A DNA stretch of 64,000 nt. Origin: Bacteroidales bacterium (GTDB taxonomy: Bacteria; Bacteroidota; Bacteroidia; Bacteroidales; Tenuifilaceae). The translations under genes were made by a program, and so were the position numbers. The first letter of the stretch is position 1, and each line of letters starts with the position of its first letter. Location: the NCBI GenBank assembly GCA_011045955.1, contig DSBV01000109.1, positions 1 through 64,000 on the forward strand. Direction: 5' to 3'. Below are positions 1 through 64,000 of the stretch, in pieces. The notes below the pieces were generated by a model that saw only the letters and a list, made by a program, of their open reading frames with translations, did not search any database and had not been told where the DNA came from.

Positions 1-135
1 CATATATAAAACATCTCATAAGTGTTATACAACATACAAAAAAAATTTGCTTTTTTGTTGGTGGGGGTAAATTTGCATTTAGATAATCGTTTAACACTAA
101 ATGTAAAACGTCGTACAGAAAAGAGAAAGTTTTAC

Positions 136-210
136 TACATTTGTGCCAAGCCCATCAGGTGGGGGCGGTACACCCGGAGGCACCACCGGGGCGAAAGGTG
201 TAAACATTAT
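136..210 (+). promoter_or_regulatory. TACATTTG -7-like box followed by GC-rich, hairpin-forming leader upstream of the RND efflux operon
   Basis: TACATTTG at 136-143; GGTGG(158-162)/CCACC(183-187) and CACC...GGTG complementarity in an otherwise AT-rich region. Confidence 0.35.
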
Positions 211-317
211 AAGAAAATGAGTTTATTTTTTAAATTTTGTTTACCCAGAACTAAGGTAAAAATACTTGGAGGCAGTGAAAAAATGATAATTTTGTATGAA
301 ATATTATCTACTTATAT

Positions 318-1415
318 ATGAAAAAGCCTATTATAAGAAGAAAATCGCCTTTAATTCAATTGGCGATACTCTTATTTCTAGTTAATTTAAATACATCGTG
401 CAAAAGAACTACTACTGAAGGAGAGACATCCGAAAAAGGGGCGAGCACATCGCCCACTCCAGTTTATGTTACCACAGCACTGGTTGCTATAAAACCATTT
501 TATAAGGAGCTTTGGAGTAATGGCAGGGTTGAAGCAGGTTCAACTGCACAAATTCTTTTTGATCAGCCGGGTATGGTTAAAGAGGTTATGGTTCGGAATG
601 GTCAGGAAGTTACCAAGGGACAGGTTATAGTTAAACTCGATGACACCGTGGAACGGATAGCTTTACTAAAGGCTCAAAACGCACTAGAAAGGGCAAAGGT
701 TGAAATGGCCGATATATTATTGGGGTATAATTCAAGTGGTGATACAGCTAATATCCCAGTAGCAGTAAAAAAAACCGCAAGCATCCGCAGCGGTTTATAT
801 GACTCTCAATTAGCATTGAAAGAGGCATTGTTCCATCTTTCAAAAACGGAGATTAAATCGCCAATATCCGGTAGAATTGTTGACATGGAGGTTCAGCCCA
901 ACAACCCTACCTCGGCCTATAAGTTGGTTTGCAAAGTAATTGATGAAACCTCGCTAAGAGTTCGATTCGGGATAATGGAAACAGAGCTGGAGTGGGCGCA
1001 GCCCGATGCCGAAGTTCAGGTATCGCCTTTATCGTTGCCTCAAGTCAAGGTTTTTGGTAAAATTATTGAAGTGAACCGGTTGGTTGATAACTCTGGGATG
1101 GTAAGCGTGGTTGCAAGTATACCGCAAAATCCATACTTAATACCCGGCATGAATGTTAAGCTTTGCATCCGGAAAATGATTAGTAATGCGCTTGTTTTGC
1201 CAGTAGATGCCATAACTCGCAGGCAAAACCGCGATGTGGTATTTGTTATGTCCGATTCATTGGCAATATGGCGATACGTAACTGTGGGGGGTAGAAATAC
1301 AACAGAAGCGGTAATTCTTGATGGAGTTAAACCGGGCGAGCGCGTTATTGTGAGCGGAAATGCAACCATTGGGCATGAGGCATGGGTGAAGGAATCCGAA
1401 CGGCCTTTAGAGTAA
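318..1415 (+). CDS. RND efflux periplasmic adaptor (membrane fusion protein)
   Basis: Lipoprotein-type N-terminus (NTSCKR), biotinyl-lipoyl-like domain (GQEVTKGQVIVKLDD), followed by RND permeases. Confidence 0.9.
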   Translation: MKKPIIRRKSPLIQLAILLFLVNLNTSCKRTTTEGETSEKGASTSPTPVYVTTALVAIKPFYKELWSNGRVEAGSTAQILFDQPGMVKEVMVRNGQEVTKGQVIVKLDDTVERIALLKAQNALERAKVEMADILLGYNSSGDTANIPVAVKKTASIRSGLYDSQLALKEALFHLSKTEIKSPISGRIVDMEVQPNNPTSAYKLVCKVIDETSLRVRFGIMETELEWAQPDAEVQVSPLSLPQVKVFGKIIEVNRLVDNSGMVSVVASIPQNPYLIPGMNVKLCIRKMISNALVLPVDAITRRQNRDVVFVMSDSLAIWRYVTVGGRNTTEAVILDGVKPGERVIVSGNATIGHEAWVKESERPLE

Positions 1416-1424
1416 ATCCTTACA

Positions 1425-4400
1425 ATGAATAATCTGGAAAGAGCTGAAAAAATATCAGGCCTGATTCCATTTGGCTTTAAGCCTTTTGCTGTTATTCTGT
1501 CATTTGTTCTTTTAAGCCTGTTAGGATTCATTGTAATGCCTTTTTTACCCTTAAAGCTTTATCCTTCAGAATCGGGTCAGCAAATTTTTATAAATTACTA
1601 CATTCCAGGGTACAAGCCCAATGTGGTTGAAATGGAGGTTACAGCCCCAATAGAATCGGTAATTTCATTAATTGAAGGTATTGAAAAAATTGAATCCACC
1701 TCCGGCGAGGGCTTGGGTGAAATTGTGGTAGAAGTTAAGAAGAGGACTGATGCCGATAAGGTAAAAAGGTTAATCATTACAGCCATTAGACAAATTTATC
1801 CAAAACTACCACAATCGTTATTCTTTCCTACAGTTTCGAGCGTTAGTCAAGATGATTATCACAAAAAGCAGCTTTTAGTTTACACCTTATGGAGTGATAA
1901 ACCAAACTGGGAAATCAAGGAAATTGCTTCCGATATAATAATACCCCAACTAACTTCGCTTGAGGGAATCGCTTCGGTTGAAATTCAGGGTGCATCGGAA
2001 TTGATTTGGCAAATTAGGATAAATCCTATTGCCCTGCAAAATCTAGGTTTATCGCCCGACAAGGTAGCAACTACCTTGAAAAGCTATGTCATAAACGAGG
2101 GAGTGGGACAGGCTCTCTCTGTAAAAGGGAATGGCCATAACATTTCGCTTGCGGGTCCTGGTATAACAGCCAATGATTTGGCCACAGTTCCAATAGCACT
2201 AGTAAACGGACGAATAATACAACTATGTCAAGTTGCCAAAGTTGAGCAAGTTCAAAGAGATACTGAGAAGGAATTTAGAATAAATGGGAAACCTGCTGTT
2301 TACCTTGTAATATCATCTACTCCTGATGCTAATCAAATTAAACTTGCCAATAAAATATATGGGGTGTTTGAAAGCATAAAGAACGACAACCAGGGTATTT
2401 CATTTAGCAAGATATATGATTCTACCCAACAACTACGTATCGATCTAAGAAAGAATATTTTACGAACATTGTCGTCGTTGGCTTTGCTGCTTATTTTTGT
2501 GCTGTTGGCATACCGTAAGTTAAGGTACTTATTGATTATAAGTTTTTCGCTATTAACAAATATTGCCATTGCTAGCTTGCTTTATTTTTTATTCAAAATA
2601 GAGATACACCTATTTTCATTATCAGGTTTCGCATTGTCGTTGGGTTTGATTATTGATAACACGCTTGTAACCCTTGATCACCTGAGGGATAAGAAAAATA
2701 TGAAAATTTTTACGGCATTACTTGCTGCAACTTTAACAACCATTGCAGTACTGGTATCAATATTTTTCATGAAAGGCAAATTGATTCAAAATCTTATAGA
2801 TTTTGCTTGGGTAATTATAATAAACTTGAGCGTTTCACTTGCAATTGCTCTATTTTTTATACCTGCGTTGTTCCAAGCATATCCGGTGTTAAAAAAAGGG
2901 AAAAAAAATAATATTAGGAAATTAAAAATACTTGCGAAAAGTCTTGTATGGTATGAGAAATACTGTTGCTTTGCCATTAAGCATAAAAGGTGGGGCATGG
3001 CATTGGGGCTATGGGCAATTGGTATACCGGTTTTCTTGTTACCCAATAAAATTGAAAGTAAATCGGTTTGGGCCGAAATGTACAACAAAACGATAGGTAG
3101 CGATACCTATCAATACACTCTTAAACCCATAGCCGATAAAGCTTTGGGCGGTAGTTTAAGGCTCTTCTATAACAGTACATGGGCAAATCATGCATGGGAA
3201 ATTCCTGAGCGGACAAAACTAACTGTGGTATACAAACTTCCCGATGGTGTAACCCTTGAACAGGCCGATGCCATTGCAAGAATTTTTGAATCGCACATTC
3301 AGTCCACTAGTGGTGTAGAAAGTTTTACAACAAATGTTAATCGTAAAAGGGGTACGCTTGAAATCTATTTTAGTAGTGAAACTGAAACGTCCACAATTCC
3401 TTTTGAATTAAAAGCCAAGTTAGAAAGGCTTTCGCTAACCCAGGCTGCTGCCGATTTCTACATTTACGGGGTTGGATTGGGATTTTCAAGTGGAACATCT
3501 TCGGGCTTTGCGAACTCAATTATCATACTAAAGGGTTATAGCTATAAATTGCTGATGGCTTATGCAAAACAGTTCGCCGATAGCATTTCTAAAAGCCCGC
3601 GGGTGAATGCCGTATGGATTACTGGAGGCGAACAATGGTTGTTTTCCGATAAGGATAATAAATATGCTAGTTTTAGTTCTGAACCTCTATTGCTTCGCAA
3701 AATTGATAAATATGAACTTTTCCAGGACATTACAGGTTTTACCGGAAACAATAGCTGGTATGGGTGGTTGCCAATTGGAGGAAAGGTACATGGTGTTAAA
3801 ATTATATCGGATACTAGCTTACCCTCTGAATTTGAATTTAGTCAGCATGTTACAACATTAGATTCGGTAAACTTTCGATTGGGAAATATTACCAGCTTTA
3901 ATAGTAGAAAAATTGCCGATAACATTTTTAGGGAAAACCAACAGTATATAATTACCCTAGCTTATAATTTTATTGGACCAGATAAACTTGTTGAAAAGGA
4001 ACTGAAAAAGAATCTTTCTTGGATTAAAAGTAGCCTACCGGTTGGTTTTATTGCAAAAACACCATACAGCAACTGGTTTTCTGAAAGGGATATGTGGAGT
4101 TACTATCTTATTGGCGTTATGCTTTTGCTTATCTACATTATTTCAGCGGTATTATTTGAATCACTGGTTCAGCCGCTTGCCGTAATTACATTAATTCCGT
4201 TGTCGTATGTGGGCACATTTCTTACCTACTGGTTATTTGATTTGCCTTTTGACCAGGGAACAATTGCCGCCTTCATACTTCTTGGTGGTTTGGTTGTTAA
4301 CTCAGTTATATACATACTAAATGAGCAAAATAATTTAGGAAATTATATTTCTGGCTCGTCTAGGGTATGGTACCTAAAAGCATTAAGGAATAAGTTTATT

Positions 4401-4580
4401 CCAATATTACTAACTATTCTGTCAACCGTATTTGGTCTTTTACCCTTTGTGGTTTTTGGCGAGGAACCATTTTGGTACTCATTGGCCATTGGTACCATAG
4501 GAGGATTATCGATTAGCGTTATTATACTATTGATTTTCATGCCGGTTTTACCTGGTGTTTTCAAAAATAACAGAATATAG
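1425..4580 (+). CDS. RND family efflux permease (divergent)
   Basis: 1051 aa, RND architecture, GLIIDNTLVTLDHL TM4 motif. Confidence 0.88.
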   Translation: MNNLERAEKISGLIPFGFKPFAVILSFVLLSLLGFIVMPFLPLKLYPSESGQQIFINYYIPGYKPNVVEMEVTAPIESVISLIEGIEKIESTSGEGLGEIVVEVKKRTDADKVKRLIITAIRQIYPKLPQSLFFPTVSSVSQDDYHKKQLLVYTLWSDKPNWEIKEIASDIIIPQLTSLEGIASVEIQGASELIWQIRINPIALQNLGLSPDKVATTLKSYVINEGVGQALSVKGNGHNISLAGPGITANDLATVPIALVNGRIIQLCQVAKVEQVQRDTEKEFRINGKPAVYLVISSTPDANQIKLANKIYGVFESIKNDNQGISFSKIYDSTQQLRIDLRKNILRTLSSLALLLIFVLLAYRKLRYLLIISFSLLTNIAIASLLYFLFKIEIHLFSLSGFALSLGLIIDNTLVTLDHLRDKKNMKIFTALLAATLTTIAVLVSIFFMKGKLIQNLIDFAWVIIINLSVSLAIALFFIPALFQAYPVLKKGKKNNIRKLKILAKSLVWYEKYCCFAIKHKRWGMALGLWAIGIPVFLLPNKIESKSVWAEMYNKTIGSDTYQYTLKPIADKALGGSLRLFYNSTWANHAWEIPERTKLTVVYKLPDGVTLEQADAIARIFESHIQSTSGVESFTTNVNRKRGTLEIYFSSETETSTIPFELKAKLERLSLTQAAADFYIYGVGLGFSSGTSSGFANSIIILKGYSYKLLMAYAKQFADSISKSPRVNAVWITGGEQWLFSDKDNKYASFSSEPLLLRKIDKYELFQDITGFTGNNSWYGWLPIGGKVHGVKIISDTSLPSEFEFSQHVTTLDSVNFRLGNITSFNSRKIADNIFRENQQYIITLAYNFIGPDKLVEKELKKNLSWIKSSLPVGFIAKTPYSNWFSERDMWSYYLIGVMLLLIYIISAVLFESLVQPLAVITLIPLSYVGTFLTYWLFDLPFDQGTIAAFILLGGLVVNSVIYILNEQNNLGNYISGSSRVWYLKALRNKFIPILLTILSTVFGLLPFVVFGEEPFWYSLAIGTIGGLSISVIILLIFMPVLPGVFKNNRI

Positions 4581-4582
4581 TT

Positions 4583-7500
4583 ATGGTTCGATATCTTATA
4601 AAACGTCCAGTTGGCGTGCTGATGGTTTTTCTTGCACTGCTATTACTTGGTATCTTTTCGTTCTTTTTTATTCCGGTTTCATTATTGCCCGATATTGATG
4701 CCCCTCAGATTTCTGTCAAGATTGATTATCCAGGGAAGTTAGCAATGGAGATTGAGCAATCGGTTACTTCGCCCCTTCGGTTTCAGTTACAGCAGGTGAG
4801 CAGAATAGAATCGTTAGAGAGTGAAACGCGCGATAACGAAGCTGTTATTACAATTCGGTTTAAGTATGGCACAAATGGCGATAATGCATTTTTTGATGTT
4901 AACGAAAAACTTGACCTTGCCATGTCATACATTCCTCGCGAAGTTCAACGTCCAAGAGTAATAAAGTCAAGCGAAAGCGTTTTGCCAATTTTCAATATAA
5001 ATGTTTTTTATAGGGATTCAGCATTTGGAACAACTCGAATGCTAGAGCTCAGTCAGTTAATACAATTTGTCATAAAAAAACGCTTGGAGCAATTACCCGA
5101 AGTTGCGCTTACCGATATTTCAGGAGTCTTACAGCCAGAAGTAAGAATAATACCTGACGAAGCAAAACTAATGGTGTTAGGAATCTCTTATCAACAAATA
5201 AGCAATGCCATTAATCGTGCAATGAGTAATTTGGGCACAATAAAATACAAGCAGGGGCAGTTGGTTTTTGATGTAACCTTTGAATCGGAAGTCGGAAAGC
5301 CCGATGATATTGCCAATTTGGCTATTGAGGCATCGGGGCGTGTTTTTAGATTAGCCGAAATAGCAACCATTACACAATGCCCCCAAAATAGTAAAGGATT
5401 ATATGTTTACAATGGGAAACCTGCTGTAAGTATAGCTGTTTTGAAAACATCGAATAGCAAAATCTCTGATTTAAAGACAAGTATTTTTAAACAACTTGAG
5501 TTATTCCGCTCCGAGTACCCTGATCTTGAATTTGCGATCAGTAACGATCAATCTCGCATTCTTGACCTTTCAATGAGTAATTTAAAGTCGTCGCTACTCA
5601 TTGGTATTCTTTTAGCGATTGGCGTGATGTTCCTTTTCATGGGCGATTACCGGAGCCCTTTCATTATGGCAATAACTATTCCCGTTTCGTTAGTAATATC
5701 AGTTTTCCTGTTCTATTTGGTAGGGCTTTCAGTAAACATCATCTCTTTAGCTGGGCTTATTTTAGGGGTTGGAATGATGGTTGATAATTCAATTGTTGTT
5801 ATTGACAATATAAATCAGTGGCATCAAAGAGGCGAATTATTAGAGGAAGCAGTTGTAAAGGGAACAAATGAAGTAATTACCCCTCTACTTTCTTCTATGC
5901 TTACAACATGTGCGGTATTTCTTCCTTTAATTTTTCTTAGCGGAATAGCAGGAGAACTATTTTACGATCAAGCAATGGCTGTAACCATTGGGCTTATTAT
6001 CTCTTTCTGGGTTTCAATTACGTTAATTCCAACGCTATACTTTAATTCAAATTACTTCAAGTCGCATGTTAAATACCATCCGATATTTCCATTAGAAAAA
6101 CCTTATCTTATTGGACATAACTTTTTAGAAAGGCGAAAACGGCTGGTTTTAATTTTTACCATAGCGATGTTTCTATTGTCGCCCATTGTTTTTAACAAGA
6201 TGGAAAAGCAGCAGATACCAACTCTCTCGCATCGCGAATTAATGGTTGATTTAACATGGTCCGATAAGGTAAGTGTTGAAGAAAATTACCAGCGGTTTAG
6301 TAAATTAGTTCCTTTATTGGAGAGTATTTCAATCCAAAATGCAGCATATATTGGTAGGCAGCAATACTTACTAGTAAAAGGGTTTGAACAAGAAGAGAAT
6401 CAAGTAAAGATTTATAAAGAATTGATTGATACCATGGGTGTTGATAATACAAAAAAAGTAATTGCCAATTCCGTTAAGGGAATCGATAATAATTCTGATA
6501 TAAAATTTTCTTTTCCAGAAACAGTTTTTGATAGGGTTTTCCCTTCGAATAGTCATACACTATTGGTTAAGATTTACCCAGGTAGGGGTGTGGATTTTGT
6601 TACCCCAGAGTTGATTGGAAAAAAATTATCAATAATTAGACGTAGTTGTAATTCTTCATTTAGCTTTAATTTACCTGACTCATTGAATCGTTTGTCGCTC
6701 CGAATAATACCTGAACGGCTCCTTGTATACCATGTTAGTGTTGCTAAGGTAATTGATGGTATTCGGAAAGAGTTAGGCGCTAAGAGGATAGCAGACATAA
6801 ACTATGAACAGCAGGTACTGCCCATATACTATGGTAGTTCGGGCAAATACATTGAAAGTATTATTTCTGAGGCTACCGTCGAAAATGATTATGGAGAACT
6901 CGTCCCTGTTAGGCAGCTCGTTCAATTTGTTTCAGTCAATAGTTTACGAACAGTATTTGCTGATGCTACCGGTTTGTATTACCCCATAAATATTGAGGCT
7001 AATGTTAATGATCAAAAATCAATAATAGAGAACCTTAGGAGATCTAAAATTGATGGGGGTAACTACAGTTTGGGTTTTTCAGGCGATTATTTCAAATCAC
7101 AAAAAACAACTTCAGAATTAGTCATGGTGCTATTGGTTTCCGTACTGTTACTATACTTTATTATGGCAGCCCAATTTGAATCGCTATGGCAGCCATTGAT
7201 AGTGTTAATTGAATTGCCTGTTGATTTCTGTTTGGCTATAGTTGTACTTTGGCTATTGGGTGGTACCATTAACGTAATGAGTTTAATTGGTTTGGTTGTT
7301 ATGGGAGGAATTATTATAAACGACTCTATTTTAAAAATAGATACAATCAATAGATTGTTGAAAAAGGGTTTCCCGATTGAAAAGGCAGTTAAACTTGCTG
7401 GGGTTAGAAGGGTGAAAGCTATTGTGATGACCAGTGCAACTACTGCTCTTGCAATAATGCCAATATTATTTGGAACTGATATTGGATCTGAACTTCAGCG

Positions 7501-7621
7501 ACCCATGTCTATTGTTCTTTTTGCAGGTATGATTTTAGGAACACTGGTAAGTCTTTTTGTTATTCCTTTGCTTTTTGCAGAATTTTATAAGCTTACGACA
7601 CGTGCAAAATATAAACATTGA
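4583..7621 (+). CDS. RND family efflux permease (AcrB/HAE1-like)
   Basis: 1012 aa, GVGMMVDNSIVVIDNI motif, adjacent to adaptor. Confidence 0.93.
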   Translation: MVRYLIKRPVGVLMVFLALLLLGIFSFFFIPVSLLPDIDAPQISVKIDYPGKLAMEIEQSVTSPLRFQLQQVSRIESLESETRDNEAVITIRFKYGTNGDNAFFDVNEKLDLAMSYIPREVQRPRVIKSSESVLPIFNINVFYRDSAFGTTRMLELSQLIQFVIKKRLEQLPEVALTDISGVLQPEVRIIPDEAKLMVLGISYQQISNAINRAMSNLGTIKYKQGQLVFDVTFESEVGKPDDIANLAIEASGRVFRLAEIATITQCPQNSKGLYVYNGKPAVSIAVLKTSNSKISDLKTSIFKQLELFRSEYPDLEFAISNDQSRILDLSMSNLKSSLLIGILLAIGVMFLFMGDYRSPFIMAITIPVSLVISVFLFYLVGLSVNIISLAGLILGVGMMVDNSIVVIDNINQWHQRGELLEEAVVKGTNEVITPLLSSMLTTCAVFLPLIFLSGIAGELFYDQAMAVTIGLIISFWVSITLIPTLYFNSNYFKSHVKYHPIFPLEKPYLIGHNFLERRKRLVLIFTIAMFLLSPIVFNKMEKQQIPTLSHRELMVDLTWSDKVSVEENYQRFSKLVPLLESISIQNAAYIGRQQYLLVKGFEQEENQVKIYKELIDTMGVDNTKKVIANSVKGIDNNSDIKFSFPETVFDRVFPSNSHTLLVKIYPGRGVDFVTPELIGKKLSIIRRSCNSSFSFNLPDSLNRLSLRIIPERLLVYHVSVAKVIDGIRKELGAKRIADINYEQQVLPIYYGSSGKYIESIISEATVENDYGELVPVRQLVQFVSVNSLRTVFADATGLYYPINIEANVNDQKSIIENLRRSKIDGGNYSLGFSGDYFKSQKTTSELVMVLLVSVLLLYFIMAAQFESLWQPLIVLIELPVDFCLAIVVLWLLGGTINVMSLIGLVVMGGIIINDSILKIDTINRLLKKGFPIEKAVKLAGVRRVKAIVMTSATTALAIMPILFGTDIGSELQRPMSIVLFAGMILGTLVSLFVIPLLFAEFYKLTTRAKYKH

Positions 7622-7684
7622 ACAGGTTTAGAGTAAAAGTTTTTGTCAAAATTCATGTTGATTCGGCAAGTAAATAATTTTTTG

Positions 7685-7692
7685 TAAATTTG
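7685..7692 (+). promoter_or_regulatory. Bacteroidetes -7 box (TAAATTTG) for first tRNA-Leu transcript
   Basis: TAnnTTTG consensus 55 nt before the first hairpin repeat. Confidence 0.4.
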
Positions 7693-7746
7693 CATCCGCA
7701 ATTTTGACAAGATCTTTTAGGTGTTGTAGATTCTAACTAAGTAAAT

Positions 7747-7956
7747 GCCCAGATGGCGGAACCGAGTGAAACGAGCTCCCGCCATCCACTGGCAACCAAA
7801 CATTACAGTTGGTTCAAAGTTCTTTTAGGTATTGCAAAGCATAATCTAAATGCCCAGATGGCGGAACCGAGTGAAACGAGCTCCCGCCATCCACTGGCAA
7901 CCAAACATTACAGTTGGTTCAAGGTTCTTTTAGGTATTGCAAAACATAATCTAAAT
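7747..7956 (+). repeat. Two tandem 105-bp units, each starting with the first 15 nt of the downstream tRNA-Leu and continuing into its inverted complement
   Basis: GCCCAGATGGCGGAA at 7747, 7852 and 7957 (exact 105-bp period); GATGGCGG...CCGCCATC stem in the first two. Confidence 0.9.
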
Positions 7957-8043
7957 GCCCAGATGGCGGAATTGGTAGACGCGCTAGTTTCAGGGACTAG
8001 TATCAGCAATGGTGTGCAGGTTCGAGTCCTGTTCTGGGCACCA
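7957..8043 (+). tRNA. tRNA-Leu (anticodon CAG)
   Basis: Acceptor GCCCAGA/TCTGGGC, anticodon stem CTAGT-TTCAGGG-ACTAG, variable arm, GGTTCGAGTCC T-arm, encoded CCA. Confidence 0.95.
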
Positions 8044-8096
8044 GTTATTACAGAAATTTTTTTTTCTGTGAGTTATGGAAGAATTAATTTTGTTAT

Positions 8097-8104
8097 TATT
8101 TTTG
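8097..8104 (+). promoter_or_regulatory. Bacteroidetes -7 box (TATTTTTG) before second hairpin/tRNA-Leu
   Basis: TAnnTTTG consensus; -33 element not convincing. Confidence 0.3.
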
Positions 8105-8132
8105 CAGCGATTTTTGAATAATGATACTTAAT

Positions 8133-8238
8133 GCCCAGGTGGTGGAACCGAGTGGAACGAGTTCCCACCACCCATGGTTAAAAGAATAAGAAAGTTAGAG
8201 TCAAAAGAGACACTAACAATTGAATAATGATACTAGAC
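8133..8238 (+). repeat. Single 106-bp unit with tRNA-Leu 5' end plus inverted complement hairpin
   Basis: GCCCAGGTGGTGGAAC-CGAGTGGAACGA-GTTCCCACCACC; GAATAATGATACT precedes both this unit and the real tRNA. Confidence 0.88.
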
Positions 8239-8322
8239 GCCCAGGTGGTGGAATTGGTAGACACACCAGCTTGAGGGGCTGGCGCCGTCAAAAGCGTGCA
8301 AGTTCGAGTCTTGTCCTGGGCA
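8239..8322 (+). tRNA. tRNA-Leu (anticodon GAG), CCA not encoded
   Basis: Acceptor GCCCAGG/CCTGGGC, anticodon stem CCAGC-TTGAGGG-GCTGG, T-arm AGTTCGAGTCT. Confidence 0.95.
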
Positions 8323-8329
8323 CCCGAAT

Positions 8330-8358
8330 AAACCTTGTGAAAGTCACAAGGTTTTTTT
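8330..8358 (+). terminator. Rho-independent terminator after tRNA-Leu
   Basis: AACCTTGTGAAAGTCACAAGGTTTTTTT. Confidence 0.75.
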
Positions 8359-8387
8359 ATTTTTGGTGTTCACCAAATTGTAAAGCC

Positions 8388-9122
8388 ATGAGAGCCAATT
8401 TGCTTTTCGCCGCTTTTAGCATGGTGTCAACCATATTGTTTGCCCAAAAAACCGACGATTTTACCACTTCAAGTGGTTACACTCTGCGAATAACTCATAT
8501 AGGGCACGGAACGTTAATGTTTAATTTCCGTGGCAAGGTAATTCATATTGACCCATGGTCAAGGCTGGCAGAGTACGATTCGCTTCCAAAGGCCGACTAT
8601 GTCTTTCTTACCCACCATCATGGCGACCATTTGGATTCAGTGGCTTTATCGAAAGTGGTTACATCCAACACCCTGCTTTACTGGACAAAAATCTGTGCTG
8701 CACAAAGCAAACTTAAGCTGGAAGGGAAGGTGGTAGCCAATGGCGATACCATCGCTACACCTGATTTCCGTTTTATTGCAGTTCCCGCATACAATATTGT
8801 GAATAAACGTTCGAATGGTAATCCATTTCATCCTCAAGGTGAGGGCAACGGGTATATATTTGAATTCGATAACCTTAGGGTTTATGTGGCCGGCGATACC
8901 GAAAATATTCCCGAAATGGAGGGTTTTGGGTATATTGATATTGCATTCTTGCCCGCAAACCTACCCTATACCATGAGTCCTGAGATGTTGAAATCGGCTG
9001 TTCTGATGCTAAAACCCAAAATTCTTTTTCCTTACCATACAGGGAATACCGACTTGAATATTATTAAAGATATGTTTGTTGATATAAAAGATGTTGATGT
9101 TAGATTTAGGGAATTGAAATAA
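8388..9122 (+). CDS. MBL-fold metal-dependent hydrolase (secreted)
   Basis: Signal peptide, LTHHHGDHLD motif; start placed at the internal Met, since the ORF-track start lies upstream of the tRNA. Confidence 0.85.
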   Translation: MRANLLFAAFSMVSTILFAQKTDDFTTSSGYTLRITHIGHGTLMFNFRGKVIHIDPWSRLAEYDSLPKADYVFLTHHHGDHLDSVALSKVVTSNTLLYWTKICAAQSKLKLEGKVVANGDTIATPDFRFIAVPAYNIVNKRSNGNPFHPQGEGNGYIFEFDNLRVYVAGDTENIPEMEGFGYIDIAFLPANLPYTMSPEMLKSAVLMLKPKILFPYHTGNTDLNIIKDMFVDIKDVDVRFRELK

Positions 9123-9126
9123 AAAA

Positions 9127-9211
9127 GTTGTCCGGGTTATACTGTCTTTTGATCTGGGACTTTTGGTGGATTCGATGCATGGCCGACAGTAAATGCGGTG
9201 ATCCGGACAAC
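9127..9211. ncRNA. Candidate structured RNA or element of unknown family
   Basis: GTTGTCCGG(9127-9135)/CCGGACAAC(9203-9211) enclosing ACTGTC(9141-9146)/GACAGT(9185-9190). Confidence 0.4.
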
Positions 9212-9388
9212 CTGGCTGCTGGTGGCAACAGCAATTTATGTATTTATGATGTTTGGGACGTCATAAGTAATAACAAAACCGTGCCAGAATTATAGAATAG
9301 ATTTTAATTATTAAGAAAAAATTGCAACTATAAGATAATCAAATTTATATAATTTGTTTTTGAAATGAATTCTAATACGAAAAGCAAA

Positions 9389-9414
9389 AAGGTGTAGAAA
9401 ATTTTCTACACCTT
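9389..9414. terminator. Bidirectional terminator (26-nt perfect palindrome)
   Basis: AAGGTGTAGAAAATTTTCTACACCTT between convergent genes. Confidence 0.7.
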
Positions 9415-9444
9415 GTGGAGTTCGGTTGTTGTGTCACTACTCAA

Positions 9445-12400
9445 TTAATGTTCACTTGAATTACTCATGCTTTGTGTAGCACGGTAAAATACATCGTGAA
9501 TGCGTGTTCGGTAGTTAAGGTTTGAAAGTTTTGTATTTTCTGCATCGGGATGAACACGATTTGAAAGGAATATAAATACCAGTCCGTTTTGTGGGTCAGC
9601 CCAAACCATTGTTCCGGTAAAGCCGGTGTGGCCAAAACTTTCGAGCGAAGCCATTTCTCCTGCAGGCGACGAACCGTTGGTGTTGGGCTTATCGAAACCG
9701 TATGCACGGCGGTTTCCATTTGTTGGTTTTACATTTGCGAAAAGGTTAACTGTTCCCGGTTCAAAGAAACGTTCTCCTCCGTATTCGCCATCGTTTAGGT
9801 AAAGCTGCATGAGCTTAGCCAAATCGTTGGCGTTGGCAAAAAGGCCGGCATGGCCTGCAACCCCGCCGAGCATGGCTGCTGCTGGGTCATGAACATGCCC
9901 CCATACTAGCTGTTTGCGGAAAACGGGGTCGTGTTCGGTAGGGGTTATCCTTTCAGTATCAAAATGCCGTAATGGGTTGAAACAGGTGTAGTTCATCCCT
10001 AACTTGCTGTATATTGGCTCTACAACTTTGTCTAACTTTCTCTGTTCTATGCTTTCAACTACCCTTTGCAGGTAAAGGAAACCTAAATCGCTGTATCGGT
10101 ATTTACCGGCGTCAGTAATGGGCGATTGGTTTATCCATTTGTAAATGGAATCGCCAATGCTTGCCGATGAGTAAATACGGTATGCAACATTGTTCGGGAA
10201 GTTAGTGCTGGAATCGGTTCGGTAAAATTTGGGGTTGGGATAGGCAAACCTGCTGGCAAAGCGTTTGTTATTGAATTTGTAGGGATGTGTTTGGCTGAAG
10301 GTTTCTGTCCATAGTGGTATATTTGGTTCCAGCGAGGTTAGAGTATTCATGTAAAAGGGTATCCATGCCTGCAATCCGGCTTGATGGCGGAGAATATCGC
10401 CAATGAGCAATTTCGATTTATCGGGAAATTTCTTTAAATCGATGAACTGACCCAGCTTTGAGTCGAATGTGAGCATGCCCCGGCTGTAAAGACTCATTAC
10501 GGCAGGCAATGTAGCAGCAACTTTGGTTACCGATGCAATATCGTAGAGCATTCTGATATCGTTGCCGTATTCCGAAACGTAGGTGGGTTTACCGAACGCC
10601 TTGTTGTAGAACACAACGCCATCTTTTGCGGCGAGGATTTGCATACCTGGAGCTGCCCCTGTTCTTACTATTTCTATGGCAATGGAATCTACCTCCGAGA
10701 GTTGTTCCGATTCTATTCCAAGCTCCTCAGGAATGCTGTATCCAAGTCTTATCTTTTGGTTTGATTCGTAACCGGTGTTAATGCTAAAAAGGTCGCTTGC
10801 GGTTACGCTTAACCTGCCAGAGAAAGGGATGCCTCCAAAAATGGTTTGTGCCGTTAGGTTTTGGCTATCGGTTGAGTTATCGTATGAAACAATTATTGCA
10901 GCAAAAGCTAATGGATTAGCAAACCGACTAATAGAGTAGGGGTTGCCAAACAGGTTAAGTATCACCTTTTTCCTGAATGATATGTCGAACAGGAAATTGG
11001 AGGCTTGTTGGCTAACGCCGTATCTCTTTGCTGCTCTGCTCTCAATGGTGTGGTATCCAACAATGATTAAGTTGTATGGCTCTACATTGGTAAGCAGTGC
11101 ATCGTACTCTACCTGAGGGGCTTCAGAGTTAATGGAAAAAGTATGCACATTGGTGTACAGTTCAAGTTGCTCCCGGAAAACATCTCCTTTGTTTTCGCCA
11201 ATTTCAATATAAGCAATCTTAAGAGTATCGAGCCCTTTTAGCGGTATGGTATTGTTGGCATTGTGTATTACTGTAATTGCGTTTCGGATAATTTTACGGC
11301 GGAGCACCTGTGAGTAAGGTAAGTTTAAGTCGTTGTATAGCCCATCAATTTTTATGGGTTGATACCTATTTAAACCAACATGATACTTGGCCATTAAAAC
11401 TTTTTTGCATTTTATGTTGATCAGCTCTTCGGGTATTTGTCCACTTTGGGTAAGCTTTTCAATCCTTCTAATGGTTTTCTCAATTTCAGATGGGAAAAGA
11501 AGTATATCGTTCCCGGCAAGAAGCGAACGGATATTTGCATCAACAGGGTCGAAGTAGGCCGATACGCCTTTCATGTTGAGTGCATCGGTAAAAGCAAGTC
11601 CATTAAATCCAAGTCCGCTAAAAAGTTTTTGCCCTACAATTCGCGATGAGAGGCTCGAAGGTAGTATCGTGTCGGGTTCGAGCGAGGGTATTTTAAGATG
11701 TGCAACCATAACACCAGCCACACCACTTGAAATGAGCCTTTTAAACGGGTATAGTTCAACGGAATCGATATGGTTTGCGCTGTGCTGTACCAGGGGTAGG
11801 GTTAGGTGAGAATCGTCGTAAGTATCGCCATGGCCAGGGAAATGCTTAGCGCAAGCCAGTACCCCATTGTCCTGCAAACCCTTGGCGTAGGCTATGCCAT
11901 GCCGGCTTACCATATCCATATCTTGCCCAAATGACCTTGACCCTATAACGGGATTTAGCGGGTTAGTGTTGATGTCGATAACCGGCGCAAAGTTGATGTG
12001 CATTCCCAAACGCTTTAGCTGTCGTGCAATATCGGCAGCCATTTGGTAGGTTAGCAGGGTATCGTTGGCGGCACCAAGTGCCATTTGCCTGGGATACGAA
12101 AGGGTACTGTCCAACCGCATTCCTAAACCCCATTCGGCATCAATACCAATAAGCAGGGGAACCTTTGCTAGCGATTGGTAGAAATTAGTTTGTTGTGCTT
12201 GACGAACAGGGCCACCCTGGAAGAATATCAACCCGCCAATGCCTTGTTTTGTTATTAGCTGCGATATTTTCTTGACGTGGGTGTCGTTCTGGTTTGAGTA
12301 TGCAGCCACCATGAAAAGCTGCGCAATGCGCTCTCTTAGACTTAGGCTATTGAAAACAGAATCGACCCACCGCATCTGGTTAGCCGAATCGGCCTTACAA

Positions 12401-12477
12401 ATTAAAGGGTTAACATCCTGAGCGTTAATGGCATGAATAAAAATCAGTGGTATTAATACAGAAAAAATACGTTTCAT
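9445..12477 (-). CDS. Glycoside hydrolase family 3 (beta-N-acetylglucosaminidase-like) fused to serine beta-lactamase-type hydrolase
   Basis: N-terminal GH3 (KHFPGHGDTYDDSHLTLP), C-terminal beta-lactamase family (SVTKVAATLPA, YSDLGF, HTGFTGT). Confidence 0.92.
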   Translation of the reverse strand: MKRIFSVLIPLIFIHAINAQDVNPLICKADSANQMRWVDSVFNSLSLRERIAQLFMVAAYSNQNDTHVKKISQLITKQGIGGLIFFQGGPVRQAQQTNFYQSLAKVPLLIGIDAEWGLGMRLDSTLSYPRQMALGAANDTLLTYQMAADIARQLKRLGMHINFAPVIDINTNPLNPVIGSRSFGQDMDMVSRHGIAYAKGLQDNGVLACAKHFPGHGDTYDDSHLTLPLVQHSANHIDSVELYPFKRLISSGVAGVMVAHLKIPSLEPDTILPSSLSSRIVGQKLFSGLGFNGLAFTDALNMKGVSAYFDPVDANIRSLLAGNDILLFPSEIEKTIRRIEKLTQSGQIPEELINIKCKKVLMAKYHVGLNRYQPIKIDGLYNDLNLPYSQVLRRKIIRNAITVIHNANNTIPLKGLDTLKIAYIEIGENKGDVFREQLELYTNVHTFSINSEAPQVEYDALLTNVEPYNLIIVGYHTIESRAAKRYGVSQQASNFLFDISFRKKVILNLFGNPYSISRFANPLAFAAIIVSYDNSTDSQNLTAQTIFGGIPFSGRLSVTASDLFSINTGYESNQKIRLGYSIPEELGIESEQLSEVDSIAIEIVRTGAAPGMQILAAKDGVVFYNKAFGKPTYVSEYGNDIRMLYDIASVTKVAATLPAVMSLYSRGMLTFDSKLGQFIDLKKFPDKSKLLIGDILRHQAGLQAWIPFYMNTLTSLEPNIPLWTETFSQTHPYKFNNKRFASRFAYPNPKFYRTDSSTNFPNNVAYRIYSSASIGDSIYKWINQSPITDAGKYRYSDLGFLYLQRVVESIEQRKLDKVVEPIYSKLGMNYTCFNPLRHFDTERITPTEHDPVFRKQLVWGHVHDPAAAMLGGVAGHAGLFANANDLAKLMQLYLNDGEYGGERFFEPGTVNLFANVKPTNGNRRAYGFDKPNTNGSSPAGEMASLESFGHTGFTGTMVWADPQNGLVFIFLSNRVHPDAENTKLSNLNYRTRIHDVFYRATQSMSNSSEH

Positions 12478-12717
12478 TTTGAATAGGTTAAGGCTCTTGC
12501 AATGCAAATATAGCATTAGTTGGCAATTGTGCCATTTTAAGTTGATTTTGTTACGAGAGGAGGAGGAGTGAAAAGTGAAAAGTGATTCGTGAATTGTTAA
12601 TCGTTAGCCGTTAAACGTGAGTAGTAAAGCAGCTGGGGAATTCTAGTTTTTATTCAGAATCGCTGAACCTGAATTCGGATTTTTTTACAACAACTTTCAA
12701 CTAACAATGCCCATAGT

Positions 12718-12768
12718 CACTCCGAGCATTTTGTCCCGCATTAGCGGGAAGTTGAGTAATCTCCCCTA
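12718..12768. repeat. REP-like intergenic palindromic repeat
   Basis: CACTCCGAGCATTTTGTCCCGCATTAGCGGGAAGTTGAGTAATCTCC with CCCGC-ATTA-GCGGG stem. Confidence 0.4.
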
Positions 12769-13018
12769 TATGGTAAATGAGATGTTTTGCTAACGCTTAA
12801 CACGACAATATTCTAACGAAAAACCACCAACCATCAGTTTAATCGACCTCCTCAAAATTTCTCCAGAGAGAGGAGCCTTTGGCTATTCCCTCACCTCTTA
12901 GTAAAGGGCTAGGAAGAGGCCTTAAAATCTACTGCCAACTATCAACTATCAACCATTTTCGGGCAACTATCAAGCAAAATCACGAACAACGAACAACCAT
13001 CCGCGAACAACGAATCTG

Positions 13019-13522
13019 CTATCCTTCGAGGTCTTCCATCTCTTTTTGGAGTGCAGCCATTTTAATGGCTGTAATGGCAGCTTCAACGCCTTTGTTGCCA
13101 TGTTTACCGCCGGCCCGTTCGAGTGCTTGCTCAAGGTTATCGGTGGTAAGTACACCAAAAATGAAAGGTATGTTGTAATTCAAGTTGAGTTCAGTAATAC
13201 CATAGGTTACCCCCTGGCAAATAAAATCGAAATGGCGGGTTTCGCCCTGAATAACACAGCCCAGGCAGATTACAGCATCCAAATCGGCATACTCAGCCAT
13301 GAACTGTCCGCCAAGGGTAAGTTCAAATGCCCCGGGAACGTGCTTTACCACAATGTTCTCGTCGGTGGCACCATGCTCAATCAGTGTGTTATATGCGCCC
13401 TCGAGCAATTTGTGAGTTACCGTATCGTTCCAGTCCGACACCACAATGCCAAACTTCATGTTCTTTGCACTTGGAACCATATTGGGGTCGTAATTCGAAA
13501 GATTTTTCAGATTAGTGGCCAT
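13019..13522 (-). CDS. ribH: 6,7-dimethyl-8-ribityllumazine synthase
   Basis: [36 protein letters not shown] motifs. Confidence 0.96.
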
Positions 13523-13620
13523 AGCATTGTTTTTTGTTTTCAAAGATACGAAAATATACATCAAAAATAAGGGGTGTGGCATTTCGCTGCACCCCTTAAA
13601 ATATGCTTTAAATTGATGTT

Positions 13621-14313
13621 CTATTTATTCATCAGCACATTTAGGCGTGCAATGTCTTTCTCAATATCCCTGGCTTCGACGCTCTTGGGGAAATCGTTTT
13701 TGATGATGTTGTAAACATCAAGAGCTTTGTTGAACTGTTTCAGCTCCTCGTAGACCATGCCAGCTTTCTTAAAGAAAATTGGCGATGTGAAATCGTTCTT
13801 TTCGTACTTGGCTGCTTTAACGTAGAATTTGGCTGCATCGCTCAACTTTTGGAGCTCAACATAGCAATCGCCAATTGCGCCATAGGCAATGGGGGTAACC
13901 ATTTGGTCGCCAGCATCAAATTTCTTAAGGTAATCAATAGCTTTTTCGTATTCACCCATTTCGCGGAGACAGATGCCTGCATAGTAGTTTGCCAGGTTTC
14001 CGGTACGGGTCATCCCGTATCTATCGGCTATGGTGGCAAAGCCTAAATCGTTTTCGTTTCCATATAGTGCCAGGCGAAACGAATCCTGTTCAAAGTAGTA
14101 CTGTGCCTGGAATATTTGTGAGCTGGCTTCGTCTTCCTTGGGCTGTAGGTAAAGTCGCTTGTAGCCAAAGTAGATTGCCACAATTGCCAGAATAGCCGCA
14201 ACAATAATGGTTAAACTTTTTTGATTTTGCTCAATAAACTGCTCGGTGCGGGTCAAAGCATTGTCAATTGATTCTGCGGTATCGTTTGCCTGCTGTTTCT
14301 TTTTGTCTGCCAT
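13621..14313 (-). CDS. Tetratricopeptide repeat protein, membrane anchored
   Basis: Single TM near the N-terminus followed by TPR-like repeats. Confidence 0.8.
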
Positions 14314-14404
14314 AACTAATGAATATTAATTTTTTACAAAGCAATCGCAAAAGTAATTGTTTTTGTAATATCTGAAAATTTTAGGCAAACATTTTCGGTT
14401 TAAT

Positions 14405-14412
14405 TACCTTTG
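14405..14412 (+). promoter_or_regulatory. Bacteroidetes -7 box TACCTTTG upstream of recF
   Basis: TAnnTTTG consensus. Confidence 0.45.
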
Positions 14413-14434
14413 CAAATATTCATTTTGTTTTTTT

Positions 14435-15544
14435 ATGCATCTTAAAAGGCTAACAGCCATAAACTATAAGTCGATAAATCAGGTTGATATCGAGTTTGAT
14501 GTCAAAATAAACTGTTTTGTGGGCAATAACGGTCAGGGTAAAACCAACCTGCTCGATGCCATTTACTACCTATCCTTGTGCAAAAGTTCATTAACATCAA
14601 CAGATTTGCGCGTAGTCCGCCATGGTCAGGATTTTTTTGTGGTACAAGGTTTTTACTCGCGCCAAGGAGTTGATGAATATATTTACTGCGGGATTAAACA
14701 GGGCGAAGGGAAAGTTTTTAAGCGTAATGGTAAAACCTACGATCGACTTGCCGACCATATTGGGTTTCTTCCGGTGGTAATGGTTTCGCCTACCGATAAC
14801 GAGCTGGTGGAGGGTAGTGGCGAGGAGCGACGTAAGTATATGAATGGTGTGATTTCGCAGATTGATAGGGTGTATCTCGATGAGGTGCTGCGTTACAACC
14901 GATTGCTTGCCCAACGCAACAGCCTTTTAAAAACCTATTCCCGTACCGCTTTTAGCTACGATTTGATTGAGGCAATAGACATTCAGCTTGCCGAGTATGC
15001 TTCAGTTATCCATTCCAAGCGCAAGGCTTTTGTGAATCAGCTTATTGAAATTCTTCAGGAGTATTACAGTAGGGTTTCAAGTGGAAAGGAGAAGGTTTCG
15101 TTGAGCTACAGGTCGCACCTTAACAATACCCCTGCAGAGATACTTTTTCGCGATAACATTGAGAAAGATAGAGTACTGCAATACACCTCGGTAGGGATTC
15201 ACCGCGACGACCTTACGCTTTTAATTGATGGGTATCCCATTCGCAATGAGGGTTCACAGGGTCAACAAAAAACCTACCTGATAGCCCTGAAGCTTGCTCA
15301 GTTCGATTTCATTGCTCGGGTTGCGGGTATCAAACCCCTTTTGCTGCTCGACGATATTTTTGATAAGCTCGATACCGGAAGGGTTCATAGGCTAATTGAT
15401 ATGGTGGCAAATGATGGGTTTGGCCAAATCTTTATCACCGATACCAACAAGAACAGGCTCGAGGAGGTTTTGGCAAAGGTAACGTCGGGGTATCGCTTTT
15501 TTCGGGTTGATAACTCTGAATTTGAACTGGTTGAATCGAGGTAA
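14435..15544 (+). CDS. recF: DNA replication/repair protein RecF
   Basis: Walker A GNNGQGKTNLLDAIYYLS; LLLDDIFDKLD. Confidence 0.96.
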   Translation: MHLKRLTAINYKSINQVDIEFDVKINCFVGNNGQGKTNLLDAIYYLSLCKSSLTSTDLRVVRHGQDFFVVQGFYSRQGVDEYIYCGIKQGEGKVFKRNGKTYDRLADHIGFLPVVMVSPTDNELVEGSGEERRKYMNGVISQIDRVYLDEVLRYNRLLAQRNSLLKTYSRTAFSYDLIEAIDIQLAEYASVIHSKRKAFVNQLIEILQEYYSRVSSGKEKVSLSYRSHLNNTPAEILFRDNIEKDRVLQYTSVGIHRDDLTLLIDGYPIRNEGSQGQQKTYLIALKLAQFDFIARVAGIKPLLLLDDIFDKLDTGRVHRLIDMVANDGFGQIFITDTNKNRLEEVLAKVTSGYRFFRVDNSEFELVESR

Positions 15545-15546
15545 TC

Positions 15547-15837
15547 ATGAGCGATCATAACACTAAATCGTTAGGTGAAGCCATTAAGGCATTCATCGAT
15601 GCCATGAAGTGGAACGATAACTTTAATCAGGCTTCGATTAGAGCTGATTGGGAAAAAATTGTTGGGCGCGATATTGCCATGAACACCACCGATGTTCAGT
15701 TTAAGGAAGGGGTGTTAATCATTAGCCTAAACTCGGCAGTTTTACGGCATGAACTGCACATGCGCCGTAAAAATCTGATTGCTTACATCAATGAGTTCTA
15801 CGGGAGCGAGATGGTCAAGGAGATAAGATTAAAGTAA
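15547..15837 (+). CDS. DUF721 domain-containing protein
   Basis: Short DciA/DUF721-like protein directly after recF. Confidence 0.8.
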   Translation: MSDHNTKSLGEAIKAFIDAMKWNDNFNQASIRADWEKIVGRDIAMNTTDVQFKEGVLIISLNSAVLRHELHMRRKNLIAYINEFYGSEMVKEIRLK

Positions 15838-15869
15838 AAACCCCACACTTTTAGGTAGGGTTTGTGTTT

Positions 15870-16499
15870 TTATGGCCGAAGCGAATTCATAAGCAAATCG
15901 TAAACATGTTCACGCCTGTCGTCAAGGAATTGAGCCATTTGATCATTATTTAATGTCATCCTATATCCTATTAGCCATTTTATTGCAAATGGGAAAAGGA
16001 TTAAGGAAATCATGCTGATAAAGAACTGTTCTGGGTCAACTTTTCGGATGTTACCCAGTTCGGCTTCATGCTTGAGCTGATTTGAGAAGGTTTCGGTATT
16101 GTAAAGGGTATGAACCGCCTTAAGTCTTGATGCCTGCTCGGCATTCCTATGAATAATTGACAGCACAAAGGGAACAAGCAAGGGATCTTCAGTTAGTATA
16201 TCGATGTATGTATTGATATAAACCTTTATTTTTTCGTTCAGCGGCATGTCGGCATTAAGGATTTGCCTGATTTTTTGACCGTTGTCTTTTATGGATTGTT
16301 CAAATATCTGTTCAAGCAAGTTTTCCTTGCTTTGAAAGTAATAGTTCATAAGCGACAGGTTCACGCCCGCTTTGGATGCAATTTCACGAACGCCAACTCT
16401 ATCTACTCCCTTAGCAATAAAAAGTTCCCGTGCTGTTTCCATCAGTTTTAATCGGGTTGCGTTGCCGTGTTTAGTATCCATTTTTTTAGTTTTTCTCAA
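15870..16499 (-). CDS. TetR/AcrR family transcriptional regulator
   Basis: N-terminal HTH: ATRLKLMETARELFIAKGVDRVGVREIASKAGVNLSLMNYYFQSKENLL. Confidence 0.92.
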   Translation of the reverse strand: MRKTKKMDTKHGNATRLKLMETARELFIAKGVDRVGVREIASKAGVNLSLMNYYFQSKENLLEQIFEQSIKDNGQKIRQILNADMPLNEKIKVYINTYIDILTEDPLLVPFVLSIIHRNAEQASRLKAVHTLYNTETFSNQLKHEAELGNIRKVDPEQFFISMISLILFPFAIKWLIGYRMTLNNDQMAQFLDDRREHVYDLLMNSLRP

Positions 16500-16591
16500 A
16501 ATTATTACAATCTGTTTAAAATAAACATATGTTTTAGAAATAAGTTTATTAAAATTGTTTTAAAATTGCCAGAGTAAATTATTGAGGGAAA

Positions 16592-17080
16592 ATGATTACA
16601 ATTAAAAATCCATACGATAGCTTGCCTGATCACGGCTGTTTTTGCTGTTCCAGCAAGAACCCTATTGGCTTAAAGCTCAGCTTTTGGTACGATGAATTAA
16701 ACCAAACCGTTGAAACCCGTTGGCTTCCGCATGCTAACTATCAGGGCTATCATGGTGTGTTGCACGGAGGAATTCAATCGACACTTATGGACGAGGTGGC
16801 CAGCTGGGCCATATACATTTTGGAGGGTACTGCCGGTGTAACCCATAGCATGGAAATTCGTTATTCTAAACCCATGCTGATTGAAAAGGGCGAGGTGACT
16901 GTTAGGGGTAGAATTGACGTCCGGGAGCAACGATTGGTGACCGTGCATGTTGAACTTTTTGATGGCGAAGGCAACCCTTGTACTACTGGTAGAATCAAAT
17001 ACTTTGTTTTTCCAATCGAAATCGCTAAAGCAAAGTATAGGTATCCTGGCAGAGATGCATTTTTGGGAGGAGGTGAGTAG
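16592..17080 (+). CDS. PaaI-like hotdog thioesterase
   Basis: GVLHGGIQSTLMDEVASW. Confidence 0.88.
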   Translation: MITIKNPYDSLPDHGCFCCSSKNPIGLKLSFWYDELNQTVETRWLPHANYQGYHGVLHGGIQSTLMDEVASWAIYILEGTAGVTHSMEIRYSKPMLIEKGEVTVRGRIDVREQRLVTVHVELFDGEGNPCTTGRIKYFVFPIEIAKAKYRYPGRDAFLGGGE

Positions 17081-17398
17081 CAACGTGCCAAAACCCCAAA
17101 AAGGTTCCGGAACCGTTAGCCGTAAACCGTTAAAAGTTTTGGTATTTAGGCTTTTATTCAGGTTTCTGACTCCTGTTTTATTCTATCATCTGTCAACTAT
17201 CAGTAAGATTGGTATCACAGATTTGCACAGGGTTCACACATAGTAACACAGTGTAAATCTCTTAAACCAGTTTCTTCTGTGTTCTATTTATGTTCACGGA
17301 CAACTATCAATACACATATATGGTGTTGTACTTCTAACCCTTTACTTTGACTCTTTTAGCAATTATTAACACAACCAAGGTTAACTTCGAGCAGCATT

Positions 17399-20089
17399 AT
17401 GCGTCGTACATACGTCTATTGGTTTAAAAATTACTTTTCAATTATGAACCTAAATTTTACCACATGCTCAATGCTATTTGCAGCAATATTTACTTTTATT
17501 TCACATCCTCTGACTGCTCAAGATTTTCAAAAAAAAACATGCACGGCGATGCGTGCTGATCCCCAACCTCCTGTGATTGATGGGGTATTGAACGATGAGG
17601 TTTGGCAAAAGGATAATTGGTGTAGTGGCTTTACCCAGCATGAGCCCCACAACGGCGCTGAACCATCGCAGCAAACGGAGTTCATGATTACGTACGATAA
17701 TGATTATCTGTACGCTGCATTCCGTATGTACGATACTGAACCCGAGAAGATTGTTTCGCGGGTTACCCGTCGCGATGATATCGAGGGTGATTATATTGCA
17801 TTAGGTATTGACTCCTACTTTGATAAACGTACTGCATTTATTTTTACGGTAACCGTTTCCGGAACAAAAATGGATATGGTAATGACCGAGAATGGCGATA
17901 GGCAAGACCCTAACTGGGACCCTATATGGTGGGCTAAGACTGCAAGAAACCCAAATGGGTGGACGGCTGAAATGAAAATTCCCCTTAACCAGCTTAGGTT
18001 CTCAGTTGCCGATGAGCAAGCCTGGGGAATACAGGTGGGCCGATACTTGTATAGGAATCAGGAAACCGATTTTTGGCAGCATGTGCCAAAGGATGCACCA
18101 GGTTTTGTCCATTTGTTTGGCGAATTGCATGGACTGAAAGGATTAACCCCGAAACGACAGATTGAAGTTGCTCCCTATGTTGTTACCAAGACCGAAAGTT
18201 TTAAGCCAGAAGATGGGAATCCCTTTATGACCGGGCGGCGTAATGGTCTGAATGCTGGTGTTGATGCCAAAATTGGCCTAACCAATAACTTTACCCTTGA
18301 CCTAACCGTAAATCCCGATTTTGGACAGGTTGAGGCCGACCCAGCCTTGATAAATCTTACCGAATTTGAGACTTACTTTGAGGAGAAACGCCCTTTCTTT
18401 ATCGAAGGGGGTAACCTGCTTAGCTTCCCGTTGATGTTTGGCGATGGTGATCTTGCTTCGAATAACCTATTCTACTCGCGCAGAATTGGAAGGGCTCCAC
18501 AGCATTATCCTGAACTGGATGATAATGAGTACGCCCGCGTGCCTTCCAATACAACTATTCTTGGCGCAGCCAAACTTACAGGCAGGTCGAGTAATGGGCT
18601 ATCGGTGGGTTTACTTGAAAGCGTCACAGGTAATGCCTATGCGAACATCGATTCAGTTGGTTATTGCTATCATCAAATGGTTGAGCCCCTTACCAACTAT
18701 TCTGTTGCTACAGCAAAACAGGAATACAACTCAGGAAATACTATAGTTTCAGGGATGGCTACTTCTACCAACCGTTCACTTACTGGTATCTTGAAGGACG
18801 AGTATCACCGTAATGCTTTTTCAGGAGGTGTCGATTTGGTTCACATGTGGGCTAATAAAAAATATATGGTGGCAGCAAAGCTCTTTGGCAGCCATGTAAA
18901 CGGCAATAAGGAGGCAATACTTTTAACACAAACCAGTTCTGCCCGTTACTTCCAACGCCCCGATATTAAACATGTAAGGTTAGACTCATCAAGAACATCA
19001 CTAACAGGAACAGGAGGATTATTACAGTTTGGCAAGTCGGGCGAGGGTCATTTGCGATACATGGCTGCTGTTGCCTGGCGTTCACCGCAACTAGAGATAA
19101 ATGATATTGGGTTTGCCCAGAATGTCGACGATATCTTTCAGGTGGTATGGGTTGGTATTCGGTACTGGGAACCTACCAAATTGTACCGATGGTTTAACGT
19201 TAACATTAACCAGTGGACAGGATGGGATTTTGGTGGTGAATCGACATATAAAGGAGGAAACATTAATCTGAATCTTAAGTTGCCCAACTACTGGTTTGTT
19301 GGTGGAGGTGTAAACTGGAATGGTGAAAGGTTAAGCGCATCTGAACTAAGAGGTGGCCCGGCAATAAAATTACCTGGGGGTATAAACTACTGGTTTAGCC
19401 TTAGTTCCGATGGGCGTAAGAATTTGATTTTTGGTGCAAGCAACAGCGCTTATTTAGGGAATTACAACAGTTCAAAAAGTAGTAACTATTCCTTTTCAAT
19501 AACCTACAAACCCCTTAAAAGTTTATTGGTAAGGGTTAGCCCTTCGTATTCAAAAAGTCAAAACGAACTTGCTTATGTGACCAATGTTAGCACGTTGAAT
19601 TATACACGATATGTAAGAGGTTCACTTGATCGCAATACCTGGGTTATGTCGTTAAGGGTTGAGTATAGTATCAATCCCGATTTGTCGGTTCAATATTACG
19701 GTAGGACTTACTTTACAACTGGTAGGTACTCCGATTTCAAGTATATTACCAACCCCAGAGCACATAAGTATTCCGATAGGTATTCGCAATTTACCACTTC
19801 CCAAATTACTTACGACTCCAACAATGAGGAGTATTTAGTTGATGAAAACACCGATGGCACTACCGATTACTCGTTTTCGAACCGCGATTTCAACTACCTT
19901 AACCTTCAGTCGAATCTGATAGTTCGATGGGAATACCGACCTGGTTCCAGTGTCTACTTTGTGTGGACACATGGAAAGGAGAATTATGAACCGGTTTACA
20001 GCAATTCTATTGGCGATGATGTTTATAATCTTTGGGATTCGCACCCACAAAATATTTTCTTGGTTAAATTCTCATATAGGTTTAACTAA
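17399..20089 (+). CDS. DUF5916 / carbohydrate-binding family 9-like outer membrane protein
   Basis: PPVIDGVLNDEVWQ...FTQHEP N-terminus and C-terminal beta-barrel-like region. Confidence 0.85.
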   Translation: MRRTYVYWFKNYFSIMNLNFTTCSMLFAAIFTFISHPLTAQDFQKKTCTAMRADPQPPVIDGVLNDEVWQKDNWCSGFTQHEPHNGAEPSQQTEFMITYDNDYLYAAFRMYDTEPEKIVSRVTRRDDIEGDYIALGIDSYFDKRTAFIFTVTVSGTKMDMVMTENGDRQDPNWDPIWWAKTARNPNGWTAEMKIPLNQLRFSVADEQAWGIQVGRYLYRNQETDFWQHVPKDAPGFVHLFGELHGLKGLTPKRQIEVAPYVVTKTESFKPEDGNPFMTGRRNGLNAGVDAKIGLTNNFTLDLTVNPDFGQVEADPALINLTEFETYFEEKRPFFIEGGNLLSFPLMFGDGDLASNNLFYSRRIGRAPQHYPELDDNEYARVPSNTTILGAAKLTGRSSNGLSVGLLESVTGNAYANIDSVGYCYHQMVEPLTNYSVATAKQEYNSGNTIVSGMATSTNRSLTGILKDEYHRNAFSGGVDLVHMWANKKYMVAAKLFGSHVNGNKEAILLTQTSSARYFQRPDIKHVRLDSSRTSLTGTGGLLQFGKSGEGHLRYMAAVAWRSPQLEINDIGFAQNVDDIFQVVWVGIRYWEPTKLYRWFNVNINQWTGWDFGGESTYKGGNINLNLKLPNYWFVGGGVNWNGERLSASELRGGPAIKLPGGINYWFSLSSDGRKNLIFGASNSAYLGNYNSSKSSNYSFSITYKPLKSLLVRVSPSYSKSQNELAYVTNVSTLNYTRYVRGSLDRNTWVMSLRVEYSINPDLSVQYYGRTYFTTGRYSDFKYITNPRAHKYSDRYSQFTTSQITYDSNNEEYLVDENTDGTTDYSFSNRDFNYLNLQSNLIVRWEYRPGSSVYFVWTHGKENYEPVYSNSIGDDVYNLWDSHPQNIFLVKFSYRFN

Positions 20090-20111
20090 AACATATGCTA
20101 ATTATCACATG

Positions 20112-20136
20112 GCCGGAATTTATCCGGCTTTTTTTC
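20112..20136 (+). terminator. Rho-independent terminator
   Basis: GCCGGAATTTATCCGGCTTTTTTTC. Confidence 0.75.
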
Positions 20137-20250
20137 TTTTAAATAGTTGGTTAATAAACATAAGGCTCTTATCCGCTATTTTTTTGTGATGTTGAACAAC
20201 AACCTGTTAAATTGGTTAATATCTTGGTCAATGATTAAATTGACTTTGAA

Positions 20251-20880
20251 ATGAAAAAACTAACCTATTTTTTAATCCTTTTGGCCTTAGCCTTAACTGT
20301 ATTGTGGGGCTGTAAGGCCCAAAAAACAGTTGAAACTATGAATGCTAAATTTGAGACAGTGACACTAGGAGCAGGATGCTTCTGGTGTGTCGAGGCTATT
20401 TTTAGCCGGGTTAAAGGTGTTACTAAGGTTGAATCGGGTTACTCCGGTGGGAATGTGGTTAATCCTACATACCAGGAGGTTTGCACGGGCAATACCGGCC
20501 ATGCCGAGGTGGTTCAGGTAACCTTTAACCCCGATATTATTCCGTTTGCCAAAATTCTTGAAATCTACTTTAAAACGCATGACCCAACCACGTTAAACCA
20601 ACAGGGAGTTGATATTGGGACGCAGTATCGTTCGGTGATTTTCTATCATACCGAGGAGCAAAAAGCTACCGCCATTGAAATCAAAAACCAGCTCGATGCT
20701 GCAGGAATTTGGAGCAGCCCAATTGTTACTGCTATAGAGCCCTACAAGAACTTTTACAAGGCCGAAAACTATCACCAGAACTACTACGAAGGGAATAAAA
20801 ACCAGCCATATTGTAGAATGGTAATCACTCCTAAACTTGAGACATTTAAAAAAGTTTTTTCCGATTATATCGATAGGTAA
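20251..20880 (+). CDS. msrA: Peptide-methionine (S)-S-oxide reductase, lipoprotein
   Basis: Lipobox LWGC; GAGCFWCVEAIF; YRSVIFYH. Confidence 0.95.
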   Translation: MKKLTYFLILLALALTVLWGCKAQKTVETMNAKFETVTLGAGCFWCVEAIFSRVKGVTKVESGYSGGNVVNPTYQEVCTGNTGHAEVVQVTFNPDIIPFAKILEIYFKTHDPTTLNQQGVDIGTQYRSVIFYHTEEQKATAIEIKNQLDAAGIWSSPIVTAIEPYKNFYKAENYHQNYYEGNKNQPYCRMVITPKLETFKKVFSDYIDR

Positions 20881-20938
20881 ACCTTTTTAACCTAAACGCC
20901 ATGAGTTTGTTAATTCATGGCACGATGGTTAAACCCAA

Positions 20939-21100
20939 ATTCGTCAACTGAAAAAAACAATTGACGAATCGACTGACAAATTTTAATAATATAGAAACTT
21001 CGTAATGAGAGACTGTGAAAAGCCTGGATTACCTCGATAGGTTATTAGAAACAAGCTGTTCCTGTTTTTTTGCATTTCTATTGACTAATCTCGGTTAAAC
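20939..21100. ncRNA. Candidate structured non-coding element, copy A
   Basis: ATTCGTCAA/TTGACGAAT, GATTA/TAATC and TAGAAA/TTTCTA inverted repeats; co-linear similarity to 58210-58371. Confidence 0.5.
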
Positions 21101-21153
21101 TTTTTTAGGTAATCTTCGTCTAAGAATAAGATCAAACTTTAAAACTGTGAGCT

Positions 21154-23250
21154 ATGAGAAAAACATTAATGCTAATGCTTTTAACCGCATTGATAGCTAT
21201 GAGCTGCCAAAAAAAATCTGATAATCCGTTTTTTGGTGAGTACAAAGCACCTTTTGGGGTACCACCATTCGATGAAATCAAGCTTGAGCACTACCTGCCA
21301 GCCTTCGAAAAGGGAATAGAGGAACAGCAAAAGGAAATTGATGCCATTATTACTAACGAAGAAGAGCCCAACTTTGAGAACACTATTCTCGCTCTTGATA
21401 AATCGGGACGTTTGCTCACCAGGGTTTCAAGGGTGTTTTATAGTTTAAATAGCGCCGAAACTTCACCCGAGATGCAGGCCATTGCGCGTGAAGTTGCTCC
21501 AAAGGTTACCGCTCATCGCGATAATATCAGCCTAAACGATAAACTTTTTAAAAGGATAAAGGCCGTTTACGATAATCGTATGGATTTAAATCTCGACAGC
21601 CTTCAGCTGCGAACCGTAGAAAAGTATTACTCCGATTTTGTTCGTAATGGGGCTAACCTGAACGACGACGATAAGGCTAAACTCCGCGAGATCAACCAAA
21701 AACTTTCGCAGTTAGGATTAAAGTTCGGTGAGAATTTACTCGACGAGACCAACAAGAATTTCATATTGGTAATCGATAAGCCCGAAGATTTGGAAGGTCT
21801 TTCACAGGACATTATTGATGCTGCTGCCATTACAGCCAAACAATTTGGACACGAGGGCAAATGGGTGTTTACCCTGCAAAAGCCCAGCATGATCCCGTTC
21901 CTTCAGTACTCCAAAAAGCGTGAGCTCAGGGAAAAACTCTACATGGGCTATGTGATGCGTTGCAACAATAACGACAAGTTTGACAATAAGGCCATCCTGC
22001 TCGAAATAGCCAACCTGCGTGCACAAAAGGCTAAATTCTTGGGGTACGAAACTTTTAATCACTATGTCATTAGCAACAACATGGCCAAAACCCCCGATGC
22101 CGTTTACAGCTTTTTGAATGAGGTAATGACTCCTGCTCTTAAGGCGGCCATACGTGATAGGGATGCCATGCAGGCAATAATCGACCGCGAGGGTGGCAAC
22201 TTTAAGCTTGCCCCTTGGGACTGGTGGTACTATGCCGAGAAACTTAAAAAGGAAAAATACGACCTGGATGAGGCTGAGCTAAAACCCTACTTTAAGCTCG
22301 ATAATGTTCGTGATGGAATGTTTTACGTGGCAAGCCAGCTTTACGGCATAACCTTTGCCAAGCGCACCGATTTGCCTGTATATCATTCTGAGGTTGAGGT
22401 TTTTGAAGTAAAAGATGAGAATGATAATCATGTCGGCTTGCTTTACCTCGATTACCATCCACGTCCGGGCAAACGCGTAGGTGCATGGTGTGGACGATTC
22501 CGTCAACAAACCTATGAGAATGGTAAAAAAATTACTCCTATTGTTACCATAGTAACCAACTTCACCCGCCCAACTGAAACAACTCCCGCATTGCTAACCT
22601 GGGATGAGGTGGAAACCCTGTTCCATGAGTTTGGCCATGCACTGCACGGACTATTTACCGATGGCCCATACGATAGAATTGCAGGAAGCGTTCCCCGCGA
22701 TATGGTTGAGCTACCCTCGCAAATCATGGAGCATTGGGCTGGTGAGCCACAAGTCCTGAAGTTCTATGCTAAGCATTACCAAACCGGCGAGGTTATGCCC
22801 GATGCGCTGATTGAAAAGTTGCAACGCAGTTCAAAATTCAACCAGGGCTTTGCCACTGTGGAGTACATTGCTGCTGCAATTCTCGATTTGGATTGGCACA
22901 GCTTTACTGAACCCAAGCAGGTTGATGTGCTTGAGTTTGAGAAACAGTCAATGGATCGCATCAAACTAATTCCTGAAATTTATCCCCGCTATCGTACCAC
23001 ATATTTTAATCACATTGTTGGTGGTTATGCCTCAGGATATTATGTTTATCTGTGGGCCGAGGTATTGGATTCCGATGCATTTAACGCTTTTGTTGAAACC
23101 GGCGATATTTTCAACAAAGAGATTGCCGCTAAGTTCCGTAAGCATATACTTGCCGAGGGCGGTAACAACGATGGCATGGTACAGTATCTGAAGTTCCGTG
23201 GTAAAGCGCCCTCTATTGAACCCCTTTTACAAAACAGGGGGCTCAAGTAG
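21154..23250 (+). CDS. M3 family metallopeptidase (oligopeptidase A / Dcp-like), lipoprotein
   Basis: TLFHEFGHALHGLF zinc motif; M3 length and architecture. Confidence 0.95.
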   Translation: MRKTLMLMLLTALIAMSCQKKSDNPFFGEYKAPFGVPPFDEIKLEHYLPAFEKGIEEQQKEIDAIITNEEEPNFENTILALDKSGRLLTRVSRVFYSLNSAETSPEMQAIAREVAPKVTAHRDNISLNDKLFKRIKAVYDNRMDLNLDSLQLRTVEKYYSDFVRNGANLNDDDKAKLREINQKLSQLGLKFGENLLDETNKNFILVIDKPEDLEGLSQDIIDAAAITAKQFGHEGKWVFTLQKPSMIPFLQYSKKRELREKLYMGYVMRCNNNDKFDNKAILLEIANLRAQKAKFLGYETFNHYVISNNMAKTPDAVYSFLNEVMTPALKAAIRDRDAMQAIIDREGGNFKLAPWDWWYYAEKLKKEKYDLDEAELKPYFKLDNVRDGMFYVASQLYGITFAKRTDLPVYHSEVEVFEVKDENDNHVGLLYLDYHPRPGKRVGAWCGRFRQQTYENGKKITPIVTIVTNFTRPTETTPALLTWDEVETLFHEFGHALHGLFTDGPYDRIAGSVPRDMVELPSQIMEHWAGEPQVLKFYAKHYQTGEVMPDALIEKLQRSSKFNQGFATVEYIAAAILDLDWHSFTEPKQVDVLEFEKQSMDRIKLIPEIYPRYRTTYFNHIVGGYASGYYVYLWAEVLDSDAFNAFVETGDIFNKEIAAKFRKHILAEGGNNDGMVQYLKFRGKAPSIEPLLQNRGLK

Positions 23251-23260
23251 ATAAACCAAA

Positions 23261-23292
23261 GGGGTTGCAATTTGCAACCCCATATTTTTTTT
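23261..23292 (+). terminator. Rho-independent terminator
   Basis: GGGGTTGCAATTTGCAACCCC followed by a T-run. Confidence 0.75.
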
Positions 23293-23366
23293 TGCTTTTT
23301 TTTGCTATATTTACGAGGCTAAATAACATTGCTTCATTTTTACGAAGTGCTGTAACCTCTATTCCT

Positions 23367-24413
23367 ATGAATAGATTTACTTTACTTGTTCTGAGCTTAA
23401 CCTTAGTACTGGGTATAAACGGTTGCAAAAAGACCAAGCGTTACGATTTAATTGTGGAGAATGCAGTAATATTTACCGATAGCGGTTTGATTGAGGGCAA
23501 AACCATACTGATAAAAGGCTATACCATAGCTGGGATTATTGATGCCGGCGAGCCTATTCGCACCCGCAAGGTGGTTGATGCTGAACCCAATTCGGCTTGG
23601 ATTTCCCAAATCGAGAGCTGGAAACCAAACCCTAAACTTACTGATGTTATTGCTGTCCAGCAGGTTAAGCAAGGAAAGTGTGCCATTAACCCCAACCCAT
23701 CACCTTGCATTTTCATGGAGGGAGTTTATGCCCATTACAACGAGGCCAGTACAAGTAGTAATAGTTTTTGGATTCTTACTGGAATTCAAAAAGGTTTGAG
23801 CTTTCCCAAAAATATCGAGGGCATACAATCTGTTATAAACCCTTTGCTCTTGTTAACTGGTTCAAACGGTATGGTGGAGAATAGAATAGCTAATGTTTAT
23901 GGTATCAAGCAAAACATACCCGATGAGCTTTTAGCTATTGAGGGGATATCATACATGGTTGAGAGTAGCCCGGCATTGCTCGATTCCGTTGTAACTGCAC
24001 TCGGTTCAATCAATGCGTCGCTTTCCACAGGGTTTTACAGGGTAAAGCATTTTGACGATTCGGGATTTGTTGCCCTTGGTATTGAGTCAACCAAAGCCAT
24101 TAAGCAACGTTTAAAGTATGGCTTTACACACCTGATGGAGTATGTAAGAACCCCTCATGAGCAAGGTGTTGAATTGCGCATTGGCTACAATATGCCATTC
24201 GATGGCTCTGCCTTTGTCCAGGAACAAAATTTATTCATGGAGTATGGGTTTGCGATACCCGAAATTGGCAAGATATCATCGTTCAATGCTGCCAGAGCTC
24301 TTGCTATTCATAACCACAAGGGCAAAATAGCAATAGGCTATACCGCCGACCTTGTAGTATTTCAAAAAAAATTACCGAAGACCATTTCGATTTCACAAAA
24401 ATTAGAAGGGTGA
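23367..24413 (+). CDS. Divergent amidohydrolase-like lipoprotein
   Basis: YDLIVENAVIFTDSGLIEGKTILIKG...IIDAG and C-terminal SFNAARALAIHNHKGKIAIGYTADLVVF; expected N-terminal HxH metal motif not visible. Confidence 0.6.
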   Translation: MNRFTLLVLSLTLVLGINGCKKTKRYDLIVENAVIFTDSGLIEGKTILIKGYTIAGIIDAGEPIRTRKVVDAEPNSAWISQIESWKPNPKLTDVIAVQQVKQGKCAINPNPSPCIFMEGVYAHYNEASTSSNSFWILTGIQKGLSFPKNIEGIQSVINPLLLLTGSNGMVENRIANVYGIKQNIPDELLAIEGISYMVESSPALLDSVVTALGSINASLSTGFYRVKHFDDSGFVALGIESTKAIKQRLKYGFTHLMEYVRTPHEQGVELRIGYNMPFDGSAFVQEQNLFMEYGFAIPEIGKISSFNAARALAIHNHKGKIAIGYTADLVVFQKKLPKTISISQKLEG

Positions 24414-24496
24414 TTAAAGTGCGGAAGGGCTGTGAAAAGTTAAAACAAACTAAATTCTAGGATAAGACTTATAAACTACATAACATCTAAATTAAT

Positions 24497-26032
24497 TTGA
24501 CTATGGGAAACAAAGATTTTATTTACAAGCCAAGGGATTTTCGAACAATTAGACTATGGAAAGATGTAAAAGATGAAGAGTGGAACGATCCTCTCTGGCA
24601 ACTAAAGAATTCCATTCGAAATGTTGAACAACTCAGGCAAGTCATAAGCCTGAACGATTTTCAGGAACAAGAAATACGGCGCGTGGTGGATGAGCTGGAA
24701 CGACAAGGGAAAGATCCGCTCCGAATAACGCCTTACTACGCATCGCTAATGAATGAAGATCCCTTTCATCCTGATATTCCTGAAGATGAGAAAGGGAGTA
24801 CCAGGCTCGACCCAATATTTTGGCAAAGTGTACCTACTCCGGCCCATCTTTTATTCCCCAATACTGGGAAAGAAGATGCCATGAGCGAGGGATCAAGAAG
24901 TTATGGGGCGGCTTACCAGCGCTACCCCAACAGGGTAGCCCTGTTTGTTGCGCAAAACACAAGTTGTGCATCCTATTGCGCTCACTGCCAAAGGACAAAA
25001 TCGCTTGATGCTACGTGTGATGTGAATCTTGAGCTTATTAATAAGGGCTTATTTTATATCAACTACAATAAAAATATTGATGAGGTTTTGGTTACCGGTG
25101 GCGATGCGTTGCGGGTAAGCAAAAAACGCTTGCAGTACGTTCTGGAGGAGTTGAGTAAGATGGATCATGTCCGGGTTATTCGTATTGCAACCAGAGTGCC
25201 GGTAGTTATGCCTATGGGCGTAACCGATGAAATACTCGCGTTAATCAGGGATTCCGCTAATAGGTATAATTCCGGGCCCGATAAATACGTTTACTTCATG
25301 ATCCATGTAAATCATTACAAGGAAATCACTGCCGATTTTGCTGCAGCCATTAAACGTATTAACAGTTACGGCTTTACTGTCCGAAACCAAACTGTTTTCC
25401 TGAATCATGTTAACGACTACTTTGTAACCCTGGCCAAAACTTTTCGCAGGATGTTTTGGGTGGGTGTTCATCCTTATTACCTGCTTCAGTGCCACAAGGA
25501 GAAAGGCATTGTCCATTTTATCTCACCCATACAGGTTGGCCAAATTTACATGAAACATATGCAGGGATGGCTATCGGGAATTGTGAGGCCAAACTATGCT
25601 GTGAATATTGAGGGAGGCGGCGGTAAAGTTTTATTGATGCCCCTAAATTATGATAATCTTAATGTGAATCTAAAAGTTGACGATAAAATTTCCGAGAGTA
25701 GAGCAAAAGTTCACACATGGGACGATAAAGAAATATTCGACTATGAGGCGCTAGGACGAGCAACTCGGAGTGAATACAACCAAGCCGTTAACATAATGGA
25801 TAAGTTTATTGGCCGGAAGGGTGTATTTGTACCTAAAATTATTATTGTGGATAAACAGGGGAATTATATTGAAACAACCAACCGTACAAAGCTGCCCCGA
25901 TTTGAAAAGCAAAAAAAGGCTGTATTGCTTGACTATGAGACCAACTCATCGGGGATGCCAATTACTAATCCTGCTAAAATTACCAAGAAACTCGACGAGC
26001 TATATAAAAATTCGGAGTATTCAAAGCTCTAA
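24497..26032 (+). CDS. KamA-family radical SAM protein (lysine 2,3-aminomutase-like)
   Basis: CASYCAHCQR cluster motif; VTGGDAL. Confidence 0.9.
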   Translation: MTMGNKDFIYKPRDFRTIRLWKDVKDEEWNDPLWQLKNSIRNVEQLRQVISLNDFQEQEIRRVVDELERQGKDPLRITPYYASLMNEDPFHPDIPEDEKGSTRLDPIFWQSVPTPAHLLFPNTGKEDAMSEGSRSYGAAYQRYPNRVALFVAQNTSCASYCAHCQRTKSLDATCDVNLELINKGLFYINYNKNIDEVLVTGGDALRVSKKRLQYVLEELSKMDHVRVIRIATRVPVVMPMGVTDEILALIRDSANRYNSGPDKYVYFMIHVNHYKEITADFAAAIKRINSYGFTVRNQTVFLNHVNDYFVTLAKTFRRMFWVGVHPYYLLQCHKEKGIVHFISPIQVGQIYMKHMQGWLSGIVRPNYAVNIEGGGGKVLLMPLNYDNLNVNLKVDDKISESRAKVHTWDDKEIFDYEALGRATRSEYNQAVNIMDKFIGRKGVFVPKIIIVDKQGNYIETTNRTKLPRFEKQKKAVLLDYETNSSGMPITNPAKITKKLDELYKNSEYSKL

Positions 26033-26648
26033 TATTGAATTGGTTTAACATTAAGGCCGTTTTGATTGATCAGAATGGCCTTTTTGTATTTTGTGCTATG
26101 AATTAGCGAATTCAGGTCATCAGTTTCACTGCTCACTATTCGCTGTTCATTGTTCATTGTTCACTCTAACTTCCTCTAACATCCTCTAACTCCATCATAT
26201 TCAATTTATTTTGATTAATTCCGATTATTCCGACTCATTCCGATTCCTTAATTATTAATTAGTGATTGGCCGTAAAGTTTAAAGTGTTTATAACTAATAT
26301 TAAAATAGTGTAATCGTAAAACGAAATTATTGTAAATTAGACATCAAATAAAATATGCGTTTGTTTGCAGATATAAAGATAAAGTTTTAAAAAACCAGCT
26401 GGGCAGAGAATCTGGAGTTATGTTTAATTGACAATATTATTGAACAACATTCCTTTCTTATTCAACTTTTAGCCTCTGCTCCTGCTCCTACCATCATTTT
26501 TATTTTATACCCCTATCTGCTTGCGCCTTATTGGAACAAATTTGAGTTAAATGTTTTTTGGGGGTTCTATAAAATCATTTAGGATAAATAAATCAATTGG
26601 TATATTTTATACTTTTGCAAAATAAGCTAATTTTTAAAAAAATATATT

Positions 26649-29600
26649 ATGCTACTAGATAACAAAACAAAGACAGAAGATAGCAAATTTTACAAAGTAT
26701 TCGACTTTATTAAAAATTATTCAGAAAAAGGTGAGCTTAATATTGTTACAGGATTTTTCTCCATTTATGCTTTGGCATTAATGAAAGAGGATATAAATCA
26801 AGTGAATAAAATCAGGTTGATTTTGGGGAATCTTGTGCAAGACGAACCTCAACTTAACAAAATTATCGACTTACTTAATGGCAACCCAGGTATTACAAAC
26901 ACATTATCTTTAAGTGCATCGGCAAAAAAAGCAGTAGAATTTCTACAACAGGACAAAGTTTTGGTTAAGACAATCAAGCGGAATTTTTGCCACGCCAAAG
27001 CATACATTTACAAAGACAAAGACCCAAGAAAAAATTTTCATATCATTGGAAGCTCTAATTTAACAGATGCCGGGCTTGGAATAAAAGATAGCAGTAATAT
27101 TGAACTTAATACCGCTTCGACAGGAAATGACAACGATTATAAAGAAATTAAAAAATGGTTCAATTATCAATGGGATAATATAGCTCAAGCTTATGTTGAA
27201 CTGCCCGATAAATCAAAAGTTGATGTAAAAAAACATTTGATTGAAATTATTACCAATCTTTACAAACCTTGGAAGCCGGAAGATTTATACTATAAAGTGC
27301 TTTACGAATTATTCAAAGACGACCTACTCACATTTTCGACCGATGCCGAATTCAACCGTGAAATGTCGCATTTAGAAGAAACCCTTATTTATAATACTTT
27401 ATACCCATACCAACAAAAAGGTGTAATAAGTTTAATTAAAATGCTTCAAAAATTAAACGGTGCCATTCTTGCCGATGCTGTTGGATTGGGAAAAACATGG
27501 ACTACTTTGGCAGTGATGAAATATTTTGAATCAAAAGGCTATACCGTAATAGTGTTTTGTCCTAAAAAATTACGTAATAATTGGGAGCAATACCAATCGC
27601 ACAGAGGCTCAAGATTCGAAAGAGACGAAATAGAATATATAGTTAGAAATCATACAGACCTACAAGATGATAGATTAACAACCAGTTATCCTGACTTCCC
27701 GCTTATTAAAATTCAACGAAAACAGAAACTGCTTATTGTAATTGACGAAAGTCATAATTTACGAAATGATAAATCGTCGCGTTACAAATTCTTAGTTGAT
27801 CATGTTTTAATGCCTGATAAAAAGAAACGAGATGTAAAGGTTTTGCTACTTTCGGCAACTCCTATCAACAACAAATTGATAGACATAAGGAACCAGTTTA
27901 AATTAATAACCAAAGGACAAGATGATGGTTTTAAAGATACTGAATTAGAAATTGAAAGTTTAGAAAACATTTTTAGGAATGTTCAAAAAGATTTTGCAGA
28001 ATGGGCAAATCAGGACAATAAGAAAATTTCTGATTTCACAAGCAAATTACCTATAAAATTTGAAAAATTAACCGATGCACTTATTGTTGCCCGAACAAGA
28101 AAATTAATTGAAGACATGTTCGGGAAAATGAGTTTCCCTAAAAAAGAAGCCCCCATCAATGAGTTTATCTCTCCTGAAAACATTGGCAACTTATCATCAT
28201 TCGACGATATACTCAATGCGTTAAGGGTAAACCTGACTGCTTATCGCCCATCGGAATACATGAAAAACTTAAAAATTGAAAGTGTTTTAGAAAATCCTCA
28301 ATTGCGCGAAAAGTTTTTGGTTAAAATGATGTATATCTTGCTAATTAAACGACTTGAATCGAGCTGGTATTCATTTAAGCTTACTGTCGAAAACATTTTG
28401 AATCATCACACCAATGCATTACAAAAAGTTCAAGAATTTATTAAAACAAAACAAGATGCCACTATTGATAACGAACTTTCAAATGATGTGCAAGAAGACA
28501 TTGAAGACACAGCAGCAGAATTGAACACTGACGAAGAACAAGTAACATTCGGTAAAAAGAATCCGGTTGCCTTATCCTCGATAACTGATATCGAACTTTT
28601 TAAAAAACACCTCGAAGCCGATATTGAAAAGCTCAAAATACTAAAAGAAAATCTGGATAGTTTCGAAAAAGATTTTAACGAAAAAAAGATTAACGACCCC
28701 AAATTAAGTAAACTCATCGAGCACATCAAAACAAAACAAAAAGGCGGTAACAAAAAAATTTTAATTTTTACTGTTTTTAAAGACACTGCAAAATTCTTAT
28801 ACGAACAATTGAAAAAATGGGACATTAAAAACCTGGCTTATGTTTCAGGATCGATGAGCGAAACCATTGATGGTTATACAGGCGAAAAATTTGAAATCAT
28901 ACTTGAACGATTTGCTCCATATACCAAACTTTACCTTGAAAAAGATTGGACCGAGCTATATGAAAAAGCAAATCTCAGCCATGCGTTTAAAGAAGGAGAA
29001 AAATGGAACGTACCGTACGAAAAATGGCTGGAGCTTATTAAAAAATACGATAAAGTAACACTGAAAAAAATCGAAGCTCCTATTGATGTACTTATAGCAA
29101 CCGACTGTTTAAGCGAGGGGCAAAACTTACAAGATTGCGATACCGTTGTAAACTACGATATACATTGGAATCCGGTGCGGCTTATTCAGCGTATGGGGCG
29201 AATTGACCGACTGGGTTCTCCCAATAAAACTATTCGTGGCATAAACTTCTGGCCGGCAAAAAACTACGAAGATTATTTGCAATTAAAATCGAGGGTCGAA
29301 AATCGCATGGCACTTATGAGCGTTGTTGGTACTGAAATGGAAGAAAATCTATCGCCTGAATTTCAAAAAATAATTGAAGATAATCCGTTGTTACCAAAGC
29401 AAGCTCAAAAAATGCTCGACCAATTGCAAATAACCTGGGATGATATTGAAGTTAACACCGAAACACTTGGGCTAAATGACCTATCGCTTGAGCAGTTCAG
29501 ACAAGAATTGTACGAGTTTTTCAAAAAAAACGAAGAGTTTTTTACAAAAATGCCCAATGGTGTATTTACAGGGTTTAAATTTAAGCCCAGCCGGAATTGG

Positions 29601-30020
29601 AAAGCAATACCCGATAGTATTGTAGCCGTTCTGGGCTATCCCAAACGACCCGACGAGGTTACCAACCACGTTTACGAAGAAATATATCTTCTGCATCGAG
29701 CTATAGATGATAAAGCAAATGGAGTTTTGTTGAATAACAATCAGGAAATTCTTGCTTTGTTGCGACACCACAAACTCGAACCCCGTTATGTTCCTGAAAA
29801 CATCGAAAATGCCGATAAAGACATCATTCAAAAACTATCCGATACTGTTTCGAACTGGGTTTATTCGCAAGCAATACCAGTAGCTGTTAACCAAATTCAA
29901 AATCTATTTACCGGCGAAGCAACGCTGAAAAATATTTCGCCAGAAAATATAAAACTTGAACAAAAGTTTAAACCCAATAATTTTGATTTAATCAACTGGT
30001 TTGTAATATCAAATAAGTAA
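26649..30020 (+). CDS. PLD-like nuclease domain fused to SNF2-type helicase (restriction/defence)
   Basis: N-terminal HAKAYIYKDKDP...IIGSSNLTDAG (PLDc); Walker A ADAVGLGKTWT; DESH; SATPINN; C-terminal helicase GRIDRLGS. Confidence 0.88.
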   Translation: MLLDNKTKTEDSKFYKVFDFIKNYSEKGELNIVTGFFSIYALALMKEDINQVNKIRLILGNLVQDEPQLNKIIDLLNGNPGITNTLSLSASAKKAVEFLQQDKVLVKTIKRNFCHAKAYIYKDKDPRKNFHIIGSSNLTDAGLGIKDSSNIELNTASTGNDNDYKEIKKWFNYQWDNIAQAYVELPDKSKVDVKKHLIEIITNLYKPWKPEDLYYKVLYELFKDDLLTFSTDAEFNREMSHLEETLIYNTLYPYQQKGVISLIKMLQKLNGAILADAVGLGKTWTTLAVMKYFESKGYTVIVFCPKKLRNNWEQYQSHRGSRFERDEIEYIVRNHTDLQDDRLTTSYPDFPLIKIQRKQKLLIVIDESHNLRNDKSSRYKFLVDHVLMPDKKKRDVKVLLLSATPINNKLIDIRNQFKLITKGQDDGFKDTELEIESLENIFRNVQKDFAEWANQDNKKISDFTSKLPIKFEKLTDALIVARTRKLIEDMFGKMSFPKKEAPINEFISPENIGNLSSFDDILNALRVNLTAYRPSEYMKNLKIESVLENPQLREKFLVKMMYILLIKRLESSWYSFKLTVENILNHHTNALQKVQEFIKTKQDATIDNELSNDVQEDIEDTAAELNTDEEQVTFGKKNPVALSSITDIELFKKHLEADIEKLKILKENLDSFEKDFNEKKINDPKLSKLIEHIKTKQKGGNKKILIFTVFKDTAKFLYEQLKKWDIKNLAYVSGSMSETIDGYTGEKFEIILERFAPYTKLYLEKDWTELYEKANLSHAFKEGEKWNVPYEKWLELIKKYDKVTLKKIEAPIDVLIATDCLSEGQNLQDCDTVVNYDIHWNPVRLIQRMGRIDRLGSPNKTIRGINFWPAKNYEDYLQLKSRVENRMALMSVVGTEMEENLSPEFQKIIEDNPLLPKQAQKMLDQLQITWDDIEVNTETLGLNDLSLEQFRQELYEFFKKNEEFFTKMPNGVFTGFKFKPSRNWKAIPDSIVAVLGYPKRPDEVTNHVYEEIYLLHRAIDDKANGVLLNNNQEILALLRHHKLEPRYVPENIENADKDIIQKLSDTVSNWVYSQAIPVAVNQIQNLFTGEATLKNISPENIKLEQKFKPNNFDLINWFVISNK

Positions 30021-30025
30021 GCCCT

Positions 30026-30976
30026 ATGGACCTTTCATTATTTAATACTGCTAATCTTTTCGAAGCTTCCACTCATCTTTTTCAGCAGTTGGGTATCAAG
30101 CTCAACTCAAATACAGCCGAAGCATTGCCAACAAAAAAATTGTTGAGTGGCTTTTACAAAGACAACGACACTTTTAATTCCATTATAAACACTTATTTTA
30201 TTGGAATTATTGACGATTCGGTGTTTCAAACAACTGGTAAAGGTGATGTTAAATACAGCATTCACGAGGTTTTGCATCCCGATTTTCATCAGGACGATAA
30301 CGGGTACAATGGGCTGATGATTTTTGCATTTGAGCTTACCAGAAAACCTACACGAACCGAAATATCTGAACTTACAAGGGCTTTTAATCGCATAAGCCAA
30401 AAAATGCCGGTAGCATTACTGTTAAAGTATCCTTCCGTATTGCCATCGGAAGGTAATGAAGCTCTTATTTCACTTGCCATTAGCGAACGATTCAAATATC
30501 TGCAACACTGGCGACAAGGCGAAAAAGTAGGGAAAATTATTATTCTAAAAGACATTGCTACATACCATACCCATGCCGGACATCAACGTATATTGCTCGA
30601 CCTTGTAAAACCAAGTGGAGTTACAAACTTTAAACAGCTTCATGCACATTGGTTACAGGTATTAGATGTAAACGTTCTGAACAAAAAATTCTTTAAGGAG
30701 ATTGCCAATTGGTACTTCTGGGCAAAGGATAAAGTGCAATTCCCTGACGATATTGAAAAAAACGAACAGGTTCGTAATGCCACCAACCTTATTCGCCTTA
30801 TTACTCGAATCATATTTATTTGGTTTATCAAAGAAAAAAATCTTGTACCTGCTGCATTGTTTGATAAAAAATACCTTTCTACCATTTTGAAAGATTTTAT
30901 GCAAACAAAAACTCTGACAATTATTACAAGGCCATATTGCAAAACCTCTTTTTTGGAACCCTCAACCAAAAAATGA
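30026..30976 (+). pseudogene. N-terminal part of Eco57I-type restriction-modification methylase, frameshifted relative to next ORF
   Basis: Reading on in the -1 frame after ~30907 gives KNSDNYYKAILQNLFFGTLNQK, continuous with the next ORF. Confidence 0.75.
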
Positions 30977-33900
30977 ATGAACGCAAATTTGCTAAAGACG
31001 ACAACATACAAACCAACAGAACCGAATACGGAGTAAAAAACCTGTACCGCTATGCCAATCTTTTTAAAATACCTGAACAAGAAGTGCTTAACTTATTTAA
31101 AGATATTCCGTTTTTAAATGGAGGTTTGTTCGACTGTTTGGACAAACCCAACGACGAGGACAAAATTATTTATGTGGACGGTTTTAGCCGCAATGCCAAA
31201 AAACAAGCTCACGTGCCCGATTATTTATTTTTTGACGACGGACAAGAAACTAAACTCAACGAAACTTACCAAACGTCAAACAATAGCTACAATTGCAAAG
31301 GACTGATAAACCTATTAGAAAGTTACAAATTTACCGTTGCCGAAAACACTCCCTTAGAAGAAGAAATTGCCCTCGACCCCGAATTGTTGGGTAAAGTATT
31401 TGAAGAACTATTGGCAAATTACAATCCCGAAACTCAAACCACTGCCCGCAAGCAAACCGGTAGTTTTTATACACCCCGCGAGATTGTTGACTATATGGTT
31501 GACGAATCGTTGCTCGAATACCTAAAAGGTGCCCTCAGCATCCCTGCTGACGGTGAAGATGATAACGATAGATTCTCTGCACACGAATTCTTCAACCCCA
31601 ACAACGAAATTCAAATTCATCAGGGGAATTTACCACACTGGCAACAAGAAAATGTTTGGTACTTTGTTACCTTTAGGCTGGCCGATTCCATCCCTACTGA
31701 AGTTGCTGAACAAATCAAGGTTGAGCGTGAAATATGGCTTAAAAATAACTCTAAGAATCCAAATAGCGAATACTCAAAGGAGCAACTCAAGGAGTATAAT
31801 AGGTTGTTTTCAGATAGAGTTGAAAAATTGCTCAACGATTACCATGGCAGTTGTATATTGAAAAACAAGGAAATCGCAAACATTGTTAAAAATGCAATAG
31901 AAAATTTTAATAATCAAAGATATTTGTTAGACGAATGGGTGATTATGCCTAATCATGTTCATATACTGGTTAAGCCCTTGGCTGAAAATAAACTATCCGA
32001 TATTTTACATTCATGGAAGTCGTTTACTGCCAACGAAATCAATAAAGCATTAAACAAAAAAGGTCAAGTATGGATGCACGAATCCTATGACCATATTGTA
32101 CGAAACGAACGTGCATTTCGAGCCATTAGAAATTACATTCGCCAAAATCCGGTAAAAGCAAAATTGGCAGAGGGTGAGTTTTTGATTTCTGAAAGTAAAG
32201 CTGAGAGGAGCAAGGATACTTCTGCTACCTTAGAACAACGATTACGCGACCTTCTCTCTTATTCCGAAAATTCCAATCCGTTTAACGAAGCCGAAACTCA
32301 ACAACTTATAGCAGCCATTAACAATTGCAAAATACTTGACCCTGCCTGCGGTTCGGGCGCATTCCCCATGGGTATTCTGCACAAAATGGTGCATATACTC
32401 CAAAAAATCGATCCTAATAACAAAAAATGGAAAGCACAGCAAAAAGAAAAAATTATTGGCGACCAAATTAAACAACTCGAAAATGACAAAAAAGCTATTG
32501 AGGGCTTAAGCGATAAAGCCGTAAGAGAAAAGGCTATTCAAGCCGTAGACGAACGACTTAAAGAAATTAGAGAAATTTTTGAAAGCAAAAACTATTTCGA
32601 CGACTACGCACGTAAACTCTACCTGATTGAAAACTGCATTTATGGCATTGACATACAGCCCATAGCCGTGCAAATTGCTAAACTGCGATTTTTTATTTCG
32701 CTGATTATCGACCAGGACAAAGATCCTACTCAAGAAAATCTCGGTTTTCGCTCTTTGCCCAACCTCGAAACTAAATTTGTAGCCGCCAATACCCTCATTG
32801 GTTTAGATAAACCGCAACAATTCGCTATTCGAAATCCCCAAATAGATGAAACAGAAAAACAACTCAAACAGCTACGACACGAGTATTTTACAGCCAACAC
32901 CCGAAAAAAGAAACTTAAACTTCAGGCTAAGGACAAAAATCTACGAAAACAAATTGCAGAACTACTAAAAAACGACGGCTGGCCCAGCTTAGTTGCCGAA
33001 CAAATTTCAAGCTTCGACCCGTACGACCAAAACCACTTTGCCAACTGGTTCGACCCCGAATGGATGTTTGGACACGACCTAAAAAACGGTTTTGATATTG
33101 TTATTGGTAACCCGCCGTACATTCAACTTCAAAAAGCTTTTAATTACAAAAATAAGTATGCTGATTTATACAAAGACCAGAACTACAAAACCTTTGATAG
33201 AACCGGCGATATTTATTGCCTGTTCTACGAAAAAGGAATTCAACTGTTAAAAGAAAATGGTTTGCTTGCTTACATCACCTCCAACAAATGGATGCGAGCC
33301 GGCTATGGAGAAAAACTGCGGGAATTTTTTATTAAGCACAAGCCTTTGCAACTTGTTGATTTAGGTCCGGGCGTGTTTCAAAATGCAACTGTGGATACTA
33401 ATATTTTGATAATACAAAAATTTGCCTCCAGAGTCTCTGCTGAAGTTTCATCCCCTAGCAAAGATGCTTCAGATACTTTAGCTGTTACTCTACAAAAAGA
33501 GGATAAAGATGACATTACCAAAGCATTGACCGAAAAAGGCGTGCGGCTTACCAAACTTACAAAAGATGCTTGGTTTATAGGAAGCGATGCTGAACAGAAG
33601 CTTAAAGCAAAAATAGAGAAAATTGGCAAACCCCTGAAAGAATGGGATGTGAAAATTTATCGTGGTGTATTAACTGGTTTAAACAAAGCCTTTATCATTA
33701 CCACCGAAAAACGGGATGAAATACTAAATAATTGCCAAGACGAGGACGAACGCATCCGCACCGAAGCCATCATCAAGCCCATCTTGCGAGGCAGAGACAT
33801 TAAACGTTACCATTACCAGTGGGCAGGTTTGTGGGTGATTTTTATCCCTTGGCATTTTCCATTACACGAAGATTTAACTATTCAGGGGACAAGCGAAAAA

Positions 33901-34473
33901 GCAGAAAAAGAATTTCAAAAGAAATATCCCTCAATTTATCATCACTTATTACAATTTAAAGATGCTCTATCAAAAAGGAACAAAGAAGAAACAGGTATAA
34001 GATATGAGTGGTATGCAATGCAAAGATGTGCCGCAACCTACTACCCCGAGTTTGAGAAGGAGAAGGTGGCATTTAAAGCAGTTGGAAAGAACTTAACATT
34101 TTCATTATTTAAGCCAGGAACAATGATTAGTGCACCAGCATCTTTTATGACTTCAAATTTTAATAAATATATTTTAGGACTATTATGTTCGTCATTTACA
34201 TTCTATTTTGTTTTAAAGAATGCTGATAAAACTGGAGCTGGTGATGTAATGCTCAATGTACAGTCGTTTCAGAAAATTCCCCTTCCCCCCATCACATCAA
34301 CCACTGAGCCCATCGTAAATCAAATAGAGGCTTTGGTGGATAAAATTTTAGAGGCAAAAAAGCAAAACCCAGAAGCCGACACCCGCCAGCGGGAAAAAGA
34401 AATAGACCAGCTGGTTTATAAACTATATGATTTAACAGAGGAGGAAATAAAAATAATAGAAGGAGGGGAATGA
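30937..34473 (+). CDS. Eco57I-type DNA methylase (C-terminal part) with embedded RAYT domain
   Basis: GSFYTPREIVDYMVDESLLEYL; ILDPACGSGAFPMGILHKMVH; DIVIGNPPYIQ. Confidence 0.88.
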   Translation: MQNLFFGTLNQKMNERKFAKDDNIQTNRTEYGVKNLYRYANLFKIPEQEVLNLFKDIPFLNGGLFDCLDKPNDEDKIIYVDGFSRNAKKQAHVPDYLFFDDGQETKLNETYQTSNNSYNCKGLINLLESYKFTVAENTPLEEEIALDPELLGKVFEELLANYNPETQTTARKQTGSFYTPREIVDYMVDESLLEYLKGALSIPADGEDDNDRFSAHEFFNPNNEIQIHQGNLPHWQQENVWYFVTFRLADSIPTEVAEQIKVEREIWLKNNSKNPNSEYSKEQLKEYNRLFSDRVEKLLNDYHGSCILKNKEIANIVKNAIENFNNQRYLLDEWVIMPNHVHILVKPLAENKLSDILHSWKSFTANEINKALNKKGQVWMHESYDHIVRNERAFRAIRNYIRQNPVKAKLAEGEFLISESKAERSKDTSATLEQRLRDLLSYSENSNPFNEAETQQLIAAINNCKILDPACGSGAFPMGILHKMVHILQKIDPNNKKWKAQQKEKIIGDQIKQLENDKKAIEGLSDKAVREKAIQAVDERLKEIREIFESKNYFDDYARKLYLIENCIYGIDIQPIAVQIAKLRFFISLIIDQDKDPTQENLGFRSLPNLETKFVAANTLIGLDKPQQFAIRNPQIDETEKQLKQLRHEYFTANTRKKKLKLQAKDKNLRKQIAELLKNDGWPSLVAEQISSFDPYDQNHFANWFDPEWMFGHDLKNGFDIVIGNPPYIQLQKAFNYKNKYADLYKDQNYKTFDRTGDIYCLFYEKGIQLLKENGLLAYITSNKWMRAGYGEKLREFFIKHKPLQLVDLGPGVFQNATVDTNILIIQKFASRVSAEVSSPSKDASDTLAVTLQKEDKDDITKALTEKGVRLTKLTKDAWFIGSDAEQKLKAKIEKIGKPLKEWDVKIYRGVLTGLNKAFIITTEKRDEILNNCQDEDERIRTEAIIKPILRGRDIKRYHYQWAGLWVIFIPWHFPLHEDLTIQGTSEKAEKEFQKKYPSIYHHLLQFKDALSKRNKEETGIRYEWYAMQRCAATYYPEFEKEKVAFKAVGKNLTFSLFKPGTMISAPASFMTSNFNKYILGLLCSSFTFYFVLKNADKTGAGDVMLNVQSFQKIPLPPITSTTEPIVNQIEALVDKILEAKKQNPEADTRQREKEIDQLVYKLYDLTEEEIKIIEGGE
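31537..32229 (+). mobile_element. In-frame REP-associated tyrosine transposase (RAYT / Y1_Tnp) sequence inside the methylase
   Basis: GNLPHWQQENVWYFVTFRLADS...LDEWVIMPNHVHILVKPL...LSDILHSWKSFTANEINK...FRAIRNYIRQNPVKAKL. Confidence 0.85.
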
Positions 34474-34474
34474 G

Positions 34475-34482
34475 TAAATTTG
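34475..34482 (+). promoter_or_regulatory. -7-like box TAAATTTG before PIN remnant
   Basis: TAnnTTTG consensus. Confidence 0.3.
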
Positions 34483-34504
34483 TACATCAATAAAAAAATA
34501 GCTT

Positions 34505-34564
34505 ATGAAAGTTTTATTAGATACAAATATCATCACTCATCGAGAAACCATTTATTTCTTTTGA
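34505..34564 (+). pseudogene. Truncated PIN-domain gene (N-terminal fragment)
   Basis: MKVLLDTNIITHRETIYFF*, the beta1/first-Asp signature of PIN proteins, then stop and repeats. Confidence 0.6.
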
Positions 34565-34708
34565 CCAAATTGAGGGGTAAAAAATTGTCTTTTTTTGACC
34601 AAGTGAAAAAAAAGAAATAATAATTATTTGTATGTCAATAACTTTTATTGACCAAAATACGGGGTAAAAAATCGTCTTTTTTTAGACCAAGTGAAAAAAA
34701 GAAATAGC
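34551..34708. repeat. Pair of imperfect ~60-bp direct repeats with an internal inverted repeat
   Basis: TTGACCAAATTGAGGGGTAAAAAATTGTCTTTTTTTGACCAAGTG at 34561 and a near-copy at 34649; TTATTTCTTTT/AAAAGAAATAA. Confidence 0.7.
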
Positions 34709-34871
34709 CCAACTTGTTATTAAAAATCGTAATAATCACTTAATCAATTAGTTATGAGTTTTGTTTTCAGTTTTCGAGGACTACGGATTTTTTATATAAT
34801 TATGGCATCAGTTTGAAGCGTGAAACATTGTCCGGCTCGGCAATAAAGATCTACCGCCTGTTATGGGCTGT

Positions 34872-35948
34872 TTACTTTTCATTCGTAAAGGTTTCAATCC
34901 TTAATTCTAAATTCAATTTCTCATTAATTTCTTTGAGGACAGCAATTTTTTCTTTTGTCGACGTATGAACCATAATCCAATATTTTCCGATTTTGTGCTG
35001 GTTGTAAAAGTCGTCTTTGGTCTCAGATACTATCGGTACTCCCGCACGATATATGTTTAATGGTAAAACTTTTTCGGGTCCTATTTTTTTAATTGTCTCA
35101 ACGAATGTGTCAACAACTTTTTGGTTCTTAATTACAGTTTTGTCAGGAAATGTAACTGATATTTTTTCTCGTATTTTAGTTTTTTTATGTCTTTTAAAAA
35201 TCACATCTTCAACTTCTGTAAATTCCGTCTTTGTTTCGGATGAGCCATTTTCATCAGCTTTTTCTTCTTCCTCCATTTCGGTTAATTCAAAAAGCTCTTC
35301 AATTTTCGCTTTTGTAAAGGTTTTTAAGTCGTTAGAGTCAATTTTGAATGTCGGTTCGATAGATTTTATTTTTTTTAAAAGTTTTTGTGATATTATTTCC
35401 ACTATACAATCGGGTGACTTAATCAATGCGTTCCAACTACTGTCGAGCAACTTGCTTTTTTTCAACAATGTGTCTAAAGTGTCGATATTGGAATACGCAA
35501 ATGACGATAAATTTCTTGCCACATATTCTATTTTATCGGATTCAATGTCAACTTGCCAAACAATTCTATCTTTTGGGTTTTTCTCAAAAGTTTTGAATAG
35601 TAACCATTTTACTCCATTTGTCAGAACACCAAAGTCAATTCCTGATTTGAAACAATAATTTGCAAGTTGGTCAATAATTTTTTTATCTTGCAAGTCAATT
35701 GATAAATTCTTTGCTTCAACAATCAAAGTTGTTTTACCATTTTTTAAAAGAGTGTAGTCAGGTATTTTACCGTCTTCGTCAGGAGCATTCGGTCTTACAA
35801 ATTCTGGATTAGCAGTTTTCCACCCAAGCGCATTCAAAATTGGCTCAATTAATTGAGTTCTAACTGCTTGTTCGTTTGAAATATAGTTTATCCGAAATTC
35901 AACAACTTTTTCAATTATCTCTTTTAATTTGTTTTCAATTTCTTTCAT
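34872..35948 (-). CDS. Type I restriction HsdR N-terminal-like nuclease domain protein
   Basis: EPILNALGWKTANPEFVRPNAPDEDGKIPDYTLLKNGKTTLIVEAKN (D...ExK-type core). Confidence 0.8.
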   Translation of the reverse strand: MKEIENKLKEIIEKVVEFRINYISNEQAVRTQLIEPILNALGWKTANPEFVRPNAPDEDGKIPDYTLLKNGKTTLIVEAKNLSIDLQDKKIIDQLANYCFKSGIDFGVLTNGVKWLLFKTFEKNPKDRIVWQVDIESDKIEYVARNLSSFAYSNIDTLDTLLKKSKLLDSSWNALIKSPDCIVEIISQKLLKKIKSIEPTFKIDSNDLKTFTKAKIEELFELTEMEEEEKADENGSSETKTEFTEVEDVIFKRHKKTKIREKISVTFPDKTVIKNQKVVDTFVETIKKIGPEKVLPLNIYRAGVPIVSETKDDFYNQHKIGKYWIMVHTSTKEKIAVLKEINEKLNLELRIETFTNEK

Positions 35949-36240
35949 TGTATGTTATTTTTAACATAGTTGCTTCGTAATTATTTAGTTGTAAAGATAT
36001 TAACAAATAATTATTAATAAAAATTTTTATCAATATTTTTTTGAATTGCTATTTTTCTGAACCTACCTAAAAATATTTAATGGCTGGAAGTGCCAAATGT
36101 CATTTATAATAATGAAAATCTTTGTATCAACTTCTTGAAAACACAACCAAAAGCATTTTTGAAGGTCAAAATTTTTTAACTTTGCAGGATAACTAGAAAT
36201 TACTTTAAAAGAATAATAATTTACAAAAAGAAAGAGGTGA

Positions 36241-37002
36241 TTAAAATTCCAGTTCAAGTCCATCGTAGGCAAGGCAAACATTTTCAGGTAAAGTTTTTGC
36301 TATCACGTTGTGAAATCCCATTTGATGACCGATGTGTGTGATAAATGCTCTTCGGGGGCTGAGCTGAGCAATCAAATCAAGTGCCTCGGTTAGCGAAAAG
36401 TGCGAGATGTGTTTTTGCCTCCTAAGGGCATTTATCACCAGATACTTTGTGCCAATAATTTTTTCTTTTTCCTCTTCGGGAATAAAGTTGGCATCGGTAA
36501 TGTAGGTTAAATCGCCAATGCGAAAGCCGTAAATAGGCAGTTTGTAATGGTAAACCCTAATGGGAGTGATGGTAATTCCCATCACATCGAACGGTTGTCC
36601 ATCGATGCTGTGCAACTCAAATTCGGGTACTCCCGGATATTTATGTTCGGCAAAAACGTAACTGTATTCCCTTTTTAATTCAGCAAGTACCCTGTTTTCG
36701 CCCCAAATATCCATGGGGCGTTTTTGAAGCCAGTTGTACGCCCTAACATCGTCAAGGCCGGAAATATGGTCGCGGTGCTCATGGGTGAGCAGTATGGCCT
36801 GAAGTTTTTTTACCCTGGCCCGAAGCATTTGCTGTCGGAAATCGGGGCCGGCATCAATCACTATGTTAGTCCCATCATGCTCAATCAGTGCCGAGGTTCT
36901 CAATCGCCAGTCGTGGGGATCCGCTGATTGACAAACCGGACATGGGCAAGCAATAACGGGAATGCCCTGTGATGTTCCTGTGCCAAGAAAAGTTATTTTC
37001 AC
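36241..37002 (-). CDS. MBL-fold metallohydrolase (PhnP-like)
   Basis: FLGTGTSQGIPVIACPCPVC; LLTHEHRDHISGLDD. Confidence 0.9.
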   Translation of the reverse strand: MKITFLGTGTSQGIPVIACPCPVCQSADPHDWRLRTSALIEHDGTNIVIDAGPDFRQQMLRARVKKLQAILLTHEHRDHISGLDDVRAYNWLQKRPMDIWGENRVLAELKREYSYVFAEHKYPGVPEFELHSIDGQPFDVMGITITPIRVYHYKLPIYGFRIGDLTYITDANFIPEEEKEKIIGTKYLVINALRRQKHISHFSLTEALDLIAQLSPRRAFITHIGHQMGFHNVIAKTLPENVCLAYDGLELEF

Positions 37003-37920
37003 CTACAATGCTTTTGATTTGATCGACAAAAATATCAAGTAGAGTAAAACAACCACGGCCATTACAGCTGAAGGTATTGCAGCTTCTTTCCCGAAAAGGG
37101 TAAGGGCTGTGACCACCGAAAAACCAGAACTCTTAATCCCGACAAGCATAACCATGGGAATGCGTTTATAGGGAGAAATTTTAAGTTTTCGTGCCACAAT
37201 GTTGGTAACGTATCCAAGCCCAAAAATGGTTACAACCAAAATTCCAGTAATGCTCAGAAGTAGGGTAGGGGATGAAAAGAAAACTTGTCTGTTTAACCCC
37301 ACCGCAACAAAAATAAGTATTGCAAAACCCCAATCCACAACTTTACCTCGTATCTTTTCAATTAAGGGTTTAATAGGTTTCCAAAGCAAAAAACGGGAAA
37401 CTATCAGCGGAGCAACCACAAGTTGAAGCATCAGAAAAAGTAAGTCGGTAGGGTTAATTCCCGATGAGGAGGCAAAGAGCTTTACCATTAACGGCGCAAT
37501 TAGGATTGAACCCAGAAATGCCCCCGTAACCGAAATAATAGCGTAAACCACGTTTCCTCTTAGAATAAAAGAGAAAGGGATTATGGCTACACCTGGAGGT
37601 GTGGCAGCAATTATTACAAATCCGTAAAAAAGTTCTTTGGTGGGCATCAGCCAGTATGCCAGTGGTAGTATTACTGCTGAAAATGCAACATAATTTAAGG
37701 CTATACCGGTTAGCATTGGTTTGTATATGTGTGGTTCACTCCTTAGCTGCACAAGACTCATGCCTGTCATGGAGAATGTCATGGTTAAAGCTAATACTGG
37801 GAAGGTCAAAAACTTCAAGGAGTTAGCATGTTCACCTACAATAATCCCCGCAATTATAGCAAAAACCAGAATGGCATTTCGGTTCAAAACCAAAAACTTT
37901 ACATATCGGAACATTTGCAT
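37003..37920 (-). CDS. Bile acid:sodium symporter-like (SBF superfamily) permease
   Basis: Multi-TM protein with LMLQLVVAPLIVSR-type motifs. Confidence 0.65.
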   Translation of the reverse strand: MQMFRYVKFLVLNRNAILVFAIIAGIIVGEHANSLKFLTFPVLALTMTFSMTGMSLVQLRSEPHIYKPMLTGIALNYVAFSAVILPLAYWLMPTKELFYGFVIIAATPPGVAIIPFSFILRGNVVYAIISVTGAFLGSILIAPLMVKLFASSSGINPTDLLFLMLQLVVAPLIVSRFLLWKPIKPLIEKIRGKVVDWGFAILIFVAVGLNRQVFFSSPTLLLSITGILVVTIFGLGYVTNIVARKLKISPYKRIPMVMLVGIKSSGFSVVTALTLFGKEAAIPSAVMAVVVLLYLIFLSIKSKAL

Positions 37921-37967
37921 TACCTTCGTAAAAAATTTTAGTAAATATAGATAGAAGGATTGAAAAA

Positions 37968-38684
37968 ATGGAAGAAATTAAAGGGAAACTATACTTAATT
38001 CCTACTCCCATAGGCAGTAACGAACCAGATTATGTTTTACCCCAGCGCGTTATCCAAATAACCAGGCGCTTGAACTATTTTGTGGTTGAGGAACTCAGAA
38101 CTGCACGCCGGTATTTATCGCGCATTAAGGTTGAAAAGCCAATCGATGAACTTACTTTTTTTCTACTAAATGAGCATTCGCAGCCCGAGGGGGTTGAAGG
38201 CATGCTTATGCCCTTGCTGCAAGGCTACGATGTGGGGCTTATGTCAGAGGCTGGGGTTCCCGCTGTTGCCGACCCTGGTGCAATACTTGTTGCTGCTGCT
38301 CATCGTAAAGGGATACCAGTGATTCCTCTTGTTGGGCCTAGTTCAATTCTGTTAACCCTAATGGCAAGCGGCCTTAATGGCCAAAACTTTGCCTTTGTGG
38401 GCTACCTTCCCGTAAAGCCCGTTGAACGCCGTAAACGAATCAGGCTACTTGAACAACGTTCGCACACTGAAGAACAAACCCAGCTTTTTATTGAGGCTCC
38501 TTACCGTAATATTCAGCTGCTTAAGGATTTGATTGGTGTTTGCAATGAACAAACTGCCATTACCATAGCCACCGAGGTAACATCAACCGATGAACTTATT
38601 ATTACAAAAACGGTAAGGGAGTGGAAAAAAAATCCACTCCCCGATATCAATAAGAAAAATACTGTGTTTGCTTTACTAGCTTAA
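37968..38684 (+). CDS. RsmI-like SAM-dependent methyltransferase (tetrapyrrole methylase fold)
   Basis: KLYLIPTPIG; MSEAGVPAVADPGAILV; VGPSSILLTLMASGLNGQNFAFVGYLP. Confidence 0.9.
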   Translation: MEEIKGKLYLIPTPIGSNEPDYVLPQRVIQITRRLNYFVVEELRTARRYLSRIKVEKPIDELTFFLLNEHSQPEGVEGMLMPLLQGYDVGLMSEAGVPAVADPGAILVAAAHRKGIPVIPLVGPSSILLTLMASGLNGQNFAFVGYLPVKPVERRKRIRLLEQRSHTEEQTQLFIEAPYRNIQLLKDLIGVCNEQTAITIATEVTSTDELIITKTVREWKKNPLPDINKKNTVFALLA

Positions 38685-38686
38685 GG

Positions 38687-39679
38687 TTATTCGGGCATGG
38701 TTAATGCTTTGCCCTTGCTGCTAAAATAGATGTCAAAGACAAGTGGGGTAAAAGGAGGGATATTGCTGGTTCCAATAGAATCGTATCCGCAGAACGAAGG
38801 GATAATAGCACGACCCCATTCACCTTGTTTCATGTTTATTAGCGCTTGGCTAAACCCTTTTATTACCTCGTTTCCGCCAACGGTTACCTTTAGCGAGTCG
38901 GTTGAGCTAAACATGCGGCCAAGTTTTTGGGCTACGCTATCGATATTGGTGTCAAATACAAATCCATCGAGAAACGCCCCCTTGTAGTAAACGTAGGCAA
39001 TAGAATCCTTTGCAAGTGTTACTGTATCAACGGTAGGAGGGGTGAGCTGTATGTAGTATATGCTATCGTTTATTGGTTCAAGTCCAGGGTAATTCTGGGC
39101 TATATAATTATCTATCAGGCTTTTCTCGTAAGCACGCGGGTCTTTAATCACTTTTAAGAGTTCGAGGTCGTAAATAAGCGATTGATAACCCAAACCGTTT
39201 GTTGCGCTTGTTGTACCGTAGGCCAAATGGAAAGGCATGTAAAGTGTGGCTTTACCGCCTTCCTTCATGTACCCTAACCCCTCAAAAACACCTTTCAACA
39301 ACATTCTACTATACCCGGTTATTAGTATTGGTGCTTTTTCATACTTTAAAAAAACGGGGGTGTAGTGATAGTTAATGTCAAACCTGTCGTATAGTTTTAT
39401 AAGTTCACTGTTATCAGTAAACCATACTAATCCGTCAAGTGTTTTTTCGGTATAGGAGTAAAGCACCCAATCGCCAATTTCTGGCGATAACCCGTTACCC
39501 TCAGTTTGGCTTACAAAGTATAAACCACTGGGTTTTTTAGCATCGGCTGGGATGTTGTTTACCTGAATCCATGCGTTAAAACGAGCCATTTCATCACCTT
39601 CGGGGTCTTTAAAATCCTTATCGCACGAAATGGTTGAAAGTGATAGACCTGCAATAATCAAAAGCAAATTTCTATTCAT
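38687..39679 (-). CDS. FKBP-type peptidyl-prolyl isomerase lipoprotein
   Basis: Lipobox, two FKBP-like regions (FIPSFCGYDSIGTSNIPPFTPLVFDI). Confidence 0.82.
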   Translation of the reverse strand: MNRNLLLIIAGLSLSTISCDKDFKDPEGDEMARFNAWIQVNNIPADAKKPSGLYFVSQTEGNGLSPEIGDWVLYSYTEKTLDGLVWFTDNSELIKLYDRFDINYHYTPVFLKYEKAPILITGYSRMLLKGVFEGLGYMKEGGKATLYMPFHLAYGTTSATNGLGYQSLIYDLELLKVIKDPRAYEKSLIDNYIAQNYPGLEPINDSIYYIQLTPPTVDTVTLAKDSIAYVYYKGAFLDGFVFDTNIDSVAQKLGRMFSSTDSLKVTVGGNEVIKGFSQALINMKQGEWGRAIIPSFCGYDSIGTSNIPPFTPLVFDIYFSSKGKALTMPE

Positions 39680-39730
39680 AGTTTCTATTCAATTTCCCGC
39701 AAATATACTATTTACCAATTCAATTCAAAG

Positions 39731-40627
39731 TTAATTGGTTTTAATACTATCAAGTTTAATTGATATTTCTACCGGGGTGTAGGGTGAAACATTTAGAGTT
39801 CCATTTTTTCCATACGCTAAAGGCGATGGAGCTATTATATTTATAGTACCACCAACCGATACCAGGGTAAAGCCAATGCGAATGGCAGGGATCGATACCT
39901 CGCTAAGGCTGATAGGTTCTGTTGATGTAGAGTAGGCCTCCACTTCCTGTCCGCTAATAAGTTTTACTGTATAGTTACCGAATACCTTGGCGGTTTCAGT
40001 GGGGCGAACCAGGCTGGTATCAACTACCTTTTTGTAGTAAAGTCCACTGGTATGCTGGGTATAGCCAGTTAAATCCAATGTGTTAATAAATGTTTGCTCA
40101 TTGACTTTGCCGGGTCCATTCAAGTAAACAATCTCAACATCGAAAGCCAATGGTGACCATGGCTTTACTGGGCCAATGTAATTGTCGCCATATCCAAGGC
40201 TCGACGGGAAAAGGATTGTTGCCTGCTGGTTCTCCCTGCATAGCAGTAAGCCGTACCTCAAACCATCGAGTAGGGGTGTTGAACCCATTATAGCTCTTAA
40301 CGGCTCAAATTTGCGAACCATGGTATCGAGTTTAGCTTGAATGGCAACCGATTTAATATTGGTGTCAAAAACAACGGTAGGAGATTTTATTGTGTAACCC
40401 TTATACCAAAAAAGGATTGTGTCGCCAAGGTTAACCTCGTATCCATACGATTGGGATTGGGGCGAGTAGTAAACCCCATTGCTTTTTATGTAACTCCAAT
40501 TTTTGCTGCTGATATAGCTTTCGATGCTTTTTTCTTCAGCAAATCGTTTATCGGTTTCCAGAGAGTTGTCGCACGAAACTATAATGGGCAAAAAGCCCAG
40601 TAAAGGTAGAAAATACGTTAATCTCAT
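39731..40627 (-). CDS. FKBP-type peptidyl-prolyl isomerase lipoprotein
   Basis: FPSSLGYGDNYIGPVKPWSPLAFDVEIV. Confidence 0.82.
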   Translation of the reverse strand: MRLTYFLPLLGFLPIIVSCDNSLETDKRFAEEKSIESYISSKNWSYIKSNGVYYSPQSQSYGYEVNLGDTILFWYKGYTIKSPTVVFDTNIKSVAIQAKLDTMVRKFEPLRAIMGSTPLLDGLRYGLLLCRENQQATILFPSSLGYGDNYIGPVKPWSPLAFDVEIVYLNGPGKVNEQTFINTLDLTGYTQHTSGLYYKKVVDTSLVRPTETAKVFGNYTVKLISGQEVEAYSTSTEPISLSEVSIPAIRIGFTLVSVGGTINIIAPSPLAYGKNGTLNVSPYTPVEISIKLDSIKTN

Positions 40628-41514
40628 TGCTCTAATCCTTTCTTAACCTCCACTATTTCAAGTTCAAAAATCACCGAGGTAAAAGCGGGTATCATTCCGT
40701 TTGAATTACCCTGTTGTCCAAAGGCCAGGTGCGATGGCACAATGAGCATGGCCTTTTCACCCTTGCGCATCTTGCCTATAGCTTCTTCCAACCCTGGTAT
40801 CACCTGCCATTTTTGTCCATAAACAAATTGGAATGGCTCGCCCCGCTTACGGGTTGAGTCGAAAGGTTTGCCGTTTAGGAAACGCCCTTCGTAGTGTATG
40901 GTAACCGTGTCGCCAACTTCAACCTGGTTCAGTTGGGTTTTTACTTGAGGTATAATGTAAAGACCCGATTCCGTAGGTTGAGCGTCAACCTTTTGGCCAT
41001 CGAGGTATTGCTTAAGTATCACCTTTTCGTATTCGCCAAAGTCGTTTATCCAGCTCATGAATGCTTCCATCTCGTTTTGGAACTCCTCGGCAGTTTTTAC
41101 CTCAAGTAATTTGATGTCAACCCTCATAAATTCACCAGGATCGATAAATCCGGGCAGGGAGGTTTCAAGGGTTTTGGTGAAGAATGGCTCGGCTTGAATG
41201 TAGAACGATGCGCTATCGCCAGTATTTAGCATCAGAAAGCACTCGTCAATGGAGCCTTCATACTCAGGCGTGGTAAGCTGAAACTGACGAACACCTTGAA
41301 AGAAAAGGGAGTCCGTTATGGTGCGGTATGCAATTACTGCTGTTACGTAGTTACTAATCGATGCAGGGGCTTCGCTCTCGCCAAGCGCAATAAGCTTGTA
41401 ATGTATTCCACTATTGGTTACGCTGTAACCCGGGAATAACTTCGATTGGTTTGAACATGCTGCAAGGGTTAAAAGAGCCAAAATGGCTGGGATAAGTAAG
41501 CGATTCTTTGCCAT
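40624..41514 (-). CDS. FKBP-type peptidyl-prolyl isomerase lipoprotein
   Basis: VTIHYEGRFLNGKPFDSTRKRGEPFQFVYG...IVPSHLAFGQQGN; start chosen at MAKNRLLIP. Confidence 0.88.
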   Translation of the reverse strand: MAKNRLLIPAILALLTLAACSNQSKLFPGYSVTNSGIHYKLIALGESEAPASISNYVTAVIAYRTITDSLFFQGVRQFQLTTPEYEGSIDECFLMLNTGDSASFYIQAEPFFTKTLETSLPGFIDPGEFMRVDIKLLEVKTAEEFQNEMEAFMSWINDFGEYEKVILKQYLDGQKVDAQPTESGLYIIPQVKTQLNQVEVGDTVTIHYEGRFLNGKPFDSTRKRGEPFQFVYGQKWQVIPGLEEAIGKMRKGEKAMLIVPSHLAFGQQGNSNGMIPAFTSVIFELEIVEVKKGLEQ

Positions 41515-41575
41515 GGAATACAGGGTTTTAGTTTTGTTTAAGGTTAAGAATTTCATTGTAAAAATAGAAAATATT

Positions 41576-42106
41576 TCAATGCTGAACATCAACCAGTTTA
41601 ACCTCGTAAACAATTGAAGCCCTGGGGGGGATTTTTTCCATATCGCCTATTAAGCCGTGTGCAAGGTGTGGTGGCAGGATAAAAAGGGCTTTTTGCCCTT
41701 TCCGCATGAGCCTTATACCCTCCTCCAGTCCAGCCTCTACCCCTCCATGCCCCAATACAATACTTTTAGGTTTTCCCGGTTCCGATTTGTAGCATTCAGT
41801 CCCGTCCAAGAGCGAAATGCGGTAGTAGTAATTGACCAAATCACCTTTTTTGGGGTGCAAGCCGGAGCCTTTGCCGTAAATATGAACAAATAGCCCGCTT
41901 GGATTCTCTCTCATGGTAAGCATGTGTCTATCTATGTAGGCTTTAATTAGTTCTCTGTCCTTCCCCGTAAGCTGTTGGTTAATGCCCATGAGCTTTTGCT
42001 TGGTGATTGAATATGACTTAGCCGGTTCAACACTTTTATTTGGCGATGAATTGCAAGCGAGCAGCGCCAGTGCAATCATTAAAAGTATGTATGTAATTTT
42101 ATTCAT
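41576..42106 (-). CDS. FKBP-type peptidyl-prolyl isomerase lipoprotein
   Basis: LRPKG-type FKBP core: LEEGIRLMRKGQKALFILPPHLAHG. Confidence 0.85.
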   Translation of the reverse strand: MNKITYILLMIALALLACNSSPNKSVEPAKSYSITKQKLMGINQQLTGKDRELIKAYIDRHMLTMRENPSGLFVHIYGKGSGLHPKKGDLVNYYYRISLLDGTECYKSEPGKPKSIVLGHGGVEAGLEEGIRLMRKGQKALFILPPHLAHGLIGDMEKIPPRASIVYEVKLVDVQH

Positions 42107-42109
42107 GCT

Positions 42110-43132
42110 TTACGCGTTTAGTGCTGCGGTATGTTTGGCAATTAGTTCTTCAAACTGTTTAACAGCCTCATCCATACTCATAAAAGCCTTACCTCCGGCT
42201 GCATTCTTGTGGCCTCCGCCCTGGTAGTATAGTTTTGAAAATGTATTAGCTGAAAAATTGCCTCTTGAGCGAAGCGAAACCTTTATGAATCCATCGTTTT
42301 CAGTGAAAAGAACCGAAAATATGATACCTTTAATCGAAAGAGGATAGTTAACAAAACCCTCGGTATCGCCAATTTGATGCTTAAATTGGTTAAGGTCGTT
42401 GCGGGTAAGCCAAATGCACGCTGCGCGATGTTCAGGGTAAACCTTCAGGCGCTCGGCAAGCGAAAAGCCAAGCAGCCGCATTCGGTTTTCCGAAAAGTTA
42501 TTGTAAACCAATCCTTGCACCTCTTCCACAATAACACCTTTGGCAATTAATTTACCGGCAATGGTAAATGTTCGCTCGCGCGAGCATGCATAGCTAAACG
42601 AACCGGTATCGGTCATAATGCCAGTATAAAGGCTTACAGCCGATTCATAATTGATTATGCCCTCGCCATAAGCTTGTTCAATTACCTCATAAACCAGCTC
42701 AGCGGTTGAGCTGACCTCTGTATAGGAAATTGATATATGGAAAGGGCTTTCGGGCTCGGGGTGATGGTCGATAAGAACCCGTTTGGCCGGTGATTTTTTT
42801 AGCGCTTCGGCCATATCCTCAACGCGCTTAAATCCATTAAAGTCAAGGCAAAATAACAGGTCGGCATTGGTAAGCAATTCCTCAACAGCCTTTTTATCCC
42901 TTGAGTAGTGCACAATCTTATCGGAGTGGGGCAGCCAACCCAAAAAGTCGGGGAAGCCATTGGGGGTAACCATTTGCGCGTTAATACCCAGGGCTTTAAG
43001 GGCATGGTAAAGCCCGAGCACAGAGCCAATAGCATCGCCATCGGGGTTGTGATGAGTGGTTATTACGATGTTTTTTGAACTGCTTATTGCCTTTATCAGC
43101 TCATTTAGTTGACTTTTATCAATTTGAAGCAT
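42110..43132 (-). CDS. DHH-family phosphoesterase (NrnA-like)
   Basis: THHNPDGDAIGSVLGL; DHHPEPE; GGGHKNAAGG. Confidence 0.93.
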   Translation of the reverse strand: MLQIDKSQLNELIKAISSSKNIVITTHHNPDGDAIGSVLGLYHALKALGINAQMVTPNGFPDFLGWLPHSDKIVHYSRDKKAVEELLTNADLLFCLDFNGFKRVEDMAEALKKSPAKRVLIDHHPEPESPFHISISYTEVSSTAELVYEVIEQAYGEGIINYESAVSLYTGIMTDTGSFSYACSRERTFTIAGKLIAKGVIVEEVQGLVYNNFSENRMRLLGFSLAERLKVYPEHRAACIWLTRNDLNQFKHQIGDTEGFVNYPLSIKGIIFSVLFTENDGFIKVSLRSRGNFSANTFSKLYYQGGGHKNAAGGKAFMSMDEAVKQFEELIAKHTAALNA

Positions 43133-43222
43133 CCGTTGGATTATTTTTATAAACTGTTTACAAAGATATGTTTTGAGTTTTACTTTACATTTACTATTTT
43201 GGGAAAATAAATTAACAACGAT

Positions 43223-43642
43223 ATGAATACACGGTTCACTTTCTGTATGATTAAGCCCGATGCTTTTAAAAACGACACGGTAAGCGATATTTTATTGGAA
43301 ATTCTTAAGGCAGGATTTAAGATAAGGGGGATAAAAATTACCATGCTCACCAAGTCGAAGGCTGAACAGTTTTACGATATTCATCTGGGGAAAGAGTTTT
43401 TCGATAGGCTAACAACTTTTATGAGTTCAGGGCCAGTAATGGCCATGGTTCTGGAACGCCCCGATGCGGTCGAATCGCTTCGAAAACTGATTGGTAAAAC
43501 CGATCCATCCCAGGCCGACGAGGGTACAATACGGAGAAAGTACGGAACCGATACAACCCATAATGCCGTTCATGCGGCCGACAGTTACGAACACGCTGAA
43601 CGCGAGTGGAGTTTCTTCTTCTCCAAGAGGGAAATTTATTAG
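43223..43642 (+). CDS. ndk: Nucleoside-diphosphate kinase
   Basis: FCMIKPDAFKN; TDPSQADEGTIRRKYG; NAVHAADS. Confidence 0.95.
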   Translation: MNTRFTFCMIKPDAFKNDTVSDILLEILKAGFKIRGIKITMLTKSKAEQFYDIHLGKEFFDRLTTFMSSGPVMAMVLERPDAVESLRKLIGKTDPSQADEGTIRRKYGTDTTHNAVHAADSYEHAEREWSFFFSKREIY

Positions 43643-43768
43643 TGTGAATCCTTAGTTATAGGGTCTTGCTTTTAAAAAACGAACTTGTTTGATAGTTTGC
43701 CGAAAAAATTCATTAGCTACTCTCAACAAAACAACATCAAGTTAAAACGAACAACCATCAACTAAAAA

Positions 43769-43790
43769 AGCCAGTCTGTATTGACTGGCT
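43769..43790. terminator. Bidirectional terminator-like hairpin
   Basis: AGCCAGTC-TGTATT-GACTGGCT between ndk and tRNA-Arg. Confidence 0.65.
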
Positions 43791-43797
43791 CTTCAAG

Positions 43798-43871
43798 TGA
43801 CCCCGGAGGGATTCAAACCCCCAACCTTCTGATCCGTAGTCAGATGCTCTATTCAGTTGAGCTACGGAGTC
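43798..43871 (-). tRNA. tRNA-Arg (anticodon ACG)
   Basis: GACTCCGTAGCTCAACTGAATAGAGCATCTGACTACGGATCAGAAGGTTGGGGGTTTGAATCCCTCCGGGGTCA on minus strand. Confidence 0.95.
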
Positions 43872-43956
43872 GTTTGTTTTGCGTCTGCAAAGATAGATAT
43901 AATTTTTTTTCCTGCAAAGGGAGGTCAAAAAAAAAATCCCCAAACGGGAATTTTTT

Positions 43957-44325
43957 TTAATTATTTTCACCTCCAATGCTGCGCTTTTTCTCTTTAATGC
44001 GAGCCTTTTTGCCGGTAAGGTTACGTAGGTAGTAAATACGAGCCCTACGAACTCTACCTTCCTTGGCAACTTCAATCTGTTCAATGAATGGTGAGTGCAA
44101 AGGGAAAATTCTTTCTACGCCAACACCGCCTGAAATTTTACGAACGGTAAAGGTTTCAGTAGCGCCGGTTCCTTTACGCTGAATCACAACACCCCTGAAG
44201 TTCTGAATACGCTCCTTGTTGCCTTCTTTAATCTTGTAGTGAACAACTACAGTGTCGCCACTCTTAAAATCGGGGTGATTCTTCTTCTCAACAAATGCTT
44301 GCTCGGCAATCTTAATGAGATCCAT
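43957..44325 (-). CDS. rplS: 50S ribosomal protein L19
   Basis: [33 protein letters not shown]; start placed at internal [11 protein letters not shown]. Confidence 0.97.
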
Positions 44326-44484
44326 TTTAAAATGTTTTAGTTGATTTACACTAAGGTGTGGAATATTATCGGCCCCTATGTCCTGATAAGAGATTACACA
44401 CCAATTCAGGCGCAAAATTATTTACTTTTTAAGAAATTGCCAAAAATAGAAGCCATTAATTGTAAAATTTAAGAAAAAATCAAT

Positions 44485-45585
44485 TTATTCCCTCTTTATG
44501 CCTGCCTCATTCTTTCTCCGGTAAAAGTGTTTTGAGTTTCCATGCTCCCCATATTCAATCTCATAGCCGGTGAGTTGAATGCGTGCCTCAAGGCAATTCT
44601 TACAGTCGTCGGCAGCGTCATCGGTGCAGGGTTTATTTTCGTAAAGCTTGTAATCGTTGCGGTAGGCGCCAGGGGTAATGTTAGGCATAACGATATTGGC
44701 CCCCACCTTTATAGCCTTTTCCCTTCCAAGAGGGTCGATGGCTTGAAGTGCGGTTGGTGCGGCAATGTTAATATCCTTCATGAGAATTCGAAGCAAAGCC
44801 GTCATCTTAAGGGCTAGGTTAAAGCGTTCGGTAATAGGAAGAAGTTTATCGCGATGCTGGAAAAGAGGAGTGTCGGGGTGTTCAACGTATGGCCCCATGC
44901 CAACCATATCCACATCCATTTCCTGCATCCAAAGTAGGTCATCGGCAAGGTGCTCTAAGGTTTGAAAAGGTAACCCTATCATCACTCCAGTTCCAACTTG
45001 GTATCCAACACGTCGGAGTGCCCTCAGGCATTCCAGCCGATCATCGAAATCGTGGATTTTATCGTTGGGGTGTAGTTTTGCGTAAAGCTCACGGTTCGAG
45101 GCCTCAATACGAAGCAGGTAACGAACGGCGCCTTTGGCAAACCATCGCCGGTATGTTTCCTCAGTCTGCTCACCTAGCGAAAGTGTAATTCCTAGCTCAT
45201 GGTTGGTGGCTTTGTTGATTTTATCGAGCAGGTTTTCTATTCTATCAACAAACTTTTTAGTGCTTACTTCGCCGGTTTGAATGGCAATGCTGCCGTAACG
45301 GTTTTCCCAGGCAAATTTGGCTGCTTCAATTACCTCATCGTCGGTTAAATTGTACCGGTGAACATTGGTGTTACCCGAACGGATGCCACAGTAAAAACAG
45401 TTTTTACAGCAAATATTCGACATTTCAATTAATCCTCTGAAGTAAACCTTGCGCCCAATATACTTGGTCTTTACTTCAGCGGCCTTTGCGAAAAGCTTTG
45501 TTTTTTCCTCGCCCTCGCACCCCAAAAGGTAAACAAGTTCTTCCTTGTTGAAAGTATCTTTATTTAAAAGATTATCGATGTTCAT
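44485..45585 (-). CDS. hydE: [FeFe]-hydrogenase H-cluster radical SAM maturase
   Basis: SNICCKNCFYCGIRSGNTNVHRYNLT; PNITPGAYRNDYKLYENKPC. Confidence 0.88.
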   Translation of the reverse strand: MNIDNLLNKDTFNKEELVYLLGCEGEEKTKLFAKAAEVKTKYIGRKVYFRGLIEMSNICCKNCFYCGIRSGNTNVHRYNLTDDEVIEAAKFAWENRYGSIAIQTGEVSTKKFVDRIENLLDKINKATNHELGITLSLGEQTEETYRRWFAKGAVRYLLRIEASNRELYAKLHPNDKIHDFDDRLECLRALRRVGYQVGTGVMIGLPFQTLEHLADDLLWMQEMDVDMVGMGPYVEHPDTPLFQHRDKLLPITERFNLALKMTALLRILMKDINIAAPTALQAIDPLGREKAIKVGANIVMPNITPGAYRNDYKLYENKPCTDDAADDCKNCLEARIQLTGYEIEYGEHGNSKHFYRRKNEAGIKRE

Positions 45586-45625
45586 TGTAAATTAGTTTAT
45601 ATTTTTTCCTAAGTTTACCAGCAAA

Positions 45626-46360
45626 ATGTGGTGGTTGGTAATTCATTGCAAAAATAAATTAATTCCCATGGAACGAGCTAAGGCAATAGGTCAAATAATA
45701 ACTGTTATAAAACAGCTTAAAAAGGAAGCGGATGAGCTATTTGCGCCTGATAAAATAATTAACCGTTCAGAATTGCTTATTGAGGAGTTTTTTCAGCAAC
45801 TTTTCAACCCGTTTGTAAAAAAGGTTAAGGCCGATATACGTTCTTTGCCACTGGATGAGTATTTACCCATTGAGCTGGACTCATGGATTAGAGTTCTAAA
45901 AATGAAACTGGTTGTCATTGAGCGCGGGGAGCTCACCGAGAAGTATGCTGAGGTGCTGTACATCAAGCAAAGGTTTTACCCGGAACTAATTGATGTTTTA
46001 AAGGAGCTGCAGCTCGAGGCACTTGAAGCCGAATTTGATGCTCGTGTTGATAAGGAACAATTATCAAAACCAATTCTTGGCCCTAACACCATAGTTCTTT
46101 CCATTGAATCGGTAGCTATGCTTATTGCCATGCTATACAACTTCAACATCATCTCGGGCGCAGTTCCCGTTGATGAGATATGCAAAAGCTTTGCCGCGAT
46201 GACTGGATATAATGCAGGCGAACTGAAACAACTACTTAGGTTTGACGAGGAGAATGGCCGACTAACATCAATTGTAAAAGCTGAGGATATGGATGTGCTG
46301 CTTAAGCTTTTGCGGAGTATTGTGGCCAGAATCGAAAACTTACGCCAGTATACCGATTAG
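45626..46360 (+). CDS. Conserved hypothetical protein
   Basis: Long ORF with helical composition; no family assigned. Confidence 0.7.
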   Translation: MWWLVIHCKNKLIPMERAKAIGQIITVIKQLKKEADELFAPDKIINRSELLIEEFFQQLFNPFVKKVKADIRSLPLDEYLPIELDSWIRVLKMKLVVIERGELTEKYAEVLYIKQRFYPELIDVLKELQLEALEAEFDARVDKEQLSKPILGPNTIVLSIESVAMLIAMLYNFNIISGAVPVDEICKSFAAMTGYNAGELKQLLRFDEENGRLTSIVKAEDMDVLLKLLRSIVARIENLRQYTD

Positions 46361-46767
46361 TTATAGGGAATGCATTTATAGGGCAGGTTGATATCGGGCA
46401 GTTCAAACAGAACTACCCCCTCATGGAGCAACTCCTCATCCTCCTCATGGTAGTTCCAAATAACCTCAACCTCAAAATTTGCGCTCCGAAACGATGAAAT
46501 TTTTCTTAAAACGTCGCGGAGATACTTGTATGAAGTAGAGTTTATATACCTAAAGTTAAGGTCAATAATGATTTTTGATGGCTCTTGGTTTTTAATGAAC
46601 TCATAGTATTCATCGAGCCAATCGAGTATTTGCTGGTAAAATTCCTTGGCATTCTCCGGGTGCGAAATGCCGGAAATGGAAAATACTTTTGTGTCAGGGT
46701 TGAAGTATATTTCGGGTGAATCAATCTCAGCCTCTATTCTTAAAGTTTTCATTGGTCCTTCTTTCAA
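46357..46767 (-). CDS. DUF1987 / SiaC-family regulatory phosphoprotein
   Basis: SPEIYFNPDTKVFSISGISHPENAKEFYQQILDWLDEY. Confidence 0.85.
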   Translation of the reverse strand: MKEGPMKTLRIEAEIDSPEIYFNPDTKVFSISGISHPENAKEFYQQILDWLDEYYEFIKNQEPSKIIIDLNFRYINSTSYKYLRDVLRKISSFRSANFEVEVIWNYHEEDEELLHEGVVLFELPDINLPYKCIPYN

Positions 46768-46993
46768 TTAACAACGTAAAATTAAACCTTTAGCGTCATT
46801 AATAGCAAACTTTTAACAATATCTTTGATGAAAATAGGAAATAATCGGGTGAAGTTTTAAACCTTTTGGGTAAAATAACATCAATAGTAAAACACTTTTT
46901 AGCTATTTGCTGGTGGTAAAAATTAATTTTGGTTTTATATTTGTGATATACACATTAGCTTCCGGCACTTTCATGGAGAGTTGGTTGGTTAGT

Positions 46994-47430
46994 TCAAGGA
47001 AGCTTTCGGTTTTCGTGTAAAATCGGAGTGTTTGGGGCGAAGGGGGTCAACTTGACCTCCTTCATTTCGTTTATTACTTTTTTAAAAATGAAGTAAACGG
47101 CGAGTATTAAAAACCCAAATCCAATGATATGGTTTGTACGAATGGTTTCCGTTTTGAAAGCATAAAAACAACCAGTGTTATGGCTTCCTGAATCACTTTG
47201 AGTTCAACGAGCGAAAAGGGGCCTCCATTTTCTCTAAAGCCTAAACGGTTTGCAGGTACCTGAAAAAAATATTCGAATAGGGCTATGCCCCAGCTAATAA
47301 GAACTATACCCACTAAACTTAAGTTCTCAAACCATTTCATGTCTTTAAACTTAAGGTGTCCATATCAAGCAAGGGTCATGAAGGTGTTGGACAATTCAAG
47401 AAGCAAAATGGTAATCAATCCTCTGGTCAT
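46994..47430 (-). pseudogene. DUF486 small membrane protein, decayed
   Basis: FMTLA*YGHLKFK (TGA in place of Trp), SWGIALFEYFFQVPANRLGFRENGGPFSLVELKVIQEAITLVVF then frameshift to FKTETIRTNHIIGFGFLILAVYFIFKKV. Confidence 0.8.
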
Positions 47431-47581
47431 ACGATGTTATTTAAAAATTGTGTGCAAAATTATAGGTTGTGTTAGAATGCAATGAGCACAAACTCTTTTT
47501 TATCCTGTAATTTTAAGTTAATTCTTGTTAATACTCAATCAATTTTTCGATACTTTTGTGGTGATATTTAAATATACTACC

Positions 47582-48460
47582 ATGTTGGTATCGATGACCG
47601 GCTATGGAAGAGCCGAAACGGTATTTGGGAACAAGAAAATTGTTGTTGAGGTTCGTTCGCTTAACTCAAAGCAGCTCGATTTTAACCTTCGTTTGCCCGC
47701 TATTTACCGTGAGCTGGAGATGGAGATCAGAACAAGGACTGCCAAGCAGCTGGAGCGCGGAAAGGTTGATATGTCTATTAGCATAGAGGAGGCTGCTGAG
47801 TCGCAAACCATACCTATTAATGATACAGTTTTCATGGCTTACTACCGGCAACTTAGCGATATTGCTTCAAAAAATAGCATCAATTTCAACCCTGCCGAGG
47901 TTGTTCCGGCAATTCTGCGATTACCTGAGGTAATTAGTGCGCAAAAGGAAGAGATTGCCCCCGAAGAGTTTGACGCAGTTTTGCAGGCTTGTGCTGAAGC
48001 GTTGAACGCGTTAATCCAGTTCCGAAAACAAGAGGGCGCTATTCTTGAAAAGGATCTACTGAGCCGTGTTAACCTGATACTTGAATACTTGCAAAGGGTT
48101 GAGCCTTACGAAAAGCAACGTATACAGGATGTGCGTAAACGCATTTCGGATAGCCTAAAGCAAATTGATGCCAATATTAGAGTTGACGATAACCGTTTTG
48201 AGCAGGAGGTGATTTACTACCTTGAAAAGCTAGACATTACCGAGGAGAAAGTCCGTTTGCGACAGCATTGTAGCTATTTTACGGAAACAGTAAACCAGCC
48301 CGAACCGGTTGGACGCAAGCTTGGGTTTATAGCCCAGGAAATGGGACGCGAAATAAATACCTTGGGGTCAAAGGCAAACCATGCCGAAATCCAAAAAATT
48401 GTGGTGATGATGAAGGATGAACTTGAGAAAATCAAGGAGCAATCGCTAAACATCTTGTAG
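47582..48460 (+). CDS. YicC-family protein
   Basis: MLVSMTGYGRAE; C-terminal GREINTLGSKANHAEIQKIVVMMKDELEKIKEQ. Confidence 0.95.
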   Translation: MLVSMTGYGRAETVFGNKKIVVEVRSLNSKQLDFNLRLPAIYRELEMEIRTRTAKQLERGKVDMSISIEEAAESQTIPINDTVFMAYYRQLSDIASKNSINFNPAEVVPAILRLPEVISAQKEEIAPEEFDAVLQACAEALNALIQFRKQEGAILEKDLLSRVNLILEYLQRVEPYEKQRIQDVRKRISDSLKQIDANIRVDDNRFEQEVIYYLEKLDITEEKVRLRQHCSYFTETVNQPEPVGRKLGFIAQEMGREINTLGSKANHAEIQKIVVMMKDELEKIKEQSLNIL

Positions 48461-48463
48461 TGA

Positions 48464-49036
48464 ATGGATGGTAAACTTTTAATATTTTCAGCCCCTTCGG
48501 GTGCAGGTAAAACTACCATTGTAAGGCATTTGCTGGAAAAATTCCCGCAATTGGAGTTTTCGGTATCGGCTTGCAGTCGAATGCCGCGCGATGGAGAGGT
48601 AAACGGCAAGGATTACTATTTCCTTACGGTTGATGAATTCCGCAACAAAATAGATAATGGTGAATTTGTTGAGTGGGAAGAGGTTTACCCCGGCTCATAC
48701 TATGGGACTTTATGGACCGAAATAAGACGCATTTGGGAAAAGGGACACCATGTGATGTTCGATGTTGATGTTAAGGGAGGGGTTAACCTCAAGCGAAAGT
48801 TTCCGAATAACTCGTTGGCAGTATTTGTGATGCCTCCTTCCATTGACGAATTGCGTGAACGGCTCCTTAAAAGAAGAACTGAAACCGAGGAGTCGCTTAA
48901 GGTGCGTATTGGTAAAGCACAGGAGGAAATGACCTATGCAAATCAGTTCGATTATGTATTAACCAATAATCAGGTAGAAACTGTATTTGCCGAGGCTGAG
49001 CGCATAGTTGAAAATTTTTTATTGAAAAAATTATGA
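48464..49036 (+). CDS. gmk: Guanylate kinase
   Basis: IFSAPSGAGKTTIVRHL; RMPRDGEVNGKDYYFL. Confidence 0.97.
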   Translation: MDGKLLIFSAPSGAGKTTIVRHLLEKFPQLEFSVSACSRMPRDGEVNGKDYYFLTVDEFRNKIDNGEFVEWEEVYPGSYYGTLWTEIRRIWEKGHHVMFDVDVKGGVNLKRKFPNNSLAVFVMPPSIDELRERLLKRRTETEESLKVRIGKAQEEMTYANQFDYVLTNNQVETVFAEAERIVENFLLKKL

Positions 49037-49635
49037 AAGTAGGACTATTCTTTGGGTCGTTTAACCCAATACACACGGGGCATCTGGTAATAGCCGAATA
49101 TATACTCGAGTTTTCCGATTTATCGGAGATATGGTTTGTGGTTAGCCCACAAAATCCGCTAAAAAGCCCTGACGATTTGGAAAAGGATGAGCATAGGTTA
49201 AACATGGCTCGTTTAGCTGTGCACGAGAACAATAAAAGGCTTAAGGTTTGCGAAATTGAAATGTCCATGCCTCGTCCTTCGTACACTATTGATACCCTTA
49301 AGAAACTTGGTGAACAGTATCCCACGAATCATTTTGTGTTGATTATTGGCTCCGATACTCTTCAAACTTTACCTCAATGGAAAAGCTATGATGAGTTGAT
49401 ATCGGGTTACGATTTCTTGGTTTACCCGCGCGACAGCAATGCCTATAAGCAAGATTTCCCTTCAGAAAGATTTAGCCTAGTTGATGCGCCGGTTATTGGA
49501 ATATCTTCTACGCATATCCGATCAATAATAGCCAAGGGAAAGGATGTTTTAGGTTATGTTCCCGATGATGTTTGGGATTACATTGAGAGGCATGGACTAT
49601 ACGGATACAAAGGGATTAAGATTTCAAATCTATAG
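49033..49635 (+). CDS. nadD: Nicotinate-nucleotide adenylyltransferase
   Basis: GLFFGSFNPIHTGHLVIAEY; ISSTHIRS. Confidence 0.95.
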   Translation: MKVGLFFGSFNPIHTGHLVIAEYILEFSDLSEIWFVVSPQNPLKSPDDLEKDEHRLNMARLAVHENNKRLKVCEIEMSMPRPSYTIDTLKKLGEQYPTNHFVLIIGSDTLQTLPQWKSYDELISGYDFLVYPRDSNAYKQDFPSERFSLVDAPVIGISSTHIRSIIAKGKDVLGYVPDDVWDYIERHGLYGYKGIKISNL

Positions 49636-49636
49636 G

Positions 49637-49894
49637 ATGGAAAGGTTCGTGGATTTACTTCAGGAAGGGAAACTTACTGAAGCCGAAGAGTTTCTGCAAA
49701 ATTTAGATCAAGCCAACGATAATGTTCTATACTGCTGGGGTCGGTTGTATTCCAGAAAAGGCGATGAAGCAAAGGCCATTTCGTATTACGCTAAAGCATT
49801 AGAGGTTTACCCTAATAACGAGGAGGCTAGGGTAAGACTCGAGATTGCAAGAGAAATATTATCGTTTCGCGATGCAAACCTATACAACCATTAG
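49637..49894 (+). CDS. Short TPR protein
   Basis: MERFVDLLQEGKLTEAEEFLQ...AISYYAKALEVYPNNEEARVRLE. Confidence 0.75.
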   Translation: MERFVDLLQEGKLTEAEEFLQNLDQANDNVLYCWGRLYSRKGDEAKAISYYAKALEVYPNNEEARVRLEIAREILSFRDANLYNH

Positions 49895-50215
49895 GGCATC
49901 TGCAAATTCCCTATTAGGAACTGAATTGCAATTTCAGCCGATTTGGCATGTATTAAGTTTGGTGTACGCTCATCGCCCACTTGTTGCTCAATGTAATCAG
50001 GGTATTATCCACAAGCAAGAAAGCATTTTCTACTGTTGTGGCACTCATACGGATACACCTGGTAAGCCATTTAGACCTGATGTGGGTAGTAACCGAGGGT
50101 AGGCGTGCCTATACCAAGCGCAGGACAAGCCGCAACAAGAGCTCTTCAGCCATACAAATGTCCCTCTTTTGAGGGGGGTAGGTTTTATTAAAACGAAAAA
50201 CTGATTTGTAAATCA

Positions 50216-51063
50216 TTGAATATGAATAATATAAAAACAAAACCGACAATTATTGAGTTTTGTCGGTTGATAGTGAAAAATATTATTGGATATAGAGTGT
50301 ACAGGGCAAACGATCCTTCGCGTGAGTTCATTGCTGTTTCTGGACATATTCATCCCGACACAATGTTTTTCGATTCCATTTCGCTCAATACCTTGTCGCA
50401 GAATATATACTATCGGGTATCAGCAGTTAATAGCCGTTATCAGTATTCGGTACAGTAGCCAATTCTAAGGTTGTGCCGTCCCGATTCTAATTCGCCCGCC
50501 CCGGCTGTTATCTACGATTTTTTAGTTCCCGAAAAGTCGGTAACCCTCAATTGGCATTGCAGCCCAAGCTCCGATGTGGCGATACAACGTATTCTGCGTC
50601 GAACCGAAAGCGATTCGCAATGGTTTGTGATCGATAGCTTGAAACCAGGCGTTGGGAAATATGTCGAATTGAAGGTTGTTCCCAAAACAACCTACTACTA
50701 CTCGCTGGTAAGTGTCGATAGTTCCGGGAATATTTCCAAAATGGCCAGTTCCATATCGGCACGGCCATACTACACCAGTAAACGTGAATCGGTTAAGCAG
50801 TTTACTGCCAAGTATAATAGGAAAAGTAATTCGGTAACGCTAAATTAGCAATACACTGAAAACCAGTCAAGTGGTTACTGGTTTGTGTTTTACAGAAAAA
50901 CCAACAATAACGATTTTATTGAGCTGAAAGGCCTTAAACCGGATATTAATGAGTTTGTGGATTCATCACCGCAAAAGGTTTAAATACCTATGGTATTTTT
51001 ATAATGACTGCCGATGGAGAGCAATCGGAAATGGTTACTCAAAAGATTGATGTTACTGAGTAA
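50216..51063 (+). pseudogene. Degraded fibronectin type III-like repeat protein
   Basis: Successive fragments (YRVYRANDPS..., ...TYYYSLVSVDSSGNIS..., WFVFYRKTNNNDFIELKGLKP) separated by stops/frameshifts. Confidence 0.7.
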
Positions 51064-51070
51064 AAGTATT

Positions 51071-51093
51071 AAGCCCTGCAAAAAGCAGGGCTT
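51071..51093. terminator. Bidirectional terminator
   Basis: AAGCCCTGCAAAAAGCAGGGCTT. Confidence 0.75.
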
Positions 51094-51120
51094 TTATTCA
51101 ATTTCTTTGATTTTAACACC

Positions 51121-51969
51121 TTATATCAAACCAATTTTTACTCTGGCCCAGCTGCTTGCCATCAGCAACATTTTTTTTGTGTTGCTTATTCGGTAGCGTT
51201 TACCAAGGAGTTTGGGTGGAGAAATTTGTTTTATCTTACTAAAAAGCGATAGGTAGTAACGGTAAGCTACAAAAACTCCCAGTTTATATTTGTCCTCCAA
51301 CATTTTAATGCCTTCAAGTGCAGCATCAAAATCCGATTGGATATCGGCTTCAATTTGTAGTTTTTGTTCCAGAGTAAAGTTGTTGAAATCGACATTCGGA
51401 AAGTAAACCCTGCCCAGATCGTAGAAGTCCTCACTTATATCACGTAAAAAGTTAATTTTTTGGAATGCTGTCCCCAGCCTTCGTGCTGGTTGGTAAAGTT
51501 TTTCATACATAACCTGATTGCCTCGGCAAAAAACTTTGAGACACATTAGTCCAACCACTTCGGCCGAACCGTAAATGTATTCGCCTATCTTATCCTTATC
51601 GTATGTTGTTGGGTCAAGGTCCATTTCCATGCTATGCAGAAAGGCATCTATTAGGTGCCTATCGATGTTGTACTGGTTAGCCACAAGCTGAAAGCTTTGC
51701 AGTATTGGATTCAGGGAGATACCCTCTTCAATGGCTTTATAGGTATCTGTTTTAAATCGGGCAAGTAGCTCAGGCTTATTGAATTGATGAAATGAGTCCA
51801 CAATTTCATCGGCAAAGCGCACAAACCCGTAAATGGCATAAATGGCATCGCGGGTAGGCTTATCGAAAAGGCGTGTTCCTAAAGAAAAACTTGTGCTGTA
51901 GCGGTTAGTTGTAATCCTGCTACACTCCATGCATACATTATTATAAAGTTCGATTCTATCGCTTATCAT
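51121..51969 (-). CDS. crtB: Phytoene/squalene synthase family protein
   Basis: YGFVRFADEIVDS; YCRGNQVMYE-like region; AFQKINFLRDISEDFYDLGRVYFP. Confidence 0.92.
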   Translation of the reverse strand: MISDRIELYNNVCMECSRITTNRYSTSFSLGTRLFDKPTRDAIYAIYGFVRFADEIVDSFHQFNKPELLARFKTDTYKAIEEGISLNPILQSFQLVANQYNIDRHLIDAFLHSMEMDLDPTTYDKDKIGEYIYGSAEVVGLMCLKVFCRGNQVMYEKLYQPARRLGTAFQKINFLRDISEDFYDLGRVYFPNVDFNNFTLEQKLQIEADIQSDFDAALEGIKMLEDKYKLGVFVAYRYYLSLFSKIKQISPPKLLGKRYRISNTKKMLLMASSWARVKIGLI

Positions 51970-53437
51970 ATCGTTTTACAATTTGCTCGGTGGTTAACTT
52001 TGAACTTACAACAGCCATTGGCAAGCCCGTTCCTGGAATAGTGCTCGATCCCACATAAAACAGATTTTTAAATTTCTCGTCGGTGTTATGGGGGCGCATG
52101 TAGGCTATCTGATTCAAGTCGTGGGCAAGACCAAGCCCACTGCCCTTGTACAGGTTAAACATTTTTTGCCAGTGGGTAGGGTTGTAAATTATATGGGTGT
52201 CGAGGTTACTGGCAATGTCGTAATCGACCCTCTCCGAAAGGTCGGCTATAATATTATCGGCCAGCTCATGGCTATCGGTCCAATCGGGTTTGTAGCGTAA
52301 ATCGGGAACAGGACAAAGTATGAAAAGGCTCTCGCTGCCTTGTGGGGCAAATTCAGGGTTGGCTCTGGAAGGAACGTTAACGTAGTAGTAGGGTTTTTGA
52401 AGGCTTACCTGATTCTTAAAGATTTTGGAACTATACTCCTTAAAGTTAGTCCCCAAAAAATAATTGTGAACACTCAAACCATCAATCTTTCCTTTTACTC
52501 CTAAGTAAACTGTAAATGGAGCAAGAGTCCATTTCATTTTATCGAGTTTAGGCTCGCTAAAAGCTTTGCGTTTAAGAATAGCGCCTCTAAACCAGGCTGC
52601 ATCGGCATTTATAACAAAGATGTCGGCACTCCAAAGGTTTCCGTTTTGGTCTATCACATCGGTTACCTGTCCATTGTGGAATTTAACATCAACAATCTCA
52701 GTGTTGTAATGGAATTTTACCCCACGCATTGAGAGAATGTCAACCATGCCATCAACAATACTATACATACCGCCACGCACGTTGTGGTAGCCATCATGTT
52801 TGAGTTCTGTGTAGGTTAGTAAGGAGTAAACTGCAGGTGTATCGAACGGAGTGGCTCCTAAAAAGAATGCTACTAGCGAGAATATCACCTTAACCTCGTA
52901 GCTGGTAAACCTTCGGTTAAGCTCATCCCACATCGTTTTAACCATCAACGGGGCATGACCCCAGGGCACTGAGGCCAATCCCAATGCGTAGGAAAGCAGG
53001 CTGTTGAAGTTGCGCCGAATAATTCGGTTTTCCACATCATGGAAAAGTTTGCCTGTTTTTTCCAGGTATCGGTACATCTTCTCGGCAAATTCATCCTCAA
53101 TGCCTTCGAACTCTTGCGCAAGCTTATCGACGTCCTTATGTATGGTAAAATATCTTTTTGAATTGCTGAAGTTGACCTTGTAAAGCGGGTCGAGTTCATA
53201 AAACTCGAATGGCTTATCTATGCCACAGAAATCAATTAGCTCTTTGAACTCGTAACTCATGGAGAAAAAGGTTGGGGCCATATCCCATGTATAGCCACTG
53301 TGTTGCAGCTTATTCAAACGGCCACCGGGTTGATGAAACTTCTCAACCATTTCCACCTCAAAACCCAATGTAGTGAGCCTTAGTGCAGTTGATAATCCAC
53401 CAAGACCCGTCCCAACAATAACAACTTTCTTTGCCAT
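51956..53437 (-). CDS. crtI: Phytoene desaturase
   Basis: VVIVGTGLGGLSTALRL; C-terminal FYVGSSTIPGTGLPMAVVSSKL. Confidence 0.93.
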   Translation of the reverse strand: MAKKVVIVGTGLGGLSTALRLTTLGFEVEMVEKFHQPGGRLNKLQHSGYTWDMAPTFFSMSYEFKELIDFCGIDKPFEFYELDPLYKVNFSNSKRYFTIHKDVDKLAQEFEGIEDEFAEKMYRYLEKTGKLFHDVENRIIRRNFNSLLSYALGLASVPWGHAPLMVKTMWDELNRRFTSYEVKVIFSLVAFFLGATPFDTPAVYSLLTYTELKHDGYHNVRGGMYSIVDGMVDILSMRGVKFHYNTEIVDVKFHNGQVTDVIDQNGNLWSADIFVINADAAWFRGAILKRKAFSEPKLDKMKWTLAPFTVYLGVKGKIDGLSVHNYFLGTNFKEYSSKIFKNQVSLQKPYYYVNVPSRANPEFAPQGSESLFILCPVPDLRYKPDWTDSHELADNIIADLSERVDYDIASNLDTHIIYNPTHWQKMFNLYKGSGLGLAHDLNQIAYMRPHNTDEKFKNLFYVGSSTIPGTGLPMAVVSSKLTTEQIVKRYDKR

Positions 53438-53544
53438 AAGTACTTATTAACTATTTAAAACAGATTAACACTCATTAAATATACAATTTTAATTAAATTT
53501 ACCATGAGTAATAACCAAAAAATTCCTTATTTTGTTTAGAAAAT

Positions 53545-54999
53545 ATGCAAATGATTTCAACAATTGGGGCAGGAATTGGCGGAATAGCCTCCGCTGTCAG
53601 GTTAGCCCGAAAGGGCTACCAAGTAAGGGTTTTCGAGCAACAGGGTAAACCCGGGGGTAAGCTCAATGAGTTAAGGGTAAATGGTTTCAGGTTCGATGCC
53701 GGCCCCTCGTTATTCACTTTGCCCCAGCTGGTTGACGAACTCCTTGCTGGCTCTAATACTTCGGCACTTAGCTACCAAAAACTAGAGCTCATTACCCGTT
53801 ACTTTTACCCCGATGGCACTATTCTTAATGCCTGGGCCGAACCCGAACGATTTGCTGAAGAGGTTGCTGATAAGTTAAACGATAAGCGCACCGATGTGCT
53901 GCGTTACCTCAAGGAGAGTAGGGAACTATACGAGCTTACAGCCAACACCTTTGTGTACAGCCCTTTCCCACAGCTAAAAAATTTTTTCACGCTGCAATCG
54001 CTCAAACTTGCCATGAATCCTAAAAAACTCAAGGCGTTTGAAACCATGCATGAGGTGAACTGTAAGTTTTTTACCGATTTCCGTACCATCCAGTTTTTCG
54101 ATAGGTATGCCACTTACAACGGCTCAAACCCATACCTTGCCCCCGGTACCCTTACCATGATACCCCATCTGGAGCATAACATTGGAGCATACTTCCCTAA
54201 TGCTGGGATGTATGCCATAACAACCGAGCTGGTTCGAATAGCAGAGGGCTTGGGTGTTGAGTTTGTTTATAATGCTCATGTTGATAAAATTGATATCCGA
54301 AATGGCCGTGTAGTGGGCATAAAGGTTAATGGAAGTGGTGTTGAAAGCAGCTATGTGGTAAATAACACCGATATTTTCACGGCATACCAAACCTTGTTGA
54401 ACGAAGTACCCTTGACCTCAAGACTGGCTGTCCAGCAGCCTTCGTCTTCGGCTTTAATCTTTTACTTTGGCGTTAAGGGATCCCACCCTCAACTCGACGT
54501 TCATAACATCCTGTTTACTTCCGATTACTTTTCGGAGTTTAAAGCTATGGAACAAGGCTTAATTTCCGATGACCCTACCGTTTACATTTTTATCACGTCA
54601 AAACGTATTATCACCGATGCCCCCGATGGGCACGAGAACTGGTTTGTGATGATAAATGTTCCGCCAAATACCGGTCAGAACTGGGAAGAGCTTAGGCTTA
54701 AAGCTCGTGAGGCTATACTGGCCAAGGTGAAGCGTATGGTGGGTATCGACCTTGCCAATTTGGTTGTTGCGGAGGAGTATCTCGACCCTCTAAGAATTGA
54801 GCATCGCACTGGGTCGTTCCGTGGTTCGCTTTACGGAATTAGCTCAAATAACCGGATGGCTGCATTTAACCGCCACCCCAATCGCAGCAAAAATGTGAAA
54901 GGCCTTTACTTTGTTGGCGGAAGCGTTCATCCGGGTGGTGGAATACCCCTTTGCCTGGCTTCGGCCAAAATAGTGGATAACTACTTCAAAACCCTTTAG
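53545..54999 (+). CDS. Second CrtI-type carotenoid desaturase (CrtD-like)
   Basis: GAGIGGIASAVRLARKGYQVRVFEQQGKPGGKLNEL; LYFVGGSVHPGGGIPLCLASAKI. Confidence 0.88.
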   Translation: MQMISTIGAGIGGIASAVRLARKGYQVRVFEQQGKPGGKLNELRVNGFRFDAGPSLFTLPQLVDELLAGSNTSALSYQKLELITRYFYPDGTILNAWAEPERFAEEVADKLNDKRTDVLRYLKESRELYELTANTFVYSPFPQLKNFFTLQSLKLAMNPKKLKAFETMHEVNCKFFTDFRTIQFFDRYATYNGSNPYLAPGTLTMIPHLEHNIGAYFPNAGMYAITTELVRIAEGLGVEFVYNAHVDKIDIRNGRVVGIKVNGSGVESSYVVNNTDIFTAYQTLLNEVPLTSRLAVQQPSSSALIFYFGVKGSHPQLDVHNILFTSDYFSEFKAMEQGLISDDPTVYIFITSKRIITDAPDGHENWFVMINVPPNTGQNWEELRLKAREAILAKVKRMVGIDLANLVVAEEYLDPLRIEHRTGSFRGSLYGISSNNRMAAFNRHPNRSKNVKGLYFVGGSVHPGGGIPLCLASAKIVDNYFKTL

Positions 55000-55000
55000 C

Positions 55001-55639
55001 ATGGAACAGTTAACTAAGTATTTTAGAGTGCTAATTCCCATAGCCTACCTGATAGGTGTGGCTGGTATATCAGTAAAAATTGATAGTCCTCAATATTTTA
55101 GGGTTACCACTTTTTTTGTCCCTCTGTCGTTTTTGATGCTGATACTTTTTCATAAGCCAAACAGCAGGAGGTTCTGGCTAATTATGGGTTTGATTGGTAT
55201 TATGGGTTTTTCAATTGAAGCCATTGGAACCAATACTGGGGTTATATTTGGTCGATACACCTATGGCGCTTCATTGGGCCCTAGCTTATTTGGCACACCT
55301 TTTAACATGGCCATTAACTGGATGATGCTTGTTTACCTTGTTGCATTTGTTTTGCAGCGCTGGAATACCAGCCTTGCCCTAAAGTCGGTTGCATCGGCAA
55401 TTATTCTAACCGTATTTGACTGGATACTTGAACCAGTGGCCATCAGGCTCGATATGTGGAGTTGGGATTGGGTAACGCCACCATTGCATAACTATATCGG
55501 CTGGTTTTTGTTCTCGCTTCTAGTGTTTGGAATCTTTTACAGGTTCTCACCCAAATTGTATAACCCGCTCGCTAATCTTTTTGCGCTGATGCATGGTTTG
55601 TTTTTTATCGCTTTAAACCTTATTTTTAGGTTGATTTAA
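55001..55639 (+). CDS. Carotenoid biosynthesis protein (CruF/DUF422-like)
   Basis: Multi-TM; IEAIGTNTGVIFGRYTYG; GTPFNMAINWMML; DWILEPVAIRLDMWSW. Confidence 0.88.
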   Translation: MEQLTKYFRVLIPIAYLIGVAGISVKIDSPQYFRVTTFFVPLSFLMLILFHKPNSRRFWLIMGLIGIMGFSIEAIGTNTGVIFGRYTYGASLGPSLFGTPFNMAINWMMLVYLVAFVLQRWNTSLALKSVASAIILTVFDWILEPVAIRLDMWSWDWVTPPLHNYIGWFLFSLLVFGIFYRFSPKLYNPLANLFALMHGLFFIALNLIFRLI

Positions 55640-55652
55640 AATTGGAGGCAAA

Positions 55653-56276
55653 GTGATTAAGCCGGCACATAACGCGTTGTACGAGAGGTTTTTCAATGCC
55701 TACTTCAACTACATTCTAAAACGAAATTTCAGGGAAATTCAAATTGAGGGTGAATTTATTCCCGATAATCGCTCAATTCTACTGGTGCCCAACCATTTTA
55801 GCTGGTGGGATGGTTTCTTTGCATGGAAATTGAACACCATGCTTCTTCACAAGAAGTTTTACCTGATGATGCTCGAAAGCCAACTTGCCAAGCACCGCTT
55901 TTTTGCCAAGCTGGGAGCGTTTTCCATTGCACCAACATCAAAGGGTATGCTGGAGAGCCTAAGGTTTGCCCACGAGATTATTAAGCAGCCCAACAACCTT
56001 TTGGTGTTTTACCCGCAAGGCAAACTCTACAGCCAACATCACATGGCACTTGAGTTTCAGAAAGGGATTGAGCGAATAGTGGAGCAAGCGGATAATTTCA
56101 GGCTGCTCATGTGTGCAAACCTTATCGATTACTACGCACACCCTAAACCATCGTTGACCATTTACCTGCAAGATTACGACCGGTTATCCGATTTTAATCC
56201 TATCCAGTTCCAGCTAACCTATAATCTTTTCCTAAAGCAGAGTATTCATAAGCAGGATAAAATACACAGGCAATGA
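55653..56276 (+). CDS. 1-acyl-glycerol-3-phosphate-type acyltransferase (PlsC-like)
   Basis: VPNHFSWWDGFF (H-x4-D); FYPQGKLYS. Confidence 0.8.
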   Translation: MIKPAHNALYERFFNAYFNYILKRNFREIQIEGEFIPDNRSILLVPNHFSWWDGFFAWKLNTMLLHKKFYLMMLESQLAKHRFFAKLGAFSIAPTSKGMLESLRFAHEIIKQPNNLLVFYPQGKLYSQHHMALEFQKGIERIVEQADNFRLLMCANLIDYYAHPKPSLTIYLQDYDRLSDFNPIQFQLTYNLFLKQSIHKQDKIHRQ

Positions 56277-57376
56277 TATTGTTTTATATGGTTTTATCCG
56301 TTGTGGTTTTTGCGTTTGTCCGGTTTTTAGTTGCGCTTTTCAACTACCTTACCCAGCCCTACCTGATTAAATACCCGTTAAAAACGCCCGATAGCGTTTC
56401 GGTACTTATCCCTGCCCGCAACGAGGAATCTAATATTAGGAATCTGCTTGCCGATTTACAGCAGCAAACCTACGGAGGAAATATCGAGGTAATTGTTTAT
56501 AACGATTCCTCAACCGATGCTACCGGACAGGTTGTTGAGGAATTTGTTAGGGTTGATAATCGCTTTCGACTGATAAACGGTAACGTATTGCCCGATGGCT
56601 GGTTAGGTAAAAACAATGCCTGTCATCAACTTGCCCTGCAAGCTAAGGGCAATTACCTACTTTTCCTTGATGCCGATGTTAGGGTACAGAAAGACTTTGT
56701 GGAGCAAACCCTTGCCTACATGCAGCACAAGAAACTTCATTTGCTATCGTTCTTTCCTTACCAGGTTTTGGGCTCATTTGGCGAGGCTATTACCGTTCCG
56801 GTTATGCAGTGGATTTTACTTTCGTTGCTGCCACTCAAATTGGTTATGTGGAGCCGCCACAGGTCGCTATCGGCTGCCAATGGCCAAATGATGATGTTTA
56901 AAGCCGAAACTTACAGAAAACATCGTTTTCATGAGATGTTCCGGAACAATCCCGTTGAGGATATTCTCATAGCCCGAACCGTTAAACGTTTTGGATACCA
57001 GATGGCTACATTGCTTGGTTTGCCCGGCGATATCCGCTGTAGGATGTATGTGAGCGGCAACGATGCCATTGAGGGTTTTTCGAAAAATGTTTGCGAATTT
57101 TTTGGGGGTGACCGTAAGGTAATGTTTGGTTATGCAACCATAACCACCCTAGGCCCCTTTGCGGTGCTGTTTTTTATGCCTTACCCTTTGATTTTTATTT
57201 ACTTTTTCTCGGTACTAATGGCTCGTATAATGATTGCCGACCTCTCGAAACAAAGTGTTTTAAAATCTGTTATACTTTTCCCCCTGCAGCAGATGTCGTT
57301 TATGCAGATGGTTGTTCGTTGGGAAAAAAATCGTAGGAATGGGACATTAATGTGGAAAGGGCGAAAAATAGTGTAG
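56273..57376 (+). CDS. Glycosyltransferase family 2 (CruC-like)
   Basis: VSVLIPARNEESNIRNLLADLQQQTY; LFLDADVRV. Confidence 0.85.
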   Translation: MILFYMVLSVVVFAFVRFLVALFNYLTQPYLIKYPLKTPDSVSVLIPARNEESNIRNLLADLQQQTYGGNIEVIVYNDSSTDATGQVVEEFVRVDNRFRLINGNVLPDGWLGKNNACHQLALQAKGNYLLFLDADVRVQKDFVEQTLAYMQHKKLHLLSFFPYQVLGSFGEAITVPVMQWILLSLLPLKLVMWSRHRSLSAANGQMMMFKAETYRKHRFHEMFRNNPVEDILIARTVKRFGYQMATLLGLPGDIRCRMYVSGNDAIEGFSKNVCEFFGGDRKVMFGYATITTLGPFAVLFFMPYPLIFIYFFSVLMARIMIADLSKQSVLKSVILFPLQQMSFMQMVVRWEKNRRNGTLMWKGRKIV

Positions 57377-57381
57377 CTGTT

Positions 57382-58119
57382 ATGATAAGATACTTAGTAT
57401 TACTTGTCGTTCTTACTCTTTCATCGTTTGGCCTGCAGGTGTATGGCAGTGCAGACGATTACGACCAATGCCTTTACATGGCCTTTGTATCGGGCAACAT
57501 GGCCGATTGGGAAAAGGTTTTGGATGAGTTCGAAGCATTAGCCACCAAAAGCCCAATCGCTGCAAACCGATTTAAGCTCTTGCATGCCCAGTACGGTTAC
57601 ATTGGATACTTACTGGGTGTAAACCAAACCGCAAAGGCAAAGCGGCTAATTGAGAAAGCCGAAAAGCAGGCCAATATTTTGGCTGGCATATCAACTTACC
57701 AATCTACAGCCAAGGCCATGCAGGCCGCCCTGCTGGCATACAGAATCTCAATAAGTCCCTACAAGGCGCCATTCCTGGGCCCTAAAAGTGCATCGCTAAT
57801 TGATGAGGCGCTGACGCTTAGCCCAACAAATTACTATGCGCTTATCGAAAAAGGCAATGCACGGCATTATGCCCCAGTAATTGTGGGAGGTAACCCCACC
57901 GAAGCGGTTGAACTTTACCGCAAAGCCATTGAGCTAATTGAAAAGGAATATCCAACCGGTAAACCCAAAACATGGTGGTATATCAACACCTATACACAAA
58001 TGGGGCTTGCAGCGCAAAAGGCCGGCAATAAAAACCTTGCCAAAAAAATTTACCAAACCATATTGACCATTGAGCCCAACTACCAGTGGGTAAAGGAGGA
58101 ATTGTTACCGAAAGTGTGA
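57382..58119 (+). CDS. TPR-like secreted protein
   Basis: Signal peptide, TPR-like repeats; start set at MIRYLVLL. Confidence 0.7.
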   Translation: MIRYLVLLVVLTLSSFGLQVYGSADDYDQCLYMAFVSGNMADWEKVLDEFEALATKSPIAANRFKLLHAQYGYIGYLLGVNQTAKAKRLIEKAEKQANILAGISTYQSTAKAMQAALLAYRISISPYKAPFLGPKSASLIDEALTLSPTNYYALIEKGNARHYAPVIVGGNPTEAVELYRKAIELIEKEYPTGKPKTWWYINTYTQMGLAAQKAGNKNLAKKIYQTILTIEPNYQWVKEELLPKV

Positions 58120-58209
58120 TTCAGAGCAGAGGTGAGAGTTAGATTTAATTTGGAATTGAACCCTCTGAGTACTGAAGCGTGAACCGTTGTTCGGGATAGA
58201 TAAAACTAA

Positions 58210-58371
58210 AATCCGTCAATTGAAAAAACTTTTGACGAACAGACAAACAAAATCTATCCATTCCAAAAGTTCGGAACGAAAGATTTTGATAAATTGAGAT
58301 TATCTCGATAAGTCAATAGAAACAAGGTGTGTATATATTTTTGTGTTTCTAGTGTCTAATCTTGGGTTTAT
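58210..58371. ncRNA. Candidate structured non-coding element, copy B
   Basis: CGTCAA/TTGACG, GAGATTA/TAATCTT, TAGAAACA/TGTTTCTA; co-linear with copy A at 20939-21100. Confidence 0.5.
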
Positions 58372-58599
58372 AATTTGCACCATTTAAAACTTAAGTGTAA
58401 GTGTTTGTGTATAAATTTCATAATGTGTATTCAAGGGAGAATGCCATAAAGATATAACTATTTTAACAGTTTATGAATATTAGTAACAATATCTTTTCAT
58501 ACGTATGCAAGTAAACGATTTCAAAAAATAGTTTATAGGATTTGTTGTTTTTAATTTGTTTTATTATTTTTTGGGATTGTTAAACTTAAAATAAGCACG

Positions 58600-60822
58600 A
58601 TGAGAAGGGTTGTATTGATTGGAAACTTTCCTCCACGTAAATGTGGCATTGCTACTTTTACTCGCGATTTATACCAAGGTTTACTTCAAAACAAGGTAGA
58701 TGTTGCCGTTATTGCCATGAACGATGGTTTGGAACATTACTCATACCCCGATGTTGTAGTTTTTGAAATAAACCAAAACCATTTGGCATCGTACCTTGAT
58801 GCTGCTTACTACGTAAACCAACATCAATTCGATGCTGTAATATTGCAGCATGAATTTGGCATTTTTGGTGGTAAAGATGGTTCACACATTTTGCAACTGC
58901 TGAAAAGAATAAAAGTGCCTATTATTACAACCCTACACACCATTCTGGATAATCCAACAGATAGCCAAAAGGAAATAATTTTAGAACTTACTGAGTTGTC
59001 TGATCTGTTGGTAAGCATGTCGGAAAAGGGTATACAGTTTTTAAATAAAATATATGATATTCCTATTTCGAAATTGCAACTTATACACCATGGCTTACAC
59101 GAAATTGAGCTTAATGGACTTAAGCAAAAGAAAAGATTAAAGCTAAATAACCATATCGTTTTAATGACTTTTGGTCTCTTGTCAAGAAATAAGTCGATTG
59201 AGGTTGTTATTGATGCGTTACCACAAGTAGTAAAAAAGTATGATAATGTGAAATACCTTGTTTTAGGGGCTACCCATCCGCATGTACTAAAGCACGATGG
59301 GGAGGAATACAGGTACATGCTCAGAAGCAAGGTAAATGAGTTGGGACTTCAGGGTCATGTTGAATTTATAAATCGTTATATCAGCAACGATGAACTTTTC
59401 GAATATCTGAGTGCTTGCGACATTTACGTTATACCATATTCCAACGAAAAACAAATTACCTCAGGAACCCTCATTTATGCCATGGGGGCAAAAAATGCTA
59501 TTGTTTCAACTCCTTTTTGGCATGCTAAAGAAATATTAGTTGATAATAGGGGTAAACTGTTTGATTTTAACAATTCTGAACAGCTAAGCCAAATACTCGT
59601 TGAACTAATTGAAAATCCTGCAAAACGAAAATTATTAGCCGAGAATGCATTCAACTTTGCGCGAAATCTTTACTGGCCTAAAATTGCGCGAAAATACCTA
59701 CAACTTATTGACAAAATACTGGAAGAAGGTGCCGTTAGAGAGATAGCAATAAAAACTGGAGAAGACTTACTGAGCGATCTTCCTTCAGTAAAGCTCGATC
59801 AACTTATTCGGTTAACCGATGAAACAGGCATTATACAACACGCTCGTTTTTGTATTCCAAATCGCCAGCACGGCTATTGCCTTGATGACAACGCGCGGGC
59901 ACTGAGATTGATAGTTATGCTTCAAAATTATAGCCAGCATACACACGAACTTCACCGTCTTATCGATATTTACCTGTCTTTCATCGATTATGCTTATAAT
60001 CCTGCTACCAAACGATTCCGGAATTTTATGAGCTATGACCGGCGCTGGTTGGAGGATGTAGGATCAGAAGATAGCCAGGGTCGCACAACCTGGGCTTTGG
60101 GATATTCTGTTTCACACTTGAAAAAAGCTATTTACTCACACCACGTTAGCTATTTGTTCGAAAAAGCCCTCGAAATAGTTCCGCATCTTAACTATCCACG
60201 AAGCATTGCTTATGCCATTCTAGGTTTAACTGAATATCTGAAAGTGAAAAATGATCAGAACGTTTTTTCGCTGATGAAAAGTAAGGTTGATCAGCTTTCA
60301 AGTTTTTTTTCTGAATCTATAAACAATCCCCATTGGCCCTGGTACGAAAACATTGTTACCTATGCCAATGCAAGAATACCTCAGGCATTAATAGCATCGG
60401 GTAGAATTTTAAATGATAAATCTTTGATTCAGATGGGGGTAAAGTTAATCGACTGGCTGGTTGATAAACAGTTTCAAAACAGCGTTTTCGTTCCGATAGG
60501 CAATATGGGGTGGCTAACACCCGATGGCATTTCTCAATTCGACCAACAACCCATTGAGGCGCATGGAATGCTTGATGCCTGTTTAGAGGCTGAGGATTAT
60601 TTCAATAATCAAAAGTATGAAGCTATTGCCCTAAGTGTGTTTGCATGGTTCACAGGTAGAAATTTTTCAAAACAAAATATTTGTGATTACTCAACGGGTG
60701 GTTGCTTCGACGGTTTAAGTAATAAAGGCGTAAACCTAAATCAAGGTGCCGAGTCAACTTTATCCTGGATGATGTCATTGGTTAAACTAACAAACTACTT
60801 GGAGAACAAGAAAAAAAGATAG
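58600..60822 (+). CDS. Family 4 glycosyltransferase with C-terminal alpha-barrel-like domain
   Basis: IGNFPPRKCGIATFTRDLYQGL; IIYVIPYSNEKQITSGTL-like GT4 motif; long C-terminal extension (YCLDDNARALRL). Confidence 0.85.
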   Translation: MRRVVLIGNFPPRKCGIATFTRDLYQGLLQNKVDVAVIAMNDGLEHYSYPDVVVFEINQNHLASYLDAAYYVNQHQFDAVILQHEFGIFGGKDGSHILQLLKRIKVPIITTLHTILDNPTDSQKEIILELTELSDLLVSMSEKGIQFLNKIYDIPISKLQLIHHGLHEIELNGLKQKKRLKLNNHIVLMTFGLLSRNKSIEVVIDALPQVVKKYDNVKYLVLGATHPHVLKHDGEEYRYMLRSKVNELGLQGHVEFINRYISNDELFEYLSACDIYVIPYSNEKQITSGTLIYAMGAKNAIVSTPFWHAKEILVDNRGKLFDFNNSEQLSQILVELIENPAKRKLLAENAFNFARNLYWPKIARKYLQLIDKILEEGAVREIAIKTGEDLLSDLPSVKLDQLIRLTDETGIIQHARFCIPNRQHGYCLDDNARALRLIVMLQNYSQHTHELHRLIDIYLSFIDYAYNPATKRFRNFMSYDRRWLEDVGSEDSQGRTTWALGYSVSHLKKAIYSHHVSYLFEKALEIVPHLNYPRSIAYAILGLTEYLKVKNDQNVFSLMKSKVDQLSSFFSESINNPHWPWYENIVTYANARIPQALIASGRILNDKSLIQMGVKLIDWLVDKQFQNSVFVPIGNMGWLTPDGISQFDQQPIEAHGMLDACLEAEDYFNNQKYEAIALSVFAWFTGRNFSKQNICDYSTGGCFDGLSNKGVNLNQGAESTLSWMMSLVKLTNYLENKKKR

Positions 60823-60824
60823 CT

Positions 60825-62261
60825 ATGATTAAGTATTTGCCTTTAAAAATTTACCCCTCAACAAAACGAACACTTATCAGGCCGTTCGTTCCGGGGTCTA
60901 CTGCTCAGGTTGAGCATATCCTATTTAGAATTTTTTCAACACCGCCTAATGAAATAGAGAACTATCTTTTAGAAATCTACGATCAGCTTAACTCAGCCGA
61001 CGCGAGACTGAAAGCAATCTTTACAAAGCATTTTGAATATGTGAAGGATAAAATTCCTGCCAATCTCGATATTTCCGATTTAGAAAAAGAACTTATTGGT
61101 GCATACTTTACTCAACAATACGCGCTGGAATCAACCGCTGTTTTCAATCCTTCTGTTGTTCCACACCCAGTGCAGGACAAGGAGGGCGTACTTAAAATAA
61201 TTCTAAGCCTCAGAGCTATTGGCGAAGGCCACATTTCAAGCATTATTTTTATGGAAGGTGAAATTGACGGTTCACTAGACTTAACTCTCAAATCCGATAA
61301 ATCTACCCTAATTTACGAACCAGATAGGATACAGCATTCCTACGAGAAAAAGCTTTTCTTTAAAACGGCATATGAGTTAGACCTGCTTAATAAGATGAAT
61401 AAACCTGTCTTCGATATCTTGGGTTCCGTTTTTGAATTTTCCGATTTAGAAAATGCTATAAATGAGGTTATTAAAAAAAACACTGAAAATAACAGGGCAA
61501 ACCTTGAGGAGGCGTTGAATAAACTTAGGTTGCTTGCCCAATCGAATTTTACTTTACGTTTTAAAACCGATAGCTTGGTTGAACGTGCCATTTTTCCTGC
61601 CTCACCAACTCAAAGCAATGGACTGGAAGACGCCCGTTTTGTTCAATTTAGAAACGACGATGGTAGTTTTATCTACTATGCAACCTTTACGGCTTACGAC
61701 GGAAAAACGGTTATGCCTGAAATGCTTGAAACAAAAGACTTTTGTGAGTTTAAGATATCCACTTTAAACGGTCCAGCTGCCCGCAACAAGGGAATGGCTC
61801 TTTTCCCCCGCAAAATCAACGGTTGCTATATGATGATTGGTAGGCAGGATAACGAGTCGTTGTATATTATGAAATCGGATAACCCCTATTTCTGGTACGA
61901 TTCTAAACCATTAATTAAACCAAAATACAAATGGGAACACATACAAATAGGGAATAGTGGGTCGCCCATTGAGATTGATGAGGGATGGCTGGTGCTAACC
62001 CATGGCGTTGGGCCAATAAGAACCTACTCCCTTGGAGCAATTCTTTTAGATAAGGATAACCCTGAAAAAGTAATTGGCCGCTTGGAAGAACCATTGGTTA
62101 AACCTACTAAAGATGAAGCACTGGGATACGTACCAAATGTGGTGTACACCTGTGGGGCTTTAGCGTACGGTAGGTCCTTGTTTTTACCCTATGCCATAGG
62201 CGACATTATTACAAGGTTTGCATTTGTTGATATCGACCAGTTGTTGAACCATTTAAAATAG
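60825..62261 (+). CDS. GH130-family glycoside phosphorylase/hydrolase
   Basis: NGLEDARFVQF; GPAARNKGMALFPRKINGCYMMIGRQD; WEHIQIGNSGSPIEIDEGWLVLTHGVG. Confidence 0.87.
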   Translation: MIKYLPLKIYPSTKRTLIRPFVPGSTAQVEHILFRIFSTPPNEIENYLLEIYDQLNSADARLKAIFTKHFEYVKDKIPANLDISDLEKELIGAYFTQQYALESTAVFNPSVVPHPVQDKEGVLKIILSLRAIGEGHISSIIFMEGEIDGSLDLTLKSDKSTLIYEPDRIQHSYEKKLFFKTAYELDLLNKMNKPVFDILGSVFEFSDLENAINEVIKKNTENNRANLEEALNKLRLLAQSNFTLRFKTDSLVERAIFPASPTQSNGLEDARFVQFRNDDGSFIYYATFTAYDGKTVMPEMLETKDFCEFKISTLNGPAARNKGMALFPRKINGCYMMIGRQDNESLYIMKSDNPYFWYDSKPLIKPKYKWEHIQIGNSGSPIEIDEGWLVLTHGVGPIRTYSLGAILLDKDNPEKVIGRLEEPLVKPTKDEALGYVPNVVYTCGALAYGRSLFLPYAIGDIITRFAFVDIDQLLNHLK

Positions 62262-62268
62262 CCTTAAA

Positions 62269-63282
62269 ATGAGGATAGCCATGTTATCGCCAATTGCTTG
62301 GCGAACTCCGCCAGTTCATTACGGGCCATGGGAACTTGTAACCTCCATGCTTACTGAAGAACTGGTTAAATTGGGTTTGGATGTAACTCTTTTTGCAACA
62401 GGGAAATCCATAACCAATGCTAAGTTGATGTCGGTTTGTGAGAATGGCTACGAGGAGGACAAATCATTAAACCCAAAGGTGTATGAATGCCTTCATATTT
62501 CTAACTGTTTTGAAAGAGCTAACGAGTTTGATTTAATCCATAACCATTTCGATTTTTTACCCATTACCTATTCAAAACTGACCAGAACGCCTGTTGTAAC
62601 TACTATTCACGGCTTTTCATCGCCAAGCATCCTGTCTGTTTATGAAAAGTATAATGGTCATGTTCATTATGTTTCAATAAGCAATGCTGATAGGGCTGAA
62701 TCGCTGGACTATATCGCAACCATTTACCATGGCATCGACTTAAACCAGTTTCATTTTCAAAATAATCCCAAAAGGAATTACCTGCTTTTCTATGGCCGAA
62801 TTCATAACGACAAGGGAGCGCATGAAGCCATTCAAATTAGTAAACGGGTTGGTTTGCCTTTAATAATGGCAGGGATTATACAGGATCAGAAATACTTTAG
62901 CGAAAAGGTTAAACCCTACTTAAAACCAAGCGTGATTGATTATATAGGTAGCGTTGGGGGTAAACGTCGCGAAGAACTACTGGGTAATGCACTCGCTCTT
63001 TTGCATCCGATCAATTTCAATGAACCTTTTGGCTTATCCGTTGTGGAGGCTATGGCATGTGGTACTCCTGTAATCGCTTTTAACCGTGGTAGCATGCCCG
63101 AACTAATTTCCGATGGATTCAACGGTTTTTTGGTGAATGATATTTCTGAGGCTGTTAGTAAGGTAAACTTAGTGGAAAGTATAAATAGGGAGAACTGTAG
63201 AATAACGGTTGAAAAAAGATTTACAAAAGAAGTTATGGCAGCCAAGTATGTAGATATTTATAAAAAGATTCTAAAACAGTAA
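62269..63282 (+). CDS. Family 4 glycosyltransferase
   Basis: LLFYGRIHNDKGAHEAI; NEPFGLSVVEAMACGTPVIAFNRGSMPELI. Confidence 0.92.
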   Translation: MRIAMLSPIAWRTPPVHYGPWELVTSMLTEELVKLGLDVTLFATGKSITNAKLMSVCENGYEEDKSLNPKVYECLHISNCFERANEFDLIHNHFDFLPITYSKLTRTPVVTTIHGFSSPSILSVYEKYNGHVHYVSISNADRAESLDYIATIYHGIDLNQFHFQNNPKRNYLLFYGRIHNDKGAHEAIQISKRVGLPLIMAGIIQDQKYFSEKVKPYLKPSVIDYIGSVGGKRREELLGNALALLHPINFNEPFGLSVVEAMACGTPVIAFNRGSMPELISDGFNGFLVNDISEAVSKVNLVESINRENCRITVEKRFTKEVMAAKYVDIYKKILKQ

Positions 63283-63285
63283 TTT

Positions 63286-64000
63286 ATGGCAATAGTAAAA
63301 CGATACAGCGGGAATCCTATCTTAACTCCAAGAGATATTCCCTATGAGGTTGCAACTGTTCATAATGCAGCTGTAACGCAGTTTGATGGTGAGTATATCA
63401 TGCTTTTCCGGTCGCATCAATTAAACGGACGAAGTATTTTAGGTTTGGCTCGAAGTGCCGATGCCCTTAATTTTAAAGCTGAGAATCATCCTTTTTTGGT
63501 TCCAGCTAAGAAAGGGGAAGCCGCCGTGTACGAAGAGTATGGCGTTGAGGATCCCAGAATAACATGTATCGATAATGTTTACTACATCACTTATTCTGCT
63601 TATTCGCGACATGGCGTTCGGATTGGACTTGCAAAAACCACCGACTGGAAAAAAGTAGAGAGAATCTCGTTTATTACTCAGGCTGATTATCGAAATGTGG
63701 TCATTTTCCCTGAAATGTTTAATGGTAACTACATCAGGCTCGATCGTCCCCATTCCGAAATATCCCCTTGGTCTATCTGGATTTCCTATTCGCCTGACCT
63801 AATCCATTGGGGAAACTCAAAGCTGATAATGAAACCCGAAAAATACCATTGGGATGAAATGAAAATTGGGCCAGGAGCACCACCCATAAATACAAAAGCG
63901 GGTTGGCTGCATATTTACCATGGTGTTTTCCCTACAATGGACGGCAGTGTGTATCGCCTGGGGGTTGCCTTGCACGACCTTAGCGACCCTTCGAAAATTA
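63286..64000 (+). CDS. GH130-family glycosidase/phosphorylase, truncated by window edge
   Basis: Open frame to window end: MAIVKRYSGNPILTPRDIP...VEDPRITCIDNVYYITYSAYS...MKIGPGAPPINTKAGWLHIYHGV; absent from the ORF track because no stop is present. Confidence 0.88.
   Translation, partial: MAIVKRYSGNPILTPRDIPYEVATVHNAAVTQFDGEYIMLFRSHQLNGRSILGLARSADALNFKAENHPFLVPAKKGEAAVYEEYGVEDPRITCIDNVYYITYSAYSRHGVRIGLAKTTDWKKVERISFITQADYRNVVIFPEMFNGNYIRLDRPHSEISPWSIWISYSPDLIHWGNSKLIMKPEKYHWDEMKIGPGAPPINTKAGWLHIYHGVFPTMDGSVYRLGVALHDLSDPSKI

Follow-up and report, generated by a model that had tools for sequence, protein, structure and literature searches.

A tRNA-mimicking hairpin in the leaders of tRNA-Leu genes of scattered Bacteroidales: an apparently undescribed feature under constraint

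Results

Hairpin Units Upstream of tRNA-Leu(CAG) and tRNA-Leu(GAG)

The window (the whole 64-kb stretch of DNA that was analyzed) contains a tRNA-Leu(CAG) gene (7957–8043) and a tRNA-Leu(GAG) gene (8239–8324), both on the forward strand, as are all features of the window described below, and both detected by ARAGORN and as Rfam RF00005. The tRNA-Leu(CAG) gene is preceded by two tandem units of 105 bp (7742–7846, with a hairpin at 7747–7786, and 7847–7951, with a hairpin at 7852–7891) that were identical at 103 of 105 positions, and the tRNA-Leu(GAG) gene by a single unit of 106 bp, in agreement with a unit length of about 105–106 bp proposed from the sequence alone. The order within each unit was the same: an exact copy of nt 1–15 of the following tRNA, a CCGAGTGRAACGAG core, and the complement of about nt 6–13, so that a hairpin, H1, forms.

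H1 of the GAG unit (GCCCAGGTGGTGGAACCGAGTGGAACGAGTTCCCACCACC) was located at 8133–8172. Its 5′ part (8133–8147) matched nt 1–15 of tRNA-Leu(GAG) exactly, its apical core CGAGTGGAACGAG (8149–8161) is kept in related H1s, and its stem pairs nt 6–13 with nt 33–40 (8138–8145 with 8165–8172) below an apical CGAG...CGAG. The sequence-only reading, which described a hairpin that copies the tRNA 5′ end and closes on its complement 106 bp upstream of the gene, was thus confirmed in these points (hairpin start 8133, tRNA start 8239), and so was the presence of GAATAATGATACT before both the hairpin (8116–8128) and the tRNA (8222–8234), the second copy lying immediately 5′ of the gene. That reading regarded the GAG hairpin and its tRNA as a second, independent pair with the same layout; the layout is indeed the same, but the two hairpins are not independent, as they have the CCGAGTGRAACGAG core in common and showed 85% identity over 48 nt. 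The spacers 3′ of the two hairpins were unrelated to each other.

The -7-like box TATTTTTG noted at 8097 was found at 8097–8104 and may serve the GAG unit as a Bacteroidetes -7 promoter box; for the CAG operon, a candidate -7 box, TAAATTTG, is located at 7685–7692. Downstream of tRNA-Leu(GAG), an inverted repeat followed by a T run (8327–8357) is a likely terminator. The folding energy of the GAG H1 alone was -18.2 kcal/mol (z = -2.35 compared to shuffled sequences), and z-scores of -3.42 and -4.05 were obtained for the GAG leader (8107–8238) and the CAG hairpin, respectively. A spacer hairpin, H2 (GTTAG...CTAAC; 8194–8217), was present in GAG units of the genus; it was not universal, and its mean z of -1.3 across units did not support it as a general second hairpin. 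An Rfam scan of the window returned only tRNA above the gathering score, and no known family matching H1.

Specificity Within the Source Genome

A search of the 2.77-Mb source assembly for the H1 core, with the reversed pattern as control, detected three exact cores, all in the window and all at the two tRNA-Leu genes. Matches with one or two mismatches (12 forward and 9 reverse) were not in excess of the control (10 and 13). Among the 41 distinct tRNA genes of the assembly, 0.36 chance copies of a 12-nt tRNA 5′ end are expected within 400 bp upstream at up to two mismatches, and an exact copy was obtained in none of 200 shuffles. Exact upstream copies were seen for the two Leu genes of the window, tRNA-Met and tRNA-Thr(GGT). 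Those at tRNA-Thr(GGT) and at a second Leu(GAG) gene were rejected as leader units, each being a neighboring intact tRNA gene. As to 5′-end copies 100–110 bp upstream of the remaining tRNA genes, for which the sequence-only reading had suggested a search, only tRNA-Met was comparable, with a different copy 89 bp upstream. The assembly has another Leu(CAG)-Leu(GAG) pair (G000:C100; loci L059 and L106) that lacks hairpins; its alleles are like those of other genera, and it is possibly on a contaminant contig.

These results bear on the explanation that H1 is a dispersed palindromic repeat of REP type that stands before tRNA genes by chance. H1 is a palindromic stem-loop as REP and BIME sequences are. 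Two genomes of one other family of the class contain 57 and 12 dispersed copies of TTTCGASGAASGAGAAA, whose apical motif is that of H1; joined to different arms, this motif forms a dispersed repeat in some Bacteroidota. Many copies at non-tRNA loci, which were expected of such a repeat, were absent in the source genome, however, where the core is confined to tRNA-Leu and weaker matches equal the control. Besides, the arms of H1 are tRNA-derived, and all order-wide matches below 1e-4 (see next section) are upstream of tRNA-Leu or, in one case, at a contig end. A REP-type origin is considered very improbable. In two other genomes (loci L309 and L310 in G438 and G434), dispersed TGTCATTTCGASGAASGAGAAATC repeats were seen on both sides of a small GIY-YIG gene in a REP-like arrangement.

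Distribution of H1 Units in Related Genomes

H1 units were present at one or both Leu genes in five of the six other genomes of the genus; the sixth, 78% complete, showed no tRNA-Leu match. Units of other genera in the family follow this design with a shorter core, CCGAGGAACGAG. An apical core of the form CGA...GAG is conserved among the H1 hairpins. Nineteen hairpins were used to build a covariance model, which was run on 393 genomes of the order and then on 396 genomes phylum-wide (the source genome included). Convincing matches (E < 1e-4) were found in 11 of the 393 genomes, belonging to six Bacteroidales families, and in all 11 the hairpin was located upstream of tRNA-Leu or, in G223, beside a contig end. 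Four weaker matches in the order were not near tRNA genes, and no H1 match was found in the 395 other genomes of the phylum-wide search.

The tRNA genes behind H1 were all tRNA-Leu, with anticodons CAG, GAG, CAA and TAA. The number of tandem units per locus varied from one to seven, the seven-unit array being found in G056. Unit lengths clustered near 105 bp (98–107 bp), with units of 53–54 bp in two families and of 66–69 bp in one, including the G056 array. H1 was absent at the same gene in some close relatives (G004 at CAG, G008, G014 and G019). Distal units of some arrays (G001 and G006 at GAG; G058) were degenerate and by eye seem to have kept a short stem and lost the acceptor copy. In G022 (locus L102), a tRNA-Leu(CAG) copy carries a 20-nt palindrome, CCTGTCTGCCGACAGGCAGG, in its D loop and is otherwise intact to the 3′ end.

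Constraint on H1

Base pairs were counted in 29 distinct H1 sequences, with 500 shuffles and a slid register as controls. Stem positions were paired in 95.5% of cases, compared to 88.3% in the shuffles and at most 75% in the slid register. The stem covaries, with 28 two-sided changes compared to 9.2 in shuffles and none of the 500 shuffles as high, although the sequence of the 5′ arm varies with that of the local tRNA, so that these changes also reflect which tRNA was copied and covariation by itself does not tell selection apart from re-copying.

In almost all tRNA-proximal units, the first 15 nt of H1 were identical to those of the local tRNA, and the copy was shown to track substitutions in the tRNA (GCCCAA in G013, GCCTTGG in G058, and GCCCGAG in G327). 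The copy was exact even in units where the preceding 16-nt leader had ceased to match (4–6 of 16). In our judgment, recombination could probably not maintain an identity of only 15 nt efficiently, which argues for selection for identity to the tRNA.

A stronger argument for constraint than covariation came from the spacers of 16 units from four genera (g1, g4, g5, and g8) of one family. Between genera, H1 identity was 0.83 (about 0.8), whereas spacer identity was 0.60, equal to that of shuffled spacers (0.60); CAG and GAG spacers of one genome likewise showed 0.59 compared to 0.57 when shuffled. Despite spacers at random identity, all 16 units were 103–107 bp long. Retention of H1, of the tRNA copy and of unit length while the spacers diverged points to constraint on H1. 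Judged from these comparisons, H1 is conserved too well for an accident, and is neither a fresh duplication nor a REP-type dispersed repeat in the source genome.

Neutral template switching during replication was considered as an alternative, in which part of the region comprising the leader and the 5′ end of the tRNA is duplicated in tandem, with a fold-back copy at the junction, and slippage follows. The near identity of the adjacent CAG copies fits such a process, as does the minimal G058 unit, in which only a short core and an inverted copy lie between direct repeats at a 53-bp step. Against it, the same core recurs across families without a local template, the stem covaries, and H1, the identity of the mimic and unit length outlast a randomized spacer. 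This explanation, already disfavored by the comparison of spacers with H1, is regarded as improbable.

GIY-YIG Genes and Split Pseudo-tRNAs

Small single-domain GIY-YIG genes adjoin tRNA genes of many kinds across the family. A tRNA gene lay no more than 1.5 kb from 26 of 44 small GIY-YIG genes but from none of five UvrC genes (about 2 expected by chance, by our estimate), and in the phylum sample 9 of 23 small compared to none of six large GIY-YIG genes were near tRNA. At such loci, a tRNA 5′ half and a palindrome lie upstream, and a palindrome and 3′ half downstream, often in tandem. Loci with GIY-YIG genes and split pseudo-tRNAs in Bacteroidota include G000:C12:1-502 (L061, L185), L163–L205, and L286–L299, and it is possible that they form a class of tRNA-targeting elements. 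In the source genome, tRNA-Val shows the split-tRNA GIY-YIG arrangement and tRNA-Met is accompanied by pseudo-tRNA units. At tRNA-Met, pseudo-tRNAs in which the anticodon arm is replaced by TCCCGAT...ATCGGGA occur both upstream and downstream (L011/L154 in G000:C17, L147 in G006, and L148/L149 in G026); in G026, contigs end inside the array.

H1 units may be gene-less units, non-autonomous or remnant, of a mobile element that targets tRNA genes, an explanation that we take as a serious possibility and which these loci favor. The element would insert into the D loop of tRNA-Leu, a new leader and 5′ end would restore the gene, and the hairpin would cap the split half; tandem copies would arise by repeated insertion or by repair after cutting, with a small GIY-YIG nuclease as the likely driver. 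In layout, H1 units are similar to the upstream half of tRNA-associated GIY-YIG elements, and they likewise place a partial tRNA copy and a palindrome beside an intact tRNA. In addition, a GIY-YIG gene in two genomes of another family is bordered on both sides by the H1 apical motif, there joined to other arms, and the CAG unit of G020 has a GAG-type 3′ arm, which suggests movement between genes. A precedent is the phage enzyme SegB, a free-standing GIY-YIG homing endonuclease that cuts inside tRNA genes and promotes tandem amplification (PMC13096335).

Several results stand against a purely mobile unit. No GIY-YIG gene was found in or beside the unit at any examined H1 locus, including the Leu loci of the window, and no nuclease gene tied to Leu units was found in 27 genomes of the family and six H1 genomes of other families; in the latter six, none of 24 GIY-YIG matches was near any tRNA. 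H1-like hairpins were not enriched at GIY-YIG loci (7 of 81 with small ORFs compared to 3 of 23 with large ones), and old units with saturated spacers retain H1 and its length. No downstream tRNA-Leu fragment, as a 3′ half with a palindrome, was found in the window.

Discussion

The H1 unit is a real and constrained feature of tRNA-Leu leaders in scattered Bacteroidales, and is apparently undescribed. The reading that we prefer, with a probability of roughly 0.4, is that H1 forms a structured module which mimics the tRNA, is transcribed as part of the tRNA-Leu 5′ leader, has a cis-acting RNA role and originated by insertion. It is favored over a purely mobile unit, and the two are compatible as present role and origin: after nt 15, in the D loop, an insertion would have split or duplicated the 5′ part of tRNA-Leu, and the module would now be kept by selection on the RNA. 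A conserved structure with compensatory changes, as expected of a cis-acting leader RNA, is consistent with this reading, as is the layout of the GAG unit with a promoter-like box 5′ and a terminator-like repeat 3′. The occurrence in 11 of 393 genomes, with 0 to 7 copies, looks more like an element than like a conserved regulator.

As to how such a leader module could act, the copy and the real 5′ strand of the tRNA may compete for pairing with the 3′ acceptor strand, with the 3′ arm of the hairpin either retaining the copy or changing partner to the real 5′ strand. This competition would set the share of the precursor that is folded and processed into tRNA-Leu, as a throttle or an insulator. 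Equilibrium folding of the window precursors showed a difference of 0.5–0.8 kcal/mol between the state with H1 and the native acceptor and the alternative in which the tRNA 3′ strand is paired with the copy. Removal of H1 restored native acceptor pairing and shuffling of the 3′ arm lowered it further, the effect of the 3′ arm relative to a shuffled arm being slight (0.24 to 0.78 of 7 pairs on average). The small energy difference and these effects make strand competition physically plausible in the model, which favors the copy over the real 5′ strand; it uses a linear multiloop without tRNA tertiary contacts or distance cost, and part of the predicted competition is an artifact of this. Co-transcriptional folding should favor formation of H1 first. 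The more specific proposal of a hitherto undescribed cis-acting pre-tRNA switch, in which tandem hairpins with a strand-exchangeable copy of the 5′ end set the yield of tRNA-Leu and are kept by selection in scattered Bacteroidales, is considered doubtful.

H1 units share features with several known systems. At the E. coli tyrT locus, tandem repeats that include the 3′ end of tRNA-Tyr lie downstream of the gene and in one transcript with it (rtT RNA). H1 units are likewise tandem repeats beside a tRNA gene that each contain part of that tRNA, but they carry the 5′ end, lie upstream, fold into hairpins and are associated with tRNA-Leu. REP and BIME palindromes are short hairpin repeats, sometimes paired, that occur with RAYT transposases; H1 is also a short hairpin and its apical motif is dispersed, bordering a nuclease gene, in one other family, whereas H1 itself occurs only in tRNA-Leu leaders, with arms that copy the tRNA. 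Leader RNA switches, the T-box among them, are structured leader RNAs involving tRNA sequence, as H1 would be, although H1 precedes a tRNA gene and not an amino-acid gene. The co-location of GIY-YIG genes with tRNA genes in the family is similar to that of SegB, which differs in being a phage enzyme for which the sections consulted describe no palindromic pseudo-tRNA (PMC13096335), and in that the examined H1 loci have no nuclease gene.

No described family matching H1 was found in the literature, nor was a description of small nuclease elements targeting tRNA genes in Bacteroidota. A search covering few subscription papers returned nothing on GIY-YIG genes with REP repeats, on GIY-YIG and tRNA genes in Flavobacterium, or on GIY-YIG, tRNA genes and homing in Bacteroidetes.

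As far as its sequence and conservation indicate, H1 probably either affects the making of its tRNA or marks an element that invades tRNA genes. If the mobile explanation is true, H1 would be a sign of small nuclease elements directed at the tRNA genes of Bacteroidota. The supply of a tRNA is usually viewed as set by promoters and gene copies; if the leader acts through its own copy of the tRNA 5′ end, this would be a new control of one tRNA family from within the precursor.

Follow-up and report, generated by a model that had tools for sequence, protein, structure and literature searches.

We consider it probable that a type IIG-like methylase hosts a REPtron, that is, the gene of a REP-associated tyrosine transposase (RAYT, a Y1 HUH transposase) bracketed by inverted REP hairpins, and that this element keeps the reading frame, occupies a permissive surface loop and is translated together with its host as an inner domain. 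The methylase gene comes from a member of the Bacteroidales (Tenuifilaceae; assembly GCA_011045955.1) and lies within the first 64,000 nucleotides of contig DSBV01000109.1, hereafter the window. The evidence presented here consists throughout of sequence comparison and structure prediction.

The host gene and its neighborhood

The methylase ORF encodes 1178 aa and is stop-free from one end to the other, including both RAYT junctions, as the original prediction had stated (Table 1). Within this one chain, Pfam places Eco57I (PF07669, 1.1e-39), N6_Mtase (2.1e-15) and Y1_Tnp (PF01797, 5e-9, aa 312-404), the last of these above the Pfam cut-off. Alignments confirm methylase motif I and NPPY alongside the Eco57I domain, and a TaqI_C specificity domain falls just below its cut-off (25.1 bits against 26.5). 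The insert spans aa 198-431 (nt 31528-32229) and occupies the loop that joins the YTPREIV helix to methylase motif I, with the helix GSFYTPREIVDYMVDESLLEYLK on its left and LEQRLRDLLSYSE...ILDPACGSGAF on its right. Of the bounds proposed earlier (31537-32229) the right one holds; the left one has to be moved about 10 bases upstream, and degenerate REPs bound the insert at both ends.

The earlier reading had overlooked that the N-terminus of the methylase is encoded in another frame, parted from the main ORF by an A-run whose length is off by one base. This stretch is read through in all five relatives checked (L003, L004, L011, L020 and L111), and the frameshift in the window may stem either from misassembly or from a genuine mutation. 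A Pfam scan of the N-terminal part returned no domain, and hence no nuclease match there. The adjoining PLD/SNF2 helicase accompanies the methylase in both inserted and empty relatives; as it is 83% identical to its counterpart in L004, the two-gene helicase/methylase system seems to have been swapped between lineages. Adjoining the pair, a 358-aa protein of the HSDR_N type (restriction enzyme R-like) is encoded on the minus strand at 34872-35948. Two tandem 71-nt repeats (GGGGTAAAAAATYGTCTTTTTTT...) lie shortly 3' of the methylase at 34549-34706 and were not found elsewhere in the genome.

Table 1. Features of the methylase locus in the window (all on the plus strand).
Feature	Position	Strand	Basis
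Partner gene, PLD + SNF2 helicase	26649..30020	+	Pfam; PADLOC C3a139 HKD+Snf2
Methylase N-terminal ~300 aa, frame differs from remainder	30026..30976	+	L003, L004, L011, L020, L111 have one frame there
A-run with one-base frame shift	30901..30912	+	frames compared with relatives
Type IIG-like Eco57I methylase ORF with embedded RAYT (TTG start merely formal)	30937..34473	+	ORF list, Pfam, PADLOC REase_MTase_IIG 6.6e-141
Conserved helix directly before insert	31459..31527	+	alignments
Left REP-like hairpin, in-frame translation	31531..31554	+	folding z -1.6 (decayed) vs L003 z -6.5
RAYT (Y1 HUH transposase) domain	31588..32190	+	Pfam, NCBIfam, alignment, predicted fold
HUH motif PNHVHIL	31948..31968	+	alignment, translated ORF
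Candidate catalytic Tyr, aa 400, YIRQNP	32134..32136	+	alignment, translated ORF
Right REP-like hairpin, inverted relative to left, translated SKDTSAT	32206..32230	+	folding z -0.8 (decayed)
Methylase motif I, ILDPACGSGAF	32332..32364	+	alignments, translated ORF
Methylase motif IV, NPPY	33109..33120	+	alignments, translated ORF
Second REP-like in-frame insertion, ~12 extra aa SRVSAEVSSPSKDASDTLAVT, near specificity region	33427..33489	+	alignment; DNA resembles L003 right REP

The embedded RAYT domain

The isolated domain passes the NCBIfam model for REP-associated tyrosine transposases (NF047646; 80.8 bits against a cut-off of 80), and its predicted structure (mean pLDDT 87.7) has the E. coli RAYT 4er8 as best match (Foldseek E 8.1e-7). 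Together with the Pfam domains in one chain, this bears out the claim that a RAYT is embedded in frame in an Eco57I-type methylase. The fusion fragment was modeled with low overall confidence (pLDDT 60); the model matches a BREX PglX or CamA-type methylase across both sides of the insert and 4er8 over the insert itself (Z 12.8), and tentatively suggests that a methylase fold is retained across the insert in addition to the RAYT domain.

The HUH motif and the candidate catalytic tyrosine are present as described before: NHVH covers aa 339-342, with the HUH histidines at aa 340 and 342, and the tyrosine is aa 400. In an alignment of 34 RAYT sequences H127 and H129 are invariant. One homolog (L111, genome G272) has a histidine at the tyrosine position (KHIRENP), the rest of its RAYT domain being conserved. 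Set against the subclass 2.4 motifs NH[IFV]H, WQ and YIxNNP (PMC6006769), the window sequence has NHVH, WM in place of WQ, and YIRQNP; its tyrosine motif is closer to that of subclass 2.7 (YI[LR][NQ]NP) than to that of 2.4. The element is a multiple of three in length, and its transposase frame is free of stops from end to end. In each genome searched, the embedded RAYT is the sole close copy; a search for RAYT carriers among phages gave none, and one among plasmids three matches, all distant. Pfam scans of the window and of the embedded homologs found no Hint splicing domain.

Start codons are scarce in front of the embedded RAYTs. ATG, GTG and TTG are all absent from the 22 codons preceding the conserved LPHW in the window, and over the same distance the window RAYT family has ATG in none of eight members and TTG in one. 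Across all families, no start codon lies nearby in 18/29 embedded RAYTs as against 6/31 free-standing ones, counts that are rough because the motifs were located by regular expression. As start codons are mostly absent, the RAYT would appear to be produced solely within the host chain.

REP-like hairpins at the ends of the insert

Hairpins resembling REPs stand at both ends. In relatives, the left one takes forms such as GTACC-GTCAGC-ATCCCT-GCTGAC-GG, and the right one, in inverted orientation, forms such as CAGAAGC-AAGGAT-GCTTCTG-ATAC; those of L003 fold with z scores of -6.5 and -5.1 relative to shuffles. The window hairpins are decayed, if still recognizable, and are translated in frame (SIPADGE... 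and ...SKDTSAT). The REP foot is GTAC, GTAT, GTAG or GTGC, compared with the strict GTAG/GTGG of RAYT REPs. L002 carries four tandem REP copies within tnpA, all of them in frame.

Close matches to the right REP, the end that was scanned for in five genomes including that of the window (G000), are confined to the RAYT-bearing methylase gene; the few others differ by two mismatches, and no clear copies of a genome-wide population outside the host gene were seen. The second REP-like insertion of the window is absent from six RAYT-bearing relatives. Given the decayed REPs and the frameshifted methylase N-terminus, the window copy may no longer be active, though its transposase domain itself is intact.

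The same loop in related methylases

The methylase set comprised about 30 relatives from GTDB genomes, plus two from the genome samples described below, L111 (G272, Bacteroidota) and L184 (G1268, Planctomycetota sample). Compared at this one position, seven relatives are filled by a RAYT (L002-L005, L008, L111 and L184) and about 25 are empty, most of the GTDB relatives having a short linker there. The carriers come from independent assemblies and include a named isolate, Flavobacterium branchiophilum NBRC 15030. A fusion found in no other genome, combined with lost catalytic residues, had been named as the mark of a decaying chance insertion, and this is not what the comparison returned.

The loop also receives other inserts. 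In L017, L020 and L029 the place of the RAYT is taken by a domain resembling the DUF559 nuclease (PF04480, 1e-28 to 1e-31), flanked by translated palindromes, for example LTPALSEGEG; these PD-(D/E)XK-like domains lie in frame at L020:6589-7167, L029:3083-3697 and L017:5759-6403. The loop of L025 (SQVVIAREERPKQSASNDEIASPAARSDVEEKLR) holds a bare palindromic repeat of the CGTC/GTCATTGCGAGG type in frame, with no nuclease. The occurrence of RAYT, DUF559 and bare repeat at one loop points to a landing site for several palindromic elements, and from its sequence the DUF559 domain with its palindromes resembles a mobile element of another translated class, of which we found no description in the open-access literature searched.

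Selection and spread of the insert

The RAYTs of methylases are mostly 64-78% identical to each other, and synonymous divergence between pairs is mostly saturated. Where measurable, dN/dS of the RAYT is 0.06-0.16, as low as that of the methylase; strong purifying selection acts on the embedded RAYTs. A recent in-frame transposition, as had been suggested for the window, does not agree with relatives at saturated synonymous divergence that hold a RAYT at the equivalent site under such selection.

When the insert is excluded from the methylase tree, RAYT-bearing members are scattered, requiring 6-7 changes and showing no clustering relative to shuffles, and forcing them into one clade is rejected (dlnL 215, p-AU 8.7e-105). 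As the RAYT-bearing methylases do not form one clade, we conclude from the trees that the insert has passed from methylase to methylase, through either homing driven by the RAYT or ordinary recombination. The methylase-borne RAYTs group together (87/94), apart from the free-standing RAYTs, and the trees of the RAYT and of the methylase N-part reject each other (p-AU 9e-8 and 0.002). However, tree tests also place the N and C parts of the methylase in mutual conflict, so that recombination within methylase genes could yield such a mosaic without RAYT activity.

The pair L002 and L005 bears on the same question. Its synonymous divergence is 0.22 in the RAYT as compared to 0.67 and 1.39 in the flanks, and codon identity peaks inside the RAYT. 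We considered this peak as proof of a co-conversion tract, but empty methylases too have a conserved core and variable ends, which makes the identity profile alone weak evidence; what remains after this comparison is the synonymous excess inside the RAYT.

Other host proteins

To the methylase set we added samples of 395 Bacteroidota and 343 Planctomycetota genomes, many of them metagenome-assembled. A repeat draw of Bacteroidota genomes gave an identical set and indicated only that the window is of this phylum. For Planctomycetota and Nitrospirota, each group was reached via one named locus (L016 and L018), on which the phylum names rest. Among the Bacteroidota, every long-ORF host of a related RAYT that was identified is a defense enzyme: HsdR, with the RAYT between nuclease and helicase (L112, L113, L035), HmaB/DUF1156 (L114, L116), a different DUF1156 site (L115) and PglXI (L110). 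An association with defense alone, which looked complete in this phylum, was rejected on the Planctomycetota sample. There, the hosts include housekeeping enzymes. AlaRS has the insert at a single fixed site in three genomes (L186, L190, L191), and a FabZ-like dehydratase has it at a fixed site of its own in at least nine (L155, L159, L170-L172, L174, L176, L177, L197). PurH (L193) has MGS on the N-terminal side of the insert and AICARFT on the C-terminal side; the remainder are the linker of an FAD monooxygenase/old-yellow-enzyme protein (L185), a helicase resembling DinG (L192) and MoeA, at its N-terminus (L196). Further hosts are DNA methylases (L187, L188, L189, L195, L203, and L153 from Nitrospirota).

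In AlaRS, PurH, the FabZ-like enzyme, HsdR, HmaB, PglX and others, host domains are recognized on both sides of the RAYT; L194, L201 and L202, long frames in high-GC genomes with no host recognizable on both sides, were left out. G1147 and G1168 each have a single PF01411 match, the RAYT-bearing alaS, and this essential enzyme thus apparently works with its insert, as far as gene content can tell; some of the metagenome-assembled genomes are incomplete, and the statement is no better than those assemblies. In the FabZ-like family, host part and RAYT part are both under purifying selection. The L155 host has TGAMLLS and SGAMLLA flanking the RAYT on its two sides, as if the target had been partly duplicated upon insertion. 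A RAYT embedded in a PLD helicase, as considered for L007, was not supported; L007:3-1310 combines a RAYT, N-terminal translated repeats (TQASQPDTAAQASQPE) and a fused 206-aa tail homologous to a gene found beside other Eco57I methylases.

Proposed mechanism and alternatives

For the REPtron in the methylase loop we propose that the RAYT would fold as a separate HUH domain and leave the host enzyme working. Homing-like transfer would carry the element to the equivalent loop in other methylases, either through cutting of REP/target single strands by the RAYT or through recombination via the conserved flanks, and in-frame copies in tolerant loops would escape purging. An equivalent lifestyle is found in AlaRS, the FabZ-like enzyme, PurH, HsdR, HmaB and PglX. 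A more far-reaching version, which we offer tentatively and hold at somewhat less than an even chance, describes an intein-like homing class without splicing, in which RAYT/REP elements enter fixed loops of essential or defense proteins, lose their own start and stop, are expressed only as host-internal domains and home actively to empty alleles by HUH chemistry, with DUF559 and its palindromes as a parallel second class at the methylase loop.

Active homing is what a passive history would dispense with: one or a few ancient insertions might have become fixed in methylases, the RAYT now depending for its spread solely on homologous recombination and on horizontal movement of the defense gene, with no current transposase activity. 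The mutual conflict of the methylase N and C parts, the travel of RM genes between phyla, the decayed window REPs and a right-REP pattern without clear genomic copies elsewhere all fit such hitch-hiking. Yet catalytic residues and low dN/dS have been retained across saturated divergence, the RAYT of L002 and L005 is younger than its adjoining flanks, and RAYTs have entered many unrelated proteins, so that we think this history rather unlikely. Still less probable is a domesticated module, a HUH nuclease recruited into defense methylases, for instance for cutting hairpin or single-stranded phage DNA recognized by the enzyme. The original prediction had raised such an addition to an RM enzyme; it is possible as such, and both the strong purifying selection and the defense character of all identified Bacteroidota hosts (type IIG, HsdR, PglX, HmaB, DUF1156) speak for it, but a fusion specific to RM is not favored given a patchy presence on the methylase tree, outside any one clade, and related RAYTs held equally by AlaRS, FabZ-like, PurH and FAD/OYE enzymes. 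Moreover, a DUF559 nuclease or bare repeats fill the RAYT loop in other methylases, and L111 lacks the tyrosine. As for a recent, decaying chance insertion or an assembly artefact, the upstream frameshift in the window gene and its decayed REPs could be so explained, but seven relatives in independent assemblies, the Flavobacterium isolate among them, share the site, and the purifying selection on the RAYT makes this account very improbable.

Relation to known systems

The element resembles the known TnpA_REP/RAYT REPtrons (PMC6006769, PMC3733652) in its HUH and tyrosine motifs, its 4er8 fold, its inverted REP-like hairpins with a mostly GTA-type foot and the presence of REPs in frame within tnpA itself, the latter known from subclass 2.4, where REPs lie inside the gene and in frame (PMC6006769). 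It differs in that the entire tnpA with its REPs is in frame inside the coding sequence of another protein, own start and stop being mostly absent. Short in-frame REPs are known in coding genes, including those of tRNA synthetases and DNA-repair enzymes (PMC3733652); these too are palindromic and lie in protein loops with frame and function kept, but they are 20-40 bp palindromes or clusters of at most 82 aa without a transposase, whereas here a catalytic transposase of about 230 aa is added. The Rickettsia palindromic elements (RPEs, cited in PMC3733652) share the unspliced in-frame insertion into many different genes; they encode no transposase and have many copies per genome, in contrast to close right-REP copies confined to one gene. 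With inteins and homing endonuclease genes the element has in common a nuclease-coding insert, a conserved site, essential or DNA-processing hosts and a patchy distribution on the host-gene tree; unlike them, it has no Hint domain and stays in the protein, and HUH/Tyr takes the place of LAGLIDADG or HNH.

In the open-access literature, to which our search was confined, no entire RAYT nested within another protein had been described, and unexpectedly long RAYT proteins have been discarded as gene fusions or annotation errors (PMC6006769). Short in-frame REPs being already known, a whole RAYT inside the coding sequence of another protein is apparently an undescribed form, and embedded RAYTs would explain such misannotated "fusion" proteins. 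Complete transposase genes, beyond short palindromes, can on this evidence be maintained inside apparently working enzymes as domains translated with them, which offers a possible answer to the open question of how single-copy "domesticated" RAYTs are expressed and maintained. Embedded RAYTs would also mark natural permissive loops of enzymes, of use in protein engineering, and they suggest a non-splicing route of homing in coding DNA.
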